Source of the DNA: Norana najaformis
Taxonomy: Eukaryota > Annelida > Clitellata > Crassiclitellata > Hormogastridae
Length of the DNA stretch: 64,000 nucleotides
Reading direction: 5' to 3'
NCBI GenBank assembly: GCA_964023275.1
Contig: OZ029917.1
Span: 30,084,005 to 30,148,004 of the forward strand
Part shown: positions 1 through 64,000 of the stretch, piece by piece
Layout: every line of letters begins with the position of its first letter
Position numbering within the stretch: the first letter of the stretch is position 1
The notes under the pieces: generated by a model
Databases searched by the model: none
What the model was told of the DNA's origin: nothing
Seen by the model: only the letters and a program-made list of their open reading frames with translations
Program-made: the position numbers and the translations under genes

Positions 1-1505
1 GGACATAACAACCCCTCCTTTTCTTTCCGAAATCAACCTTGGCCAAATGCACTGGAGGGCAAAGTTGCTTTCTTTTATCAGTCACACCTAACACTTGCTT
101 GCTTCTCTTTACCTATTCCAACCCTGAAGTCATTCAGAATCCTTATATCTACCCTGGACTCTGGAAATCAGCACGGTCTATCATCTTCCCTATCTTTCAT
201 TTCTAACTTTTTCACAGAATTTAAATCACTCCTTGAAATCCTGGTTTCATCTCCCTTTGAACTTATAATTACATCATTTTTTCATCTCCTGATGAACAAT
301 GTGCCTTGGCCATTAAAGCTACCACTTTTTAAAAGAAAGCTTTGATGTCTTGGTCCCAATCATATTGTGGTGTTTTCGCTTTACTCAGTGTTTCTGGTCA
401 ACTTTGTCCCCATTGGCAAGCTCCCCAAGAGCTGTGTTATCCATCATGTCATTGACTGTTCTTGCCTGCTGTTTATGCCTTGTCTCTGTACCTCTTATCA
501 GTCAGCCACCAGTTTTTTGTCACTCTGTTCAACTTTTTGAACATCCTAATGACGCTTTTTCTGGTCAACTATGGCCCCAGTCTTTTGTCACTCTGGTCAA
601 ACTTTCAAACATACTAATGATGTTTCTTCTTCTATTGTGTTCCCTCTTCACAATTATTGTTCACTGCCAAACTGATTTTCTTACAAGAATGGACTCTGTT
701 GCATGGCAGAAAGTTGCGTTCATCATCTACAATACATAATAGTATGCCAGTTCATATGCTCATCCTCATCCACTTCTTTCTGGTGATAGTGAGTTCAACG
801 CTGTCCCATTGCTCCTTAAAACCTTAAACTTTTGCCACCTGAACGTTGCTTCTATCCGTTCCAAAGCCCCTTCTCCGACAAATTACCTCACTGAGCAACA
901 AACTCATATCATGGCACTTAATGAAACTAGGCTGCATCCTGATGACACTCAGTCCTTCCTTTCAGGCATAACTCCTTCATTTTCACTGCTACACAAACCA
1001 CAACCTAGTGGAAACGGTGGTGGATTAGCTTTCCTTTACAAATCCTTCTTGCCTTTGTTCAGATCTGTCCTCCCTAGACCTTCTCCAACATATTTTGAAG
1101 TTCTAGTTGCCACTCTGAACTAGGGCAACAAGCACACTACACTCTTAAATTATACTCCCCTCCATCGCTTTCTTTAACGGATTTCTTTAACGAATTTCAA
1201 GCTTTTTTGGAGGCTATATCTCGTCTCCTACTGAACTAGTCATAATGGACGACTTTAACATTCTTGTTGATTCATATAATCCTATTTCTACTACCTTTCA
1301 TGAACTTTTGACTTCTTTTGATCTTAAGCAGCACATAACCTTGCTAACACATGCTAAAGGTCATGCCCCTGATCTGCTAGTGACAAGATCCAATTGTCAC
1401 GTAATTCAAGATGTCTTGGCTAAAGAAACTTATCTTTCTGATCATCTTGCTGTTGCTGCTTATATCTCTTTTCATATCAAACCACTACCAAATTACACCA
1501 TTCTG
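1..1505 (+). mobile_element. LINE A, 5' part with endonuclease domain (CR1/L2 type)
   Basis: This is the upstream part of a decayed CR1/L2-type non-LTR retrotransposon. Translated pieces at 809-1123 and 1245-1574 match an APE-type endonuclease: an LNVASIRSK start, ALNETRLHP, GGGLAFLYKS, then DFNILVD, a DLL motif and a SDHLAVA end. The endonuclease would nick target DNA to prime reverse transcription. Just upstream, near 781-815, a degraded 2A-like stretch (LSGDSEFNAVP) sits where the related element at 60.2-63.5 kb has GDVEINPGP. Stops and frame changes are frequent, so it is an old copy. Bases 1-780 are probably its 5' region but show no clear motif. The copy is interrupted at about 1506. 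Confidence 0.75.
510..640 (+). repeat. 64-bp imperfect direct repeat
   Basis: Two adjacent copies of about 64 bp begin near 510 and 574. Both contain TTTTGTCACTCTG followed by a CTAATGA motif, and they differ at several positions. They lie in the 5' region of LINE A. Confidence 0.6.
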
Positions 1506-2192
1506 TGCATGACCGGCAGCCATGATGTTGCCGGTTTTTCACAGCTAGTCATTTTGTCAGAAAGTTTGTCTTAAAGCAGAATTTATCGATTGTTCTTTCG
1601 CGTTCGAACTGTAACTGCGATGAAGTTGGCGTATTGGATATTTTTGCACGAGTTTGATATGGATTTCGACCTTTTAGCCAGTTTAATTCTGCATGTGTTT
1701 AACACCCATTCAACATTGGAAGAGTCCATCTCTAGTCAAAGGGATGTCAGGTTCAGAATCGAGATCAGTGGTTGGAGCAAATGAGGTACAAGGCCTATCT
1801 ATGCCAGCGAATGTGAAAGGTGGCATTGGATTTGCTTTGATCATCTAACAGAAATTTGTTGTACAATCAATCAGAGTGCTGTCTACTAAAGGATTGGTCT
1901 GCCTGCTTGAGCAAATATGCTGACGCCGCATCTTCTACCATGCAGGACGCCATGGACCATAGTGCTTTCGCATGTGCGGCGCTGTCGCTCGACATCGTCC
2001 TATGTCTTCGATGCTGCTTGGTCCTGGGAACTCTGATTGTCGTGTCATCCATCTACTCTGGTTGGGAATCCGTTGGCAGATCTCTGCATGTATGCGTGAG
2101 CTTGTTACTGGAGACATTTCTAGTTCTCCAAACAATGACTGTGATAAACAAACAAGTGATAAACTTTGTGATCTTAATGACATTTTTAACTT
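1506..2192. other. Unidentified insert inside LINE A
   Basis: LINE A coding similarity stops at about 1505 and resumes at about 2516, so about 1 kb is inserted. This first part matches nothing I recognise. It begins near a short hairpin (ACCGGCA...TGCCGGT, 1512-1535) and holds only short open frames on both strands. The rest of the insert is a minus-strand LINE end. Confidence 0.4.
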
Positions 2193-2500
2193 TGTAATTG
2201 TAATTGTAATTTGAGATTTATAAAGCGCTTCTTAGAGGATAAACTCAAGAGAGGTGCTTCCGACCCGAAAAAGTAAAATCACTGTTGAACAGTACAGTCT
2301 TTAGGCGCCTGCGGAACACTGAGAGGGGGAGAGAAAGGAGCTCAAGTCGCAGTTCTCGAGGGAGACGATTCCAGCAAGTGGGACCAACGTAGGCAAAGCT
2401 TCTGGACTGGGCTGCAGCGGTACACATGCGAGGGACAGTTTGCGTAGAGAGTGCCACTGAACTGTTTTTTTCTGGAAGCGGCACTATCTAAATGTTTAGT
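2193..2500 (-). mobile_element. L2-like LINE 3' end fragment
   Basis: Read on the minus strand, 2245-2484 gives the typical C-terminus of an L2/CR1 reverse transcriptase: FAYVGPTCWNRLPRELR, then LSVFRRRLKTVLF. A short 3' UTR with a GCGCTTTATAAATC motif and an (ATTACA)n tail at 2193-2213 follows. A close relative in the same orientation lies at 20636-20826. It is 5'-truncated, as is usual for LINE insertions. Confidence 0.8.
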
Positions 2501-2515
2501 TACATTACATTATCA

Positions 2516-3940
2516 CTTTCAGACCTTGGCATCAACTTGATATACAGACTTTCCAAAATGACATCAGCTCATCACTTCCTACTGACTCAACTCTGTCTGC
2601 AGATGCTCTCTCTCACCAACTCCAGTCTATTTTAACCGGACTTCTTGATAAACACATTCCCTTAAATCCATGAAGGTTGTCGTTCGTGACCCAGAGCCTA
2701 GATTTAAATCTGAAATTGCTGAAGCTCGATGTTGACATAGCCAGATTGAATGTGCCTGGTGCCACTCACAACTTCCCTTTTATCATATGTGTTTCAAAGA
2801 ACAGTGTAAAATTGTTTGTAATCTAGATTCCAAGGCCAAATCTTAATTTCAGAAAATTCATCTTTCCTGAGGTTCCTTTGGTAGGTCCTCAATAAGTTAC
2901 TCAACAGGGAAACACCGTGCACACTATCAAAAACCTCCTCTCCATCTGCACTGGCTAATGCATTCATTAAATTCTTTCGTGACAAGATATCAAACATCAG
3001 GCTAAAATCTCCTGATCACCCTCTGCCTGTTTTTGAATCTCTTACTCCAGCAACCTTGAGTGAAATCCAGTCGCTTGTTTTCTCATCTTCTGACAAACAG
3101 TGCCTTCTAAATGTAATTCCTACTCACCTTCTCAAAAGCTGCTTTGATGTGCTTGGTACTACCATCTTGACATTAATCAATTAGTCGCTTGCTGACGGCT
3201 CTTTCCCATCATGTTCCTCTCATGCAATTGTCCTCTCTTTGCTGAAGAAACCATCTTTGGATGTTGAAACTATATTGAACTCCCAAACTTGAATTTTATT
3301 TCTAAACTTCTTGAATGTATTGTTAAATGTCGACTGGAGGCGCATCTGTCTTCAAACTCCTTACTTCGCTCTTTCCAGTCAGCATATCACAAATTTCACT
3401 CCACTGCGACTGCTCTTCTCTCTGTCCACAATGACATTATCTGCTCCATGGAAAATGGCAAAGTAACTGCACTTGCTCTTCGTGACCTATCTGCTGTCTT
3501 TGACACTGTCGACCATGCCGTCTTGCTCCATCCCTTCGAGAACTGGTTTGGTATATCGGGTCTGGTCCTAAACTGGTTCAAATCATATCTTTCTTATCAT
3601 ACTTAATCTGCCTACATAAGTGGAGCAATGTCATACCAGTTACCACTCGTCTGTGATGTCCCTCGAGGCTTTGTTCTGGGCCCCTTACTTTTCTCTTTGT
3701 ATGCCACTATGCTTTTTTCTGAGTCATATTGGTCTGAAGCACCATCTTTACACTGAAGATACTAAGCTCTACATTTCCTTTGATAATTCCTCTTCTTCCA
3801 GCTCTCTCACTTTATCTGATGTCTTTAACCAGGTTCAGTCTTGGATGGCAGAAAATGGATTGCTCTTAAACCCATCCAAAACTGAATTTCTCCTTTTTGG
3901 AACTGCTCAGCAACTGAATAAATTTAACTGTTCCAGTAGT
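2516..3940 (+). mobile_element. LINE A, linker and reverse transcriptase
   Basis: LINE A continues after the insert. A linker of the RPWHQLDIQTFQNDI type is followed by reverse transcriptase similarity: FISKLLECIVKCRLEAHL, FQSAYHKFHST, DLSAVFDTVDHAVLL, a decayed QGS block, HLYTEDTKLYIS at the catalytic box, and WMAENGLLLNPSKTEFLLFG. The catalytic box reads YTED rather than YxDD, so the enzyme is dead. Stops and frameshifts separate the pieces at 3289-3606 and 3620-3967. Confidence 0.8.
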
Positions 3941-4118
3941 GGGGACCAAAGCACAAGCCTCCCTTAATCTAACTCAGCATTCATTTTCTGTTCATCTTAA
4001 GACGTACTTGTTTAGATCGGTTGGACAGCCGTGTGACTAGCACTGTTGTGAGGTGCTTGAAAGGCACTTTATCAATATTTGTTACATTGCATTATATTTA
4101 ATTATATTACATTACAAA
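3941..4118 (+). mobile_element. Nested LINE 3' end with ATTACA-type tail
   Basis: About 180 bp interrupts the LINE A thumb region. It encodes a C-terminal HLKTYLFRSVGQP motif and ends in a 3' UTR with AGGTGCTTGAAAGGCAC and a TTACATT-rich tail (4080-4115). It is a 5'-truncated insertion of a different L2-like family, because its tail differs from that of LINE A. Confidence 0.7.
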
Positions 4119-4384
4119 GCAGCTGTTCATCCCACAGTTTGGGTGTTGTGTTTGACTCCAACTGTCTTTTAGTGAACACATTAATTCTATTTGTTGGTCT
4201 GCCCAGTACCACATCCATGATATTCATAGGATTAGGCGCCACGTTCCCTTTTCTGCCCGAGTTGGTTTGGCTAATACCCTGATCTCCAGCTGTCTTGACT
4301 ACTGCAACTCATTTTTTACTGGCATTTCAAAAGCTACTTTGATGAAGCTTCAGAGTCCAAAATACATTGGCAAGATCAATCACT
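4119..4384 (+). mobile_element. LINE A, thumb region before the RTE insertion
   Basis: LINE A resumes with SCSSHSLGVVFDSN and continues to a SYFDEASES-like stretch in another frame, closely matching LINE C at 11020-11250. It stops at the RTE insertion. The last 12 bases, AGATCAATCACT, are the target-site duplication of that insertion. Confidence 0.8.
4373..4384. repeat. Target-site duplication, left copy
   Basis: AGATCAATCACT is repeated exactly at 7696-7707, on the other side of the RTE element. Confidence 0.9.
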
Positions 4385-7300
4385 CACCTTGTCACCTTGT
4401 GCTGTCAGCTCTTTGAGCTCTAGCGACCGTCATGATCAATCTTCTCCATTTCTTTCTTTCCAATGTCGCGTCCCTTAGTTGTGCCAAGTTCATTCCAGTT
4501 GCTTCGTGTATCTTGTCCATCCATTTTTTCCTTGGTCTCCCTTGTTTTCTCTTTCCCTCTCCACAAGCCAGCATCATTTCTTTTTCCAATCCATCTGATC
4601 TCATAACATGTCCAAAGAACCTCAGCTTTGATTTTAGCACTGTTTGTTGTAACGTCTCATCTTGCTCAATTCCAATCGCCTTGCGTACCCATTCATTAGT
4701 CCTTTTCTCCGTCCATGATGTTCTCAGCATCTTCCTCCATATCCACATTTCACAAGCATTGATTTTTTTCTCTATTTTCTTGGTCATTGTCCACGTCTCA
4801 CTGCCGTATGTTACTGTTGGTATAATCAAGGCCCTCACCAATCTTTTTTTCGTGTCTGTGCTCACATGTTTGTCTTTCCATATTTTTTCTAGTCCATTCA
4901 TTGCGGCTTTTCCAATCGCCACCCTTCGGTTTATTTCCATATCGCACTTTCCTTCTTTTTCTACTACTGATCCCAAGAATGTAAAGCTTGTTACCGTCTC
5001 TAATTCCTCTCCATCCACCATAAAACTGCCCTCCTCAGCTGTTGTCATGATCTTCGTTTTCTTTATATTGAAGTATAGTCCTGCTTTCTCGCTCTCTCTC
5101 TTCAGCCTTCTTATCAGTTCTACCAGATCTGTTTTTTTACCTGCTAATAGTGTTGTGTCATCTGCGTATCTCAGATTATTCAGTGTTCTTCCCGCTATCT
5201 TTACTCCCTCTTTTGCTCCATCCATTTCCGCCATCCTCATTATCCTTTCTGCATATAGGTTAAATAGGAATGGGGACAGAATGCATCCCTGCCTCACTCC
5301 TTTCTTTATTTTGATTCTTTCAGTATCTCCAAATTCAGTTCTTATTACCGCAATCTGTTCTTCGTACAATCCCTTGAGAAGTTGTATCAAGTGCCTTGGT
5401 ATTCCCATTTCTATTAAGGTTTTCCACATCAACTCATGATCAATGCAATCGAATGCCTTACTATAGTCAATGAAGCATATGTATAATTTTTGTCCATACT
5501 CCTTTTGTCTCTCCATTATCCACCGCATGTTGGCGATATGATCACGAGTTCCACGGGATTTCCTAAATCCTGCTTGGTTATCTGGAAGCTCCCTCTCTAT
5601 TATGTTCTCCATTCTTTTATGTATTATTTTAAGTAGTATTTTACTTATGTGCGATATCATTGCTATGGTCCTGTAGTTTTCACACTCTCTCGCATCTCCT
5701 TTTTTGAATATAGGGATAAAGATTGAGCTCTTCCAATCCTCTGGCCATTTTCCGGTTGTCCATATGATATTGCACATTTTTGTTATTGTCTTTGTCATTG
5801 TGCCATCTCCTGCTTTTACCATTTCTATTGGTATCCCATCCGGACCCGGTGCTTTATTGTCCTTCAGTTGTCTAATTGCCCATTCCACCTCTGCTTCCAA
5901 AACGTCCGGTTCCTTTTCATGTTCTGATGTATCGATTCGTTCTTTCATTACTCTCCTATCTTCACTGTACAGCTCCTCTGTGTATTCTTTCCATCTGTTC
6001 TTCATTTCCTCTTCGTCTGCGATTATGTGTCCATCCCTTGACCTCATTGATCCCATTCTTGGTGTGAATTTTCTCGTTATTTCCCTCACTTTTGAAAACA
6101 TTTCTTTAGTTCTTCCTTTCTTTCCCTCTTCCTCCATTTCCTTGCACATTGCATTTAGATGTTTTTCTTTGTCTATACGTGCTTGCTTTTGGAATGCTCT
6201 ATTCATTTCTCGTACCTTGTTTTTGTCTCCTTCTTTTTTTGCCTCCTTTCTTTCTACAGCTATGTTGATAGCATCCTTCGAGAGCCACGGAGTTGTTGTG
6301 ACTTTCTTTTTCTTCGGAATGTGTTTCTCAGCAGTTTCTAGTATTATTCCCTTCACCTTCTCCCACAGGTGGTTCGTGTCCTCATCTATCATCATCTCGT
6401 CCCTCTCTAATATTTCAAACCTATTCCTTATTTCCGTTCTGTATTCCGGTGTAATTCCTTTGCAGTCATACGTGTTCAGTCTTTCTCCTTTTTTCAATTT
6501 CTTCAATTTCGTTTGCACTGTTGCCACTAATAATTCATGATCAGTTCCACAATCCGCGCCTGGTCTCGTTCTTACATCCCTTATCGTGCTTTTCCATCTT
6601 TTGTTTATCAGTATGTAATCTATCTGATTCCGATATTTCCCATCTGGTGACGTCCAAGTGTACAGTCTTCTTTTTGGCTGTTCAAACCATGTATTCATTA
6701 TTCCCAAGTTGTTCCCATCGCAAAACTCTACTAATCTTTCTCCTGCCTCATTTTGTTCTCCTAGTCCATGACCTCCAATCGTGTCCCCTGCTCCTCCAGC
6801 GTACTTTCCCACCTTCGCATTGAAGTCACCAATGACCATTATTACATCTCCCTTAGGGATTCTATCTATTGTACTTTGCAGCTCATTGTAGAACTTTTCA
6901 TGCTCTTCTTCTTTTGCTATCGATGTTGGTGCGTACACCTGTACAATTGTTATGTTAACTTTCCTTCCCCGAAATCTTATGCTCAGTATTCTGTCACTCA
7001 CCGTGTCATATCCCATTATTGCATTTGCACTTGTCTGATCACACATGATTGCCACTCCATTTCTTCCTTTTTCCTCCTTCCCTGACATTATTATCTTATA
7101 GCCATTCCAATTAAAATGTCCTTGTCCTTTCCACCTTGTCTCGCTTAATCCCATGACTGATATTTCGAGTCGCTTCATCTCTCTCTGTATGACATCCATC
7201 TTTCCACTCTGCATACTACGCACATTCCACGTGCCTATCTTCATCTTCTTCTTGCAGCTCAGGTTGAGTCTTTGCTTTCTGGTGCGATCCGCCTCTGGAC

Positions 7301-7695
7301 GTCCTTTCGGCTTTGGTCCCGTTGCTTCATTAGACCGGATTGCTCTTGACTCTCCATCTCGCTCTTTCCCAGTAGCTGTTAAGTCGCTCTCCGGCCTGGG
7401 AGTCTCACCATCTGCGACTATTGTTTTGCATGAATTGTCTTGTCTCATGACGGTTTTCTTGGCACTTTCACAGGGGTGGTTTGCCATTGCCTTCCCCTGG
7501 TTTTGCCTGCCGTGCCCGTTCGTTCCCCTTCCCATAGTGGAAAGGGTACTAACAGTCTGCACCACGTGAAGGTGGGCACGGAGGACTTTGACTCATCAGC
7601 CCAGGTCGGTTCCAAGTCTACGATCAAAGGATACGTCGGTCGGGTCTCCTCCCTGTTTTACTATAGGCAAGCTATAGTGGCTGACGAACCTTAGC
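4385..7695 (-). mobile_element. Full-length RTE-type LINE
   Basis: A complete RTE-clade non-LTR retrotransposon sits on the minus strand inside LINE A. A perfect 12-bp target duplication flanks it. Its 5' UTR is about 130 bp (7566-7695), followed by one 1057-codon frame and almost no 3' UTR. On the minus strand the end is two copies of ACAAGGTG, with the stop codon inside the first copy. The open frame, perfect duplication and complete ends indicate a young insertion. RTE elements encode an APE endonuclease and reverse transcriptase in one protein and are known for very short 3' ends of small repeats, which fits. Confidence 0.93.
4392..7565 (-). CDS. RTE endonuclease / reverse transcriptase, 1057 aa
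   Basis: This protein copies the element RNA into DNA at a nicked target. A basic, low-complexity N-terminus (residues 1-107) is followed by an APE-type endonuclease: WNVRS 113-117, SETRW 141-145, GDFNAKVG 246-253, QIDYIL 314-319, TDHELL 341-346. The reverse transcriptase follows: APGPDGIP 572-579, NQAGFRK 663-669, FIDYSKAFD 698-706 with catalytic Asp700, GVRQGC 756-761, and YADD 800-803. The C-terminal region has the usual RTE FFGHVMR (983-989) and GRPRKKW (1009-1015). All catalytic motifs are intact, so it could still be active. The stop codon TGA (4392-4394) lies inside the terminal repeat. The first Met at 7565 is taken as the start, though translation could begin at Met11. Large antisense frames across it are shadows. 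Confidence 0.93.
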   Translation of the reverse strand: MVQTVSTLSTMGRGTNGHGRQNQGKAMANHPCESAKKTVMRQDNSCKTIVADGETPRPESDLTATGKERDGESRAIRSNEATGPKPKGRPEADRTRKQRLNLSCKKKMKIGTWNVRSMQSGKMDVIQREMKRLEISVMGLSETRWKGQGHFNWNGYKIIMSGKEEKGRNGVAIMCDQTSANAIMGYDTVSDRILSIRFRGRKVNITIVQVYAPTSIAKEEEHEKFYNELQSTIDRIPKGDVIMVIGDFNAKVGKYAGGAGDTIGGHGLGEQNEAGERLVEFCDGNNLGIMNTWFEQPKRRLYTWTSPDGKYRNQIDYILINKRWKSTIRDVRTRPGADCGTDHELLVATVQTKLKKLKKGERLNTYDCKGITPEYRTEIRNRFEILERDEMMIDEDTNHLWEKVKGIILETAEKHIPKKKKVTTTPWLSKDAINIAVERKEAKKEGDKNKVREMNRAFQKQARIDKEKHLNAMCKEMEEEGKKGRTKEMFSKVREITRKFTPRMGSMRSRDGHIIADEEEMKNRWKEYTEELYSEDRRVMKERIDTSEHEKEPDVLEAEVEWAIRQLKDNKAPGPDGIPIEMVKAGDGTMTKTITKMCNIIWTTGKWPEDWKSSIFIPIFKKGDARECENYRTIAMISHISKILLKIIHKRMENIIERELPDNQAGFRKSRGTRDHIANMRWIMERQKEYGQKLYICFIDYSKAFDCIDHELMWKTLIEMGIPRHLIQLLKGLYEEQIAVIRTEFGDTERIKIKKGVRQGCILSPFLFNLYAERIMRMAEMDGAKEGVKIAGRTLNNLRYADDTTLLAGKKTDLVELIRRLKRESEKAGLYFNIKKTKIMTTAEEGSFMVDGEELETVTSFTFLGSVVEKEGKCDMEINRRVAIGKAAMNGLEKIWKDKHVSTDTKKRLVRALIIPTVTYGSETWTMTKKIEKKINACEMWIWRKMLRTSWTEKRTNEWVRKAIGIEQDETLQQTVLKSKLRFFGHVMRSDGLEKEMMLACGEGKRKQGRPRKKWMDKIHEATGMNLAQLRDATLERKKWRRLIMTVARAQRADSTR

Positions 7696-7707
7696 AGATC
7701 AATCACT
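7696..7707. repeat. Target-site duplication, right copy
   Basis: AGATCAATCACT matches 4373-4384 exactly and marks the 5' end of the RTE insertion. Confidence 0.9.
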
Positions 7708-8217
7708 AAAACTCAAAAATATGAAAATATGTTGCAAATCCTAAAATCGTTGCATTGTTGCCCATAAAAAAGCACAATGTTCAAGACTGGACTAACTGTA
7801 TACAAGACTCTGCATTTCAGCCAACTTCATGATCTTCACTCTGTACTGACTCCCAAGACTTACATCTACTCTATCAGGTCTTCTAGCTTCTAAACCTGAC
7901 TGTTCTGTGGACAAGAACAGCTCTCGGCAGGCATGCCTTTTTTATCACTGACCCTAAACTCTTGTACTCTCTTCTGGCAAATATTTGCTTGGTAAAGTAT
8001 GTTTTGACCTTCAGATCTTGACTTAAAACTCACCTCTTCCTGAACTCATTTCCTCCTTAGGCTGTCTCTGCGTCTTCTGGACTTCTCCTTGTCTTTTCGA
8101 CCTGGACTCACCATGGAATTTGGCTTGGACAATGATTTGGCTTGGCAGCGACCATCGACTGCTGCCTTGAGCATTATTACAGTGGCACTATAGAATGTCT
8201 TAGATTAGATTAGATTA
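7708..8217 (+). mobile_element. LINE A, C-terminal and 3' end
   Basis: LINE A resumes after the RTE element with a FKTGLTVYKTLHF-like stretch and runs through a 3' UTR containing GCGACCATCGACTGCTGCC and GGCACTATAGAATGTC. It ends in a short (ATTAG)n tail at 8197-8220. The same 3' end occurs at 9760-9832 and 41790-41895 and, in diverged form, at the end of the 60.2-63.5 kb element, which defines one LINE family. Confidence 0.8.
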
Positions 8218-9832
8218 GATGTAGAACCATTACATCCATTGTGAATCTCCCTCTTTGCTGATGATTGCTTCCTCACCAGTTTTGCTCATGCTTTGGTTTA
8301 CCCTCTTCTTAAAAAGCCATATCTTTCTCCTACTGATCTATCAAACTATTGTCCCATCTCTACTCCCAATTTCATTACAAAAATTCTGAAAAAAGTAGTT
8401 GTTAAATGCCTGAATTCCTAACTCTTGTTCCACTATCTGTACTTTCCTTTGCCATCTGCCTATCACAAATACTATTCCACTGAAATTGTACTGCTTACCA
8501 TTCACAATCCTGTAATTAGCGCTGTGGATAAAGGAAAAGTAACTGCTTTCATTCTCCTTGACTTACCTAATGCATTTGATACTGTTGATCATAATATACT
8601 CCTTCACCCTCTCCAACACTAGTTCTGTCTATGTGGTTCCACGCTCAGGTGATTTACATCTGATCTATACTTTCGTACTCAATCAATTGGTATATATAAA
8701 GGCACTTTTGCGGCCAGTCATTTAAATTGTAGTGTTCCACAAGGTTCTGCACTGGGCCTACTCCTGTTTACATTACATATCACTCCACTTGGTTCACTAC
8801 TTACTGATAACTCTCTTGTCTACCATTTATATGATGATATTAAACTGTTTCTTTCATTTGATAGTTCCACGTCTAATCATATCCTGCAACTACTTGCTTC
8901 TGTTTTTGACGATGTTCAGTCTTGGATGGCTAGTAATTACCTTTTGAATCCTTCCCTCTGAAATCTTCTGAATCCTTCTAAACCCGAATTTCCTTCCAAG
9001 CCAATAACTTCACAAATTTGATAGCCTTACGTCTGTTAAGTTGGGTCACGTGCTCATTAATCAAATCGAATGCATACACAGTTTGGGCATAGTGTTTGAC
9101 TCCATCATGTAATTTTTGAACTATGTCCAGGCCACGTGTAGATCAGCTGAATTTCACATACGGGATATTCGTAGAATCATATCTCATTTGCCTCGAACTG
9201 TCTTAATCGAACTAGCAAATGCAGAGATTTCCAGCTGACTTGATTACTGTAACTCACTTCTTATTAGTGTCACTTAGAGATATCTGTACAAATTGCAAAT
9301 CATTCAAAACTGTCTTGCAAGAGCCATAACAAAGATCCCTAAATATCAGCATACTAAGGGAATATTACTTTCACTGCACTGGCTGCCCATTGAGCAAAGA
9401 ATTCATTTCAAAATCTGTCTTACAGTTCACAAAGTATTATGTTTAAATCAGCTGACCTATCTACATTCCATGCTCACCTGTAATACAAGCAGGTACTGCA
9501 CTCAATCACTGGACACTTTCTCTTGCTGTGCCCTTTACGCGAACAGTCCTGGTCCTTCTCGGTAGCTGGTCCAAAGTTTTTGAATTCACTGCCCAGTTCA
9601 TTTCATTCTGTCAATTTTTTTGATGCTATTGAGGTCTAAACTAAAGAATCATCTCTTTCAACTTGCTTACTCACCGCAGCTTGGCTTCTGACCTGTTGGA
9701 ATTTGACTTGGCTTCTCCAGCGGTTTAAGATTTTTGACTGATTTTGACTTGAAGCGACCATTGACTGATGCCTTGGGCATTATGATAATGGTGCTATAAA
9801 TCTTAGACTAGATTAGATTAGATAATTACAAG
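8218..9832 (+). mobile_element. LINE B, 5'-truncated CR1/L2 LINE
   Basis: A second copy of the LINE A family starts directly after the LINE A tail. Reverse transcriptase pieces are visible: YPLLKKPYLSPTDLSNY, SAYHKYYSTEIVLLTIHN, LDLPNAFDTVDHNILLHPL, SVPQGSALGLLLFTL in changed frames, SWMASNYLLNPS, then LHWLPIEQRIHFKICLTVHK at 9380-9440. It ends with a GCGACCATTGACTGATGCC 3' UTR and an (ATTAG)n tail at 9810-9832. Many stops and frameshifts make it inactive. Confidence 0.8.
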
Positions 9833-10119
9833 CACAGAAGGTTCTACTTTTTTGTTGGAAACCCATTTTGCTACCAGAAAGCTTTATGAAACCAGGTAAG
9901 GATTTGCATCAATAGAGTAGACTGCAGGCATTCGTGTGGTCTAAAAAATGTTTTGCTTAAAGTTTATTGTTTGAACCACCATTACAGTACGTTGATTAAA
10001 AAAGTAATATGTTGAAAATTTAAGCAAAATTGAACCATGTTTGGGGTTGCATGGTTTATTTCTGTGTATAATATGGCTTTTTGACAAACAAACAAAACTC
10101 AGTACATAAGTGGATTTGA
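9833..10119. other. Non-coding, no recognised feature
   Basis: No exon, RNA gene or known repeat is recognised. It may extend the left arm of the inverted repeat that follows. Confidence 0.4.
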
Positions 10120-10412
10120 TTATAATCTGGCAAGCAGTCTTTTTCTTGAAGTCAGGAAATCTGTGGCAGTGCACCTGATTGATCATTTTGTTTGATTTTC
10201 ATCGTTTGTCAGAACTCAGCAGTAATCTTCAATCAGCTTCAGTCACACCATCTGCTGTGTCACTGCCAACCTTGAGTATCATCATGATTTGCAGTGAAGC
10301 AAGGTAGTCCTTCTTTTGTGGTGATAACTGCTGGAATGAATCCTTCAGTTCTGGATCTTACAAAATATTCTTGTGTTGGTGGTAACAAGAGAACTAACTG
10401 AGTGGGCTGCAA
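10120..10412 (-). repeat. Inverted repeat, left arm (unknown family)
   Basis: The reverse complement of this stretch aligns with 11318-11630. Both copies contain TTGTTACCACCAACAC-like and GAACTGAAGGATT sequences and a CAGATTTCCTGACT block. Identity is roughly 70-80% by eye, with small gaps. Minus-strand frames contain EGFIPAVITTKEGLPCFTA-like and ICRFPDFKKK stretches, suggesting a decayed coding transposon. I do not recognise the family. Confidence 0.6.
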
Positions 10413-10454
10413 TGTTTCCTCATTGTAACTTTTGCATAAGGTTGTGTTCTTTTA

Positions 10455-11250
10455 AATGTCACACCAGTCCATCTGCCGCCTTCATCTATATTGACCATGC
10501 TAGCTTGCTTGATCATCTTGAATAATGGTTTGGTGTATTTGCCCCTAAATGGGTTTCAGTCATTGTTTTACTGCCTGCATTCAATCTATCTTCATCAGTG
10601 GAGCACTGTCAGACCGTAAGATGTAAACACAAAACTGAATATAAAACCACAAAATTACACAGTTGGCACTCACATGCCAAAGCACTAGCACCTACACTCA
10701 CCTGTAGCATTCATCAGGGGTCTGTTCTTGGCCCTTTACCTTTCTCTTGTACACCACCCCAATAAGTACTTTACTGAGTCAGAGCGGTCTGAAACACCAT
10801 CTATACGCTGACAACACTCAACTCTACATTTTCATTTGATAATTCCTCATCTTCCAGCTCTCTTGCCCTGTTGTTTGACATTTTTAGCCGAGTTTAGTCT
10901 TGGCTAGCAGAAAATTGACTGTTGACATTTAAATCTGTGTTTCTCCTTTTTGGAACTTCTCAGCAACTTAACTGATTTAACTCTTTGAATTCTGTCAACC
11001 TAGGCTATACTGTCCTGCACCGCAGCTGTTCATCCCACAATTTGGGCGTTTTTGCATTTGACTCCAACCTGTCATTTATTGAACCCATTAACTCTCATGG
11101 GCCTGCACACTACCATACCTGGAATTTCCATAGGATTAAGCACCATATTTTGTTTCTGCCCTGATTTGTTTGGCTAATGCCCTGGTCTTCTACTGCAACT
11201 TCCTTCTTACTGGCATTTCTAAAGCTGACTTAATGAAGCTTCAAAGAGGC
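10455..11250 (+). mobile_element. LINE C, CR1/L2 reverse transcriptase fragment
   Basis: A decayed fragment closely related to LINE A covers the region from before GSVLGPLPFS through HLYADNTQLYIF, WLAENXLLTFKS and SCSSHNLGVF to a DFCNFLLTGISKADLMKLQR-like end. It lacks the 5' and 3' ends. An extra 80-85 bp at about 10615-10700 interrupts the homology. It sits in the loop between the two arms of an inverted repeat. Confidence 0.75.
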
Positions 11251-11317
11251 AAATGAGTTCACTGAGAAAGAAAACCAGCGTGGATTGGAGCATCCACTTT
11301 TGAGGCTTTGACTAGTT

Positions 11318-11630
11318 TAGCAGCCTACTGAGTTCTTGTGTTACCACCAACACATGAACATCTTCTCAGATCCAAGAACTGAAGGATTTATTCCTGCAGT
11401 TCTCATTTAGAAAACAAAGACTAGCTTACCTCAGTGCAAATCAAGGTTGTCAGTAACAACAACCAAGAGAGGAGTGAAGCTGATCCAGGATTATAACTCA
11501 AAATTTGACAAATGATGAACAGAAAAACCAGAATTTACTGCAAGCTGTTCAGAAATATTGCCGCAGATTTCCTGACTCCAAGAAGCCTGTTGGCCAGTCT
11601 AGAAAACATACAGAATACCAATCTGAGCTG
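11318..11630 (+). repeat. Inverted repeat, right arm (unknown family)
   Basis: This is the partner of 10120-10412 in opposite orientation. It carries TTGTGTTACCACCAACAC and KYCRRFPDSKK-like coding remnants. The spacing between the arms, about 0.9 kb, is filled by LINE C. Confidence 0.6.
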
Positions 11631-12499
11631 TTGCTGCCCTGAACACTGGCAAAGATACGATATGTCATAGCTCAAGGCTGGCAAGTTTGTCATTGCATTT
11701 GCAGATTGTTGACTTACTACTTTATTACAGTAACCTAATTGATAGTTTTAGTCATACTAAAATACATAATTTGTTATGTTTGTGTACTGATATATAGTAT
11801 ACTCAGAAATCTTCGATCGACTTGTGCAACCCTAAATATGGTTCAATTTGACTGAAACTTTCACCTTGTCAGGTTTTTAATAGATGCAGACTATAAAGTG
11901 GGTTCCAACATGGAACTTTAAAAAAATTTGTTGGACCACCCTAATACATACATGCATGCATACATTGCTGCATGCTGGAACAAGTAGGCTCGTAGTCATA
12001 CTGGGTAGAATCAGCACACAACGTTCTATGGTTTAAAATCTTTCTATTCGCGATAGTATCAAACACTCGACTCCAAAAACGGTAACTGACATTCGATATT
12101 CGATTCTCAACTCACGATTCACCTCAGCAGTTTAGGCTCTCTCTCTTATATCCTTTCTTCAACCTACAAGACAACACTTCTCCAGACACTCCTTCAGCCA
12201 TACCTTCAACACAGGTGCTTAAGCACTTGCTACTATCAGACTGTTGCATAGACACCTGTCTCCATCAGACACAAACCCTTCCCGCTCACATGTCCTTGCA
12301 ACAACATACATACATACATGCATACATACATATATGTATACATGGACAAATTATGGTAATATTTAGTGCAAATAATTCTTCTAACATCTGGAACACTGAT
12401 AGTTGTATGTTAATTGGGTGACTGAATTGCTTTGAACAGAAACAGAAGGGCTAGGTTTTGATGTTTGTTTAATGCTTCATCTTGTTTCATTTTGTTAAG
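11631..12499. other. Non-coding DNA before the first DAPP1 exon
   Basis: AT-rich sequence with short ACAT/ATGC simple repeats at 11946-11970 and 12304-12345. The end has a T-rich tract and an AG acceptor (12498-12499) leading into the SH2 exon. Confidence 0.5.
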
Positions 12500-12633
12500 G
12501 GCAAAAGACTCTGTAAAACATTATCCAGTTATGTTTGATGGGACACAGTTCAAATTTGGGATGCTGACATTTTCCCATTTTGACAAGTTCCTTCAGCATT
12601 TTGAAGATCAACCATTGTTAGCTGGAGAATCAG
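12500..12633 (+). CDS. DAPP1: DAPP1-like exon, C-terminal half of SH2 domain
   Basis: The exon encodes AKDSVKHYPVMFDG, then QFKFGMLTFSHFDKFLQHF and QPLLAGESG. From memory this aligns closely with mammalian DAPP1 (AKDSVKHFHV, FKFGFNEFSS, HFANQPLIGSETG). SH2 domains bind phosphotyrosine, and this is the half after the FLVR arginine. The acceptor is TTAAG (12498-12499) and the donor GTATGC (12634). The first G completes an Arg codon from an upstream exon (phase 2), and the last G joins the next exon to give Gly. The exon with the WYHG and FLVR motifs was not found and may lie outside the window. Confidence 0.9.
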
Positions 12634-12639
12634 GTATGC

Positions 12640-14560
12640 TATAATTTTTGTTCTTGAAAGCTTTTAAAAATGCATTTTACCATCTAGTAATAACTATGTT
12701 AAATTTATTAAAACTTTTTGAAAAGTACTATCTATTCTATTTTGTCACCCATTCAGTGTTAAGTGTATAAAAATCAAGTTCAACATGACTCCTCCAGGGT
12801 ATGTGACCAGACACGACCACTGTTCTGCCTCTGGAAGAACAGGCGGAAACAGTGGTCTGGCGATCATCCACCATGAGACGCTCATGGTCAGAACTCATCA
12901 TCTTCAGAACATGGTAACAACTAACAGTTTCCACTTCCAAGCCGTTTGAACCATCACCTTTAACTTCTCCTTCCTCTTCATTAACACCTACCGATGGCCA
13001 GATTCAAATGTTAATGACTGTAACCCCTCTATCTTCCTCTCTCGTGTCTAGGTGTTGGTGACTATTAGTTACAGCCACTTACTTACTAAGGGTCCTTACT
13101 AGCTTGCTTAGCAAGTAAGTAGATATACAAGCTAATCGGGGTTAGTCACCTTATATGATAATTATAGACCTGACTTAAATTAGCATGTTATATTGTTATA
13201 CCTTGTGGAAATTGTAATGTTGTTACAGTGGCTCGTTGTTTCCACAACCATATTATACAATGATTTGTGATTTAACAAAGTAATTCAAAGTCACTTGTTG
13301 AAATCAATCAATATTTTGTAGTGTCAAAGTCTTAATTAATACCTTAATTAAGGCCAGCTTCTTAATCAAAGCCTAAACCTACTGACCTAACCTCCCACAT
13401 ATTTGGATGGCCATATTACTCCCGTTTCTTGATTCTTTGATGAAGTCTTTAACTGATTCACTGTGTGATCTCAGTCTGTTTATCTCCACGAAGGAATGGA
13501 TGAATTGTCACTCACCACTGCTTGCAACTTTGTGAACAACTCCGCTCAAGACAACGACATACGTCGTAGATCGGACGATAGGTATTTGAAGTTTGCTCCT
13601 TGCATGCCAAGGAAAGAAATCGTTATATCCACGACGTTCGCACCTAACCGTACAAGGGGCGACTCCTCGACGATATACGATGGTACGATGCAGTCAAAGA
13701 TGTAGATCTTAACTGGCAATCGGCTTATATTGATAAGTCCGAACGAACTCAATTCTCACAGACTAAATCCAAGCCTTCAGACATTAGTTTCACAATTTAA
13801 ACTATGTCCTTACATGACGATACCCATGCTGAGCATCTGTGACATGAGCCTTCATCCGCTCATAACACGAACGCAGTTCGACTTAACAATAGTCTGTAAC
13901 TGCCAATTCTCTTCTCCGAGTTACGCTAGAATGCGACGAGGACCTTTCCTGTCCAACATCCAGACGTCAACTGACTACCACAACGGTTTTCACATCGAGT
14001 GTTCGGCATCATGCAATGTTTCTATTGGCCGAGATGATTGTCTGCGATTTTCACCTATCTTTTGAGTAGTTTCATAGTTCTTCCATGAAATATTCGTCTG
14101 CTCAGATATTTGCAGTAGATAAGAAGTCGCAACTACGGCATCACCTCATTGGCTAACTACTTCCTGTAGCAATGTGTCGCCACTGGTTAAAAATCACACA
14201 CGGTCAAATTGTGATTGGCTGGCAGTCCAAAGATCAGTTTGAAATATCGTCCGCATTGTTTCACAAACTATGGCAAATTGTGATCAAAGTAATCCATCGA
14301 CATCCAAGTTGATTGCCCGTAAAATTATTTCAGACAATCATCTTATATTCCCCGTAGTTAATAGATTTTTAGCATCTACGCTGGGCTTGCTATTTTTATT
14401 AGTTAAAACATCTAAAGCCGGCCGAACATTTAAGTAAGTAATCACGTTAGTCAGTGCAAACTCTTATTTCTAACACGCGTAGACATGTCAGTAATACACA
14501 CAGTTAATATAACAGTAAATTCTATTGAAATTGCTAAACACGGCGAGAATATACATAGAC
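12640..14560. other. Intron, unassigned
   Basis: This is the first part of an 11.8-kb intron. Short open frames exist (for example 13496-13705 and 13730-14065) but none resembles a known protein. A small palindromic cluster around ACTTACTTACTAAGG / GCTTAGCAAGTAAGT lies at 13077-13122. Confidence 0.4.
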
Positions 14561-14564
14561 TCAG

Positions 14565-17130
14565 TCTACAATGACTTCTACTGTGATTGGCAGCGACCAT
14601 CTCATTATCTGCGGTGACTTTAACTGCCCTGGAAATACGTCATCCAGTATCAGTGACAATCTAATCACTGTACTTGATGTCTTCGGTTTGAAGCAGCTCG
14701 TGTCAGGTCCAACACGTACTGGGCCGAGCGGTGCAAGTCTGCTCGATTTAGTCATTTCTGGAGCGAGTTGAGCACCGATCAAGAACGTACAGGTATGCAG
14801 CAGCCACGGACTGTCCAACCACAGTCTAGTAAAGTGGATGGTGGCTAGATGCCTTAAAAAGAGGCATTCAATTACGATCGTCTACCGAAAGCTGAAAACT
14901 CGATCTTGACTCCTTCCGACAAGCATTAATCAATTCGCCACTGCTTTTGGCCTCTGATAACACCTGTGACAAGTTTGCTCGTCAGGTAGACAATGTTGTC
15001 ACTGACATCCTGGATCAATTGGCTCTGCTCAGAAAACTCACGAAGTGTCCTGGAAGGAAGATCAATCGCTGGCTGTCATCCAAAGCTACAGAAGCAAAAC
15101 AACTTTGAAGATGCCTAGAAAGGTGATGGAAAGCTACCAACGATGAACTTGTCCGCCGAGCATGTAGGTCAGCATGCCAGAACGCCAACAAACTAATCGA
15201 TGAAGCACACCAACAACATTACAGTAATGCCATATTGGAAAGCCTAATGGATCTTGGCAACAGTGGTCTGCAGTGAAGGATGTACTGCATTCCACAGCGC
15301 CATTCTGAGGTTTTACTGACTGAAGAATGTAAGAAACATTGTGCCAGTTTCTCAGATTTTTTCATTAATAAGATCAAGTCTGTTAAGGCATTGATTGCCA
15401 AGCAGCTGTCCAGACAGTCCATGGACCCTCTTGCATAAAATAGGGACCATGTCGGTACACATGTCGACGACCTCAAACCTGTAGATGTTGTGGAAATCTT
15501 CAAACTACTGTCATCCTTATCTGGAAAATCATCTCTGATGGATGCATTCCCATCGTCTCTTTAAAGTCATGTGCAGATGTGTTTACTTCAGTCGTCATTC
15601 ATCTGTGGACGGTTTCCAGCCTGCTACACATCTGCCTCTGTTGCACCTCTGCTGAAGAAGGAAGGTCTTGATCCAGATGATTCTTCCAACTATAGGCCAA
15701 TCTCAAACTTACATACACTGTTGAAAATTTTGGAACGTGTCTTCCTTGCTCGTCTCTTGCCCCATGTTAATAACTCCTGTAATTTCAACAGTCATCATTC
15801 AGCTTACCATGGGCATCACTCGACTGAAACGGCCTTATTGAAGATCCTTGATGATGTCTATGCTGCTGCAGGATGACATCAACCCACTCTACTTATCAGC
15901 CCTGACCTCTCTGCTGCCTTCGATTGACAAAGCAACACTCATCGTGAGGTTGCAGAAGACGTTTGGCATTAGGGGTGCCGCACTGGATTGGATCTGTAGT
16001 TACCTGATGGACCGGTCACAACACGTCAGCATTGGATCAGCAAGGTCGCAGCCGTCTACTTGTGCATATGGCATCCCACAAGGGTCGGTCCTTGACCCGA
16101 TTCTTTTCGCGCTATATGACCAGTCACAACACGTCAGCATTGGATCAGCAAGGTCGCAGCCGTCTACTTGTGCATATGGCATCCCACAAGGGTCGGTCCT
16201 TGACCCGATTCTTTTCGCGCTATATGTGGCTCCAGTTGCTTGTGTCATTTCTGCACACAGCATTTGTCATCACTAGTATGCCGATGACACACAACTGTAC
16301 ATAGCACTCGATCACACTGACCCCAACACTAACAATCAAACAAGTTGTTGTTCTTGACACTTCTTCATCAACAAAATCGATTGAGGACCTAAAAACAGTC
16401 AACAATGTGGGTGTGGACATTTCGTTATCAGAAACATTTAGAGTCTTGGGGTAACACTTGACCCTAAACTGACATTTAATCAGCACATCACCCCTGTCTG
16501 CAATGCATCGTATTACCACATAAAAGCCATGCGTCTTGTTTGATCATGCTTGCCACCGGAGCTCATGAAGACAGTCGCTTGTAGTGTAGTCAGAGCAAAA
16601 CTCGACTACTGTAATTCATTGCTGTATGGCTCTACAAAGTCTAACATCGCCAAACTGCAATGTGTCCAAAACTCGTTAGCCCATCTGGTGACAGGAATCT
16701 GAAGGTTTGATCACATCACTCCTGTACTGGTAAATCTACATTGGCTGCCTGTCAGTTCCAGAATCACCTACTAGATAGCTCTCCTTACACATAAGACTCT
16801 TTCGACCAAATCAATCAGCTTACCTGTCATCATCCTTACAGCGACCAGCCATTTAAATCTCTGTGATTAGCTACACAAAGCCTTCTATCTTTCCCTGACA
16901 TCAGAGACTATCGGTCTGATTTCTCATGATGCAGATTCAGCAATTCTGCACCAGCCATATGGAACAGTCTTTCTCTTTACATTACTCATAACAATATCTC
17001 ACTAGACATATTTGTAAAGCGGCTTAAGGCCTATGTATCGTCTTGCTTTTGTTGTCTGACCGCTATGACCCACCCATGCCTGTGATTCCTTGCTCAGTCG
17101 ATGGACATATGGCGTGTTGACAAATGCATT
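14565..17130 (+). mobile_element. LINE D, 5'-truncated CR1-like LINE
   Basis: It begins inside the endonuclease domain (HLIICGDFNCPG, LKQLVSGPTRTG, LLDLVIS) and continues through linker and reverse transcriptase (PLLKKEGLDPDDSSNYRPISNL, FNSHHSAYHGHHSTETALL, YGIPQGSVLDPILFALY, YADDTQLYIALD in a changed frame). The C-terminal part at 16590-17040 includes LDYCNSLLYGS-like and HWLPVSSRITY-like stretches. The 3' end is near 17130. Codon content and endonuclease sequence differ from LINE A, so it is another family. Several stops and frameshifts break it. Confidence 0.8.
16010..16225 (+). repeat. 108-bp in-frame tandem duplication inside LINE D
   Basis: Two units (16010-16117 and 16118-16225) are identical except for one or very few bases near the start. 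Each encodes 36 residues including YGIPQGSVLDPILFALY, a core reverse transcriptase motif. The near identity inside an otherwise decayed element means the duplication is recent. Confidence 0.95.
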
Positions 17131-17265
17131 ACTTACTTATTTATATAAACTGCCAAGAAGTTATCCAAATGACATAAATTTTTTTGTGACACCCAGTAAT
17201 TTGTAAAATCGTGAAAGTTTGCAGTTTAAATCTTTTTCTGCCGGATATTTATAGATAGGCCTTAT

Positions 17266-17594
17266 GGGTCATCCATAAAGGACATCTGCAAAGAGGAGGC
17301 AGGAGGGGTCACCCAAATGCAGACAAGGGGTGGGGTTATGCCCAATGTGGACATCCTCATCTGAATTTGGAACATACAATTATTCCAGTACAGACTGTGC
17401 CTAAAGTACCAACTTCAGTTGGACAACAACAGTCTGTACTGATTAGAGCAGTATCAAAGTACCTGACCCATGGCACAGTTAAGTTGAAGTGCAGATGTCA
17501 GCAAGGGGACAGAGGAAGGTAATGCTAAATGCGGACAAGGGAGGGAGGTGTCCAGAGCAGGTATTTTTTTGCAAACATCTCTTATGGATGACCC
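17266..17594. mobile_element. MITE-like element with GGGTCATCC inverted ends
   Basis: The left end GGGTCATCCATAAAGGACAT and the right end, reverse-complemented GGGTCATCCATAAGAGATGT, form terminal inverted repeats of about 27 bp. The element is about 330 bp with no coding capacity. Inside, two direct copies of an AAATGCRGACAAGGG motif occur near each end. It is a non-autonomous DNA transposon of uncertain superfamily. Confidence 0.8.
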
Positions 17595-17599
17595 CATAT

Positions 17600-19700
17600 T
17601 CTGGCCTTTGCCAGATTTCTTTTGGGATTTTGTTCCCTTTTTGGCCCTTAAAGATTAAACATTATATATCATCAAACTCTGAAGATAGAGCTAAAGTGTA
17701 AGCACAAAACTTTGTAAAGTTGGATTCTGAACAGGTATACATATAATTTATTTGTTGTATATGCTTGTATTTTTCTATATAGAAGTTTGAACAGCTGACA
17801 TCACTAAAAACTTCATTATTGTCAATTAAGAAGCACCAAATTAGTTATCAAAATTGACTGTAAATTATGTTTATATCTGTTCTATTACAAGGTTTTCAAG
17901 TTTCCTATAAACATACATAACCAATAAAGTGTTATTTATGTGGCTTTTTTGGTTTATATACACACACTGAAATTTGTACAGCGTTTGAATGCAACCACAC
18001 TTTCATCTACACTCGCTTCACAGTTTAGATGGTAAGCAGTTTTCCAGGTGGCAATGAGGTGAGTGAGGAGTGGGCAGACTTTGTACAGATGATCATATGC
18101 TGGGTTGTCAGAAGGCAAGCAGTTGGCATTGTTATTGAGGTCCCAGGTCTTTGTTTACGAGCCAAAACAATTTGTTTTGGTAACAGTGTGATCCAAAGAA
18201 TTGAGAGAAAAAAGTGCTAAAATATTTCACACTCAGTCAACTAGTTGATGTGAACAAGCAGACTGACACATTCCATAAAATCTTTCAAGGAATTTATGTA
18301 ATTCTAACTGATCCAGCACTACCATCCCAAATTTTGTCCTAAGATTCATTGGGAGGGTCCAAAGGTTCACTAGTTTCAAAGCTAATAATCACACTAAAAC
18401 TTTCAATGCCCCTCTGAGTAGCTGTATCAAAACGCTCAAAGCCTTCGTCCGAGTTCAGTTCTCCAAAAATCGAAAATCATTGTCTTCATTGGCCATGGCA
18501 ATCAATAACTAGTGAGTAACTGTGAGAAAATTACTGACTTTCAGCTCTAATATCTCCACAACCATCCTGCATGTGTATGAATGATCAATGGGAAAACTGT
18601 AGCTTATTTATTGCTGTAATTAATGCTGCACTTATTTACATAGGACAAATATGGGTACCATAACTTCCGACCACTTTAGTATGCACACCTATAATATTGC
18701 AATTCTGCTCCTGTGGCACATGTGGAAGTTTTCCGATGTCGCAATTTGCGCCTGTGGTGGGCAAAGGGTTGAATGATAGGAAATTATGAGAGTAAATGAA
18801 ATGCATAAATATGAGAAAATTTAAATGAAACATTTCAGTGCAGGCAGCCCGACATGGAAGCAGTAAGAGCGCCAGCATGACTGCTGCATTGGAAGATGAG
18901 TAGGAAGAGGATAACAAAGAAGGTGAGCAAACAAAAAATCAAAAGCAAATGAGAAAGAGGGAAGTCCAGTATCACTTGCAGCTGCAGTTAAGAAAACGCT
19001 AGAAATGAAAGCAACCTCTACTGAGGTGGGAATTTTGAAGCCAATGAAGGGTGCAGAAATGCATGTCAGGCAGTGGAAAACCTGCTGGACTATGAGGAAG
19101 TCGAGTTAAAATGTGGATGCAAAGTGCACATGATAACAGAGGCATGTTGAGCGAGAAAATCTAAAATGTATATGAATACAACTGTAGGTTATGTGGGAGA
19201 TCAGAAGGTTGTTCGGGATATGGGTTGCTTGCCAGTTGTTATGGCTAGGTGGTTAGTTAGAAATAATCAGTTGACTGGAAAGCATGAAGTTTTGCATCCT
19301 GATTGATAAAATGGTACGCACTGACGTCAGATCGGAAGAAAATGTTGGGGTGGATTTCTAAGTCAGCATATATAAATAGAAGTAGTTAAGTAGGCTGTAA
19401 CTAGGGCAATTTATTTTTAGTTAGAAGAAAATCCAAGTTTTATTTTAAGTGTGGAACCAATGTCATGGATTGTCCTGGTAGACAAAAGACCTATCTGTTG
19501 GTGTAAATATAACTGATATGAGATATTTTATAAGAATGTAGATCATAATATTAGCATGAATATAAATACATGTATAGTGGTCGATGGTCAGTTGATGGCT
19601 GTGGGGTTCAGAGGGGTCTTGGGATGGGCATGACATCTACCTACAGAGAACGGATAAAAAGACCAGGTGTGCGATCAGAAGGGCAGGCAGAAAGCCGAGT
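17600..19700. other. Intron, unassigned
   Basis: No coding similarity or clear repeat end is recognised. A TATATAAATA box-like sequence lies near 19370, without other evidence of a promoter. Confidence 0.4.
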
Positions 19701-19708
19701 CAATTTCG

Positions 19709-19910
19709 AAGGAGTCTTTGCAGAGGGATGTATTGCTGCCAAAGGATGTGTTGTTGCCGAGGGGCGTGTCATTACCAAGCGACTTGTCGTTGCAGAAGGA
19801 CGTGTTTTTGCTGAGAGGCTCATCATAGCGAAAGGACGTGTCATTGCTGAAGGATGTGTTGTCACAGGTATGTGTCGTTGCAGAAGAATGTGCTGTTGCC
19901 AAAGGGTGTA
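19709..19910 (+). repeat. 18-bp minisatellite encoding a hexapeptide repeat
   Basis: About eleven imperfect copies of an 18-bp unit near GGACGTGTCATTGCTGAA lie head to tail. Because 18 is a multiple of three, the + frame at 19570-19911 reads a repeated hexapeptide such as AEGRVI / AKGCVV. It lacks context for a real exon, and I treat it as a minisatellite in the intron. Confidence 0.85.
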
Positions 19911-20500
19911 GCCAGCGGCTACAAATTTGTTTCATGGACAGCCAGCAGAGGGTGTGAGCAACATGGCCTACCATCATTGTGGATACGTGTTGGGAAAGCA
20001 AAAAAGAAAAGATGAAGTTTGACATCGCGTCACCTAGCTCAGGACTTTTCTCACAATGGAAACCAAGAGTTATTTTTGGAGGGGACTTGGGAAGGGTATG
20101 GCCATCAACATGGGTTCTGAATGAAAATTAGACATCGATAACTCTCGTTTGTTGACTGTTCCTTTTAATATATATTTATATATATATTATATATATATTT
20201 ATTTATGCATTGCTAAGGTGACCATATGAGGCTTGAAGTAGTTACATGTCCTGACACTGCTGACAACCTCCCTGGCTAGGTGGGTCTTGGGCATAACTCA
20301 CCATCCCACGTAAACTGTAACACACGTGGACTGTTAAAAGCATTCCTAAAGTCCAGTTTGGCTAATATGGACCCTGCCTGCAGACAAGGGACTGTGACTA
20401 GTGCCAGAATGGAGAGTGTGTGCAAGCACTGAGAAAATGGAAACAAGCAAGAAAAAGCATACCAGTGAAAAACACAATTTTGCAGTCAAACAGATGTTAA

Positions 20501-20506
<6 letters not shown>

Positions 20507-20565
<59 letters not shown>

Positions 20566-20573
20566 CAACATAT
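20507..20573. repeat. (TA)n microsatellite
   Basis: An almost pure run of TA dinucleotides, broken once by TACATA. The shorter run at 20171-20203 is similar. Confidence 0.95.
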
Positions 20574-20635
20574 CCACCATCAGGCTCCATTCTTACCTTC
20601 TATGAACAAGTTTTGGTATTATTTTCACAATTACT

Positions 20636-20826
20636 TGTAATTGTAATTTGAGATTTATAAACTCAACAGAGGTGCTTCCAACCCAAAGGAGTAAAATCAC
20701 GGTTAAACAGTACAGTTTTCAGGTGCCTGCGGAACACTGAGAGGGGGAGAGAAAGGAGCTCAAGTCGCAATTCTCGAGGGAGACGATTCCAGCAAATGGG
20801 ACCAACGTAGGCAAAGCTTCTGAACT
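20636..20826 (-). mobile_element. L2-like LINE 3' end fragment
   Basis: It closely matches 2193-2407 in the same orientation, including GCCTGCGGAACACTGAGAGG and the start of the ATTACAATTAC tail. It is a minus-strand 3' end of the same LINE family, truncated at its 5' side. Confidence 0.85.
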
Positions 20827-20835
20827 GCCAGTACA

Positions 20836-21428
20836 AATGATCGTCTGCTGATTTGTGGCGACTTCATCTGGGTAGCATTGGGAATCATATTGTCGACACC
20901 TTACATAATTTAGCATCATGATTCGATCTTCAACAACATATTTTGACTCCAAGTTGCTGTGGAAATCTGCTGGATTTATTAATCACTGATAATCCTGCGA
21001 CAGCTGGAAATTTATGGGTAAGTGACATTGGCTGTACCTCTGACCACAGAGATGCTGGTACAGTGGCAGTAGTAGCCATTAAGTTGCATTTTCATATTGC
21101 CCATTCAAGCAGATCAACAGTCGAGTTTGAGCAGGCGCTGTTCAACACAGAACTGTTTTGAGAACCAGCCCAGATACCAGGTGCTTTTGTAGAGCAACTC
21201 TGCATTTGTTCTAAGGGTGCTGGATAAAGTTGCGCCTGTTCGTACCTGCTTTAGAAGACCTGCCAAGCCAATAACAAAATGGCTTTCTGAGGAAGCAGTG
21301 CACACCATGCGAGCTCACCATCTGGAACGTTGCTAGAGAAAAACTCTGCAGGACATTGTTCATTCTTTGACCGAGTTGCCTTCCAAAGATCATGCGGGGT
21401 GTCTGTTGGCTGCATTGTTCAGTCATGC
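20836..21428 (+). mobile_element. LINE E, endonuclease part
   Basis: RLLICGDF, LDLLITDN, ISDIGCTSDH-like and VEFEQALFN stretches match an APE endonuclease C-terminus and the linker that follows. Stops are present. The similarity ends at about 21428 and resumes at about 22051. Confidence 0.7.
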
Positions 21429-22050
21429 TTGGTGGGTTCTCATTTGCATACCTGGTGTCACGTGAAGCGTTTGTGTACAGCTGTTCTCTGGGGCAGGTAT
21501 TGATTAGCTGATGTTAGCCCAGGAGTGCACTGATGTGTGGACGTGTGCCTGTTGACTATGGGGAAGGGATGGAGCTGGCCTGTGGCTTGCTTCTTGATTG
21601 GCTAGTGCCTGTGTGGTGTACCCGCAGAGGCGGCTAGTTTTCGTGTCTTATTTCTTGCATTTTGATGAGCTGTATATATTGTTGTATTAGTCTAGGTTGT
21701 ACATTAGCAGACATGTCTAGACAAGTAGTCTGAGATTTGAATTAAGTCAGTGAGGTTGATTTTGAGAAGTGCTGACTGTGTGAAATTATCATTTAACAGT
21801 GACTGTTACTGTGTAGATGTGAAAAAGCATCATTCTGTTAATTAAAAAAATTTGACTTTGACATTAAAGAGGGGAGAAAAGAACTTGGTCTCCAATTTGT
21901 GAATTAGGGCCAATTTTGAGTCACAGAGTAAGGTTACAGTTCTAAATCCAGGGTAGGCATTGTAGGACGATTTCTGCACAATAGTCAGCATACACAGGAG
22001 CTGTATAGTTCGCCAACCACTTGGACAAGTTACTCTTTGTCAGCCTAGAA
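21429..22050. other. Unidentified insert inside LINE E
   Basis: About 620 bp interrupts LINE E between its linker segments. It has a TGTATATATTG box, G/T-rich stretches and no coding similarity. The ends were not resolved, so its class is open. A solitary long terminal repeat is possible but unproven. Confidence 0.4.
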
Positions 22051-23995
22051 GGAGATGGTGACAGTGTCTAACAAACTAATTTTAACATCTCAACAGCAAT
22101 TCTGCCATAACGAGTTGGACGTTGCCAAAAGTTCTAAAGATCAATGGAGCATTATGAAGAAACTGCTTCACTCTTTGAACAGTTCTTGCAATGAATCTAG
22201 TGACCTTGAGGACAAAAAGTTCTGTCTAGGTTTTCAAATTGTTTGCTGCTAAAATTTCTAATTTAAAAACTGCAATATCAAAATGTAGATCTGGGTTAGA
22301 CAGGGCAAAACAGTTTCCTGATGTTAGACATACTGGTAATGAGTTTTGTACGTTATCTCCCATTACAGTACAGGAATTTGCTAGACTTATCTGTTCCATC
22401 TAAATCATCACAACTGGACTTCATTCCAACTTCCCTTATTAAATCCTGTTCAGATGTGTTTTCTATCATCATTGCTTACCTGGCTAATCTCTCCTTTTGT
22501 GACGGCCATTTTCCCTCTGGTTTTAAAACTGCTGTTGTGACACCTTTACTAAAAAAACTGATCTTGATAAGGTCTGTCTGGCTAATTATCGACCTTTTCC
22601 AATCTTAATATCTCCAAATTGCTTGAATGCCTATTGCTCATACATCTTCAGGAGCGGATAACATCTTCTCTGAATTTTAGTCTTTTTTCAGTCGTCTTTC
22701 TGATAACATCATTCAACTTATTCACGCACACTTAACAATGTATTTAATTCATTGGATTCCGACAAAGCATTTCTTCTTATATCTCTTGATTTCAGAGCTG
22801 CAATTTATACTGTAGATCATGGTATTTTGTTGTTTATTGGCTCTACACATTCTTTGGAATTTCAGGTTCTGCTCTTCTTAGGATATTTTCTTACCTAAAT
22901 GATCATTCTCAATGAGTGACATAGACTCCTCTGTCTGATCCTGTTGCCTGTAGTTCAGATATACCTCAGGGTTCTGTCGTAGGGCCTCTGCTGTTTTCAA
23001 TCTTTACTTTGCCCATTGTCAATTGCACACATGTGTAATAGAATCCTCCAGCAGTATGCTACAGCTCTTCATCACTCTCTCTGTAACAGATCCCTCATCT
23101 AAAACTAAACTAGAACTCTGTTTATCTTGTCTTCACATTTGGTTCTGCTTTAGTAATCTTGCAAAAAACCCTGAAAAGTCAGAGGCAGTTATTTTTACAA
23201 CTCATCAGCATATGCAGTCTTTCTCTTCACATACATCTACTGACCTTGCAAGAACCAAAATCCAGTTATTAGACAAAATTAAAACTCTCATTGTCACCAT
23301 TGATAACTCGTTCACGATAACTTCACACATATCTTTGATTTGTAGGTCTTGTTTCTACCACATCGGGGCATTTTGTCACATCAGGCATTCTCTGACTGAT
23401 GACGTGGCTAAAACAGTGGCATGTGTACTTGTTGGCTCTTGATTAGAATATATAAGTGCGATGTTATATGGTAGAGCTCTTTTAATGTAAAAAAGCTCTG
23501 GAGGGTTCAAAACTCTGTCTAGGGTTTACTTGTATTCTTCTTTTTCTTTTCCTCCTCCTCTTCGTAGTCATCGTCAGATCACCTTCACGAGCTTTACTGG
23601 CTTCCTATTTAATGGCAGTTTAAGTTTAAGATTATGTGCTTGATCTTCAAAGCCAAGAATACTAGCCTTCTGTCATAGCTTTATATGTTGCTAACACAAT
23701 ATTTCCATCCTAGACTGTTGGATTCTTCTGATACTGGCTTATTGCTAGAACCGAGGTTCCGGACAAATGTAGGATCATGCTTTTTCAGCTGCTGTACTCC
23801 TCGTATTTGGAATTGTCTACTACAAAAGGCTCAGCTTGCCTAACCACTTTCATCGTTTCAATCACTTATCAAGACTTGCCAATCTGGTTTTTACATGACT
23901 TTATCTTGGCCCCCTTACGAACATGGATCCACACCTCAGATTCAGATTTACTGATCATGCACATGCTATAAGCGCTTTTAATAAACCAATAATAA
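22051..23995 (+). mobile_element. LINE E, reverse transcriptase and 3' end
   Basis: Coding pieces include QWSIMKKLLHSLNS, SQLDFIPTSLIKSCSDVF, GHFPSGFKTAVVTPLLKK, a decayed SDIPQGSVVGPLLFS, NPEKSEAVIFTT and CRSCFYHIGAFCHIRHSL. These match the reverse transcriptase and thumb of a CR1-like LINE. The 3' end at 23960-23995 has AAGCGCTTTTAATAAACC with an AATAA-type tail. Multiple frameshifts make it inactive. Confidence 0.75.
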
Positions 23996-24445
23996 ATAAA
24001 TTGAAGATGCAAGCGAGGAATCAAAGTTGAATTGGCCTTATGTGTCTTGCCCTCAGTTCATAGGTCTTGACTTCGTTAACACCACTGGAGCTTACAGCAT
24101 TGCAATAGACTGCCTGCATGGCACTGGAGAGTAATTCCACTTGCAACCTCACATTTTATTGTCTGCCCAACTATTGAACCTACGTTGCCATTTATGGGCA
24201 AATCCAAATCATGTTTTTATTTAAATAACAATTTAATCTGACTCAAGATTCAATTTGAAAAGTATGGATTTAATTTGGGAGGTTAAGATTTTGATTTCAT
24301 TGGACTTTCCTGACAGTTTAATTCGATATTAAGAGATTTGTAAGCCAAATCGCTTATCTTTTTACATGCCCACTTGTGATGCTTTTTTTGGTATCATTTG
24401 CATTATTTTGTTCATTAAGTTCCGTTATCTTTTTATTTGCTGTAG

Positions 24446-24570
24446 GTGTTATTACAGTACTCAAATATCCATATCCAAATATTGTGAAGGAACCAGATCA
24501 GTATGACTGCATCAGAGTCCATGCTCATATGGGCAAACATACGAGCATGCACTCAAAGCCACTTCTATCT
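24446..24570 (+). CDS. DAPP1: DAPP1-like exon, SH2-PH linker
   Basis: Encodes GVITVLKYPYPNIVKEPD, then QYDCIRVHAHMGKH. It matches the end of the DAPP1 SH2 domain (GTLMVLKHPYP) and the linker. The tyrosine in EPDQYDCIRVH aligns with the tyrosine of SIYESVRVH that Src-family kinases phosphorylate in mammalian DAPP1 (Tyr139, from memory). The acceptor is TGTAG (24441-24445) and the donor GTAAGT (24571). The first two bases complete the Gly codon begun at 12633, and the exon ends on a codon boundary. Confidence 0.9.
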
Positions 24571-24694
24571 GTAAGTTAGAGTTCTTACTGCCTTCATACC
24601 TGAATGCAGATAGTAATTGTTAGCCTTCAGGACCACAGCATTGTAACAGATGTTATAGAAGCTGATGTAAGCAATGCTACAAATGTAAGATTTA

Positions 24695-25445
24695 CCGTAT
24701 TATCTCATGTATAGTGCGCACTATTTTCCGAATAACATCTGCTCAAAGTCTGGGTGCGCATTGTACATAGGAAAAAAGTTCTTAGATGTTTCCGAAAAAC
24801 TGATCACGCAGCATTAATGAAAGCAACATGTCGATGGCCTAAGTAAGAAATATCAATGTTATCAGCACTATTAATGTCATACAATACAATGGATTGGTAA
24901 ATGTTAAAACAAGTAGTCAATTCTTTGAATAATAATTACATTAAAATTTCGCTTTAAATATATCGTACATGCATCACAGAAGACAAAGGCCTTTAATGTG
25001 GTGCGGTAGCATATTCGACGTCGGCAGCCATTAGTCACATATTATTAGCAACTTGTGACGGCGAAAACGAAAATCATAGTAAATTTCATTGTCCGAGAAT
25101 GATTTGAGTGGATTTCGACGGGCCCTAAACACTATTTGATGCTGAAAACTTCCTCGAATGCAACGAATTATGACAGCCGCCATTTTGTTTTCTTTCATTA
25201 AGCTCAGACTAGTTCATTTGCCTCTGCTTGCAGGGCAGACTAGGGCTATTCTAGGTTTAGTGCGCTAAGACCGGATGGTGCATACCGAACTAATACGCTA
25301 GTTGGGCGTAAGCCAAACATAGTCTGGGATTAGCAGTTATGCCCTGCGCATTATACACAGGTACTAAGATATTTACATTAGCATAAACTTTGCAACTCAG
25401 GGTGCACATTATGCACAAGTGCGCACTATAGCTGAGATATTACGG
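24695..25445. mobile_element. TA-flanked TIR element, 751 bp
   Basis: The left end CCGTATTATCTCATGTATAG and the right end (reverse complement CCGTAATATCTCAGCTATAG) continue to GTGCGCACT. This gives 28-bp terminal inverted repeats with three mismatches, flanked by TA on both sides. There is no open frame. TA target sites suggest a Tc1/mariner or pogo relative, but this rests only on the target site. It lies in the intron between two DAPP1 exons. Confidence 0.9.
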
Positions 25446-25449
25446 TAGT

Positions 25450-26399
25450 CACATTATGATTAGAAAGGGAGGTAGTCGTTGGTAATAAGATCCGGGTTGT
25501 CATTCACACAGAATGAGTTATTTTCTCAAGTATTTGTGACCGTGACTGAGAAAACCCTTAAAAGAAGGTGCCAAATAAGTCCACTATATGATAATGAATC
25601 AGATGCAGTTTGATGGAAATTGGTGTATATTTAGAGGTTGCACAGCCTCTTGAAGGTTTCAAAAGTTTCATCTGGTTTGTTGTTCAGCCATCTTTAGGTC
25701 ATCTATAGTTATTTCTTAATGGTTAATGGAAAGTCTACTGTAAGTATGGCTCAACAACTTAAAACTTCAATTCTTGCAATTCTTCAATGCTGTGCTGGTT
25801 GTTCCCTAGAACTGTAAACTGTTGCCTGATTGTACTAGCTTGCAGAAGGTAGATCAATTGTGTCCGGTGTTGGAATAGAGCAACTACTTGATATTCCAAA
25901 AATTAATCTTAGCACTGTGATCTGCAAAAGAGGGCAGAAGTATTTGCTTTGACATGATAGCCATCATCAGTCAGCTTGCTGGTGCACATACTTTGATGCA
26001 TGTATGCAGGGAGGCAGTTGACCAGATGTGTCAATTTTAAATAACTGGCATTTTCACATAACTGTTTTTTAAAACAACTATTATTGATTTTACATTCAAA
26101 TTTCTGTCATCCTTGATTTTGCTCATTCTGCTGATCCAGATAAGGTTTTATCTATTTATTCTTTGTTTTTGTTGATTTTAGTGCTATGAATAATGTGGCT
26201 GTCTGTCGAATGTGCCACCTTCTGTATTTTTTATTTTCTTTAAAGTAGGCACAGCAAGTTGCCAACCACATTTCTCCATAATGCACTGTTTTAGGTCTAC
26301 ACTCATTCATTAACTGAAGAACTGTTATAATTTACTAGGTGATGCTTTTTACTTTCTTTGTTGTTTTCTGCTTTTCTTGTGTTTTGTTTGATTTTCCAT
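25450..26399. other. Intron, unassigned
   Basis: No exon, repeat end or RNA gene is recognised. Confidence 0.4.
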
Positions 26400-26730
26400 G
26401 ATTATGGCTGCTCTTTTATGTTGGCTGGTTTTTATTGTATACCACTGGTGTATTTTACTGAAACTAGAGAAGGCAGGTCTGTAACTAATTTCATACATGC
26501 ATCTCCATGGTATGGTCTGTTTTTTATCCTCACTCAGGCCCATTCATATTGCCTGATTCCTAGTGCTTCTTTTTTCATTCTAGTCTTATTTGCTGCTGTT
26601 GTGGACACCAGTAACATTATTTTCCATCTTAGGTTGTATGCAGATTCACGTGAAACATCTTCGATTACCCATCATGGTTTGTCTTTGTACCTGCTTCTGC
26701 TGCTTCTTTTGGCTGGTGATATTTGGCTGA
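26400..26730 (+). mobile_element. LINE fragment holding only the 5' signal-like region
   Basis: Residues encoded here, including LTQAHSYCLIPSAS, SNIIFHLRLYADS and HHGLSLYLLLLLLLAGDI, match the N-terminus of the LINE at 60.2-63.5 kb (LAQAHSYYLIPSTA, SNIIFRRGLNVSS, CHGLSMYLFLLLLLAGDV). Similarity stops inside what would be the 2A-like motif. No endonuclease or reverse transcriptase follows. LINE relics are usually 3' ends, so an isolated 5' end is unusual. Confidence 0.8.
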
Positions 26731-26968
26731 GGGGTCAAACAGTGAGAAGAGGGTTAAGAAGGAGTGTGCATAATGCTTAAGGCAACAAAACTGCTTCTGT
26801 TAGCATAAATCATGTGGCAGCTTATGTAATGCCTTGTTTCTTATGGACGAATGTCAAAAATATCAATTTGGATGTTCATGGATGATATGGAAAATATGAC
26901 TTGCTGTGTAGCTATCTATAATAGACTGATATGTCGTCATTTTGTGGATTTGTTGTTGAATTATACAG

Positions 26969-27016
26969 GTTGGTTCTAAAGAAGGTTTCCTCACCAAACA
27001 AGGAGGTTTTATAAAG
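26969..27016 (+). CDS. DAPP1: DAPP1-like exon, start of PH domain
   Basis: A 48-bp exon encoding VGSKEGFLTKQGGFIK, matching LGTKEGYLTKQGGLVK of DAPP1. It supplies the first strand of the PH domain and the first lysines of the phosphoinositide-binding loop. The acceptor is TTATACAG (26961-26968) and the donor GTTAGC (27017). Both junctions fall between codons. Confidence 0.9.
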
Positions 27017-27179
27017 GTTAGCACAAGTGATCTAAAAACCGATTCACTCTCTGAAGTTCATACTTTGTTCTGTTTTTATGTTTTGTACTTTGTAGTAATT
27101 TTAGGATGATTGAGATATGTTTCCTATGAATGGTCTTGATCATTTAACCTTTAAGCATTTATGTATGAACTACGTAACT

Positions 27180-27590
27180 GATGTAATTCATCAGACTCAA
27201 CAGTGGTGCTTAAGGACATTGATGCAAATTCCATATTCAGTGCACGTCACCAACGCAAAAACATGCAGGCACACAAGACAGACCCGATCTCGGAGATGAC
27301 TGAAACAAGAAGACTCCAGGTGTTTGGGCATGCACATGGTGTGGTAGCTGGCAGGACCACACTAGAATGCTCTAAGCCTTGATTTGCTGCTCACCAAGGA
27401 GCTGGAAAAGACTAGTTGGAAGGCCTGGCACACATGTACCAAGATGATGGAAGATGATCTTTGCCTACTGAACTTTGGGCTATGCACTTCATGGAGATGA
27501 GCCTAAGACTGGAACAGTTGGCAGAGTCATGGAAACGGCAACACTCAAGACAGGGGCATTCCACTGATGATGATGGTCAGACTCGAACTT
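27180..27590 (+). mobile_element. LINE M, C-terminal fragment
   Basis: Translation gives CLRTLMQIPYSVHVTNA, a KQEDSRCLGMHMVW-like stretch, KMMEDDLCLLNFGL and WNSWQSHGNGNTQD. This is the standard C-terminal end of a widespread invertebrate LINE group (RILRIPYYAHITNAEV ... DLRPLNFGL ... ATLQDGATPDDD). A GATGATGATGG tail at 27564-27576 suits its 3' end. It is 5'-truncated and decayed. Confidence 0.75.
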
Positions 27591-28279
27591 ATACAAAATT
27601 CTCCTATGTTAGTTATGCATTCTCTTTCCATTTTTTTCTTCTTATTTTGAGTGGTGATGAGGAATTAACCACATGGCCAGTTCCTAAAAAAAATTTTCCA
27701 TATAAGAAGTCTGATATACAACTTCAAATACTTACTGTAGTCAGCTCAGTCTATATTCATTCAATGGCGTTGCACATAGAAGCAAGCACTTGAAGTGATG
27801 ACTCGTTTGTATGTAAGTTTGAGGCTATTTATATATTGGGGATTTAAGAACATCACAAATCTTGTGACGAAAGCCACTGAGATTGCCGGTTTCAAATCCT
27901 TTGACTCTGCCTGCTGGGTTCGACTCTTGCGGTATATCAGGAGATTTTGCAAATATCAAAAACCAAGATCTTGCCTTTTTTAATCCAAATAATACTTCCA
28001 AGTACTTTAACTAAAGTAGTACACCAGTGCCAATAAATCCAGTGTCTGCTTGTGACAATTCGTCTTTATGCCAGAGGTCCGCAACTATCATTTAATTAGC
28101 TGCTCCTAACTACATACAACTTTAGCGAAAATAACGACAAGGATGTTAACTCAGCAATGGTAGCTAACTCTCAGCGATAGCAAACGAACTTGGCAACAGT
28201 CTTTCGCACACTAACCTTCACTAACTAACTGTCACAAGAGCTCTGTCCTTATTTACTAAACGGAGTTCACACCACAATG

Positions 28280-28375
28280 ATGTCACAAAAGAACTGGTTG
28301 CTAGGGTTTGGTTGCGAAGGCAGATTGCTAAGGGCTGGTTGCTAGGGTTTGGTTGGTAAGGGCTGGTCACTACAA
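28280..28375 (+). repeat. Short tandem repeat of GGTTGCTAGGGTTTGGTTG
   Basis: Two copies of about 40 bp contain CTGGTTGCTAGGGTTTGGTT followed by a GCTAAGG variant. Confidence 0.75.
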
Positions 28376-28499
28376 TCTTACAAAAGTACTCTGCAGAACA
28401 GAGAAAAGATCTAATTGAGATTTACAGCAGTTTAAAGACTGATTATGATTCATTACAGGAGTGGAGTTCGCTATTAATGCATGACATCTGTTAGCCATT

Positions 28500-28815
28500 A
28501 AGCAGGCATTAGGCAGTTAATACCATAGTCAACTACTAGTAGTTAAACTACCTTTTAAGTAGTTAAAATGTAGTTTAACTACTGTTGTCTGCATGCTGTT
28601 TTAGTTTACGGTGAAAATTAATAATCGATTACTAATGTTATCCAGCAACTTAGTTCCCATCTTACAGGATGAGCAAAAGTAGTTACCAAAATTAGTTAAA
28701 AATTTAGTTAACTACTTTTACTTAAACTAGTTACTAACCACTAGCTTAACTACTTCACAAATAGTTAAAAAGTAGTTTTAGTTAAACTACTTTTAAAGTA
28801 GTTCGTGCTCATCAC
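28500..28815. repeat. Self-complementary AACTAC/GTAGTT-rich element
   Basis: Dense copies of AACTAC and GTAGTT occur on the same strand, for example AGTTAAACTACTTTTAAAGT near 28783-28802. The region can fold into many short hairpins. The right edge carries CGTGCTCATCAC. It resembles a small palindromic MITE, possibly hAT-like, but no target duplication was resolved. Confidence 0.6.
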
Positions 28816-28819
28816 GGAT

Positions 28820-30066
28820 TCCAATGCCTGACTGACTTGAAATTTTACAGTAGTGATGGTGTTCGAGAGGTCTCCAAGGCCAATCTTTGGTAGCAAACCC
28901 CTAATCTAAATGATCAAATAATGCCAAATTATGGCTATAATTCTGACAAACTGTTTAAAAACCTACCAAGTTATTGATGATGTCATGTATTTATGTATTT
29001 GTGTATGTATGTATCTGAGCATTTCTAGAGTGCCTTTTAAGTACCTCACTAGCCTAACTAATATTGGAGTTGCAAAAGAATGACAAGTTTATTTGTGTAC
29101 AAGTGATACTTGTGTCACTGGAGAAGGTTACAGGAGACAGTTTCTACACATCAGTAGAAACTGGTGGTCTGGCACAGACACATGGCGACCCAGCAACCAT
29201 CCACGGTAGGCAGTTAACATGCATTCAGAGATACTGGTCTATATTTTACCAACAGGAGTGGATAAGTACTGGTCTGACATACAAAGAATGTCAAATTCTT
29301 ACCCTTCCAAGTCAAAATGGCAGATTTAACTCTGCTTGTTGATGGCAACATTGTTCTTTCAAATAATGTTTTTGGCTATTGCAGACTGTCAGTTACACAG
29401 CTTTTTGGTTTCAGTTTAGAAACAACAATTGATTCTAGAAACACTCAGTATTTTTGGATGTTGGGGGGATGCAGGTTGCTCAAGCAAGCATTTTGTGGGC
29501 ATGTAAAATCTTGTGCTGCTTAATGTAACATACATCCTGCTCTGGTCTCATACTGGTCAGTCTTTTCTCCTTCGGCACTGCCTCTCCACATTCTCTACAG
29601 TCGTTGTTCTTTTACTGCTCATGTTGGGAGCTGTTGAAAGTTATCCAAGCCCATCTTTGCACAGAGTCCAGCTCAAGAAGCCAACATTCAAATGAGCATT
29701 CATTAACATTGGCAGTTTTGATCTTTGCTCAAGACTTGCCTTTTCAACAGTTGTATTCACCATATACTGCTTTTCTGTTTTGCTGGACTGAACTTCTGGA
29801 AACTTACCTGAGTTTTGGGTACACCTTTGATGCACCATCACTTGATACCTTGGGCATTACTGGTAGACACCTGTGTCATATTGTTTATCCTAGACTTTTA
29901 AAAGCTGTGATTTGAAAGCACCTAGAAAATATGCAGAGAAAGAAAACAAAATTGCAAAAAGTTCTAGTGACCAGAGCAACACACCATAAGTGTCACAAAC
30001 AAACGTTAAATTTATTGAGTATTGACATTTTGTGGGTAACAAAGAACTTGGTTTAACTTGAAACAG
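28820..30066. other. Intron, mostly unassigned
   Basis: Short frames at 29064-29342 and 29604-29915 do not match a known protein clearly. The stretch near 29600-29700 has a leucine run followed by GAVESYPSPS, which weakly recalls the LINE 2A region. Before 30067 there is an AG acceptor. Confidence 0.35.
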
Positions 30067-30215
30067 AATTGGAAGACACGGTGGTTTGTGCTTCAGAAGT
30101 CAAATTTGAAATATTATCGTCTTCGATCTGATGCTCATCCGATTCGTGATATTGATCTTCGGGATTGTACAGAATGTGTAATGGATTACTCTCTTGGACA
30201 GGAAAATTGTTTTCG
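30067..30215 (+). CDS. DAPP1: DAPP1-like exon, PH domain core
   Basis: Encodes NWKTRWFVLQKSNLKYYR, then HPIRDIDLRDCTECVMDYS and QENCFR. It matches TWKTRWFTLHRNELKYFK ... IRILDLTECSAVQFDYS of DAPP1. Joined to the previous exon, the sequence K-x8-K-T-R-W-F fits the known motif of PIP3-binding PH domains (K-x7..13-R/K-x-R-hydrophobic pair). This predicts membrane recruitment after PI3-kinase activation. The acceptor is AAACAG (30061-30066) and the donor GTTAGT (30216). Two bases of an Arg codon end the exon. Confidence 0.92.
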
Positions 30216-30324
30216 GTTAGTTGTCTAGTCTAAGTCTATACAGTCTCGTTTCTATAGGTCTGAAGTTTGGATAACCAAGTAAAATACGTTTTAGTCTCAT
30301 CTATTCGTCGAAACCTGTCCTATA

Positions 30325-30895
30325 GTGCGGCTGTCACACTCGTCCATTCCTTCATCATCACACTACTGCAACTCCATCCTGGTCGGCTTGCCTAAATTCC
30401 GCACCCATCAGCTCCAGTCTGTCCTCAACTGTGCTGCTCGGCTCGTCGCTGGTACGTCCAGATTCTCGCATATTTCCACCTACATACGAGACACCCTACA
30501 TTGGCTTCCAGTCGAAAAGAGGGTACAGTTCAAAGTATCCCTTATGGTGAGGTCCTCGATCGTTGGGTTAGCGCCGGATTATATCAACGAGCTCATCAAG
30601 CCAGTTGCTGATCAACCTGGTCGACAGAGACTACGATCGGCGACACATGGTCAACTCATTGTACCTCGTTCTTGTACTTCTGCTCGGGCAGGCCGCGCCT
30701 TCTCCGTTGGTTGGGCCGTCTCTCTGGAACACTCTTCCACCAGACATCCGATCCCTTGTCTGTTCAACAGTTCAAGAAACATTTTCTGCCCATCTCAAGA
30801 CGTTCCTATTTAGAAACCGTTAGGTAGCTGTGCTGCAGCGCCTTTGTGAGTTACTTAAAAGGCGCTTTACAAATTTAGTGATACATACATACATA
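30325..30895 (+). mobile_element. L2-like LINE 3' fragment with (ACAT)n tail
   Basis: A mostly open C-terminal frame (30325-30813) reads YCNSILVGLPKFRTHQLQSV, AARLVAGTSRFSHISTYI and LHWLPVEKRVQFKVSLMV. A second frame (30605-30823) ends LVGPSLWNTLPPDIRS ... FSAHLKTFLFRNR. The 3' UTR has GCAGCGCCTTTGTGAGTTAC and a CATACATACATAC tail near 30886-30898. It is one of the younger LINE relics here, with a frameshift near 30690. Confidence 0.88.
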
Positions 30896-31744
30896 CATGT
30901 TCAGCTATGACTAGGAAAAGAAACTTTATTAATTTTTAAGTTTGACAAGCAGTAGTGGATAAATCCCAAATCAAACCTTTGCCTCAGAGCTAGAATCTAG
31001 AACCCTTGAATCTCATATCCCAAACCTCAAATCCTGGTTTGGAATCATGACCGAAATTTCAATTCTTGAAAGCTTAAATCCTGATTCAAATCCCAGACCC
31101 GACTGGTATAGAATGAACAATGTACTTAGTCCAAGTTATCTGCATAATTCAGGTATTGCGGGTATTTGATAGATCCACTAAATTGTAACATTTTTTAGCA
31201 TTTTAAAAAGTACAGTTATTGTGTTTAGAATTGTCTAACATTATCTGCAAAAACTGATCCCTTCTGATACTAACTGACATGACCGGAATGTATATCCATC
31301 TTCAAAAAAGAGATTCCACAATTTCTGTAGTGACAAGCCTCCATAACACTGAACTATGATTCTGAAAAATTGTCTTGCTAATGATATAGTACAAATCATT
31401 AAATACTTTTGTCATTTGATTTGGCTTTCAGTATTAATACAGGAGAAGTGAGTGCAAATATTTTAGGGTTAAGCATATTTCAGACTGATAACTTGAGTCC
31501 ATTGTTTGTGGACTTGGACCTGGACTGTCATAACTGAAACTCAGACTTGAAGCTGTGAACTCAAATTAGGCTTGATGATTTGGGTTACGAGTCATTTAAA
31601 AACTAGTTGCATCGATAATGTAATGTAAAATAACTCATCAGCTTGCTTACTTGTGTGTCCAAATTTAGTTATTCCTGTAAATTTGTGAATTTCTGTCCAG
31701 AGACATTTTCTATCCAAAGATATTTGATAGGGTAATCAATTTGT

Positions 31745-31990
31745 ACTGTATTTTACGAACTGCGAGTTACGATTTTTCGCATGCACTTTGAATTATGCAC
31801 CTTTTAGAAACGTGCAACTTATGTATGGAAATTTAAAAAATTTGTTGACAAAGTTATATTTGACAAAGAGTGATAATGAAGGAAATAAATTAAATCACAT
31901 TTATTAAAGGCGAACTCTGCATAGTGAAAGCAGTACCACAGCTTCACATGGGCCACATAAATAAGAATGGCATCATCTGTTTGTTAAATT
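31745..31990 (+). mobile_element. End fragment of a TA-flanked TIR element
   Basis: It starts TACTGTATTTTACGAACTGC, resembling the end of the element at 39949-40916. It then shares an AATTAAATCACATTT ... CATAGTGAAAGCA block with 40095-40145. No opposite inverted end was found, so only one half remains. Confidence 0.6.
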
Positions 31991-32224
31991 TACAATTGTT
32001 GATCATGTAGACCTACAGTGCATTTAGTTAGTACTGGTTTTGACTAGTAATAATGATAGACTTCTATTTCTAACTCACATTACCATTAAATTATAACTCA
32101 AACAGTTTATAACCATTCAGTTTCGGGGGCCGCTTGCTGCTACAGTTATCGACAATATAGCCACCCCAGATTTACAAGAGATAGAGCGCTGTCATGGATA
32201 GAAATTCATAAACGTTTCTGTAAA

Positions 32225-32950
32225 TATTAATCTGCTGCAAGAGGCTGCCATAATAACTGTATGCCTGTTTCAAAATGAATTAATTTAAACCCCACCTGTT
32301 CCTGTCTCAGCTTTTTGTCTTCAGCAGCAATCATACAATTCAGCATCACTGTGGCCATGATCTTTCCAGGAACTGACAGTAGAGTGATGCCTCTCCAATT
32401 TGAGCATTCTCTCAAATCTCCCTTTTTAGGGATCAGAATGATGATGCTGTCACTCCATGCCATAGGTACTCTGCCTGTTGTCCTTATGTTTTAGCCCAAC
32501 TTTGTCAGCTCTCTTATCATCATGTCACCCCCATATTTAATCATTTCAGCTTTTATTCAATCATTTTCTGCAGCCTTTCTATTTTTCAGACTCTTGATTG
32601 CCCTAAGTATCTCTTCTTCATTAATATCTTATATATATATTTCCAACTTCAACTTTTTCTTCCCAGTCCAAGCCTCCCAGTTGTGTTATTGTTTCCGGAC
32701 AGTTTACCATACTCTCAAATTGTTCTCTCCAGCACCTGATCTGTTCCTCATTCCTATGGATTCTTGTCATCTGTCCATCGATCTTTTTTATAGGAGGTTC
32801 TGTATTCCCGTGCTTCCTGAAAGTTCCTTCACTGTGCAAAACAAAGTTTTGGAATCTCCTCTTCTTCCTGTTTTTTCCGCTTCAGTTGTTCTTTCTAAGA
32901 TGTACTATTTTTATCATGTCTACATCTCCTCTTAACTTCCTTATCCTTTT
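32225..32950 (-). mobile_element. LINE F, reverse transcriptase fragment
   Basis: Minus-strand frames give IRCWREQFESMVNCPE (linker) and then IILIPKKGDLRECSNWRGIT, LLSVPGKIMATVMLN and LRQEQVGF. This is the fingers region of a widespread invertebrate LINE group with the NNWRGITLLSVPSK signature. It stops before the catalytic palm motifs, so it is a truncated relic. Confidence 0.8.
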
Positions 32951-32954
32951 CTCT

Positions 32955-33200
32955 GTATGTGGCAGCAATATATGACCAAAAGTGGTACATTGGGGTGACA
33001 ACAGATCGGTCATACAAAGAAGATATTCTCGTCAAATTCATGACAAGTACACAGAGAAGGAGAAGCTGTCGTCTGACTTGGCCAAGACATGGTGACATAC
33101 AGTATGCTGGGTTCCATTCCAACATGACCTACATTTTGTGCAAGCACCTCGAGCACACAGTAATAGCGCACGTTAGTACCATCTGGATGATTCAGTATGG
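32955..33200 (+). pseudogene. Transposon-associated domain fragment
   Basis: The frame at 32959-33255 contains YDQKWYIGVTTDRS, DILVKFM, WPRHGDI and TYILCKHL. This resembles a small domain (WWVG ... VxFMHP ... WPxxxD ... ILC) that I recall from large uncharacterised transposon proteins of cnidarians and echinoderms. There is no start or splice context. The function is unknown, and I regard it as a relic. Confidence 0.45.
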
Positions 33201-33259
33201 AAGACTAACAACAAAATTTTCATCTTATGTACAGAAAAACTTTCAAAATATATGATCCT

Positions 33260-34430
33260 GTATGCATAAATGACATTATCTTGATATCTTTAGATGCTTG
33301 GCAGTTTCACAGAATATTTCATCATATGTACTTTGACAGACCACCAAAAAACATGAAATTTTATTCATAAATTCACTTTAAATATGATAAAAAAATGTTT
33401 ATGTTAACTGTATTTTTAATAAAATTACTTAGATATGTTGCATTATAGTTTAAACAGTTACCACAGTGGTTTCACAGTTTTCATATTGATATATTTGGGT
33501 CACAAGTCTGTCAAATACCACATATAATTGCAACTCGTGATACCAAAAAAATGACCATTTTGACACACTATAAACTCCTTAAAACAAAACACCCCATCGG
33601 GATTTTTGGAACACATCAATTGATCTATGCTTTATCAGAAAATGCAATAAAAATAATAATTTTATGACCCTTTTTGGGAATATTTTTTCTCTTTGACCCC
33701 CTTGTCAGATTTGTTGAACTTTGACCTACTATATCCAGCAGATTTGAATAAGTAATCAAGTCAAACTTTTCCAAGTAATTGCCAGCCACACAGACAGTAT
33801 ACATATAAAAATCGAATGCATTGTACCTGGTACATTTGGAGATATTGATCACTGAATATTGCAAAATTTAGAAATAAAATGAATATGAAGGCACTTTTGA
33901 CATTTAATACAGCTGAAATTATGGGACGCATTATATTAAATATTATATTTTTGTAATCTATGCAAGAAACTGTACAAATAGAAAATAAGTCATCTGATTT
34001 AGTCTAACAGTTCTAGAGATATCAGTTCTCAAAAATTGGACATCACGAAGTTTTGCAAAATGCCTTCAGAGGGTGGGGTCACGGAATCTAAGATATCTTG
34101 GGAAGTATTTTAAATATTGCAGAAAAATTTTGGGCTTTTCCATCCAATACATCTTGCAACATGTGGTTAAAATTTAAGCCAATTCTGAGATGGTCGAGTG
34201 GGAACTTTTCTCAGAATTGGTTGAGTTGAGCTGGAATGACCCAATAGCGTAAATCCAGATGATTTTGACTGGTTTTCAAAGGGTTGCATTAAGAGTCGGC
34301 TCACTGAAACACATCAATGTTATATATGCTTAGAAAGGTCACAATCTGGACTACATAGTGATACGAGCAGCAGGATTGGTAGAAAATAAATTAACCTAGA
34401 AAAACGTGAATAATTATTGTACACAAAACG
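33260..34430. other. Intron, AT-rich, unassigned
   Basis: No coding similarity or repeat ends are recognised. Confidence 0.4.
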
Positions 34431-34451
34431 GGCTTTGGCGTTGCCACGCAA

Positions 34452-34783
34452 GTCTCGTGACAGGCCTATGCTAGGTGATTGGTTACCCCACGGTTTGTGC
34501 ATGTGCGATAGCGTGTCTTCCTGGCCTGGCCTTTAAAAATGGCTTTGTTGATGTCCAATTCGCTCTTAGTTTAAGCTGTTTAATTTCGAAATTTCTAAGT
34601 ACCCGTGAAGAATGCACGTCTCGTGACAGGCCTATGCTAGGTGATTGGTTACCCCACGGTTTGTGCATGTGCGATAGCGTGTCTTCCTGGCCTGGCCTTT
34701 AAAAATGGCTTTGTTGATGTCCAATTCGCTCTTAGTTTAAGCTGTTTAATTTCGAAGTTTCTAAGTACCCGTGAAGAATGAAA
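34452..34783 (+). repeat. 166-bp tandem duplication
   Basis: Units at 34452-34617 and 34618-34783 differ at only about one internal base plus the last few bases. Each unit ends in CTAAGTACCCGTGAAGAATG, and the ATG of the second unit (34778-34780) opens the frame of the element described next. The duplication therefore looks like a doubled upstream region. Confidence 0.95.
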
Positions 34784-36150
34784 CGCAAAATTGTCCAATT
34801 ATTGAAAGACGCAAACAGGCATGGTGTTAAAGATGATTATATTGCTGATGTTATGCGATAATACTTCACCGATTCCAAGGTAAGTCTCTGATTAAATTTT
34901 ATGTACAATGCTGCATGCTGCTTGTGCATGATGGACACTTAGTATAATAAAAATTAGGCCTAATCTTCGTTAAATTGACGATTCAAGGACCTGAAACGGA
35001 CAATCGTTTGAAACTTTATTGTTGCAATGGGATCCTCATGTTGTCTTATAGCTGACTAGATGTTATTAAAGTAAAGGGTGCCTTATTGTAATCGTAAATT
35101 CGAGATTTCTACATCACCCAACGAAAGATAAGTTGCAGGGACTAGCTTATTCACAGGCGCTCAGTCAAAACAAAATCGACAGGCAAGAAGGACTCAGTTT
35201 CAGGTCAAGGTTCAAGAGACATGGAGGGAAGCAGGCAGGCAGACAGTAATGGGTGTGTGGAACTGGATCTGCAGGATAGATAAGGGAAATAAGCGTTTGT
35301 CTGGCAGGTACCTTACCTAACAGATGTTTCTGTTAGCTGCCACAGATGGTGCAAAAAATAGTTGTAGTTTTAAGTGAGATAGAATTTCAGATGTGAAGAA
35401 AATCAGATGGCATGTTTTTCACACGTCTTTCGCACAGTGTGTATGTGTTAATTCTGTTTGCACAGGGAGATGACTCAGATACTGACCAAGAGGTTGATGA
35501 TGAAAATGATGGATCAATTTGTGATTACTTTGATGTCCAGCTTCTGCATTTTGTGATGGCTTAAGTTCGTCTGATGAAGCGTCCAACACTGAAGAGTTCA
35601 ACACAGTGGTAGAGAAAGCAGCTGAAACCTTTGTGTCCATCATAGAGAAGAAGTGTCATTGTCACTGCCAGCTGTTTGGTGGTTGACGTTGTATCAGACA
35701 GTTTATGCAGGAAGAAACAGAAACCATACAGATGAATATTCAGAAAATGACATCCTACAATAAGGACCTGGCACTATTGGGAATTCTGTCATGTAGTGTC
35801 AATGCTATCGAAAAGATGCTGCACACAAAGCAGGTGAATGTTAATTGCAAGAAGAAGCATATTTGTTGTTTCTTCAGATGCCACCAGCATTGGTACCGAA
35901 GGATCTGGATGGTAAATGGAAGAACAGTCTCTTGAAGAAGATCAGACAATTCTGCTGGGAGGATATGAAGGATATCATATGTCCAAGGACCGTGCCTCTG
36001 TTGCCGCTGCCTCCAGTTCACATCAAGGCACCATATCTGCCTCCAGTAGCAATGATGGTATGAAAGCCACTGAGGGACATTCCAGTGACCTGCCAGATAA
36101 CAAAACTATTGGAAAGAGGAGCAAAGAGAAAGAAGACAGCTGATGAGGGA
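34778..36150 (+). pseudogene. Decayed gene of an unclassified transposon-like family
   Basis: A first exon-like piece starts MKRKIVQLLKDANRHG, has one stop (TAA at 34859-34861) and ends before GTAAGTC at 34880. A second begins after an AG at 35466 with GDDSDTDQEVDDENDG and, after frame changes, reads EKKCHCHCQLFGG, QEETETIQMNIQKM and LALLGILS. The pattern C-x-C ... C-x-x-F ... L-x-L-x-x-L-G-x-x resembles the N-terminus of uncharacterised transposon proteins from cnidarians and lancelets. Several stops and frameshifts mean it is not functional. The 5' flank carries the 166-bp duplication. Confidence 0.5.
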
Positions 36151-36734
36151 CAGTGACAATGACTACTAGCCGATGGCAGTGAAGCATGGAAAGGGTGCAT
36201 GAGGACAGGGATGCGGCAGGGGTACACATGGTCGTGACCATGGAAAGTGAAATGGCGATTATATTTTTTAATAACTGTACATTGCTGTTAACTACAACTC
36301 ATAATACATATATATCTTGATCATAATTGACATTTTGTAAGCTTGAAAATTTTTATGTAGGGAATACAGTTATTAACCGATTTTCAAGCTTTTTATTTTT
36401 TGTGTGCACATTTCAAAATCTTGCTATTTTACCATTTTATAATATAAATGACTGAAACTTACACCATAGTGAGTTATTGTGTCACTAATTATGTGTGCCA
36501 AATTACACGCAAGTAGCTTTATTACAAGTATGCATTGCTAAGGACTATCTGAGTCAAAACTTTGATTGCATTTTCCTCCGAATTCAGTTCCCTTGAGTGC
36601 TAATATTTAACAATGCACAGCTCCAGTTAGGAACATCATAAATTAATAAATAATATGTCATTTGAAAGGTCTCAGAGAGCAGAACTTTATGGAAAATAAA
36701 GTGAATTTTTGGCGACAAAAGCCTACATTTGGCA
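36151..36734. other. Intron, AT-rich, unassigned
   Basis: Nothing recognisable beyond poly-T and AT-rich tracts. Confidence 0.4.
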
Positions 36735-37375
36735 TGGTGGGTCACATATACTGAATTCGTACAAGATGGCAGGAATTAGCCTGCGTATGGATTTTATTTG
36801 GCACTGTTGATAGAAGCGGCCTTTGACGAGTTGACTGACCTGGGTCGACATAGTATGCGGCTGTCCATGTAGAACCCAAGGTTGCAAATGGTGTCTGCTG
36901 GGCGCACATCTCCATCTGGGAGAATGAATCAACCTCCATTGATAAGGAGGCAGTGCTGCGGGGTAGTGCACCACAGAAATTCTGACTTCAGTGGGTTAAG
37001 TCTGAGATGGTTAGATGACATCCAGTGGGAGATCCATTCTATACACAGCAGCACTCGCTGCTTAAGAACAGTTGCCTGCGATGGGTCACAGAAAAAGTAC
37101 AGCTGTGTATTGTCTGCGTAGCAATGATGAAGACCATGTGAGCGTATGATGCCCTCCACATCAGCTATATATAAGATGAGAAGCAGACCAAGCACAGATC
37201 TCTGTGGGACAGGTGACCAGTCTTGGCGATGTCTCTCTTGCTCGGCGAGGTAAACTGACTGTGTTCGCCCAGTGAGGTATGACTTCAGCCACGTAAGGGC
37301 CTGAGCCTTGACTTCGCTGGGCACATGTCTCATCAGAGAGAATGAAGCAACCTCCATTGATAAGGAGTGAATGAA
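36735..37375 (-). mobile_element. L2-like LINE reverse transcriptase fragment
   Basis: The minus-strand frame at 36929-37357 reads ALTWLKSYLTGRTQSV, VPQRSVLGLLLILYIADVE, HHCYADNTQLYFFCDPS and LRLNPLKSEFLWC. The catalytic box is YADN rather than YADD. It continues at 36723-36939 with FATLGSTWTAAYYVD and QIKSIRRLIP (thumb). A ~50-bp segment at 36881-36948 recurs at the opposite edge (37310-37370), suggesting internal rearrangement. Both termini of the element are missing. Confidence 0.85.
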
Positions 37376-37780
37376 CAGGACAGTCGCCTAATTAGAATGT
37401 CTTGGCCTAAAGTGTTGGAAGCAGCCAACATGTCTTACAATGACAGAAGCGCTAGCTGACCCGAATCAATGGTGTTGACAATGTTAGAAAACCCTGAGAA
37501 GTGCAGTCTCGGTAGAGTGGCCGGTGATAATGATGATAGTTAATGAATGATGAGCTTCTTTTGAGTATGCTCAGTTGGATGAGGTTCAAAATAGTTAACA
37601 TCACTGCAGAAAACAGTCAGTAAAATTGTAAACTTGTCAACTTCACCAGTTTCTCATTTCTTCAAACAGTCATATGCAAATCTTCTTGTTTCAGCATCTG
37701 ACTGAAGATAATCTGCTTGGATCCATTTTAACTGTGGTATGGTAATTCAACATCTTTTATTATGATGGTTTACCTTTTAG

Positions 37781-37868
37781 ATTGGTTTTTCCTGGGAGAA
37801 CATTTTTCTTGTGTGCTACAACAGATATTGAAGCCAAAGAATGGGTTGAAATTATACAATGGAAACTT
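37781..37868 (+). CDS. DAPP1: DAPP1-like exon, end of PH domain
   Basis: Encodes (R)LVFPGRTFFLCATTD and IEAKEWVEIIQWKL, matching LVFPFRTFYLCAKTG ... VEADEWIKILRWKL of DAPP1. The tryptophan in EAKEW is the near-invariant one of PH-domain C-terminal helices. The acceptor is TACCTTTTAG (37771-37780) and the donor GTAAGTG (37869). The first base completes the Arg codon begun at 30215, and the exon ends on a codon boundary. Confidence 0.92.
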
Positions 37869-37934
37869 GTAAGTGTTCAGAAAACAATTCTGCATCTTAT
37901 TATAATTAAAATTATTAATATCAGTAAGTTTTTT

Positions 37935-37949
37935 TTTTTACCTGAGGTA
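37935..37949. repeat. 15-bp direct repeat, left (target duplication)
   Basis: TTTTTACCTGAGGTA recurs exactly at 38930-38944, bracketing a minus-strand retroelement fragment. Confidence 0.8.
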
Positions 37950-38929
37950 CTTATGATGCATCAGGATTTCAAAAATTAGGGATTGCATTGTTCTGGGATG
38001 GCTAGTCTTTGGTGATGTCGTGCTCAGTGCCAAAAGTGCAGTGAAAAGCGATTGCTTTGAAACGCTGGATGGCAATAGATAAACGTTGGTAGAGAAAAGT
38101 GGTTTCCCTGTTGTCCTCTGTAATCTGGGCAAAGCAGTGACCAAGGCTGTTAAAGGAAAACCAGGCCATCTAGGTTTATTGGGCTGAGAGTCTTGTCTTG
38201 AAATCCAAGGGCACAAAGCAGTAAGCGGGTAAAATGGCAGAATATTTGGCTATTTTTCTTTCGGCTGGAATCTTAGTGGCAGCCCCCGCAGTCTGGGCAG
38301 CTCTTGGATGATAAGATTCTGCCAATGTATCGATGGCATTTTCCGCTTTCCCACAGGATTAGAGTGGCACCATTGAGGTGTTTTTCATTTGACCTGAGAA
38401 GACTCGCTGGTTCTTTTTTGAGGGATAACCAGCCTTGGTGAGGCCATGCCAAATGATATAATTTATAAGAGCGTGTCTTGCTGTTCGACCATGGCCCTGA
38501 TGACAAGAAAGGCCACGCGAGCCGTCAGGTGTTAGCAATGCACCACAAGGGCATTTGTATGGGGCACAAAGATCAACCCCGCAGCGCAGGCCAGTTGCTA
38601 CGCGGAAGGCCTTATGATCAAGTCTCAATCCACAGGCACTGATGGGGAGTGCCAGAAGCCAATCACCTGAGTGGGGTGAAGTAACAGCTTATAATTCTGG
38701 CTTGGTGGTACTTGGATGTTAAAGAGGATGTTACAGCTGTCCGGTCCCTTTGGAGAAGGGATGATCCCATACAGATTGTTTGCGAGAGAGGGAGCTTTCT
38801 GGGACGATAACTCCCAATTCGGCTGACTACCATTCCAGGGCCAGTGTCAGTGAGTGATTGTGGGGCACGTTACAGCAAGACAGGATGGAGGCCTGCAGTG
38901 ACGAAGTGCCTGCATTATTGTTATAATTA
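37950..38929 (-). mobile_element. Retroelement C-terminal fragment flanked by a 15-bp duplication
   Basis: Minus-strand frames give LDHKAFRVATGLRCGVDLC, CPCGALLTPDGSRGLSCHQG, GRTARHALINYIIWHGL and, in another frame, LLRSNEKHLNGATLILWES. I recall this CGxxxxxxGxHGLSC ... GRHxRHxxLNxIIW signature from the C-terminal region of retroelement proteins common in corals and fish, whose exact clade I cannot fix. Perfect 15-bp flanking repeats support target-primed insertion of a ~980-bp truncated copy. Stops and frameshifts are present. Confidence 0.75.
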
Positions 38930-38944
38930 TTTTTACCTGAGGTA
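38930..38944. repeat. 15-bp direct repeat, right (target duplication)
   Basis: Exact copy of 37935-37949. Confidence 0.8.
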
Positions 38945-39069
38945 GAAAGGATCCCTTAGGATTTGATAAAGTATTATTATTATCCATACTGTTATTTAAA
39001 AAATAAAAATGTTGAAAAGTCACAAAGAAATGAGAATCTTGTGTATGGGCTAATCATGCAGTTAGATAT

Positions 39070-41215
39070 CCAAATGGTTTAATTAATTTCCAAGGCCCTG
39101 AGCCAACAGTCATGGTCTTGGGCTCGTCTGCAGGCTGTGTGTAGCCCAAAGGTCAGTGGTTGAAGACCTGGCTTCACCATCCAGGTCCATGTGTGCCTCT
39201 GGGCCATGTAACTGGTCTCTTCCAGCTCCTTGGATCACCCTTGCATGGTCCTGCCTGCCATTACAATGCAAAAGTAATCGTAATGCTAAAGTGACCAAAC
39301 ATCAGGAGTCTTCACCTTTCAGTCATCTAAGGGACTGGGTTCTGCCTTGTGCACCTGTATATTTCTATGTTAGTGATGTGCTCAGAATGCGGAATTCGCA
39401 TGATTCTCATCTAGCACCACTGTTGGGAGGCATCCAGTTTCTTCTCCAGAACCCTTGTGAACCTGCAGATCTCAGGCCCATAAAGAATCATAGGTAGTTG
39501 TGTGTTGTAAAGTGGCGGATTTTTGTGTCTAGCCGAATGTTGTTCTTCAAGCATCCCAATTAATGCTGTTCATAGAGTCACTGCAATTGCTGTTTGCTGT
39601 CAGACATCAGGCTGACTTTTGCCATCAGCCATGACATTTAACCTGAAATAGGAGAACCCTTCTACTACTACATCCAGTTTGTTTCCTGCAGTGTGTGATG
39701 CAGCCTCAGATGTTGTTCAATGATTGACTGAATTTTGGTCTTGGCCCAGTTGATTTCTATTCCAAACTGGTATTTCCAGTATTTCCAGAAATGGAACCAA
39801 GATTTTCAGGATTTCTGCAAGAAGGGCTACATCATTAGCAAATTCCAGGTTAGAGAACAGCTCCAATCCCATTTATGCGCGTGCGTGTCTTTTGGCTGCA
39901 GTCTGTTCCATGATCTGGTCCATTGGTAGCAACCACTTGTGTAGGGTACCGCATTTTCCGGAATATAAGACGCAGTTTTTTATACGAACTTCTAGGGGTG
40001 CATCTTATTAATAGTGCGACTTATATGCGAATATTTTTAAAAAATTTCAAAGTAGCTATATATAGTCTGCAAAGACCGATAACGATTTAAAGTAAATTAA
40101 ATTAAATCACATTTTTCAAATGTGGATATACATAGTGAAAGCAATAATAGGCTTGCAGAAGGTGTCCATACTGAACTGATAGAGTTCGCGGTGCCCTTTG
40201 GCTAATAGCTCGCCTAGTCTTGCGCCCTCTGCCTCTTCGGTGGCATATGCCTCTGCCGCGTCCAACGACCTATGCCTCTGCTGCATTATGCGACCTTCCA
40301 CGATGGGCCTGAGAGAAGTGTGGTGTGGGGGCACCCTGCCAAGCCTGCGTGGTGGCTTTCTTGGAAAGGGCAACAAAAGAGCGGTAGCAGCTGAGAATGT
40401 GGCATCGGGGGACACAAGAGAAGCGGAGTGTGTGGCGCCCTGCCAAGCTTTCTTGGAAAGGGTGACAAAAGAGGGAGTCGGGAAACCATGCCGGGCCATG
40501 CAGGGGTTTTGGAGAGGCTGAAAATTTGCTAGTGTTCTTCCCCTATATGATAATGCATTACTATCATTCAGTGTATTATCATTGGATCCGTCAGCTGGCT
40601 GGATTTACTTAAGAGATCCAAGTAATTACTATGAAATCACAAATAACAACAAATGTTGGAAATCTTTAATTCAAAAGTGAAAAAATAATTTTATTTCTAC
40701 AAAGTTATATTTGAACAATTATTTGCTAATGATAACCATGTATTTACGGCCGTTGTTAGCAAGTACGCTTATATGCATTGTGACTGGAAATCTGTGTATG
40801 GGTGCATCTTATATACCAGTGCGACCTATGTATTGATTTACAAAAATTTTGCTGTTTTTTGCGTCACTGCTGTTTTTTGCATCACTAAGGTGTGACTTAT
40901 AGTCCAGAAAGTATGGTAAATTTGCAACCCTGTTACACTCCACTTTCCATGCTAAACCAGTTTGAGGTCGTCCCATCAATATGTACAGCACTCATGTTTG
41001 TGTAAGGCTGTCTTGTAAGAGAGCCTTACACAAACATGACACAATAATATCCACAACAGTTTGCCAGTACTTGGGGATTGAATTGGGCTATTCAGCATGA
41101 AAATATGATCAATGCTAAGAGCAAAGCCACTCTGTTCCATGCACTTGATTTGTAAGGCACTCCTTGATCCTCACTAAGAATATACCTGTAAAGACCTTCC
41201 TGGGCATGCGCTATA
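39070..41215 (-). mobile_element. LINE L, decayed reverse transcriptase, split by a TIR element
   Basis: Reading the minus strand from 41215, the pieces are a TGIFLVRIKECL-like stretch, VHIDGTTSNWFSMESGV followed by QGCKF, then, after the inserted element at 39949-40916, TQVVATNGPDHGTDC-like, NLEFANDVALLAEI (catalytic box with the YADD position decayed to FAND) and a thumb and connection region down to about 39070. It matches LINEs with a DLEFADDVALFA signature. It is old, with many stops. Confidence 0.75.
39949..40916. mobile_element. TA-flanked TIR element, 968 bp
   Basis: The left end CCGCATTTTCCGGAATATAA and the right end (reverse complement CCATACTTTCTGGACTATAA) form inverted repeats of about 26 bp with roughly seven mismatches, flanked by TA. 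The flanking LINE L frame continues on both sides, so the borders are reliable. The interior (40190-40510) is unusually GC-rich with repeated TTTCTTGGAAAGGG motifs and contains no transposase. It is a non-autonomous DNA transposon related to the fragment at 31745-31990. Confidence 0.85.
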
Positions 41216-41739
41216 TACCACTTATAATAAAACTTACTATATTTAAGCAATGACATGCAATCTTTTATTAAAATATTTTATTAAATAATAATAATTATTA
41301 TTATTATTATAAATGAACAAACTTTTGGAGATGAGTTGAAACCTGTCTTCATTTGGATGTGGCTTAGAATCTGTGGTCGTTTGGAAGTGGGCCAGAATCT
41401 GTGGTCGTTTTGAGGTGTTCCAGAACTCGCCCTTGTTTTGATATGATCCAGAACCCGCCCATACTTAACTACTCTTGTCATTCTGCACTTTGATTATATC
41501 ATGTCTTTATGGCATCCCATGCACATTAACATGGGCCCACTGAGTGGTTAATCCGTCTCTATTGTAATTCTCAATACAACATGGACCAGAAACTCTCGAT
41601 ACCATAAATTAGTAACATTGTGTGCTAGCATTTCATTCAACTGTCATCATTCACCTTCAGTGCAACACAGACTGGAACCCTGAGAATGTTATCGACTATA
41701 AAGTTTAGAGAAGAATCTGTTGGTCGGATTATAGATGTG

Positions 41740-41895
41740 TGCAAGAGCCAGTCAATAAATACCTTATGTATTGTATTTTGACCCAGCTTCTCCAACCAAT
41801 TATGATTTTTACTACGATTTCACTTGAAGCGACCAGTGAGTTGGTGCTGTGTGCATTATAATAACGGCACTATAGAAGTCATTAGATTAGATTGC
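41740..41895 (+). mobile_element. LINE A-family 3' end
   Basis: Contains CACTTGAAGCGACCAGTGAG, GGCACTATAGAAGTCATTAG and a short ATTAG tail, the 3' UTR shared with LINEs A and B. No coding part remains. Confidence 0.75.
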
Positions 41896-42042
41896 ATTCC
41901 AGCTGTATGAACATCATTTGGCTGCTTTCATTCTTACAAACTCTAACTCATTTAAGTTGGCAGGGAACACCTTCAGAAACTGCTTAGAAGGTGTTATAAA
42001 TTGTATAGTTTAATTACATTACATTGCATTACATTACAAGTG
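41896..42042 (+). mobile_element. L2-like LINE 3' tail with TTACATT repeats
   Basis: Directly downstream lies the end of another LINE with a FRNCLEGVIN-like remnant and a TTACATTACATTGCATTACA tail, the same tail type as at 4080-4115. Confidence 0.6.
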
Positions 42043-42049
42043 AGTGGGG

Positions 42050-43343
42050 CCACCGGTCTTTTAATGTTATTAGCCATTAAAAATTGGGGCAAGATGTTTT
42101 CAAGTGGGGATTTTTTGCTCTGTACTGTGCAAACGTCTTTTGAGACATTGCGCAGGCAGAGATATAATATAGACTTAAATTTCTGTAAGCTTCTGCATAT
42201 GATGGTAGACGTCACAAATTGTTGTTTGATTGTTGTAGTCATGTTTGCTTCTCAGCTGAAGGGCCATGCTGTTGAAAAGTTTCTGTAGAGCCACATAAAA
42301 ATTCTGCTATCTTTACCTTTGTGTTTTAATATCTTAATAGGCAGCTGTTTATATAGTGTAATGTAACTGAACATTTCTATAGCACAGTCTAAGTACTCCT
42401 CTGAGGTGTTTGTCACCAGCCTAAATGGTTTTAGAGTTCGTTAAGAACATAAACTGCATCGTTAAGCAAATGATGTGCATTTGCTGGAAAAGTTTCCATC
42501 AGCAAGCTTTCACACACACATAGAACCACACCCCCTATGTCTTGTCCTGCTTGACAGTTGACAACATGTTATGAGTTTATGGCGCATGTTGCATTGAGGA
42601 TGGAGAATAACGACAGCCAAACGAAGCTTTCACAGCTCGTCATTATGATTATTGGGTAGGCTCTCCCTAGTCAACTTTAGCAGATGTTATGTCCAGTAGA
42701 TATCATTCAGGCCATTACATTCTTGCAGGGCAGGTACCCTTGAGTAGTTGGCTGGTTGGTTACAGAACCTCTCTATGGTGGACAGGCAGCTCCATCAAAA
42801 AGATCTTGACTCGATGTTGCATTTTCAAATCCAAGATCTCCTAAATGCAGACGGCATATGCAAGTTTGAGCTCGACATTGTCATTCTCTACTTTTTAGGA
42901 TGCCTTCTACATCATTTGCTCAAATGCACCTGAGCAAAGAAACCCTTGAATCTTAGTGCCATGCCTCTATTTTTAAAGGGGAGTGTAATAAATGAGCAGA
43001 ACCCTTACATAATCTTTATTTTAACTTGTTCGTCTTTCCTTCTGGCTGGAATTAATCCTTCCTAGGGAAGCCACATGGATCCTTCTTTTTCATTTGTTTC
43101 TATCTCCAGTATCTTCTTTCTTCAGCCTTTGTTTTAACTTATGTGAAGTGCTAATTAAATTACTTTTTCACAGTCAGTTAACACTTAACAGAAAGCAATG
43201 CTAGATGACCTATGTTTTCCTCACAAAAGGCTTACTTACTTGGCAATCCTTTTCATTTATAAAAGCTGTAATAAGTTGCTTTCAGTTGAGTTTTAGCAAT
43301 GAATATTTCTGTTACAGTCAGTTTTTGTTTTTCTTACATACAG
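42050..43343. other. Last part of intron, unassigned
   Basis: No coding similarity. The end carries a strong polypyrimidine tract (TTTTTGTTTTTCTTACATACAG, in part) before 43344. Confidence 0.45.
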
Positions 43344-43370
43344 CAGAAACTGAGAACCAATACACTGTAG
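43344..43370 (+). CDS. DAPP1: Tentative DAPP1-like terminal exon
   Basis: After a strong acceptor (TTACATACAG, 43334-43343), the phase left by the previous exon reads QKLRTNTL and then TAG (43368-43370). Joined to ...IIQWKL this gives IIQWKLQKLRTNTL, similar in position and character to KLSQIRKQL of DAPP1. Mammalian DAPP1 runs about 18 residues further, so the tail here would be shorter. The exon is short and the match weak. Another downstream exon, or read-through past the 37869 donor, cannot be excluded. No polyadenylation signal was identified. Confidence 0.45.
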   Translation, partial: QKLRTNTL

Positions 43371-43379
43371 CTACACAGG

Positions 43380-44525
43380 ATACATCATCGGTAACCTTAT
43401 CTGTGTCTGCTGGTTGCCAAATGAATAGCCAGCCAGTAAACTGCTCTCCAATGAAATATCTGTAGTTGATGTAGAATTGATGACTCAGAAGTGAAGAGCA
43501 CAAATGATCTTCCCATTTGCTGAAACTTAATTAGTTGTTGGGTCAGTGTAAGACCAGGTGATTTACCTTTCTTGGACAGTTGACAAGCAGAGTATTCCAA
43601 GGTTTTTATCAAAGACAGTCTAGGGTTTTGACCAGAGGTGCTTTATCACGGTCAAGAAACCACTGGCTGACTATAGCAATTACCTGTGAGTGTTACATTA
43701 TGGGACAAATATCAGTAGCCTCTTCTCTTTCTGAATTAGCAGCTATCTATTGATATACTTCACCTGCATTGATGTAACGATATGGCAAAACATCTGTGTT
43801 GAGAAACAAGGCAGATTAACCATGCTGATTTTTTGTATGCAGTTTTTGAAAAGCTATTAGAGCAAAGTGTGTGATGTTCAAAAGCATTTACCAAGAAATT
43901 ATCAAGAAATTTTTTGATTACAGCTAAAAAGGAATCGCAGTAGTTGTACATGTTATAGTAAAACTGATTTGAAATAATGACATTTTTAGAACAGGAAAAT
44001 ATTTTGTGTGAAAAACTGCAGTTCAAGTTTTGTTCATTGAGTACTACAAATAGAGCTGTTAAAAGTCCTTTTAGTTTTAATGTCACACTGCATTTCTTCT
44101 AGTACAGTGCTGCTTGGCAGCCAACTACTTTTGTAAGTATCACTGAATCATACTCGAAGTATCAGTTCATGGTTGCTGCTAAGCAAAATTGGTGTGCATG
44201 CCAAATTCTAAGGCAAGTCTGGGCAAAAGGCAGGAGGGAAATTTGAGAAGATGTGCAAACAGTCTACAGAGGAAACGAGTCTGAGAAGAGATGAGTCTGA
44301 AGGCCAACACAGACTTTGTAGAGTGACTTTTGCCAGAAGAAATTTGTAATTATGATTGAACAGGTGCTGTTCTAGAGACATTCCTGAGAGTTTAGAGTCT
44401 AAGGTCAGTGATGGAAAAGGCACAGCCACTGAGAGCGGTCCTTGTTCATGATATAGTCAGATAATGACAATGTATGCATACATACATACATACAGTTCAT
44501 GGAGACATGGCAGATACATGCTTCC
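43380..44525. other. Downstream of DAPP1, unassigned
   Basis: Possible 3' UTR followed by intergenic DNA. An ACATAC simple repeat lies at 44478-44494. Confidence 0.4.
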
Positions 44526-44529
44526 ACAC

Positions 44530-45215
44530 AACTTCAGCCCTTTGTGCCTTCTCAAATCTTGGACCATCCTCAGTAATGCTGAAGTTCGACCAGCTGTCAC
44601 CATTCACAACCTTGGAGTTCAATTTGACAACTGTATGACCATGTTGGCCCTCGTGAATCAACTTGTTGAGGTTGCTTCTACCATCTGCATCACACTAAAT
44701 CCATCTGCAGATTCATTCCTACCTCAACCGCCGTCACTTTGGTCAACAGCTTCAAAGTCTCCAGGGTTGACTACTGCAATAGCTTGCTGGCAGGTCTGCT
44801 GACTTGCCAGCGAAAGTGGACATAGTCACTGCTAAACTCTGCTACCCACCTCATCTATGGCTGGACACCATCCAATCACGTCACTGATCTGCTGCGTGAC
44901 AACTTGCACCGGCTGCGCGTTCCTCAGTGGATCACCTACAAACTGTGCCTAATCACATGCAAGGCTCTGAAATGTCTTATTCCAGACTGTATATCCGAAT
45001 TCTGCATTCGAGCAGCAAACAACCATAACACATATCGACTGTGGTCCAAGGAATAAACTGCTTAAGGTTTGGCAAATGTTCCTTCACTGTCGCCAGATCC
45101 ACTGCATGGAACAGTCTTCCTGACCATGTGACGAATGCCCCATCTCTGGACACATTCAAGTCATGGCTCAAAACATATCTTTTTAAGATATCTTATGATA
45201 TCTGCGTGCACCTCC
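44530..45215 (+). mobile_element. LINE G, L2-like C-terminal fragment
   Basis: Frames encode SNAEVRPAVTIHNLGVQFD, VDYCNSLLAGLL-like, HVTDLLRDNLHRLRVPQWIT and RFGKCSFTVARSTAWNSLPD followed by FKSWLKTYLFKISYD. This is the thumb and C-terminus of an L2-like reverse transcriptase with frameshifts. Confidence 0.8.
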
Positions 45216-45235
45216 TCACACAAATTCCTTAGCTC

Positions 45236-45665
45236 TATTAAGCCAGCTGCATTGGCTTCTTGTGGAATTCCGAATAAGATTTAAACTTGCGTGTTTGACC
45301 TATGAAACTCTTACCATGAGCACTTCTACCTATCTTCAGTCACTAGTCTCTCCTTACATCCCACCCTGCAACCTACGATCTTCAGGTACGGGTCTCTTGG
45401 CTGAGCCACAATGCAGAACTGTCCTGGGTTCTCACGCATTCCACACCGCTGCTCCTAAGGAATGGAACCATCTACCAATGTTTCTCTGAAGCTCGAACTC
45501 CTTTTCTTCTTTCAAGAAACGCCTGAAAACTCACTATTTCTCACTGGCTTTCAAACATCTAGATATATAACTCTTTTCACCTGGCGACTGACTATCCTTG
45601 CCTCCGATTCGCATTTCTGTGTGACTTTGCACACGTTAAAATTTATCGTAATAATAATAATGACT
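45236..45665 (+). mobile_element. LINE H, CR1/L2-like 3' end
   Basis: A second LINE C-terminus follows: VEFRIRFKLACLTYETL, LVSPYIPPCNLRSSG, VLGSHAFHTAAPKEWNHL, then SSFKKRLKTHYFSLAFKH in another frame. The 3' UTR ends in an ATAATAATAATGA tail near 45648-45662. It belongs to a different family from LINE G. Confidence 0.8.
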
Positions 45666-45831
45666 GTTGTTGATTTTTGAAGTCGTGTACAGTGCCCTCT
45701 TCTTCTGCCTCGGCTGTGCTATGGCACTATTTATGTTTCATTGTTATTATTATTGGAACAGTGTTCTGCTGCACATACATACTCTTGCATTTGACACTGT
45801 TCAGCAAACATTTTCAAATGCTCTTGTTTAA

Positions 45832-46896
45832 CACATTGGCCGCCTGCCAATTTTTTATATAGGTGCGGCAAACATAGGCCAAAAAACACAGAACACGCGA
45901 GGGACGTGTTTTTATTCTTTTTTGACATCCTTTTGTTCACAGAATCAAAAATAAGTGTTCCTTTTATGTGTTTATCTTACTATCTCACTGTAGGACGTCT
46001 AGAGATCACTTTCAGTGTGATACTGTTTGAAGCATAGTACTACACATGGTACATTCAGTCTTCGGCATATATGTGATATACCAGGCCCTAGAGAGTGTCC
46101 AAAATAATCGTATATGCATTTAGTAGGTGACAGAACATGTCCACTATTACTGCTAAACAGCAGGAATTATTACTGGGACACTGGGAACTGCCTAGACACA
46201 GTTGATACCAGATGGACGTGTATACACGTCCGTATATATATATATATATATATGTATTGATCTTGGCTTCACAGCCGAGGCCGAAGAATATTCTGGCGCC
46301 TAGTTCCTCCAAGCTTCTTGTAGAAAATATATGCATCTGCTACGGCCATGTAAATCATCTGTAGGACTATCTTTCTGTACCAATTCAATAACTTTCTCAA
46401 TGGAGCGCAACGAGGCTAAAATTCAGTCCATTTGGTTCATTCATTCTTCGGCATGTATGTGATATATATATATATATGATAGTGTCCAAAATAATCGTAT
46501 TTGCATTCGGTAGGCGGCAGCACTATTACACTAATCGTATTTGCATTCGGTAGGCGGCAGCTCTATTACTACCAAGCGTTGAAATGCCTAAAAACAGCTG
46601 ATACCAGAGGGACATGTATACACGTCCGTAGTAAGGCTAAAAATCAGTCCATTTGGTCCATTCAGTCTTCGGCATATATGTGATATATATATATATGATA
46701 GAGAGTGTCCAAAATAATCGTATATGTACTCAATAGGTGACAGAACATATCCACTATTATTACCAAGCGGCAGGAATTATTACTGGGACGCTGAACTGCT
46801 TAGAAAGGTTGCTACCTGAGGGACATGTTTACACGTCCGTAGCATCCCAGCTATACAAATGAGGGATGTGTTAACATGTCCCTTGCGTCCAGCGTG
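45832..46896. mobile_element. Non-autonomous piggyBac-like element
   Basis: The two ends, CACATTGGCCGC at 45832 and (reverse complement) CACGCTGGACGC at 46896, are inverted repeats flanked by TTAA (45828-45831 and 46897-46900). TTAA target sites are the hallmark of the piggyBac superfamily. There is no transposase frame in the 1065 bp. The interior carries three partial copies of a ~200-bp unit and four palindromes of the GGACGTGTATACACGTCC type near the right side. A half copy, GGGACGTGT, sits near the left end at 45901. The repeated palindromes may be protein-binding sites, which is inference. Confidence 0.8.
46053..46882. repeat. Internal repeat units with palindromes in the piggyBac-like element
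   Basis: Units start ATTCAGTCTTCGGCATAT-like at 46053, 46439 and 46660, each followed by GTGTCCAAAATAATCGTAT. Palindromes lie at 46214-46231 (perfect, GGACGTGTATACACGTCC), 46610-46627, 46821-46838 and 46863-46882. A further 39-bp tandem copy occurs at about 46494-46570. Confidence 0.85.
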
Positions 46897-46914
46897 TTAA
46901 GTCAGTAAAATAGT

Positions 46915-46998
46915 CATGCATGCAGCACCTTTGTGAGCTACTTAAAATGTGCTATATTAAGTGTCTTGATGAATAAATACATACATACCTACATACAT
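46915..46998 (+). mobile_element. L2-like LINE 3' tail with ACAT repeats
   Basis: GCAGCACCTTTGTGAGCTAC and an ACATACATACC tail match the 3' end of the LINE at 30325-30895. Confidence 0.75.
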
Positions 46999-47387
46999 AG
47001 ATATTGTCTTGAATAGTCTGTAAGTTAGCCTGTTCCAAACAGTCACATTTCAGTGATTTTTTATGCCAACAAAATCTGTAACATATGGCAGATTTTAGCA
47101 GCATATACTACAAACTTTAAGTAAAAAGTAAATCACTCATGTACCTAGTAGAACATAGGAGAGGCACTCATTTCCTGCTCTTTGACCTTTAAGCGGGCAC
47201 TAGGATGGCTCTAATTTCCTCATTTTCAAAATTTGTAACTCTCACCCTCTCAAATGGTTTAATTTTATTCAGAAACATTTTGTGTAAAATTTTAAGCAGA
47301 TCGACTTGCATTTAGAGGTCTCACATGGGGACCATGTAATCAGCATGGTATGAACTTTCACATACTCTTATGCACAGTGTAGACAGC

Positions 47388-47495
47388 TCTTTTGCACATG
47401 GTTCTTTGCACACGAGTCCTTTGCACAATGCACAATTGCACATGGCTGTTTTGCACATGTGTCCTCTTGCATGCAGGTCTTTTGCACACATGACC
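47388..47495. repeat. TTGCACA minisatellite
   Basis: About seven irregular copies of TTTGCACAYG, each spaced 12-20 bp. Confidence 0.75.
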
Positions 47496-47583
47496 AACTT
47501 CCTATATAAGATGGCTAACTAGCCACAACAGATGAGATGAACATCTACTTACTGAGAAATGATCAGAGCCGAAGAAGATGAAG

Positions 47584-47760
47584 AGAGCCGAAGAAGACGG
47601 TCGAAGTCCACACTCATCCACCAAGAACGGTTGGAGCAGCAGACAAAGAAGTCGATAGGGCAGAAGAAGATGAATGGAGCAGAAAAAGATGGTTGGAGCC
47701 GACACCCCCCACCGAGAATGGTTGGAGCAGCAGATAAAGGAGATTGATGGCAACACGTTC
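47584..47760 (+). repeat. 93-bp imperfect tandem duplication
   Basis: Two units start GAGCCGAAGAAGACGG (47584) and GAGCAGAAAAAGATGG (47677), and each contains a GGTTGGAGCAGCAGA block. The period is 31 codons. It lies at the start of the hAT-like fossil. Confidence 0.8.
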
Positions 47761-50015
47761 GCAAGGTTACCTGGTTATTCCTGCAGAAGGGATAGAAGGA
47801 AGTAAACTGCCGTCAGAGAAGCAGGTCCTTGGCCACTTTAAGCATTGACACAGCGTACTGAAAGAGGATACCCGAATGGTAGTGACCAACACCATACAGC
47901 AAGTCAAAGATTTCTGGTTCCATGCTAGAATTCCAGCCAAACATCACCAACACTCGATCAAAAAGCTAGAGCAAGTTTGAATCTATGAATGGCAGGGGCT
48001 GAAGAACAAAGGTTGTCAGTCCCAGACTCAAACAGCCAAAAAAGCTACATTTTTAGACAGGAGCGGGAACTGTTTGACATTGCGTGTGCTAACACCGTGG
48101 AGCTGATCGAGAATCGAGAAGACAAGCTCTTTCTTGAATCACAGCAGAAAAAGGGATGACCAGCTGCAAGACAGGAGTCGACAAGGCACTACTTCAACAA
48201 GAGGAGAACCAGATGGAGAAAGAGGAGACACTGCAAAGTAGCAACTTCAGAAATATGCCTTTTTGGAGACAGTTGTGTTGGAGAGCAGCACCGACTCGGA
48301 AGTCAGTGTGAATGTGAAGATCAAGATCCACGTCCCAGTACAAATACTGCTAACCCGCTACGAAAACGAGGACACCAAAGTGTTATATCACAAGAACTGG
48401 CTGGCAATTATGCTTGATCAAAATGTACTGAGTGACAGGGCTGCCATGATCATGGTCTTTGAAGGGTCTAGGGCTCTCTGATAAGACCCAGAAGCGCTTA
48501 CACTTAACAGGTCAACCACCCAGTGTCTACGTCGAAGAAACTGAAAAGCAGCAGCTGCTGGGATTGTACAGGCATTCAAACCAAAAACGATCCACTGGGG
48601 TAGCAAGCTGATGTTTGATTTGACAGGGAAAGAGAAAGTGCATAGGCTGCCTATTCTGGTTTCAACAGTGAGGATAAGAAACTGTTGTCAATTCCAAAGA
48701 TACCCGCAGGGACTGGCCAAGCTGTGGCTGAAGCTGTGCACAATGGAATACGAGAATGGGGCCTGGAAGGCTTGGTCCGGGGCATGTGTTTTGACACAAC
48801 CAGCTCTAACACTAGCTGTTATTCTGGAGCAGCTACTTAGTTGGCCTCTTCTACACTTCGGCTGTTGACACCATATCATGGAACTTGTATTGGCTGCCAC
48901 CTTTGGAGTATCTAAGGGGCCTAGCCATGGACCAGAAGTCCTTGTTTTCAGATGGTTTCAAGAACAGTGGTCATCCATTGACAAAGAAAGATACAACGAT
49001 GCCTTCTGTGATGATTTTGCCTCATCTGAGCGCATCAAATGTCTAAGAAGAAGTCATTGTATTCTGTGAGCAGCAGCTGCAGGATCAGCTGCAGGATCAG
49101 CAACCACGAACTACTCCAACTAATGCTTTTCTTTTTGTGAAGAACGCCAAATTATGGGATAAACTTCGTAATTGTATTCATAATCCCCAGGTCTGTGGAG
49201 CTCCCAACAAAAGCCACTTCACGGGGACCAGCTTGTTCTCAGTCAAAACAAAATCGATAGACAAAAAGGGTTTTGTTCCAGGTCAAGATCCAAAACTTCT
49301 GAGCTCCGGATGTCGACAGGAATATACAGTATCAAATATTTGCTCTTCAGGTCGCAGGTTCAAACTGTCGGCAAGAGAATCTCGGTGGCTGCTACGTGTG
49401 AACGTATTTCTCACAAAACTTTACATCAAGTACTGGTTCCTGACACCTATGGCTTCCAAAGCAGCTAGGAATGACCTGCTCTTCCTGCAGCAATTTGATG
49501 CTTACCCTGATCGCGATATCAGTGCAGCTGCTTTACACAAGCTAACTAGTCACCTATGGTACCTTTCCGAGGATTTGATCCTTCTCTGCGTCTTTGATAC
49601 AAAGATGGGCTTGACCACAAAACAGGCCATGCTGAAAGCATCAACAGAGAATGAAGGAGCAAACGACCCATCGAAACACATAGAGGTGGACTTGGCAACG
49701 GTACAACAGAAGACTCTTTATTGATTTCGTGACAGTGTGGAGCAGAAATGTGTTTGGAACGCTGGGTTTGCCAGTTGGATTCCTAACTGAAGACCTTCAT
49801 ACATGAACAGTATGGATGAATTCAAGGCTGCAAAGAAAATCGTCAGCACACTAGCAGTCACCAACGATCATATAGAGCAAGGTGTCGCCATAATACAAGG
49901 CACGGCACAGCAGACCGGGTGCTGAAAGAGTGAAGAACAGTTGCAGTATGTGCTTCAAGTTATAGAACAGAGTCGGGAAAACTTTCCCGATGCGAGAAAA
50001 TTAACGCTACTTAAG
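47740..50015 (+). pseudogene. Full-length decayed hAT-like transposase gene
   Basis: Homology to one uncharacterised transposase-like family can be followed from end to end in shifting frames: QQVKDFWFHARIP (47890), RELFDIACANTVELI (48065), EDKKLLSIPKIPAGTGQAVA (48672), REWGLEGLVRGMCFDTTSS (48750), HHIMELVLAATFGV (48868), WFQEQWSSIDKERY (48953), DLLFLQQFDAYPDRDIS (49468), HLWYLSEDLILLCVFD (49550) and AAKKIVSTLAVTNDH (49830), then EEQLQYVLQVIEQSRENFPD. The CFDTTSSNT and RHHIMEL blocks resemble the D-x-x-x-N and C-x-x-H-x-L blocks of hAT transposases. Many stops and frameshifts make it dead. Terminal inverted repeats were not found. Confidence 0.7.
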
Positions 50016-50029
50016 AGACCATAAAAGCA

Positions 50030-50829
50030 TACTGTATACTGTACATTCAGTATACAGTAGTTTGATTTTGAAAACTGTTCTGTATTGGTCCTAGACTGTT
50101 AAATAAATACTAAAACAGTAGTTTTCATTGCAGTTTGATTTCTTGCATGACTTAGCAAACATTTTTTAATTCTACCATTTACATGATATGGCTAAATGTT
50201 AGGGTGGTTGAGCCACCTGTAAATATTAAAGTTTTTGCTGAAAATTTGCACATAATATTTTTTTATAATAAGGAATATCTTGAAAGGGTGAGACTTAATA
50301 TTGCTTTGGAATTAATTTTTGCTATATAAATAAGGGCCACCCTAGGGGGCAGCGAACTAATCTCAGGGGCCTAAACAAGGGGCAGTGCTTCACAGGATAT
50401 GTTTTTACTTTCCTTTATACCTGTATCAAATTATATTGCTTGGTGACGCACCGCTGTGTGCAAACAATTTCTCCTGGGTTGTTACATGAAGTTCGCTCGG
50501 CAGGTATGAACCCACAATTTTCAATTACAGACCTGTTGCACAAACATTATGGACCATCAAAAACGATTATTTACAGCAGTGGTGTAGTAAAATAGCCAAT
50601 GATTGGTAGTAATGCATTTCAGTTGACCTTCGAGTATTTAAACATAATAGGCCAATTCCTACACTTAATATTGGCCATTAACACTGGCTACAATACTGTG
50701 CAGCCTGTGACAATAGCTCCTGTTAAGTCAAACTACTTTTATCCACCATTTTATTACACTCTAAGCAGTCGTAATTGGAATCTTGGAAATTTCTAAAGTA
50801 CTAGTGTTAATCTAAGCACAGGGCACCAG
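50030..50829. other. Unassigned
   Basis: AT-rich, no recognised gene or repeat end. Confidence 0.4.
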
Positions 50830-51672
50830 CTTATTCACAAGCACTGGGTTGTCCAAAGATGCCATAGGAAGAACAAAATCCGGTTGTCAGAGGAAGAGAG
50901 AAGGGGACAGAGCAGCAGTTACGGTGGGTTGTGTTTAGGTTTAAAGAAATGGGAACGTGGTGGATTGGATGGATCAGGGTAAGATTTCTTGAAAAGGTGC
51001 AACTTCAGTTTTGAATGGAATGCCTGAGGAGTAATAGATAGGGAGGTTTGAGACAGATGATGGTGGGTGAATGACAGAATGGATAGAGGAATGGAGAATT
51101 TGTGAAATTCAGGAGTTTCATTGTTCAAGAGTCGAGGTGTGGTATGGTATATGGATCAGTTAGAGAACTTAAAATGAGTAGTTACAGAGTATAGGCAAGA
51201 TTGAAGTAAGAGGACAAACGGGTAGAGTGGAATGATTGAATGGTAAAAAGTTTGCGAAGATAAGTAGACTGGGAGTATTGCAGGGAGTTATAGGTTAGAG
51301 AAAGAACTTTGAAATGAATGTGTTCATGGATTTTAGCCAGTGGGGGGATTTCAGGATGGGAGTGATATAGTGATGCTTGGGTGTCCTTGGTAACAGCTTG
51401 GGCTAGTGAATTTTGAATGAGTTGAAGACACTTAATTTGAGTGAATTCAAGATTAAGAAAGAGGGAATTACAATAGTCAAGCTTGTAGTGGACAGTAGAA
51501 GTAGCAGTGGGAAAGGCAGTTTTAAAATTGAGCAAAAATTGGCAAAGATTATGAATTTGAGTGATAGAGGTGTGTGACAGGTTGGAGATGTAATTTGAAA
51601 AACAGTTTTGAAAATCAAATTTGACAGTCTTAGCATCACCTTTGACCCACATCTGTGATTTGAAATGCACCT
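50830..51672 (-). mobile_element. LINE I/J, C-terminal and 3' part
   Basis: Minus-strand frames (51182-51670 and 50919-51128) give YKLDYCNSLFLNLEF, QIKCLQLIQNSLAQAVTKD, IHFKVLSLTYNSLQYSQ and HSKLKLHLFKKSYPDPS, the thumb and C-terminus of a CR1/L2-type LINE. The N-terminal remainder is at 56452-58500, on the far side of an LTR-element fossil. Together they look like one LINE split by that insertion. Confidence 0.8.
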
Positions 51673-51833
51673 GGCTGTTGGAGTGTTTGAAGGTGTGTTT
51701 TGTTGATGTGTGTTATGAGTTGAACCCCTTGCAGTGAGTTCCTTAATAAATGTGTCAAATAACTGTTGAAGTTGTGTGAACTGATATGTCGCTGAAACAC
51801 GTTTTCCAACTCGTATCATTATTGAGTGCCAAG

Positions 51834-51948
51834 CTGAAGAGAAAAATGTCCGTCAGGAAGAGAAAATGTCCGTCCGAAGAGAAAACTGTCCGTCAGGAAT
51901 AGAAAACCATCTGTCCGGAGAAGAAAATCCGTCTGTCTGAAGAACGAC
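51834..51948. repeat. ~22-bp minisatellite (GAAGAGAAAATGTCCGTC)
   Basis: About five imperfect head-to-tail copies of GAAGAGAAAATGTCCGTCMG lie inside the LTR-element interior. Confidence 0.8.
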
Positions 51949-52023
51949 CCATTCATTCAAGGAAGTTCATTTGAGGTTCCTAGCAGAAATGGAGAAATGT
52001 CCAAAAAATTTGATGTTTTGGTC

Positions 52024-52200
52024 TGGTGCAGTTGGTCAACCATGCCATTCCGTTGGTTCACCTGGTTAGCCGTGCTGTTCCGCTGGTCAGGTGCTTTGGT
52101 CGACTGGTCAGTCATGTCGTTCCGCTGGTCAGATGCTGTGGACAACTGGTCAGTCATGCTGTTCTGTGGGTCGACTGTTCCGTTCAGCTGGTCAACCGCT
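52024..52200. repeat. 42-bp minisatellite (CTGGTCAGTCATGTCGTTCC)
   Basis: About four copies of a 42-bp unit rich in CTGGTC. Read in minus frame they give repeated DQRN and MTDQ motifs, which I take as a by-product of the 14-codon period. Confidence 0.85.
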
Positions 52201-52379
52201 CCTGTCAGTCTGGTTCAGGCTGCAGGTGCAGTAGTTGCGTCCAGTCGTCTGATGAGTCTCAAGCTGGGTCCGGTTTGTTGCGTTCAGCCGAACGTGATGT
52301 TACCAAGTATCTCCATGCGACCGGATGAGCCCGAAGGTGTCAGCACTCACCATGAACCAGTGTTCTGAGAATGGTCATT

Positions 52380-53549
52380 GTTTGACGTGAACATGTCATT
52401 AAAAAAGAGGTGCTTTACATTTGGGAAAGCTTACGGTTTTGCTTCCGCCTGTTGGTTGCTTGTCTGCATAAAGTCTATTTTTTAACTTTTTAAACTCTAA
52501 TAGGGGTACTTACATTTAGATTTTAATAGAACAGTGGATTTTAGATATGATTGGAGGACAGTATTTGATGTAAGGCTCAATTCATTTATTGGCTTTGAAG
52601 GGTGTAAGAGTTCTTATTTGCAGTTATTACAGTTACAACTTCCCTTCAATTATAAATCAGTTATAAATGATAGTGACTGGTGAATTTTGTTATAGTGATT
52701 GTTAAAAGAATTTTTGTGCTTGAGTGAATTTGAGTGATAAGTTGTTGCAATGGAATTTTGGTTTAATTTTTATGGAGGTTAGAGATTTATCTTGTGGAGT
52801 TGGTGAGGGGTTTAGTATGCTTCTACGATGGAACTTTGTTGAGATTGTTGTAATGTGTTTTGATAACCTTGTGGTACCTCATAGAGGTCTGGCTATGTCG
52901 TGTGGTAAATGTATGTGTCTAAGTCTATGGAACCTTTGTGGTATATTTTGACAACCTTTTGTTGCCACATGGAGGTCTGGTATGTTGTGTGTGTCATGCA
53001 TAGAGTGTATTTAGTGTATATGTGATTTATGATTAAATGTTCCATCCAGAGTTCCTAAGTTGGAGTTAATGTATGAGAATAGAGTTGATATTATCTGTCT
53101 ATCATGTTGGTTTTGTGTAGATATATTGAATTGTGCATTTTCCGGGTTCGTTTGAGTCTCGGACTTTTTGTCATACATACCTGAGCTTTTGTGGGATGTC
53201 TTTTACATGTTCCCTAATCTTTATGGCTATTTTTTTACCAGGTATGGATTTTGTGCAGTCTTGTATAAGTCTGTGTGACTTTTAATGCATGTTGCATTTT
53301 GTATGTCCGAGTTACCCAATGTTCCAGTATAAGTAATAAACTGTTAGTTTTGGTAGGATTTGTTGTTGTGTACTATCCTTAGATTGGATTGATGGTTTGA
53401 TATGTAATTGTTGGTAGACTTGTTGATTGGATTGTGAGATGTGTCTTTGTGTGTGGTGAGGAAAGGTGGCAATAGTATGTCGTGTGAGAGGCTAGGGTAT
53501 GATTATATTGTTTGTGGTTTTAGGGTTTCTAGGTCCTATTACACTGGAT
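52380..53549. other. G/T-skewed non-coding stretch
   Basis: From about 52700 to 53530 the + strand is markedly rich in G and T. Two related segments (AACCTTGTGGTACCTCATAG near 52866 and AACCTTTTGTTGCCACATGG near 52951) indicate a local duplication. There is no coding similarity. It probably belongs to the LTR-element interior. Confidence 0.5.
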
Positions 53550-53684
53550 CACACGAAAAATTTTTTCGCCTGCTACTAGGCATAAGTTATGTGTACTACA
53601 CTAAATCGAATCTGCTGATTCCAAATCTGAAGTCAGATTTTGTGTAGCACGTCAGGATCTTAAGATATGCAGCATACGTGCTAA
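53550..53684 (+). repeat. Terminal inverted repeat, left arm
   Basis: Pairs with 55820-55950 in reverse complement. The best core is TCTGCTGATTCCAAATCTGA (53611-53630) followed by AGTCAG. It also contains a near-palindrome CGAAAAATTTTTTCG at 53554-53568. Confidence 0.75.
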
Positions 53685-53890
53685 TAATTATGCAAACTCT
53701 TTACAGAACTAGTATTTCCTTATAACTGTGTAATTATGCAAACTCAGAGTATTCATAACAAGAAACAAAATGTTATTCTTTTATAACTTGAAATTAAAAT
53801 ATGTTTTAAAATGTAATATAAATATATGTATGTTACTCAGATGAAAGCATACATTTCGAAATTTTGTCTCTAGCTTAACTCTATACAAGT

Positions 53891-55582
53891 TCAAAAGTGC
53901 TTTAGACACTTGCTCTTGCGCTTGTGAGTGGCCGCTGTTGCCCGCTGCAGAAACCAGCAGTAATCGCCCATCATGTTGGAATTGCAGTGGCCCTGATATC
54001 TTGCTTCAAAGGTGGAGATGTCTTGATGGAATCTCTCTCCATGCTCATCGCTTACATCACCCAAGTTTGGTGGGAAAAAATCCAGATGGGAATGTAAGAA
54101 ATGTATTTTTAGTGACATCCGGCAGCCGAGTTGCTTATATGCTGTTAGCATGTTGCTAACGAGTTCAGCATAGTTCTCAGCTCGGTGATTCTCAAGGAAG
54201 TTTTGCACCACCAACGTACATGCATCCCAAGCGGCAAATTCCAGTGGGTTGAGCTTGGTTCTAAATACAGTATCACGCATTAGTTCGCGGATTTCTGGCC
54301 CAATAAAAATTCCAGCCTTCAGCTTAGCATCAGTTTTGATGGCTCCAAATTTATCTCTCAGATACTGGAAGCCTTGTCCAGTACGATCCATTGCCACTAC
54401 GAAATTCCTCATGAGGCCCAGTTTAATGTGAAGTGGTGGTAAGTACACTTTCAATGGATCAACCAATGGTTCGTGTTGCACGTTGTGCCGACCAACAATG
54501 TGCTCAGATCTAGGAGGCCACAGTTTCACTTTGTAATGGTTGCTGTCATCACGACTATTCCACAAGCACAAAAAGCACATATGTTTTGTGTACCCCAGCT
54601 GTAGGCCTAGAATAAGTGCTACCACTTTGGGGTCCGCACAGATGTTCCATTTGTGGTCTGAGTAGTTGATCACTTTCAAAATGAGTTTCATTGAATCATA
54701 TGTCTCTTTGAGGCCTACAGCGTGGGCTATAGGAACAGACGGCTTTTCGTTACCGTTGTGCACCAACACATCTTTCAAGCTCGCTTGGCTGGAATCTATG
54801 AACAGTCTCCACTGATCAGGAACGTATTCGCAACCTAAATTCAGCATGAGACTGTTCACGTCAGTACAGAAACAGATACAATTTTCCAGTTTGTAATATG
54901 TAGCTAACGGTTTGTGACGATAACGGAAGTGTGATGTTGTGGTACCTTTTTGAAGCAAGTTCCACTCCCCTAGTCTGGAGGCTAACAGTTCAGATTTCTC
55001 CTTTGACAAAGATAGGTCCCTCACCAGATCATCTAACTCACCTTGCCTTATCAAATGCGGCCTTCCCTCTTCCAAATCTTGATCACTGGATTCATAAACA
55101 GTAACATCATCTTCTGTATTACCATCAGAACTGCCTGTTTCATCAGCACCCGCAGCAGGAGGAAATGGTACTGGATTCTCTTCATCATGCGGCACTGGCT
55201 TTAGAGCGGACTCGCAATCAGGATAAACGATTTTAGACTTATTTTTCTTTGAAAATCCAGCAACTTTAGTAATGCAGAAATAACAGTCTGCATGATGATT
55301 TCTTGGCTCGTGCCACACCATAAGCACAGCAAACGGCATTGAATTCCTTTTGCCATCCAGCCACTGTGTAAGCCCAGAGTAGCACACGGTGCAGCAGACA
55401 TGAGGTGCCCAACTTTTATCCTGGTCTCCGATTTGACATCCAAAATAATACTTGTAAGCAATCATCACTCTCTTAGTTAACTTCTTGCGCTGGTCACAAA
55501 GAGTATATTTACCACAAACATAGCAAACATTGTCTGGATGGTTAACACAGCCTCGCCTATTCATTTCAAAATTAAATCTCAC
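53891..55582 (-). CDS. Uncharacterised 563-aa protein, candidate DDE transposase
   Basis: An unbroken frame. The N-terminus is cysteine-rich (C20-x2-C23, C29, C49, C64-x2-C67, C100-x2-C103), a likely zinc-binding module. An acidic, Ser-rich linker (about 131-175) follows. The large C-terminal region has FIDSS (262-265 core, Asp263), PSVPIAHAV (281-289), NICADPK (313-319, Asp317), CFLCLW (336-341), LPPLHIKLGL (381-390), a His-rich LKIHFLHSHLDFFP (491-504) and SDEHGERFHQD (511-521, Glu513/Glu516), then MMGDYCW (537-543) and a basic end. I recall close relatives in cnidarians, arthropods and molluscs, all unnamed. The three acidic blocks could form a D-D-E catalytic centre of RNase H fold, which is inference. 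Met7 could be the true start, given a TATA-like box close upstream. Confidence 0.85.
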   Translation of the reverse strand: MRFNFEMNRRGCVNHPDNVCYVCGKYTLCDQRKKLTKRVMIAYKYYFGCQIGDQDKSWAPHVCCTVCYSGLTQWLDGKRNSMPFAVLMVWHEPRNHHADCYFCITKVAGFSKKNKSKIVYPDCESALKPVPHDEENPVPFPPAAGADETGSSDGNTEDDVTVYESSDQDLEEGRPHLIRQGELDDLVRDLSLSKEKSELLASRLGEWNLLQKGTTTSHFRYRHKPLATYYKLENCICFCTDVNSLMLNLGCEYVPDQWRLFIDSSQASLKDVLVHNGNEKPSVPIAHAVGLKETYDSMKLILKVINYSDHKWNICADPKVVALILGLQLGYTKHMCFLCLWNSRDDSNHYKVKLWPPRSEHIVGRHNVQHEPLVDPLKVYLPPLHIKLGLMRNFVVAMDRTGQGFQYLRDKFGAIKTDAKLKAGIFIGPEIRELMRDTVFRTKLNPLEFAAWDACTLVVQNFLENHRAENYAELVSNMLTAYKQLGCRMSLKIHFLHSHLDFFPPNLGDVSDEHGERFHQDISTFEARYQGHCNSNMMGDYCWFLQRATAATHKRKSKCLKHF

Positions 55583-55594
55583 ACACTAGCTACA

Positions 55595-55603
55595 GCTATA
55601 TAA
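55595..55603 (-). promoter_or_regulatory. TATA-like box upstream of the 563-aa gene
   Basis: TTATATAGC on the minus strand lies 13 bp before the first ATG (55582) and about 31 bp before Met7 (55564). If used, transcription would begin near 55570, favouring Met7 as start. Confidence 0.35.
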
Positions 55604-55819
55604 GAAAACTTCACCTTCGTTCTACGCAATCTCGCCTTATGTACTGGTATTGATGCTGACGTCAGCTCGCTGACATGCCCAACCATGTCTAGCGGCTGCT
55701 GCAGGCTTGCTGTTAGAAATATTTCAAGCGACACTTGCAGGCATGCACGTATCACTGGCAGCAATCGTGGAGAAACATACAACAGAATGTACAGCCATAA
55801 CCGAAAACGAGTCCTTATG

Positions 55820-55950
55820 TCATTACTTGAATGCATGCATAACTTAAAATCTAGACATGCTGGGCAGATTCTGACTTCATATTTGGAATCAGCACATTTG
55901 AGTCAATATAAGGCACATGCATTACTTTCAGTAGCAAAATCGTTGTGACT
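55820..55950 (-). repeat. Terminal inverted repeat, right arm
   Basis: Reverse complement partner of 53550-53684. The small + strand frame 55685-55948 overlaps it and is not considered a gene. Confidence 0.75.
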
Positions 55951-55963
55951 AATAATTATTAGT
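55948..55963. repeat. Perfect 16-bp palindrome at element edge
   Basis: ACTAATAATTATTAGT is its own reverse complement and sits exactly at the outer end of the right inverted arm. It may be the preferred target or a border motif. Confidence 0.7.
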
Positions 55964-56451
55964 TGAACATTGCTGTGAACTTAATATTGGTAGAGTCTGG
56001 ACTATGTTTGGAATAGGTTGCTTTGTCTAATGTTGTACAGTAGGGATTGTCTGGTTAATGTGTTCGGTCACCCCGTGGATCCCTCATCTTTTGGTTGGGG
56101 GGTATGCTGCGAGGGCATGTATGTTAGGGAAGGTTGGTTGGGTCTGAAGGTGACACGTGCCCATGCAACAGTCTATTCATAACATGTGCTCGTGCACCTG
56201 TCTGTTGAAGGAGAAAAGGTAAAGAGGGAAGGTTACTTGGGTCCCAGAATGTCTTGCCCATGCACCTGTCTGTTGAAGGAGTGTTGAAGGTGTGTTCTGG
56301 AAGGAGTTTAAGACTATATAAATGGGAAATTTTATGTTGATGAGTGTTATGAGTTGGATCTCTTGCATAAAATTTGTTAATAAACATGTAAAATAACTGT
56401 TGAAGTTGTGTGAACTGATTTGTCGCTGAAACACATTTTCCGACTTGTAAC

Positions 56452-58500
56452 AATTGTGTTCAGGCAAATTAGAGGTGAAAGTAAGAGTGGATGAATTAGT
56501 TGATAGGTGTATAGAAGATTCAGGGATGTTCTTGATCTGATCTGATCTGATACACAAAGAACAATACAGTTTTGACAGAGTTGAGGCAAATTAGGTTAGA
56601 GGACATTCATTTTGAGATTTGGTTGACAACATCAAGCAACTGAGTGATGGATGAGGAAAAGGAACTTGGAGAGAAGGAAATGAAAAATTGATTGTCATCA
56701 GCATAAAGAGTGTGCTCGAATGAAGAGGATTCTATGAGATGGCTCAGTGGCGTAGTGTACAAAATGAAAAGAAGTGGCCCTAGGATGGAACCTTGAAGGA
56801 CACCACATGACAGTGGGAGGGGTTGTGAACAATAACAAAGCTTCTACAGAAAAAGGAGTGGAAAGACAAGCAAGACCAAAACCAGAGAAGAGCAATATCA
56901 GAGATGCCAAACCAGGAAGATAGTTGTTGAAGTAAGTCATGATTGATGGTGTCAAAAGTAGCAGAAATGTTGAGAAGACAGACAAGAGACTTGCTGATAA
57001 TTAACGGCAGAGACTGTGGGTGGTTTATTGTATAGAGAGACAAGCAGTTTCAGTGGAGTGATGTTTAGTGAATCCAGATTTGCAGGGATTGAGAAATGAG
57101 TTGGAAGAAAGGTAATCATTCAGCCTGGTAAGGACAATGTGTTTAGTTAGCTAAGATAATAAAGAAAGATTGGAGATAGGACAGTAATTACATAGGTTGT
57201 CTTTATCAAGATTTGCTTTTTTGAAGTGAACTGGCAAGAGAATGTTTGAAAGCCTGGGGAAAGTAAACCAATAGAGAGAGAAAGGTTGATTATATTTGTG
57301 ATAATTATAATAGGAACAAGGACAGAGGCACAGTATTTGAGAATAGAAGTAAGAGTAGGAGCTAGTTCGTATTGTTTGGTGGAATAGAATTTAGAAGGCA
57401 TGATACTATTCAGAGGCTGGAAGAAAAATTGAGATTCGAGACAGCTGTAAGGTAAGGGGAGTAGGATTGATAGAGGCACTGATTCAGTGTTTTAGTGAAG
57501 AGACAGAGGAGGAAAGTGAGTCGAGAAGGGATTGCATTGAGAAACTAAGGGATGAGATTTTATCAGAGAAAAATGAGCAAAAGTGTCAGTAATAGGAGGA
57601 GATAAGGAGCTTGGCAGTGGCTAGGAAGGCTTACAACAGAGAAGAGAGTTGACAGCTTTCAAGAGACGTCCTGGATTTGCTGAGTTGAAATTAAGTGAAG
57701 AGTAGGCCCTAATACTTTTTCTTAGCATAAGCAATAAGTTGGTGGTATTTGTTGGTGGCAGATTTCAGAGAAATATATGCCTTTGCCTTATATATGGGGT
57801 CAGTTGTGCACTTGTACATGTAAGTATGTTCAAGGCATCTGTGAAAGGATTTGAATTCTTAGAGGTAAGAAGTGAACCAAGGGTTATTTCCATGTGTGTT
57901 GTCTTTGGTAATGAGTGGCACATGAGTATCGAGGAGGTTGGTTAGTGTAGTGTTGTAGCAAGATAGGAATCATCAAGGGAAGGGGACGGTTTAAAACAAG
58001 TTCAAAGTTGATGATATCTTGCATGGAGGCTTGACGGTCAGTGAACCCGATCTGGCAGAAAGATTGGGAAGATGGAGAAGGGAGAGGAATAGTTTGATTC
58101 TCAGGTTGGCAATGATTAAGAACTCCACTGTGATTTTGAGAGCAGAGTGAGACAGATTAGAAGAGAAAGGAGAAATAGAGGAAGTGATAATACAATGATT
58201 AAGAACTGGACTGTGATTTTGAGAGCAGATTGAGACAGATTAGAAGAGAAAGGAGAAATAGAGGAAGTGATAATAAATCCAGAGTGTGATTCTTGATGTG
58301 AGTTGGGAAGTTGATGTGTTGGATAAGGTTGACTGATGACAAGATTCAAGAAGTCAGAAGCAAGAGTGTCATATGGGTTATCAACATGAATGCTGAAGTT
58401 ACAGAAAAGCAAGAACTCGTTAGGTGTAGTGGCTGTAAGTGAAAGGAGTGAGGCAAATTTATCAAGAAAGACAAAAATTTGGATGAGAAGGTATTCAGTT
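56452..58500 (-). mobile_element. LINE I/J, endonuclease to reverse transcriptase part
   Basis: Minus-strand pieces run from CNFSIHVD (endonuclease, 58390) through linker, SPGFQTFSCQFTSKK, FLNISATFDTINHDLLQQL-like, WFGISDIALLW, VPQGS-like sequence and a HTLYADDNQFFISFS catalytic box near 56700 to NLPEHN at 56452. The 5' end is truncated at about 58500. The rest of the element is at 50830-51672. The YADD box survives, but other parts are broken. Confidence 0.8.
58111..58273 (-). repeat. 83-bp tandem duplication inside LINE I/J
   Basis: Units at 58111-58193 and 58194-58273 are nearly identical (AATGATTAAGAACT ... GAGGAAGTGATAATA), differing at about three positions. Confidence 0.9.
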
Positions 58501-58674
58501 CAATTGTTTGTTTATTGCTCAAAAAAACAGAATAAAACATTGCAAATGTAAATAACAAACACTTATCTGGATGCAAAGGTCTACCCAAAAGGGGCCAAGG
58601 TCCCACTAATTTAGGGCAGCCTATAATACAGTAATATATCGATGGCTAATGACATATACGAGCCGCCGGTACGT

Positions 58675-58735
58675 GACGTTTTGGCGCCGCCGTTTTGGCA
58701 CCGCCGTTTTGGCGCCGCCGTTTTGGCGTTCGTGG
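58675..58735. repeat. GCCGCCGTTTTGGC minisatellite
   Basis: About four copies of a 14-15-bp unit around CGCCGTTTTGGC. The complementary unit recurs in inverted orientation at 59176-59265. Confidence 0.9.
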
Positions 58736-58936
58736 AGACCAGGCGCCGGTAAAGCGCAGAAAATACGTCGACGCAGATCTCAGAATCAGGACAACTGTTG
58801 AGAGTTACAACGAACAAAACATCATCAGGTACCTTAGAGGACTATCGCATAATTTTTTGATGGACTCGTGAACTGATGTCATTAGCTTACCAAAACGTAA
58901 CGCATTGAACAATATTCATTGAACATTCCTGGACAA

Positions 58937-59050
58937 CTTTGATATACTATGTTTATTTAAAAAATGTATTAAAGCTTTGATATGCTGCGTTTATTTTAAA
59001 ATGTATTAAAACTTTGATATACTGCATTTATTTCTAAGTGCACTAAAACA
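58937..59050. repeat. ~38-bp tandem repeat
   Basis: Three copies start CTTTGATATACTATG-like at 58937, 58975 and 59012, each ending in TATTAAA or CACTAAA. Confidence 0.85.
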
Positions 59051-59175
59051 AAGTAACAAAGATAGCGCGTTTACGGCATTGAACAATACAACTTTTCATG
59101 AAAAAAGAAACATTTATTGTCAGCTGTTATGTACTACGTTTACTATGCTGACTGAGAAATGCGTTTATGTTTATA

Positions 59176-59265
59176 AGAGCCAAAACGGACGCATCCAAAA
59201 CGGTGGCGCCAAAACGGCGAGCTCCAAAACGTCCCGCGCCAAAACGGCGACGCCAAAACGCCCTG
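59176..59265. repeat. CCAAAACGGCG minisatellite, inverted relative to 58675-58735
   Basis: About six copies of a unit around GCCAAAACGGCGACG. With 58675-58735 it forms an interrupted inverted repeat with about 440 bp between. Confidence 0.9.
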
Positions 59266-59269
59266 CTTC

Positions 59270-60165
59270 GACGAGCCGCACACGGAAGGGGTATCCCCGC
59301 GCCTCTGAAGATTAAAGGGCACCAGTTCGGCGAGCTCTCCATCGACCCCGTGGCGCTGATGGCTGGCAACCGAAGGGCATTTAATGGTGGAAACTTCGTG
59401 CTTGAAGCTCCTGCCGACGAATCGCTGTACAGCCTCCTGACGAAGCCCTTTATTTAGACTAAACAGTACACGCCATAGGCAATACAGACCTTCAAGAAGT
59501 TGGTCGAAGTGGCCGGGCTGCCCGTTCGCGGGCGGACAAGCAAAAAGCACCAGCTGATCCGGGGCGAAGGCTTGCAGTACTACAGCGACCCAGACGTCCT
59601 TGTAGAGCGGTTGCGAATTGTGATGACCTCTAAGGCGGCGGGCAACACCGGTCTGGATAACGAAATATCGGCGATCCTTGATGAACTGATGCGTTCGGGC
59701 GCAGTTCCTAAGTGGTTGGCGCTCCAGTTGAACAGGAGTCTGCTCATGGCATAAACATGGAAAAACTCCTCGAGGAGATTCGAGATCTGGCATTGCTGCT
59801 AACCCAGGGGAGAATCACAGCATGGCAGTCATCTCAGACACCACAGACTGGACCACATTCTCCAATCCACTGCTGTACCTTATCCAAAAGGCGCTTCGAG
59901 TTGGCCTTAGTGACCAAGACCTACAACTTCATCCCCAACATTTCCAGCACCAACAACACTTTCGTCTATAGTCCGGATGGTGGCGCGGCGTGGAAGACGA
60001 TCAGGTTGCCTGAAGGGAGCTATGAGATCGCGCAGAAAAACGCCAAGATTCAGCGGCAGCTCGCAGCGAATGCCCACTGGGATGCCGCGACCAAATCCCA
60101 CTACATTACCGTAGGGGCTAACGTCTCGACCAAGCGCCTACGTGGACATATCCAGCCGCACTTAT
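59270..60165 (+). mobile_element. GC-rich virus-like fossil
   Basis: A stretch clearly richer in G+C than its surroundings carries remnants of two coding blocks. They resemble uncharacterised structural-type protein families that I recall from virus-like mobile elements of cnidarians and other aquatic invertebrates. The exact family (Polinton-like or another) is uncertain. It is broken in several places and no other parts of such an element are present. Composition suggests it has had less time than the LINEs to drift toward the local AT level. Confidence 0.5.
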
Positions 60166-60269
60166 AATAATAAATAATTAGCAACTTCTAATGCGCCAGT
60201 GTCTAATGCACAAGGCATCAACCGATGGCACACCAAAACCAAGCCACAATCAGGTCGATATCCAGAAGG

Positions 60270-61208
60270 TCAGTCCGCACGATAGAGAGGCAGCCTATGG
60301 TGGATAAGCAATTTTAAACAGGTAAGTTTTAAGTTGAGAACGAAATGACAGGAGCGACTGAGCAAAACGAACAGACACAGGGAGGGAATTCCAAAATTTT
60401 GGTCCAGCAACCGAAAATGCTCGTTTACCAAGAACAGTTCTACCCAAGGTATGACCAGAGAAAGACAATCAGATGACCTTGCAGAATAATGGTAAGTCTG
60501 GGGAATAAGGATTGATTTCAAGTATTGTGGTTGGCCATAGTTCAATGTTTTATAAACTGTAAGTCCTAATTTGAAACAAATCCTTTGCTGAACAGGAAGC
60601 CAGTGTAAAGATTTAAGCACAGGGGTTATATGCTCATATTTAGAAGTATTTGTTATGGCTCTAGCCAAGGAGTTCTGAACTCTTTGGAGTTTCTGCATGT
60701 TTGATTTAGTGATACCAACAAGACTGGAGTTACAATTTTCAAGACGACTGGAGACCAATGCGTTAGCTAAGGATATTCTGGAAGACATGGGGACATAATG
60801 CCTAATTCTGCGTATGTCTCGAATATACATATATGATGACTTACAAATACCATTTACATAGTTTGTGAGGGGCATGGTTGAATCGAAAACAGCACCCAAG
60901 TCACGAGCAGTATCAGTCATCTCAATGAGTGAATCACCCAGTTTTACAGATTTAAGCCATTTGAATTTCTTAAGTTGCTGAGGAGTGCCAAGTAGTAGAA
61001 ATTCAGTTTTCGAGGGGTTCAGGAGAAGTTTATTTGCTGCCATCCAAGACTGCAGCTCTTGAAAGGCATCAGACAACAGCTGGACAGACAAGTGACAAGT
61101 CAAACTGTCAAATGAGATGTAGATTTGGGTGTCATCAGTATAGAAATGATATCCCAGTGAATGACTGTCTAGCAGAGTACCTAGAGGTGTGGTGTATAAT
61201 GTAAACAA
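60270..61208 (-). pseudogene. LINE K reverse transcriptase, catalytic box to C-terminus
   Basis: The 312-residue frame begins in the palm (LYTTPLGTLLDS), carries YTDDTQIYIS at the catalytic box, then WMAANKLLLNPSKTEFLLLG, ARDLGAVFDSTM, LQRVQNSLARAITNTSKYEH and LHWLPVQQRICFKLGLTVYK. The box is YTDD instead of the usual YADD/FADD and keeps both aspartates. Just upstream (61200-61245) the frame changes within GVPQGSVLGPLLF. The last residues (LLSRSCHFVLNLKLTC) look shifted relative to the usual FKxxLKxxLF end. Confidence 0.85.
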
Positions 61209-61429
61209 AAGAGGACCAAGTACAGAACCCTGCGGAACGCCACAAGTCAGCGAGGCACTAGCTGAATAATGTCCATTTAAATATACGGATTGAGTGCAAA
61301 GGCTGAGTTAAGTAGGAAACAAGTGTAGGGCAGGACCAGAAACTCCAAACCAATGTTGAAGACAATGCAAAAGGAGAGAGTGGTCGACAGTATCAAAGGC
61401 AGCAGACAAATCAAGGAGAACAAGTGCAG

Positions 61430-62143
61430 TCACCTTACCCTTATCCATGGAGCACATGATGTCGTTATGAACAGCAAGCAGGCAGATTCTGTTGAATGAA
61501 ATTTACGGTATGCAGACTGAAATGGAGAAATTAGTGGGTTGGAAGAAAGGTGAGCTTGCTTACGATTCAAAACTACCCCTTCAAGAATTTTAGATATAAA
61601 ATTCAAAGTTGAGATGGGTCTGTAATTAGACAGTTCACTTGGATCGAGAGAAGGTTTCTTTAGCAGAGGATGAACTATGGCATGAGCAAAACCAGAAGGA
61701 AAGGATCCCTCAAGCAATGAGAAATTGATAATTGATGTAATGGTTGGACCAAGGACATCAAAACATTCTTTTAGGTAAGAAGTGGGAATGGTGTCTAGGA
61801 GAGAGGTTTTGTCAGGTGAAGAAAATATGAGTCTGCGGACCTCCGCAAGAGTTGTTGGCAGAAAGTAATCCAAGACCGGAGGAGAAGAACTAGGAAGAAG
61901 AAATTTATCACATAACAAATAACCATTAAATTTCAGCCTTATGCCAGAAATCTTATCAGCAAAAAAGGTCAAAACTTTACTGGCTAGCTCTTGGGTAGCA
62001 CAGAACACTCCAAAAGATGAATTTAATTTCTCTCTGTATAGTAATTTATTCAAAGCCATCCACAGAGTTTTTGGAGATGTAGAACTTTCGGCAATTAAAT
62101 TAGTTAAATATTCTGATTTTGCTGAAGAAACAAGTTTGCACAC
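61430..62143 (-). pseudogene. LINE K linker and reverse transcriptase fingers
   Basis: The 237-residue frame contains PKTLWMALNKLLYREK, FADKISGIRLKF, TIPTSYLKECFDVLGPTI, LLEGSFPSGFAHAIVHPLLK, LSNYRPISTLNFISKILE and FQSAYRKFHSTESA. The next conserved block, LVLLDLSAAFDTVDHSLLL, lies at about 61380-61440 in another frame, so the break falls just before the first catalytic aspartate. Confidence 0.85.
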
Positions 62144-62274
62144 AAGTTTACACTGTTGCTTAAACCTACTGAGATCTGAGGGAAGTCGAGAGTGGCGCCA
62201 CCAATGCTCTAACTGACTTCTGTGATGCCTAGCATCGGAAATGGCAGAGTTGAACCAAGGCTGTGGTGTGCGCT

Positions 62275-62748
62275 CTACTGCTCTTTTAGTTCTAAAAGGA
62301 ATTTGTCAAGAAGCTCAGATAAAGTAGACTGGAACTGCATAGCCAGTTCATTAGCAGTTTGTGCAGGAGATAACCACAATGGAGATGTTAAGATATCATG
62401 CTTCAACTTATTTAAATCTATTTTATGCCAAAGACGAAATTTAATAGTTTTATAATTTGAGGGTGGTTTAAAAGAGAAGTCAAATTTTGAGGAAATTGCA
62501 ATATGATCTGATAAATAAGACTCAAGTGGCGAGACAGAATGAAGTGATTTTGAGTCAGAACGAGTTATCAAAACATCTAAGGTGTGGCCTTTATTATGTG
62601 TAGGAAAGGTAACAAGTTGTTTCATGTCAAACCCTTCTAACACATCAAGAAATGATGAGGAATAATGACCAGCTGTATCAATATGAATATTAAAGTCACC
62701 CATAATAATTATTTCAGAGGGAGAAGAAATTAAATATTCAAGTTTCAT
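62275..62748 (-). pseudogene. LINE K endonuclease, C-terminal half
   Basis: The 157-residue frame has IIIMGDFNIHID (14-24), FDMKQLVTFPTHNKGHTLDV and YLSDHIAIS, the catalytic GDFN, substrate-binding and SDH motifs of APE endonucleases. It then runs into the linker (FRLWHKIDLNKLKHDILTSP). It is separated from the N-terminal half by a short break at about 62750-62760. Confidence 0.87.
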
Positions 62749-62760
62749 TAAGAAAATCAG

Positions 62761-63531
62761 TCAAAGAGAGGGATGGGGACGATAAATATTTACAAGTAAA
62801 ACCTGTTTGTTGCCAGAAATGAGCGTAGCAGCTAGGACCTCAAATGACTTGGGTGTAGGAATAGGGAAAATGAATTTACGTAGTGGCAGATACGACTTGA
62901 AAAGAAAGGCGAGCCCTCCGCCTATGCCGCTGCACCGAGGCTCATTCAGCATAGTGAAGGTTGGGGGGGTAAGATCAGAAATGAATCCAGGTGTGTCACT
63001 AGGCTGGAGCCACGTCTCAGTAAGAGCAAGTATGTGTAAAGAATTCTCACAAAGAAAATTATGAAGGACGGCAGCTTTACTACGAAGGGAACAAATGTTT
63101 AATAGACCAATATCCAAATTTTTAAGTCTAGCAGGTCCTGGATTGATTTCAACATCACCAGCCAAAAGAAGCAACAGAAACAAATACATAGACAACCCAT
63201 GACATGTCGTTGAAGATGTTTTACATGAACTTACATTTAACCCACGACGGAAAATAATGTTAGGGGAATTGCATAGCAGCAGAACGTATGGCCGAATTGA
63301 ATAAGCAGTACTGGGAATCAGATAGTATGAATGAGCTTGAGCCAAATTCTTAAATAGACCAAACCGTAAGGACGCATGTGTGAAAGTGATAGACTTGTCT
63401 TCACCAGATTTTGCAAGCAGGACCAGGATGAACACAATACAGAACCAAAACAAACAGCGTAATGAGGCACCCATAATACGAGATAGAATTGAAGTCACAA
63501 GAAAACCAGAACAGCTTGAACCATGCAACAA
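62761..63531 (-). CDS. LINE K N-terminal region with 2A-like motif and endonuclease start
   Basis: The 256-residue frame starts with two hydrophobic segments (about 24-40 and 78-95). A leucine run then leads into LLLLLAGDVEINPGPA, with GDVEINPGP at 125-133. The 2A consensus is D-V/I-E-x-N-P-G-P; such peptides make the ribosome skip a bond between the last G and P. They are known in CR1-type LINEs of sea urchin, lancelet and molluscs, where the upstream part can act as a signal sequence. The endonuclease follows (LLNICSLRSK 143-152, ALTETWLQPS, GGGLAFLFKS, VNIYRPHPS). The motif is complete, so skipping is plausible. Confidence 0.85.
   Translation of the reverse strand: MLHGSSCSGFLVTSILSRIMGASLRCLFWFCIVFILVLLAKSGEDKSITFTHASLRFGLFKNLAQAHSYYLIPSTAYSIRPYVLLLCNSPNIIFRRGLNVSSCKTSSTTCHGLSMYLFLLLLLAGDVEINPGPARLKNLDIGLLNICSLRSKAAVLHNFLCENSLHILALTETWLQPSDTPGFISDLTPPTFTMLNEPRCSGIGGGLAFLFKSYLPLRKFIFPIPTPKSFEVLAATLISGNKQVLLVNIYRPHPSL
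63133..63159 (-). promoter_or_regulatory. 2A-like ribosome-skipping motif
   Basis: Codes for GDVEINPGP preceded by a run of leucines. It matches the D-V-E-x-N-P-G-P consensus exactly. Confidence 0.85.
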
Positions 63532-63560
63532 GTGAGAAGACGTGACCTAATTAGAGAAGA

Positions 63561-64000
63561 AAAGCGAAGAATCTTCAGTTCATGGGCAATTCATGAACAC
63601 AGAAAACTAAAGTGTGCCAGCAGGGCTAGTGTTGAGCTATACCAAGAATTTTAGAGAAGTGGAGGGAACTTGTTGCATGGAACGAAGCCAACATCAGCCG
63701 ATAACAGCGTAAACAACATAGAGCGATAATATATGGTGTTCGATAAAAGACAACTTTATCGAACTATAAATAAGAGAAATTGAAGAGCGATACTTATCTC
63801 AAAATCCAGACAATTTTAGTAAACTTAATGACTATATACATTTAATAAATAAAACCAGAAACCACGGAAATTAAATTAAATCACAATATAATTTCAAAAA
63901 TTGCAAACGACGCACAGACTGTCTCCCTCCCTACCTTATCAGATAGATATGGCCACATCCACCATTTGGGCACGCTTGGCTTTAACCCCACAACGCTTGT
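63561..64000. other. Unassigned right edge
   Basis: AT-rich, possibly the 5' UTR of LINE K followed by unknown DNA. No coding similarity. Confidence 0.4.

Follow-up and report, generated by a model that had tools for sequence, protein, structure and literature searches.

Chapaev transposases are characterised by the motifs C(2)C, LH and H(4)H, and the elements have CAC/GTG ends (PMC4079192). The Chapaev3 group, whose earliest families are traced in that account to Repbase in 2007, produces TWA target duplications between an A and a T, and its transposase is mostly encoded by a single exon (PMC4079192). Five Merrow and Garfield entries described there are 2,289-2,455 bp long and encode 554-562 aa, and among the shorter entries are Garfield_DP (2,092 bp) and Conan_ET (1,865 bp, 461 aa). 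The same source names lampreys and others as hosts of Merrow, the tenrec and a lizard as hosts of Conan, and silkworm, Rhodnius, a bracovirus and others as hosts of Garfield (PMC4079192). The wider CACTA-Mirage-Chapaev-Transib clade includes RAG1; features shared by its members are C(2)C and H(3-4)H, the ends are mostly CA..TG, and its additions comprise ESTA, designated in 2025, together with Plavaka and Lanisha, which were placed there too (PMC12730594). The Pfam models DUF1280 (Chapaev), DUF1258 and Transposase_21 are described as linked to Chapaev, Mirage and CACTA/EnSpm (PMC3985635). RAG1 has D600, D708 and E962 as its catalytic residues, and its zinc is bound by C727/C730 and H937/H942 (PMC4914335).

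The window analysed here is a stretch of 64,000 nt (64 kb) from contig OZ029917.1 of the annelid Norana najaformis. On the minus strand an ORF is open without a break from 55582 to a stop at 53891-53893. Its first ATG is at 55564, which gives an intact, single-exon gene for a putative transposase of 557 aa (53891-55564, minus strand). A sequence-only reading of this DNA had proposed an intact gene of 563 aa. The frame is indeed unbroken, but the length of 563 aa requires a GTG start, which the bacterial table permits, and an in-frame TAG lies two codons upstream of that GTG. Residues are numbered here from the Met at 55564 and are six below those of the sequence-only reading. All of the blocks that it listed were present in the translation: the acidic blocks FIDSS (D257), CADPK (D311) and SDEHGERFHQD (E507 and E510), the CFLC pair (C330 and C333) and the N-terminal cysteine array, with CxxC at 14, 58 and 94.

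The residues of the transposase fall in the order D257, D311, C330-x2-C333, L378-H379, H488-x4-H493 and E510. The Chapaev3 trio of C(2)C (C330/C333), LH (L378-H379) and H(4)H (H488/H493) was thus found in order between D311 and E510, and a second LH is located at 490. The C(2)C and H(3-4)H pair shared across the clade likewise lies between the second D and the last E. When the protein was shuffled, 428 of 20,000 shuffles contained the ordered C(2)C, LH and H(4)H pattern between a D and an E. Of the two candidates E507 and E510, the latter is the probable catalytic Glu, judging by its position behind H(4)H.

The ORF is flanked by terminal inverted repeats. The left repeat (53542-53729, plus strand) begins CACTGG and is strongly similar to the right repeat from 53571. 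The outer end of the right repeat (55791-55947, minus strand) reads ...TCGTTGTG; its outermost bases are imperfect and fall short of those on the left. Compared flank against flank, the repeats scored 95, against a best score of 50 among 500 dinucleotide shuffles, and the inverted flanks noted earlier from the letters are real. By itself this score does not single out the flanks: the window is rich in repeats, and the two best of 440 random pairs of stretches taken elsewhere in it scored 92 and 77. Over their entire aligned length the repeats match at 118 of 167 compared columns (71%); an ungapped run extends over 101 nt at 72%, and the best 71 nt are 80% alike. Each repeat carries one copy of a 23-nt core, a candidate transposase-binding site, at 53615-53637 (plus strand) and 55870-55892 (minus strand). 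The two copies differ by one base, and further copies were absent from the rest of the 64-kb window.

The element is about 2.4 kb long. Its left junction, at 53538-53544, reads A-TTA-CAC: an A at 53538, the putative left copy of the target-site duplication, TTA, at 53539-53541, and CAC after it. This left end, 53542, was picked post hoc using the Chapaev3 rule, and an earlier placement at 53550 gives no duplication. ATWACAC occurs 10 times on the plus strand of the window, the left junction included. By our own estimate, and having looked for it after the rule was known, we consider it unlikely that the motif would lie by chance this close, within a few bases, to the end of a repeat. At the right end, GTG at 55945-55947 is followed by AC and then by TAA-T (55950-55953), two bases outside the terminal GTG. 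This TAA, which differs by one base from the left TTA, may be the right target copy, an assignment that is tentative and was read from the sequence. At their extreme outer ends the repeats align uncleanly, and none of the 14 occurrences of GTGTWAT in the window falls at the right end of the element.

The element sits wholly between two direct LTR copies. A 5' LTR remnant occupies 51665-51818 (plus strand), the gapped similarity reaching back to 51665, and the 3' LTR lies at about 56105-56452 (plus strand). The copies at 51698-51818 and 56332-56452 have the same orientation and are 84% identical over 121 nt. A G-rich, polypurine-like tract, read from the sequence at 56090-56102, immediately precedes the 3' LTR. 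We read this arrangement as the insertion of the transposon into the interior of an older LTR retroelement.

We compared the element with Chapaev3 by the published description of that group. It resembles Chapaev3 in the motif trio, the CAC end, the A-TWA left side and the single exon, and its about 2.4 kb and 557 aa agree with the sizes given for five Merrow and Garfield entries (PMC4079192). Those two families have two exons in that account, whereas the gene here is a single ORF, as in most other Chapaev3, and the element is longer than Conan_ET. It departs from the Chapaev3 rule at its right end, which is unclean, with GTG-AC-TAA-T instead of GTG-TWA-T. Chapaev proper, Mirage and CACTA/EnSpm are described as having the C(2)C...H(3-4)H layout and, in most cases, CA..TG ends, and Pfam returned no match for the transposase. 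hAT, MuDR, P, Kolobok and Dada also carry a motif after the second Asp, but there it is C/DxxH by the descriptions in PMC3706591 and PMC10045372. This group was set aside, as the transposase has CxxC and, again, no Pfam match. Sola2 was considered and also set aside, by the description of the cited amoeba elements, whose duplications are AT-rich and 4 bp long and one of which encodes an 888-aa transposase (PMC3627910).

Searches of Pfam, PHROGs and NCBIfam with the whole transposase at a limit of E 10 returned 0 families, with the qualification that the HMMER filters remove most matches above about 0.1 despite that limit, and Pfam searches with four pieces of the protein gave no match. PDB sequence searches returned chance matches or none, and neither RAG1 nor Transib was among them. 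The sequence collections searched for relatives were viral, bacterial/archaeal, phage and plasmid, and hold few or no animal sequences. In the viral and bacterial/archaeal genome contigs none was found by a search that required exact short peptide or DNA patterns and was accordingly insensitive; three pattern scans gave 7, 50 and 25 matches, none of which tblastn confirmed. In phages and plasmids tblastn gave no match. A set of 17 loci (15 + 2) sharing one short motif had a best E of 0.22 and was dropped as chance. Four exact peptide strings of the transposase had no occurrence in the literature searched. Two single-sequence structure predictions, one for the entire protein and one limited to residues 205-557, reached pLDDT 33 and 31, respectively, and were unusable.

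The transposase was also compared with mouse RAG1, the letters of which were taken from a PDB chain. The block holding the second Asp and C(2)C (residues 311-333; 54566-54634, minus strand) aligned without gaps to mouse RAG1 708-730. Between D311-C333 and D708-C730, 8 of 23 positions were identical and the BLOSUM62 score was 41, whereas the next best register of the RAG1 block in the transposase scored 5. When the 20 inner residues were shuffled, their score was reached in 15 of 20,000 cases, and the RAG1 block scored no higher than 29 against 739 further frames, each 80 residues or longer, drawn from the window and 17 loci. The remaining parts of the protein gave no significant similarity to RAG1: 109 of 500 shuffles were equally good for the catalytic half and 399 of 2,000 for the C-terminal block, and for the LH block 787 of 20,000 shuffles did as well, with a different register scoring higher. 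A pattern D...D-x17-19-CxxC...HxxxxH...E near the RAG1 spacing appeared in 257 of 20,000 shuffles, and a looser pattern was frequent by chance (5,321 of 20,000).

The transposase and RAG1 thus have in common a D-x18-C-x2-C block and an H-x4-H ahead of the last Glu, with the same distances from the second Asp to C (19) and from H to H (5). The spacing between the first two Asp residues is 54 in the transposase versus 108 in RAG1, and the distance from H to E is 17 (H493-E510) versus 20. The transposase is the shorter protein, and the letters compared were those of RAG1.

Judged from its letters, the locus very probably carries a DDE DNA transposon. The repeats, the nesting, the motif order and the RAG1 block all support the initial proposal of a DNA transposon that encodes a D-D-E transposase of the RNase H-like type. 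We further consider it highly likely that the element is a full-length, possibly autonomous cut-and-paste transposon of the Chapaev3 type inside an LTR retroelement. The filing under Chapaev3 is based on layout, not alignment, and no family model matched. The suggestion that the gene could define a new superfamily is not supported: the motif trio, the CAC end, A-TWA-CAC, the length and a single-exon transposase of this size (557 aa) have all been published for Chapaev3. The element probably does not represent an undescribed superfamily; Chapaev3 is an already described animal group, distantly akin to RAG1. This corrects the claim of novelty and does not overturn current knowledge. It also indicates that layout can suffice to place an open gene in a known transposon group when Pfam, NCBIfam and PHROGs give no match.

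From these residues and ends, and by analogy with the clade, we infer the fold of the protein, its zinc, its DNA binding and cutting, and possibly activity at present. Both inverted repeats would be recognised by the 557-aa transposase, and its N-terminal cysteine array and the 23-nt core may mediate this contact. Cutting at the CAC/GTG ends would be the work of an RNase H-like two-metal site formed by D257, D311 and E510. As in RAG1, a structural zinc, bound by C330/C333 and H488/H493, would brace this site. Joining of the ends to an A-TWA-T target would then create a duplication of 3 bp. An intact single-exon copy of this kind could help in the study of DNA cutting by compact relatives of RAG1.

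Membership in Chapaev3 rather than in a sister lineage is likewise something we infer. The transposase could instead represent an unnamed lineage of the CACTA-Mirage-Chapaev-Transib clade, near Chapaev3 and outside it, with the same cut-and-paste chemistry. This would agree with the empty family-model searches and with a comparison made to a published description of Chapaev3, and the clade is still growing, as ESTA, Plavaka and Lanisha illustrate (PMC12730594). We regard such a lineage as unlikely, given that length, protein size, single exon, motif trio and A-TTA-CAC all coincide with the published features of Chapaev3 (PMC4079192). There is only a slim chance that the protein is a host-retained or separately evolved transposase of the RAG1 clade, with its own N-terminal cysteine array and outside Chapaev3; were this so, the RAG1 catalytic core would gain a further compact relative, of 557 aa. 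Placement outside Chapaev3 in a tree would change the name of the element, and the clade-like working proposed for its transposase would stand.

The Chapaev3 reading has to account for an open ORF between repeats that differ. In simulations with substitutions only, the ORF was still open in 168, 34, 2 and 0 of 500 runs at 0.02, 0.05, 0.09 and 0.115 substitutions per site, respectively, and stops would be expected in it if all of the difference between the repeats had arisen after insertion. Therefore, either the two repeats differed from each other before the element inserted here or selection has preserved the gene. The latter would be the case for a domesticated copy, in which the host retained the gene of a former transposon and the ORF stayed open while the repeats decayed; repeats that are 71% alike overall and 80% over the best 71 nt fit this, as do the stops expected in the simulations. 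However, inverted repeats need not be identical in active families, and this copy is flanked by LTRs and retains its candidate catalytic and zinc residues. We consider domestication very improbable; that the repeats were already unlike at landing is the likeliest explanation. Least credible of all is that the flanks are inverted by chance and the ORF is a normal gene of the host or was picked up by the LTR retroelement: the element does lie entirely between both LTR copies and two random pairs came near the observed flank score, but the repeats, well above the shuffle maximum, bracket the ORF, and a transposon accords with both the order of the motifs and the left end.

Several other repeats were recorded in the window. 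The LTR retroelement remnant (51665-56452) contains 42-nt tandem repeats at 52053-52178 and repeats of about 31 nt at 51836-51927, and a related LTR, starting TGTTGCAAGG, is found on the minus strand at 12303-11937. A search of the window against Rfam gave no match at the gathering score. The frame at 61433-62143 (minus strand) had a weak RVT_1 match (E 0.00014), under the Pfam cut-off, and is probably a piece of a decayed LINE; the frame next to it, 62764-63531, had no match at the default limit. A LINE at 4395-7565 (minus strand) has an unbroken frame of 1057 aa with Exo_endo_phos (E 2.5e-13) and RVT_1 (E 1.6e-37) domains. Because this endonuclease/RT frame is intact, not all other elements in the window are dead, and the initial statement that nearly every other mobile element there is dead has to be qualified. 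An adjacent tandem pair of 83-nt units, 96% identical, is present at 58110-58275.
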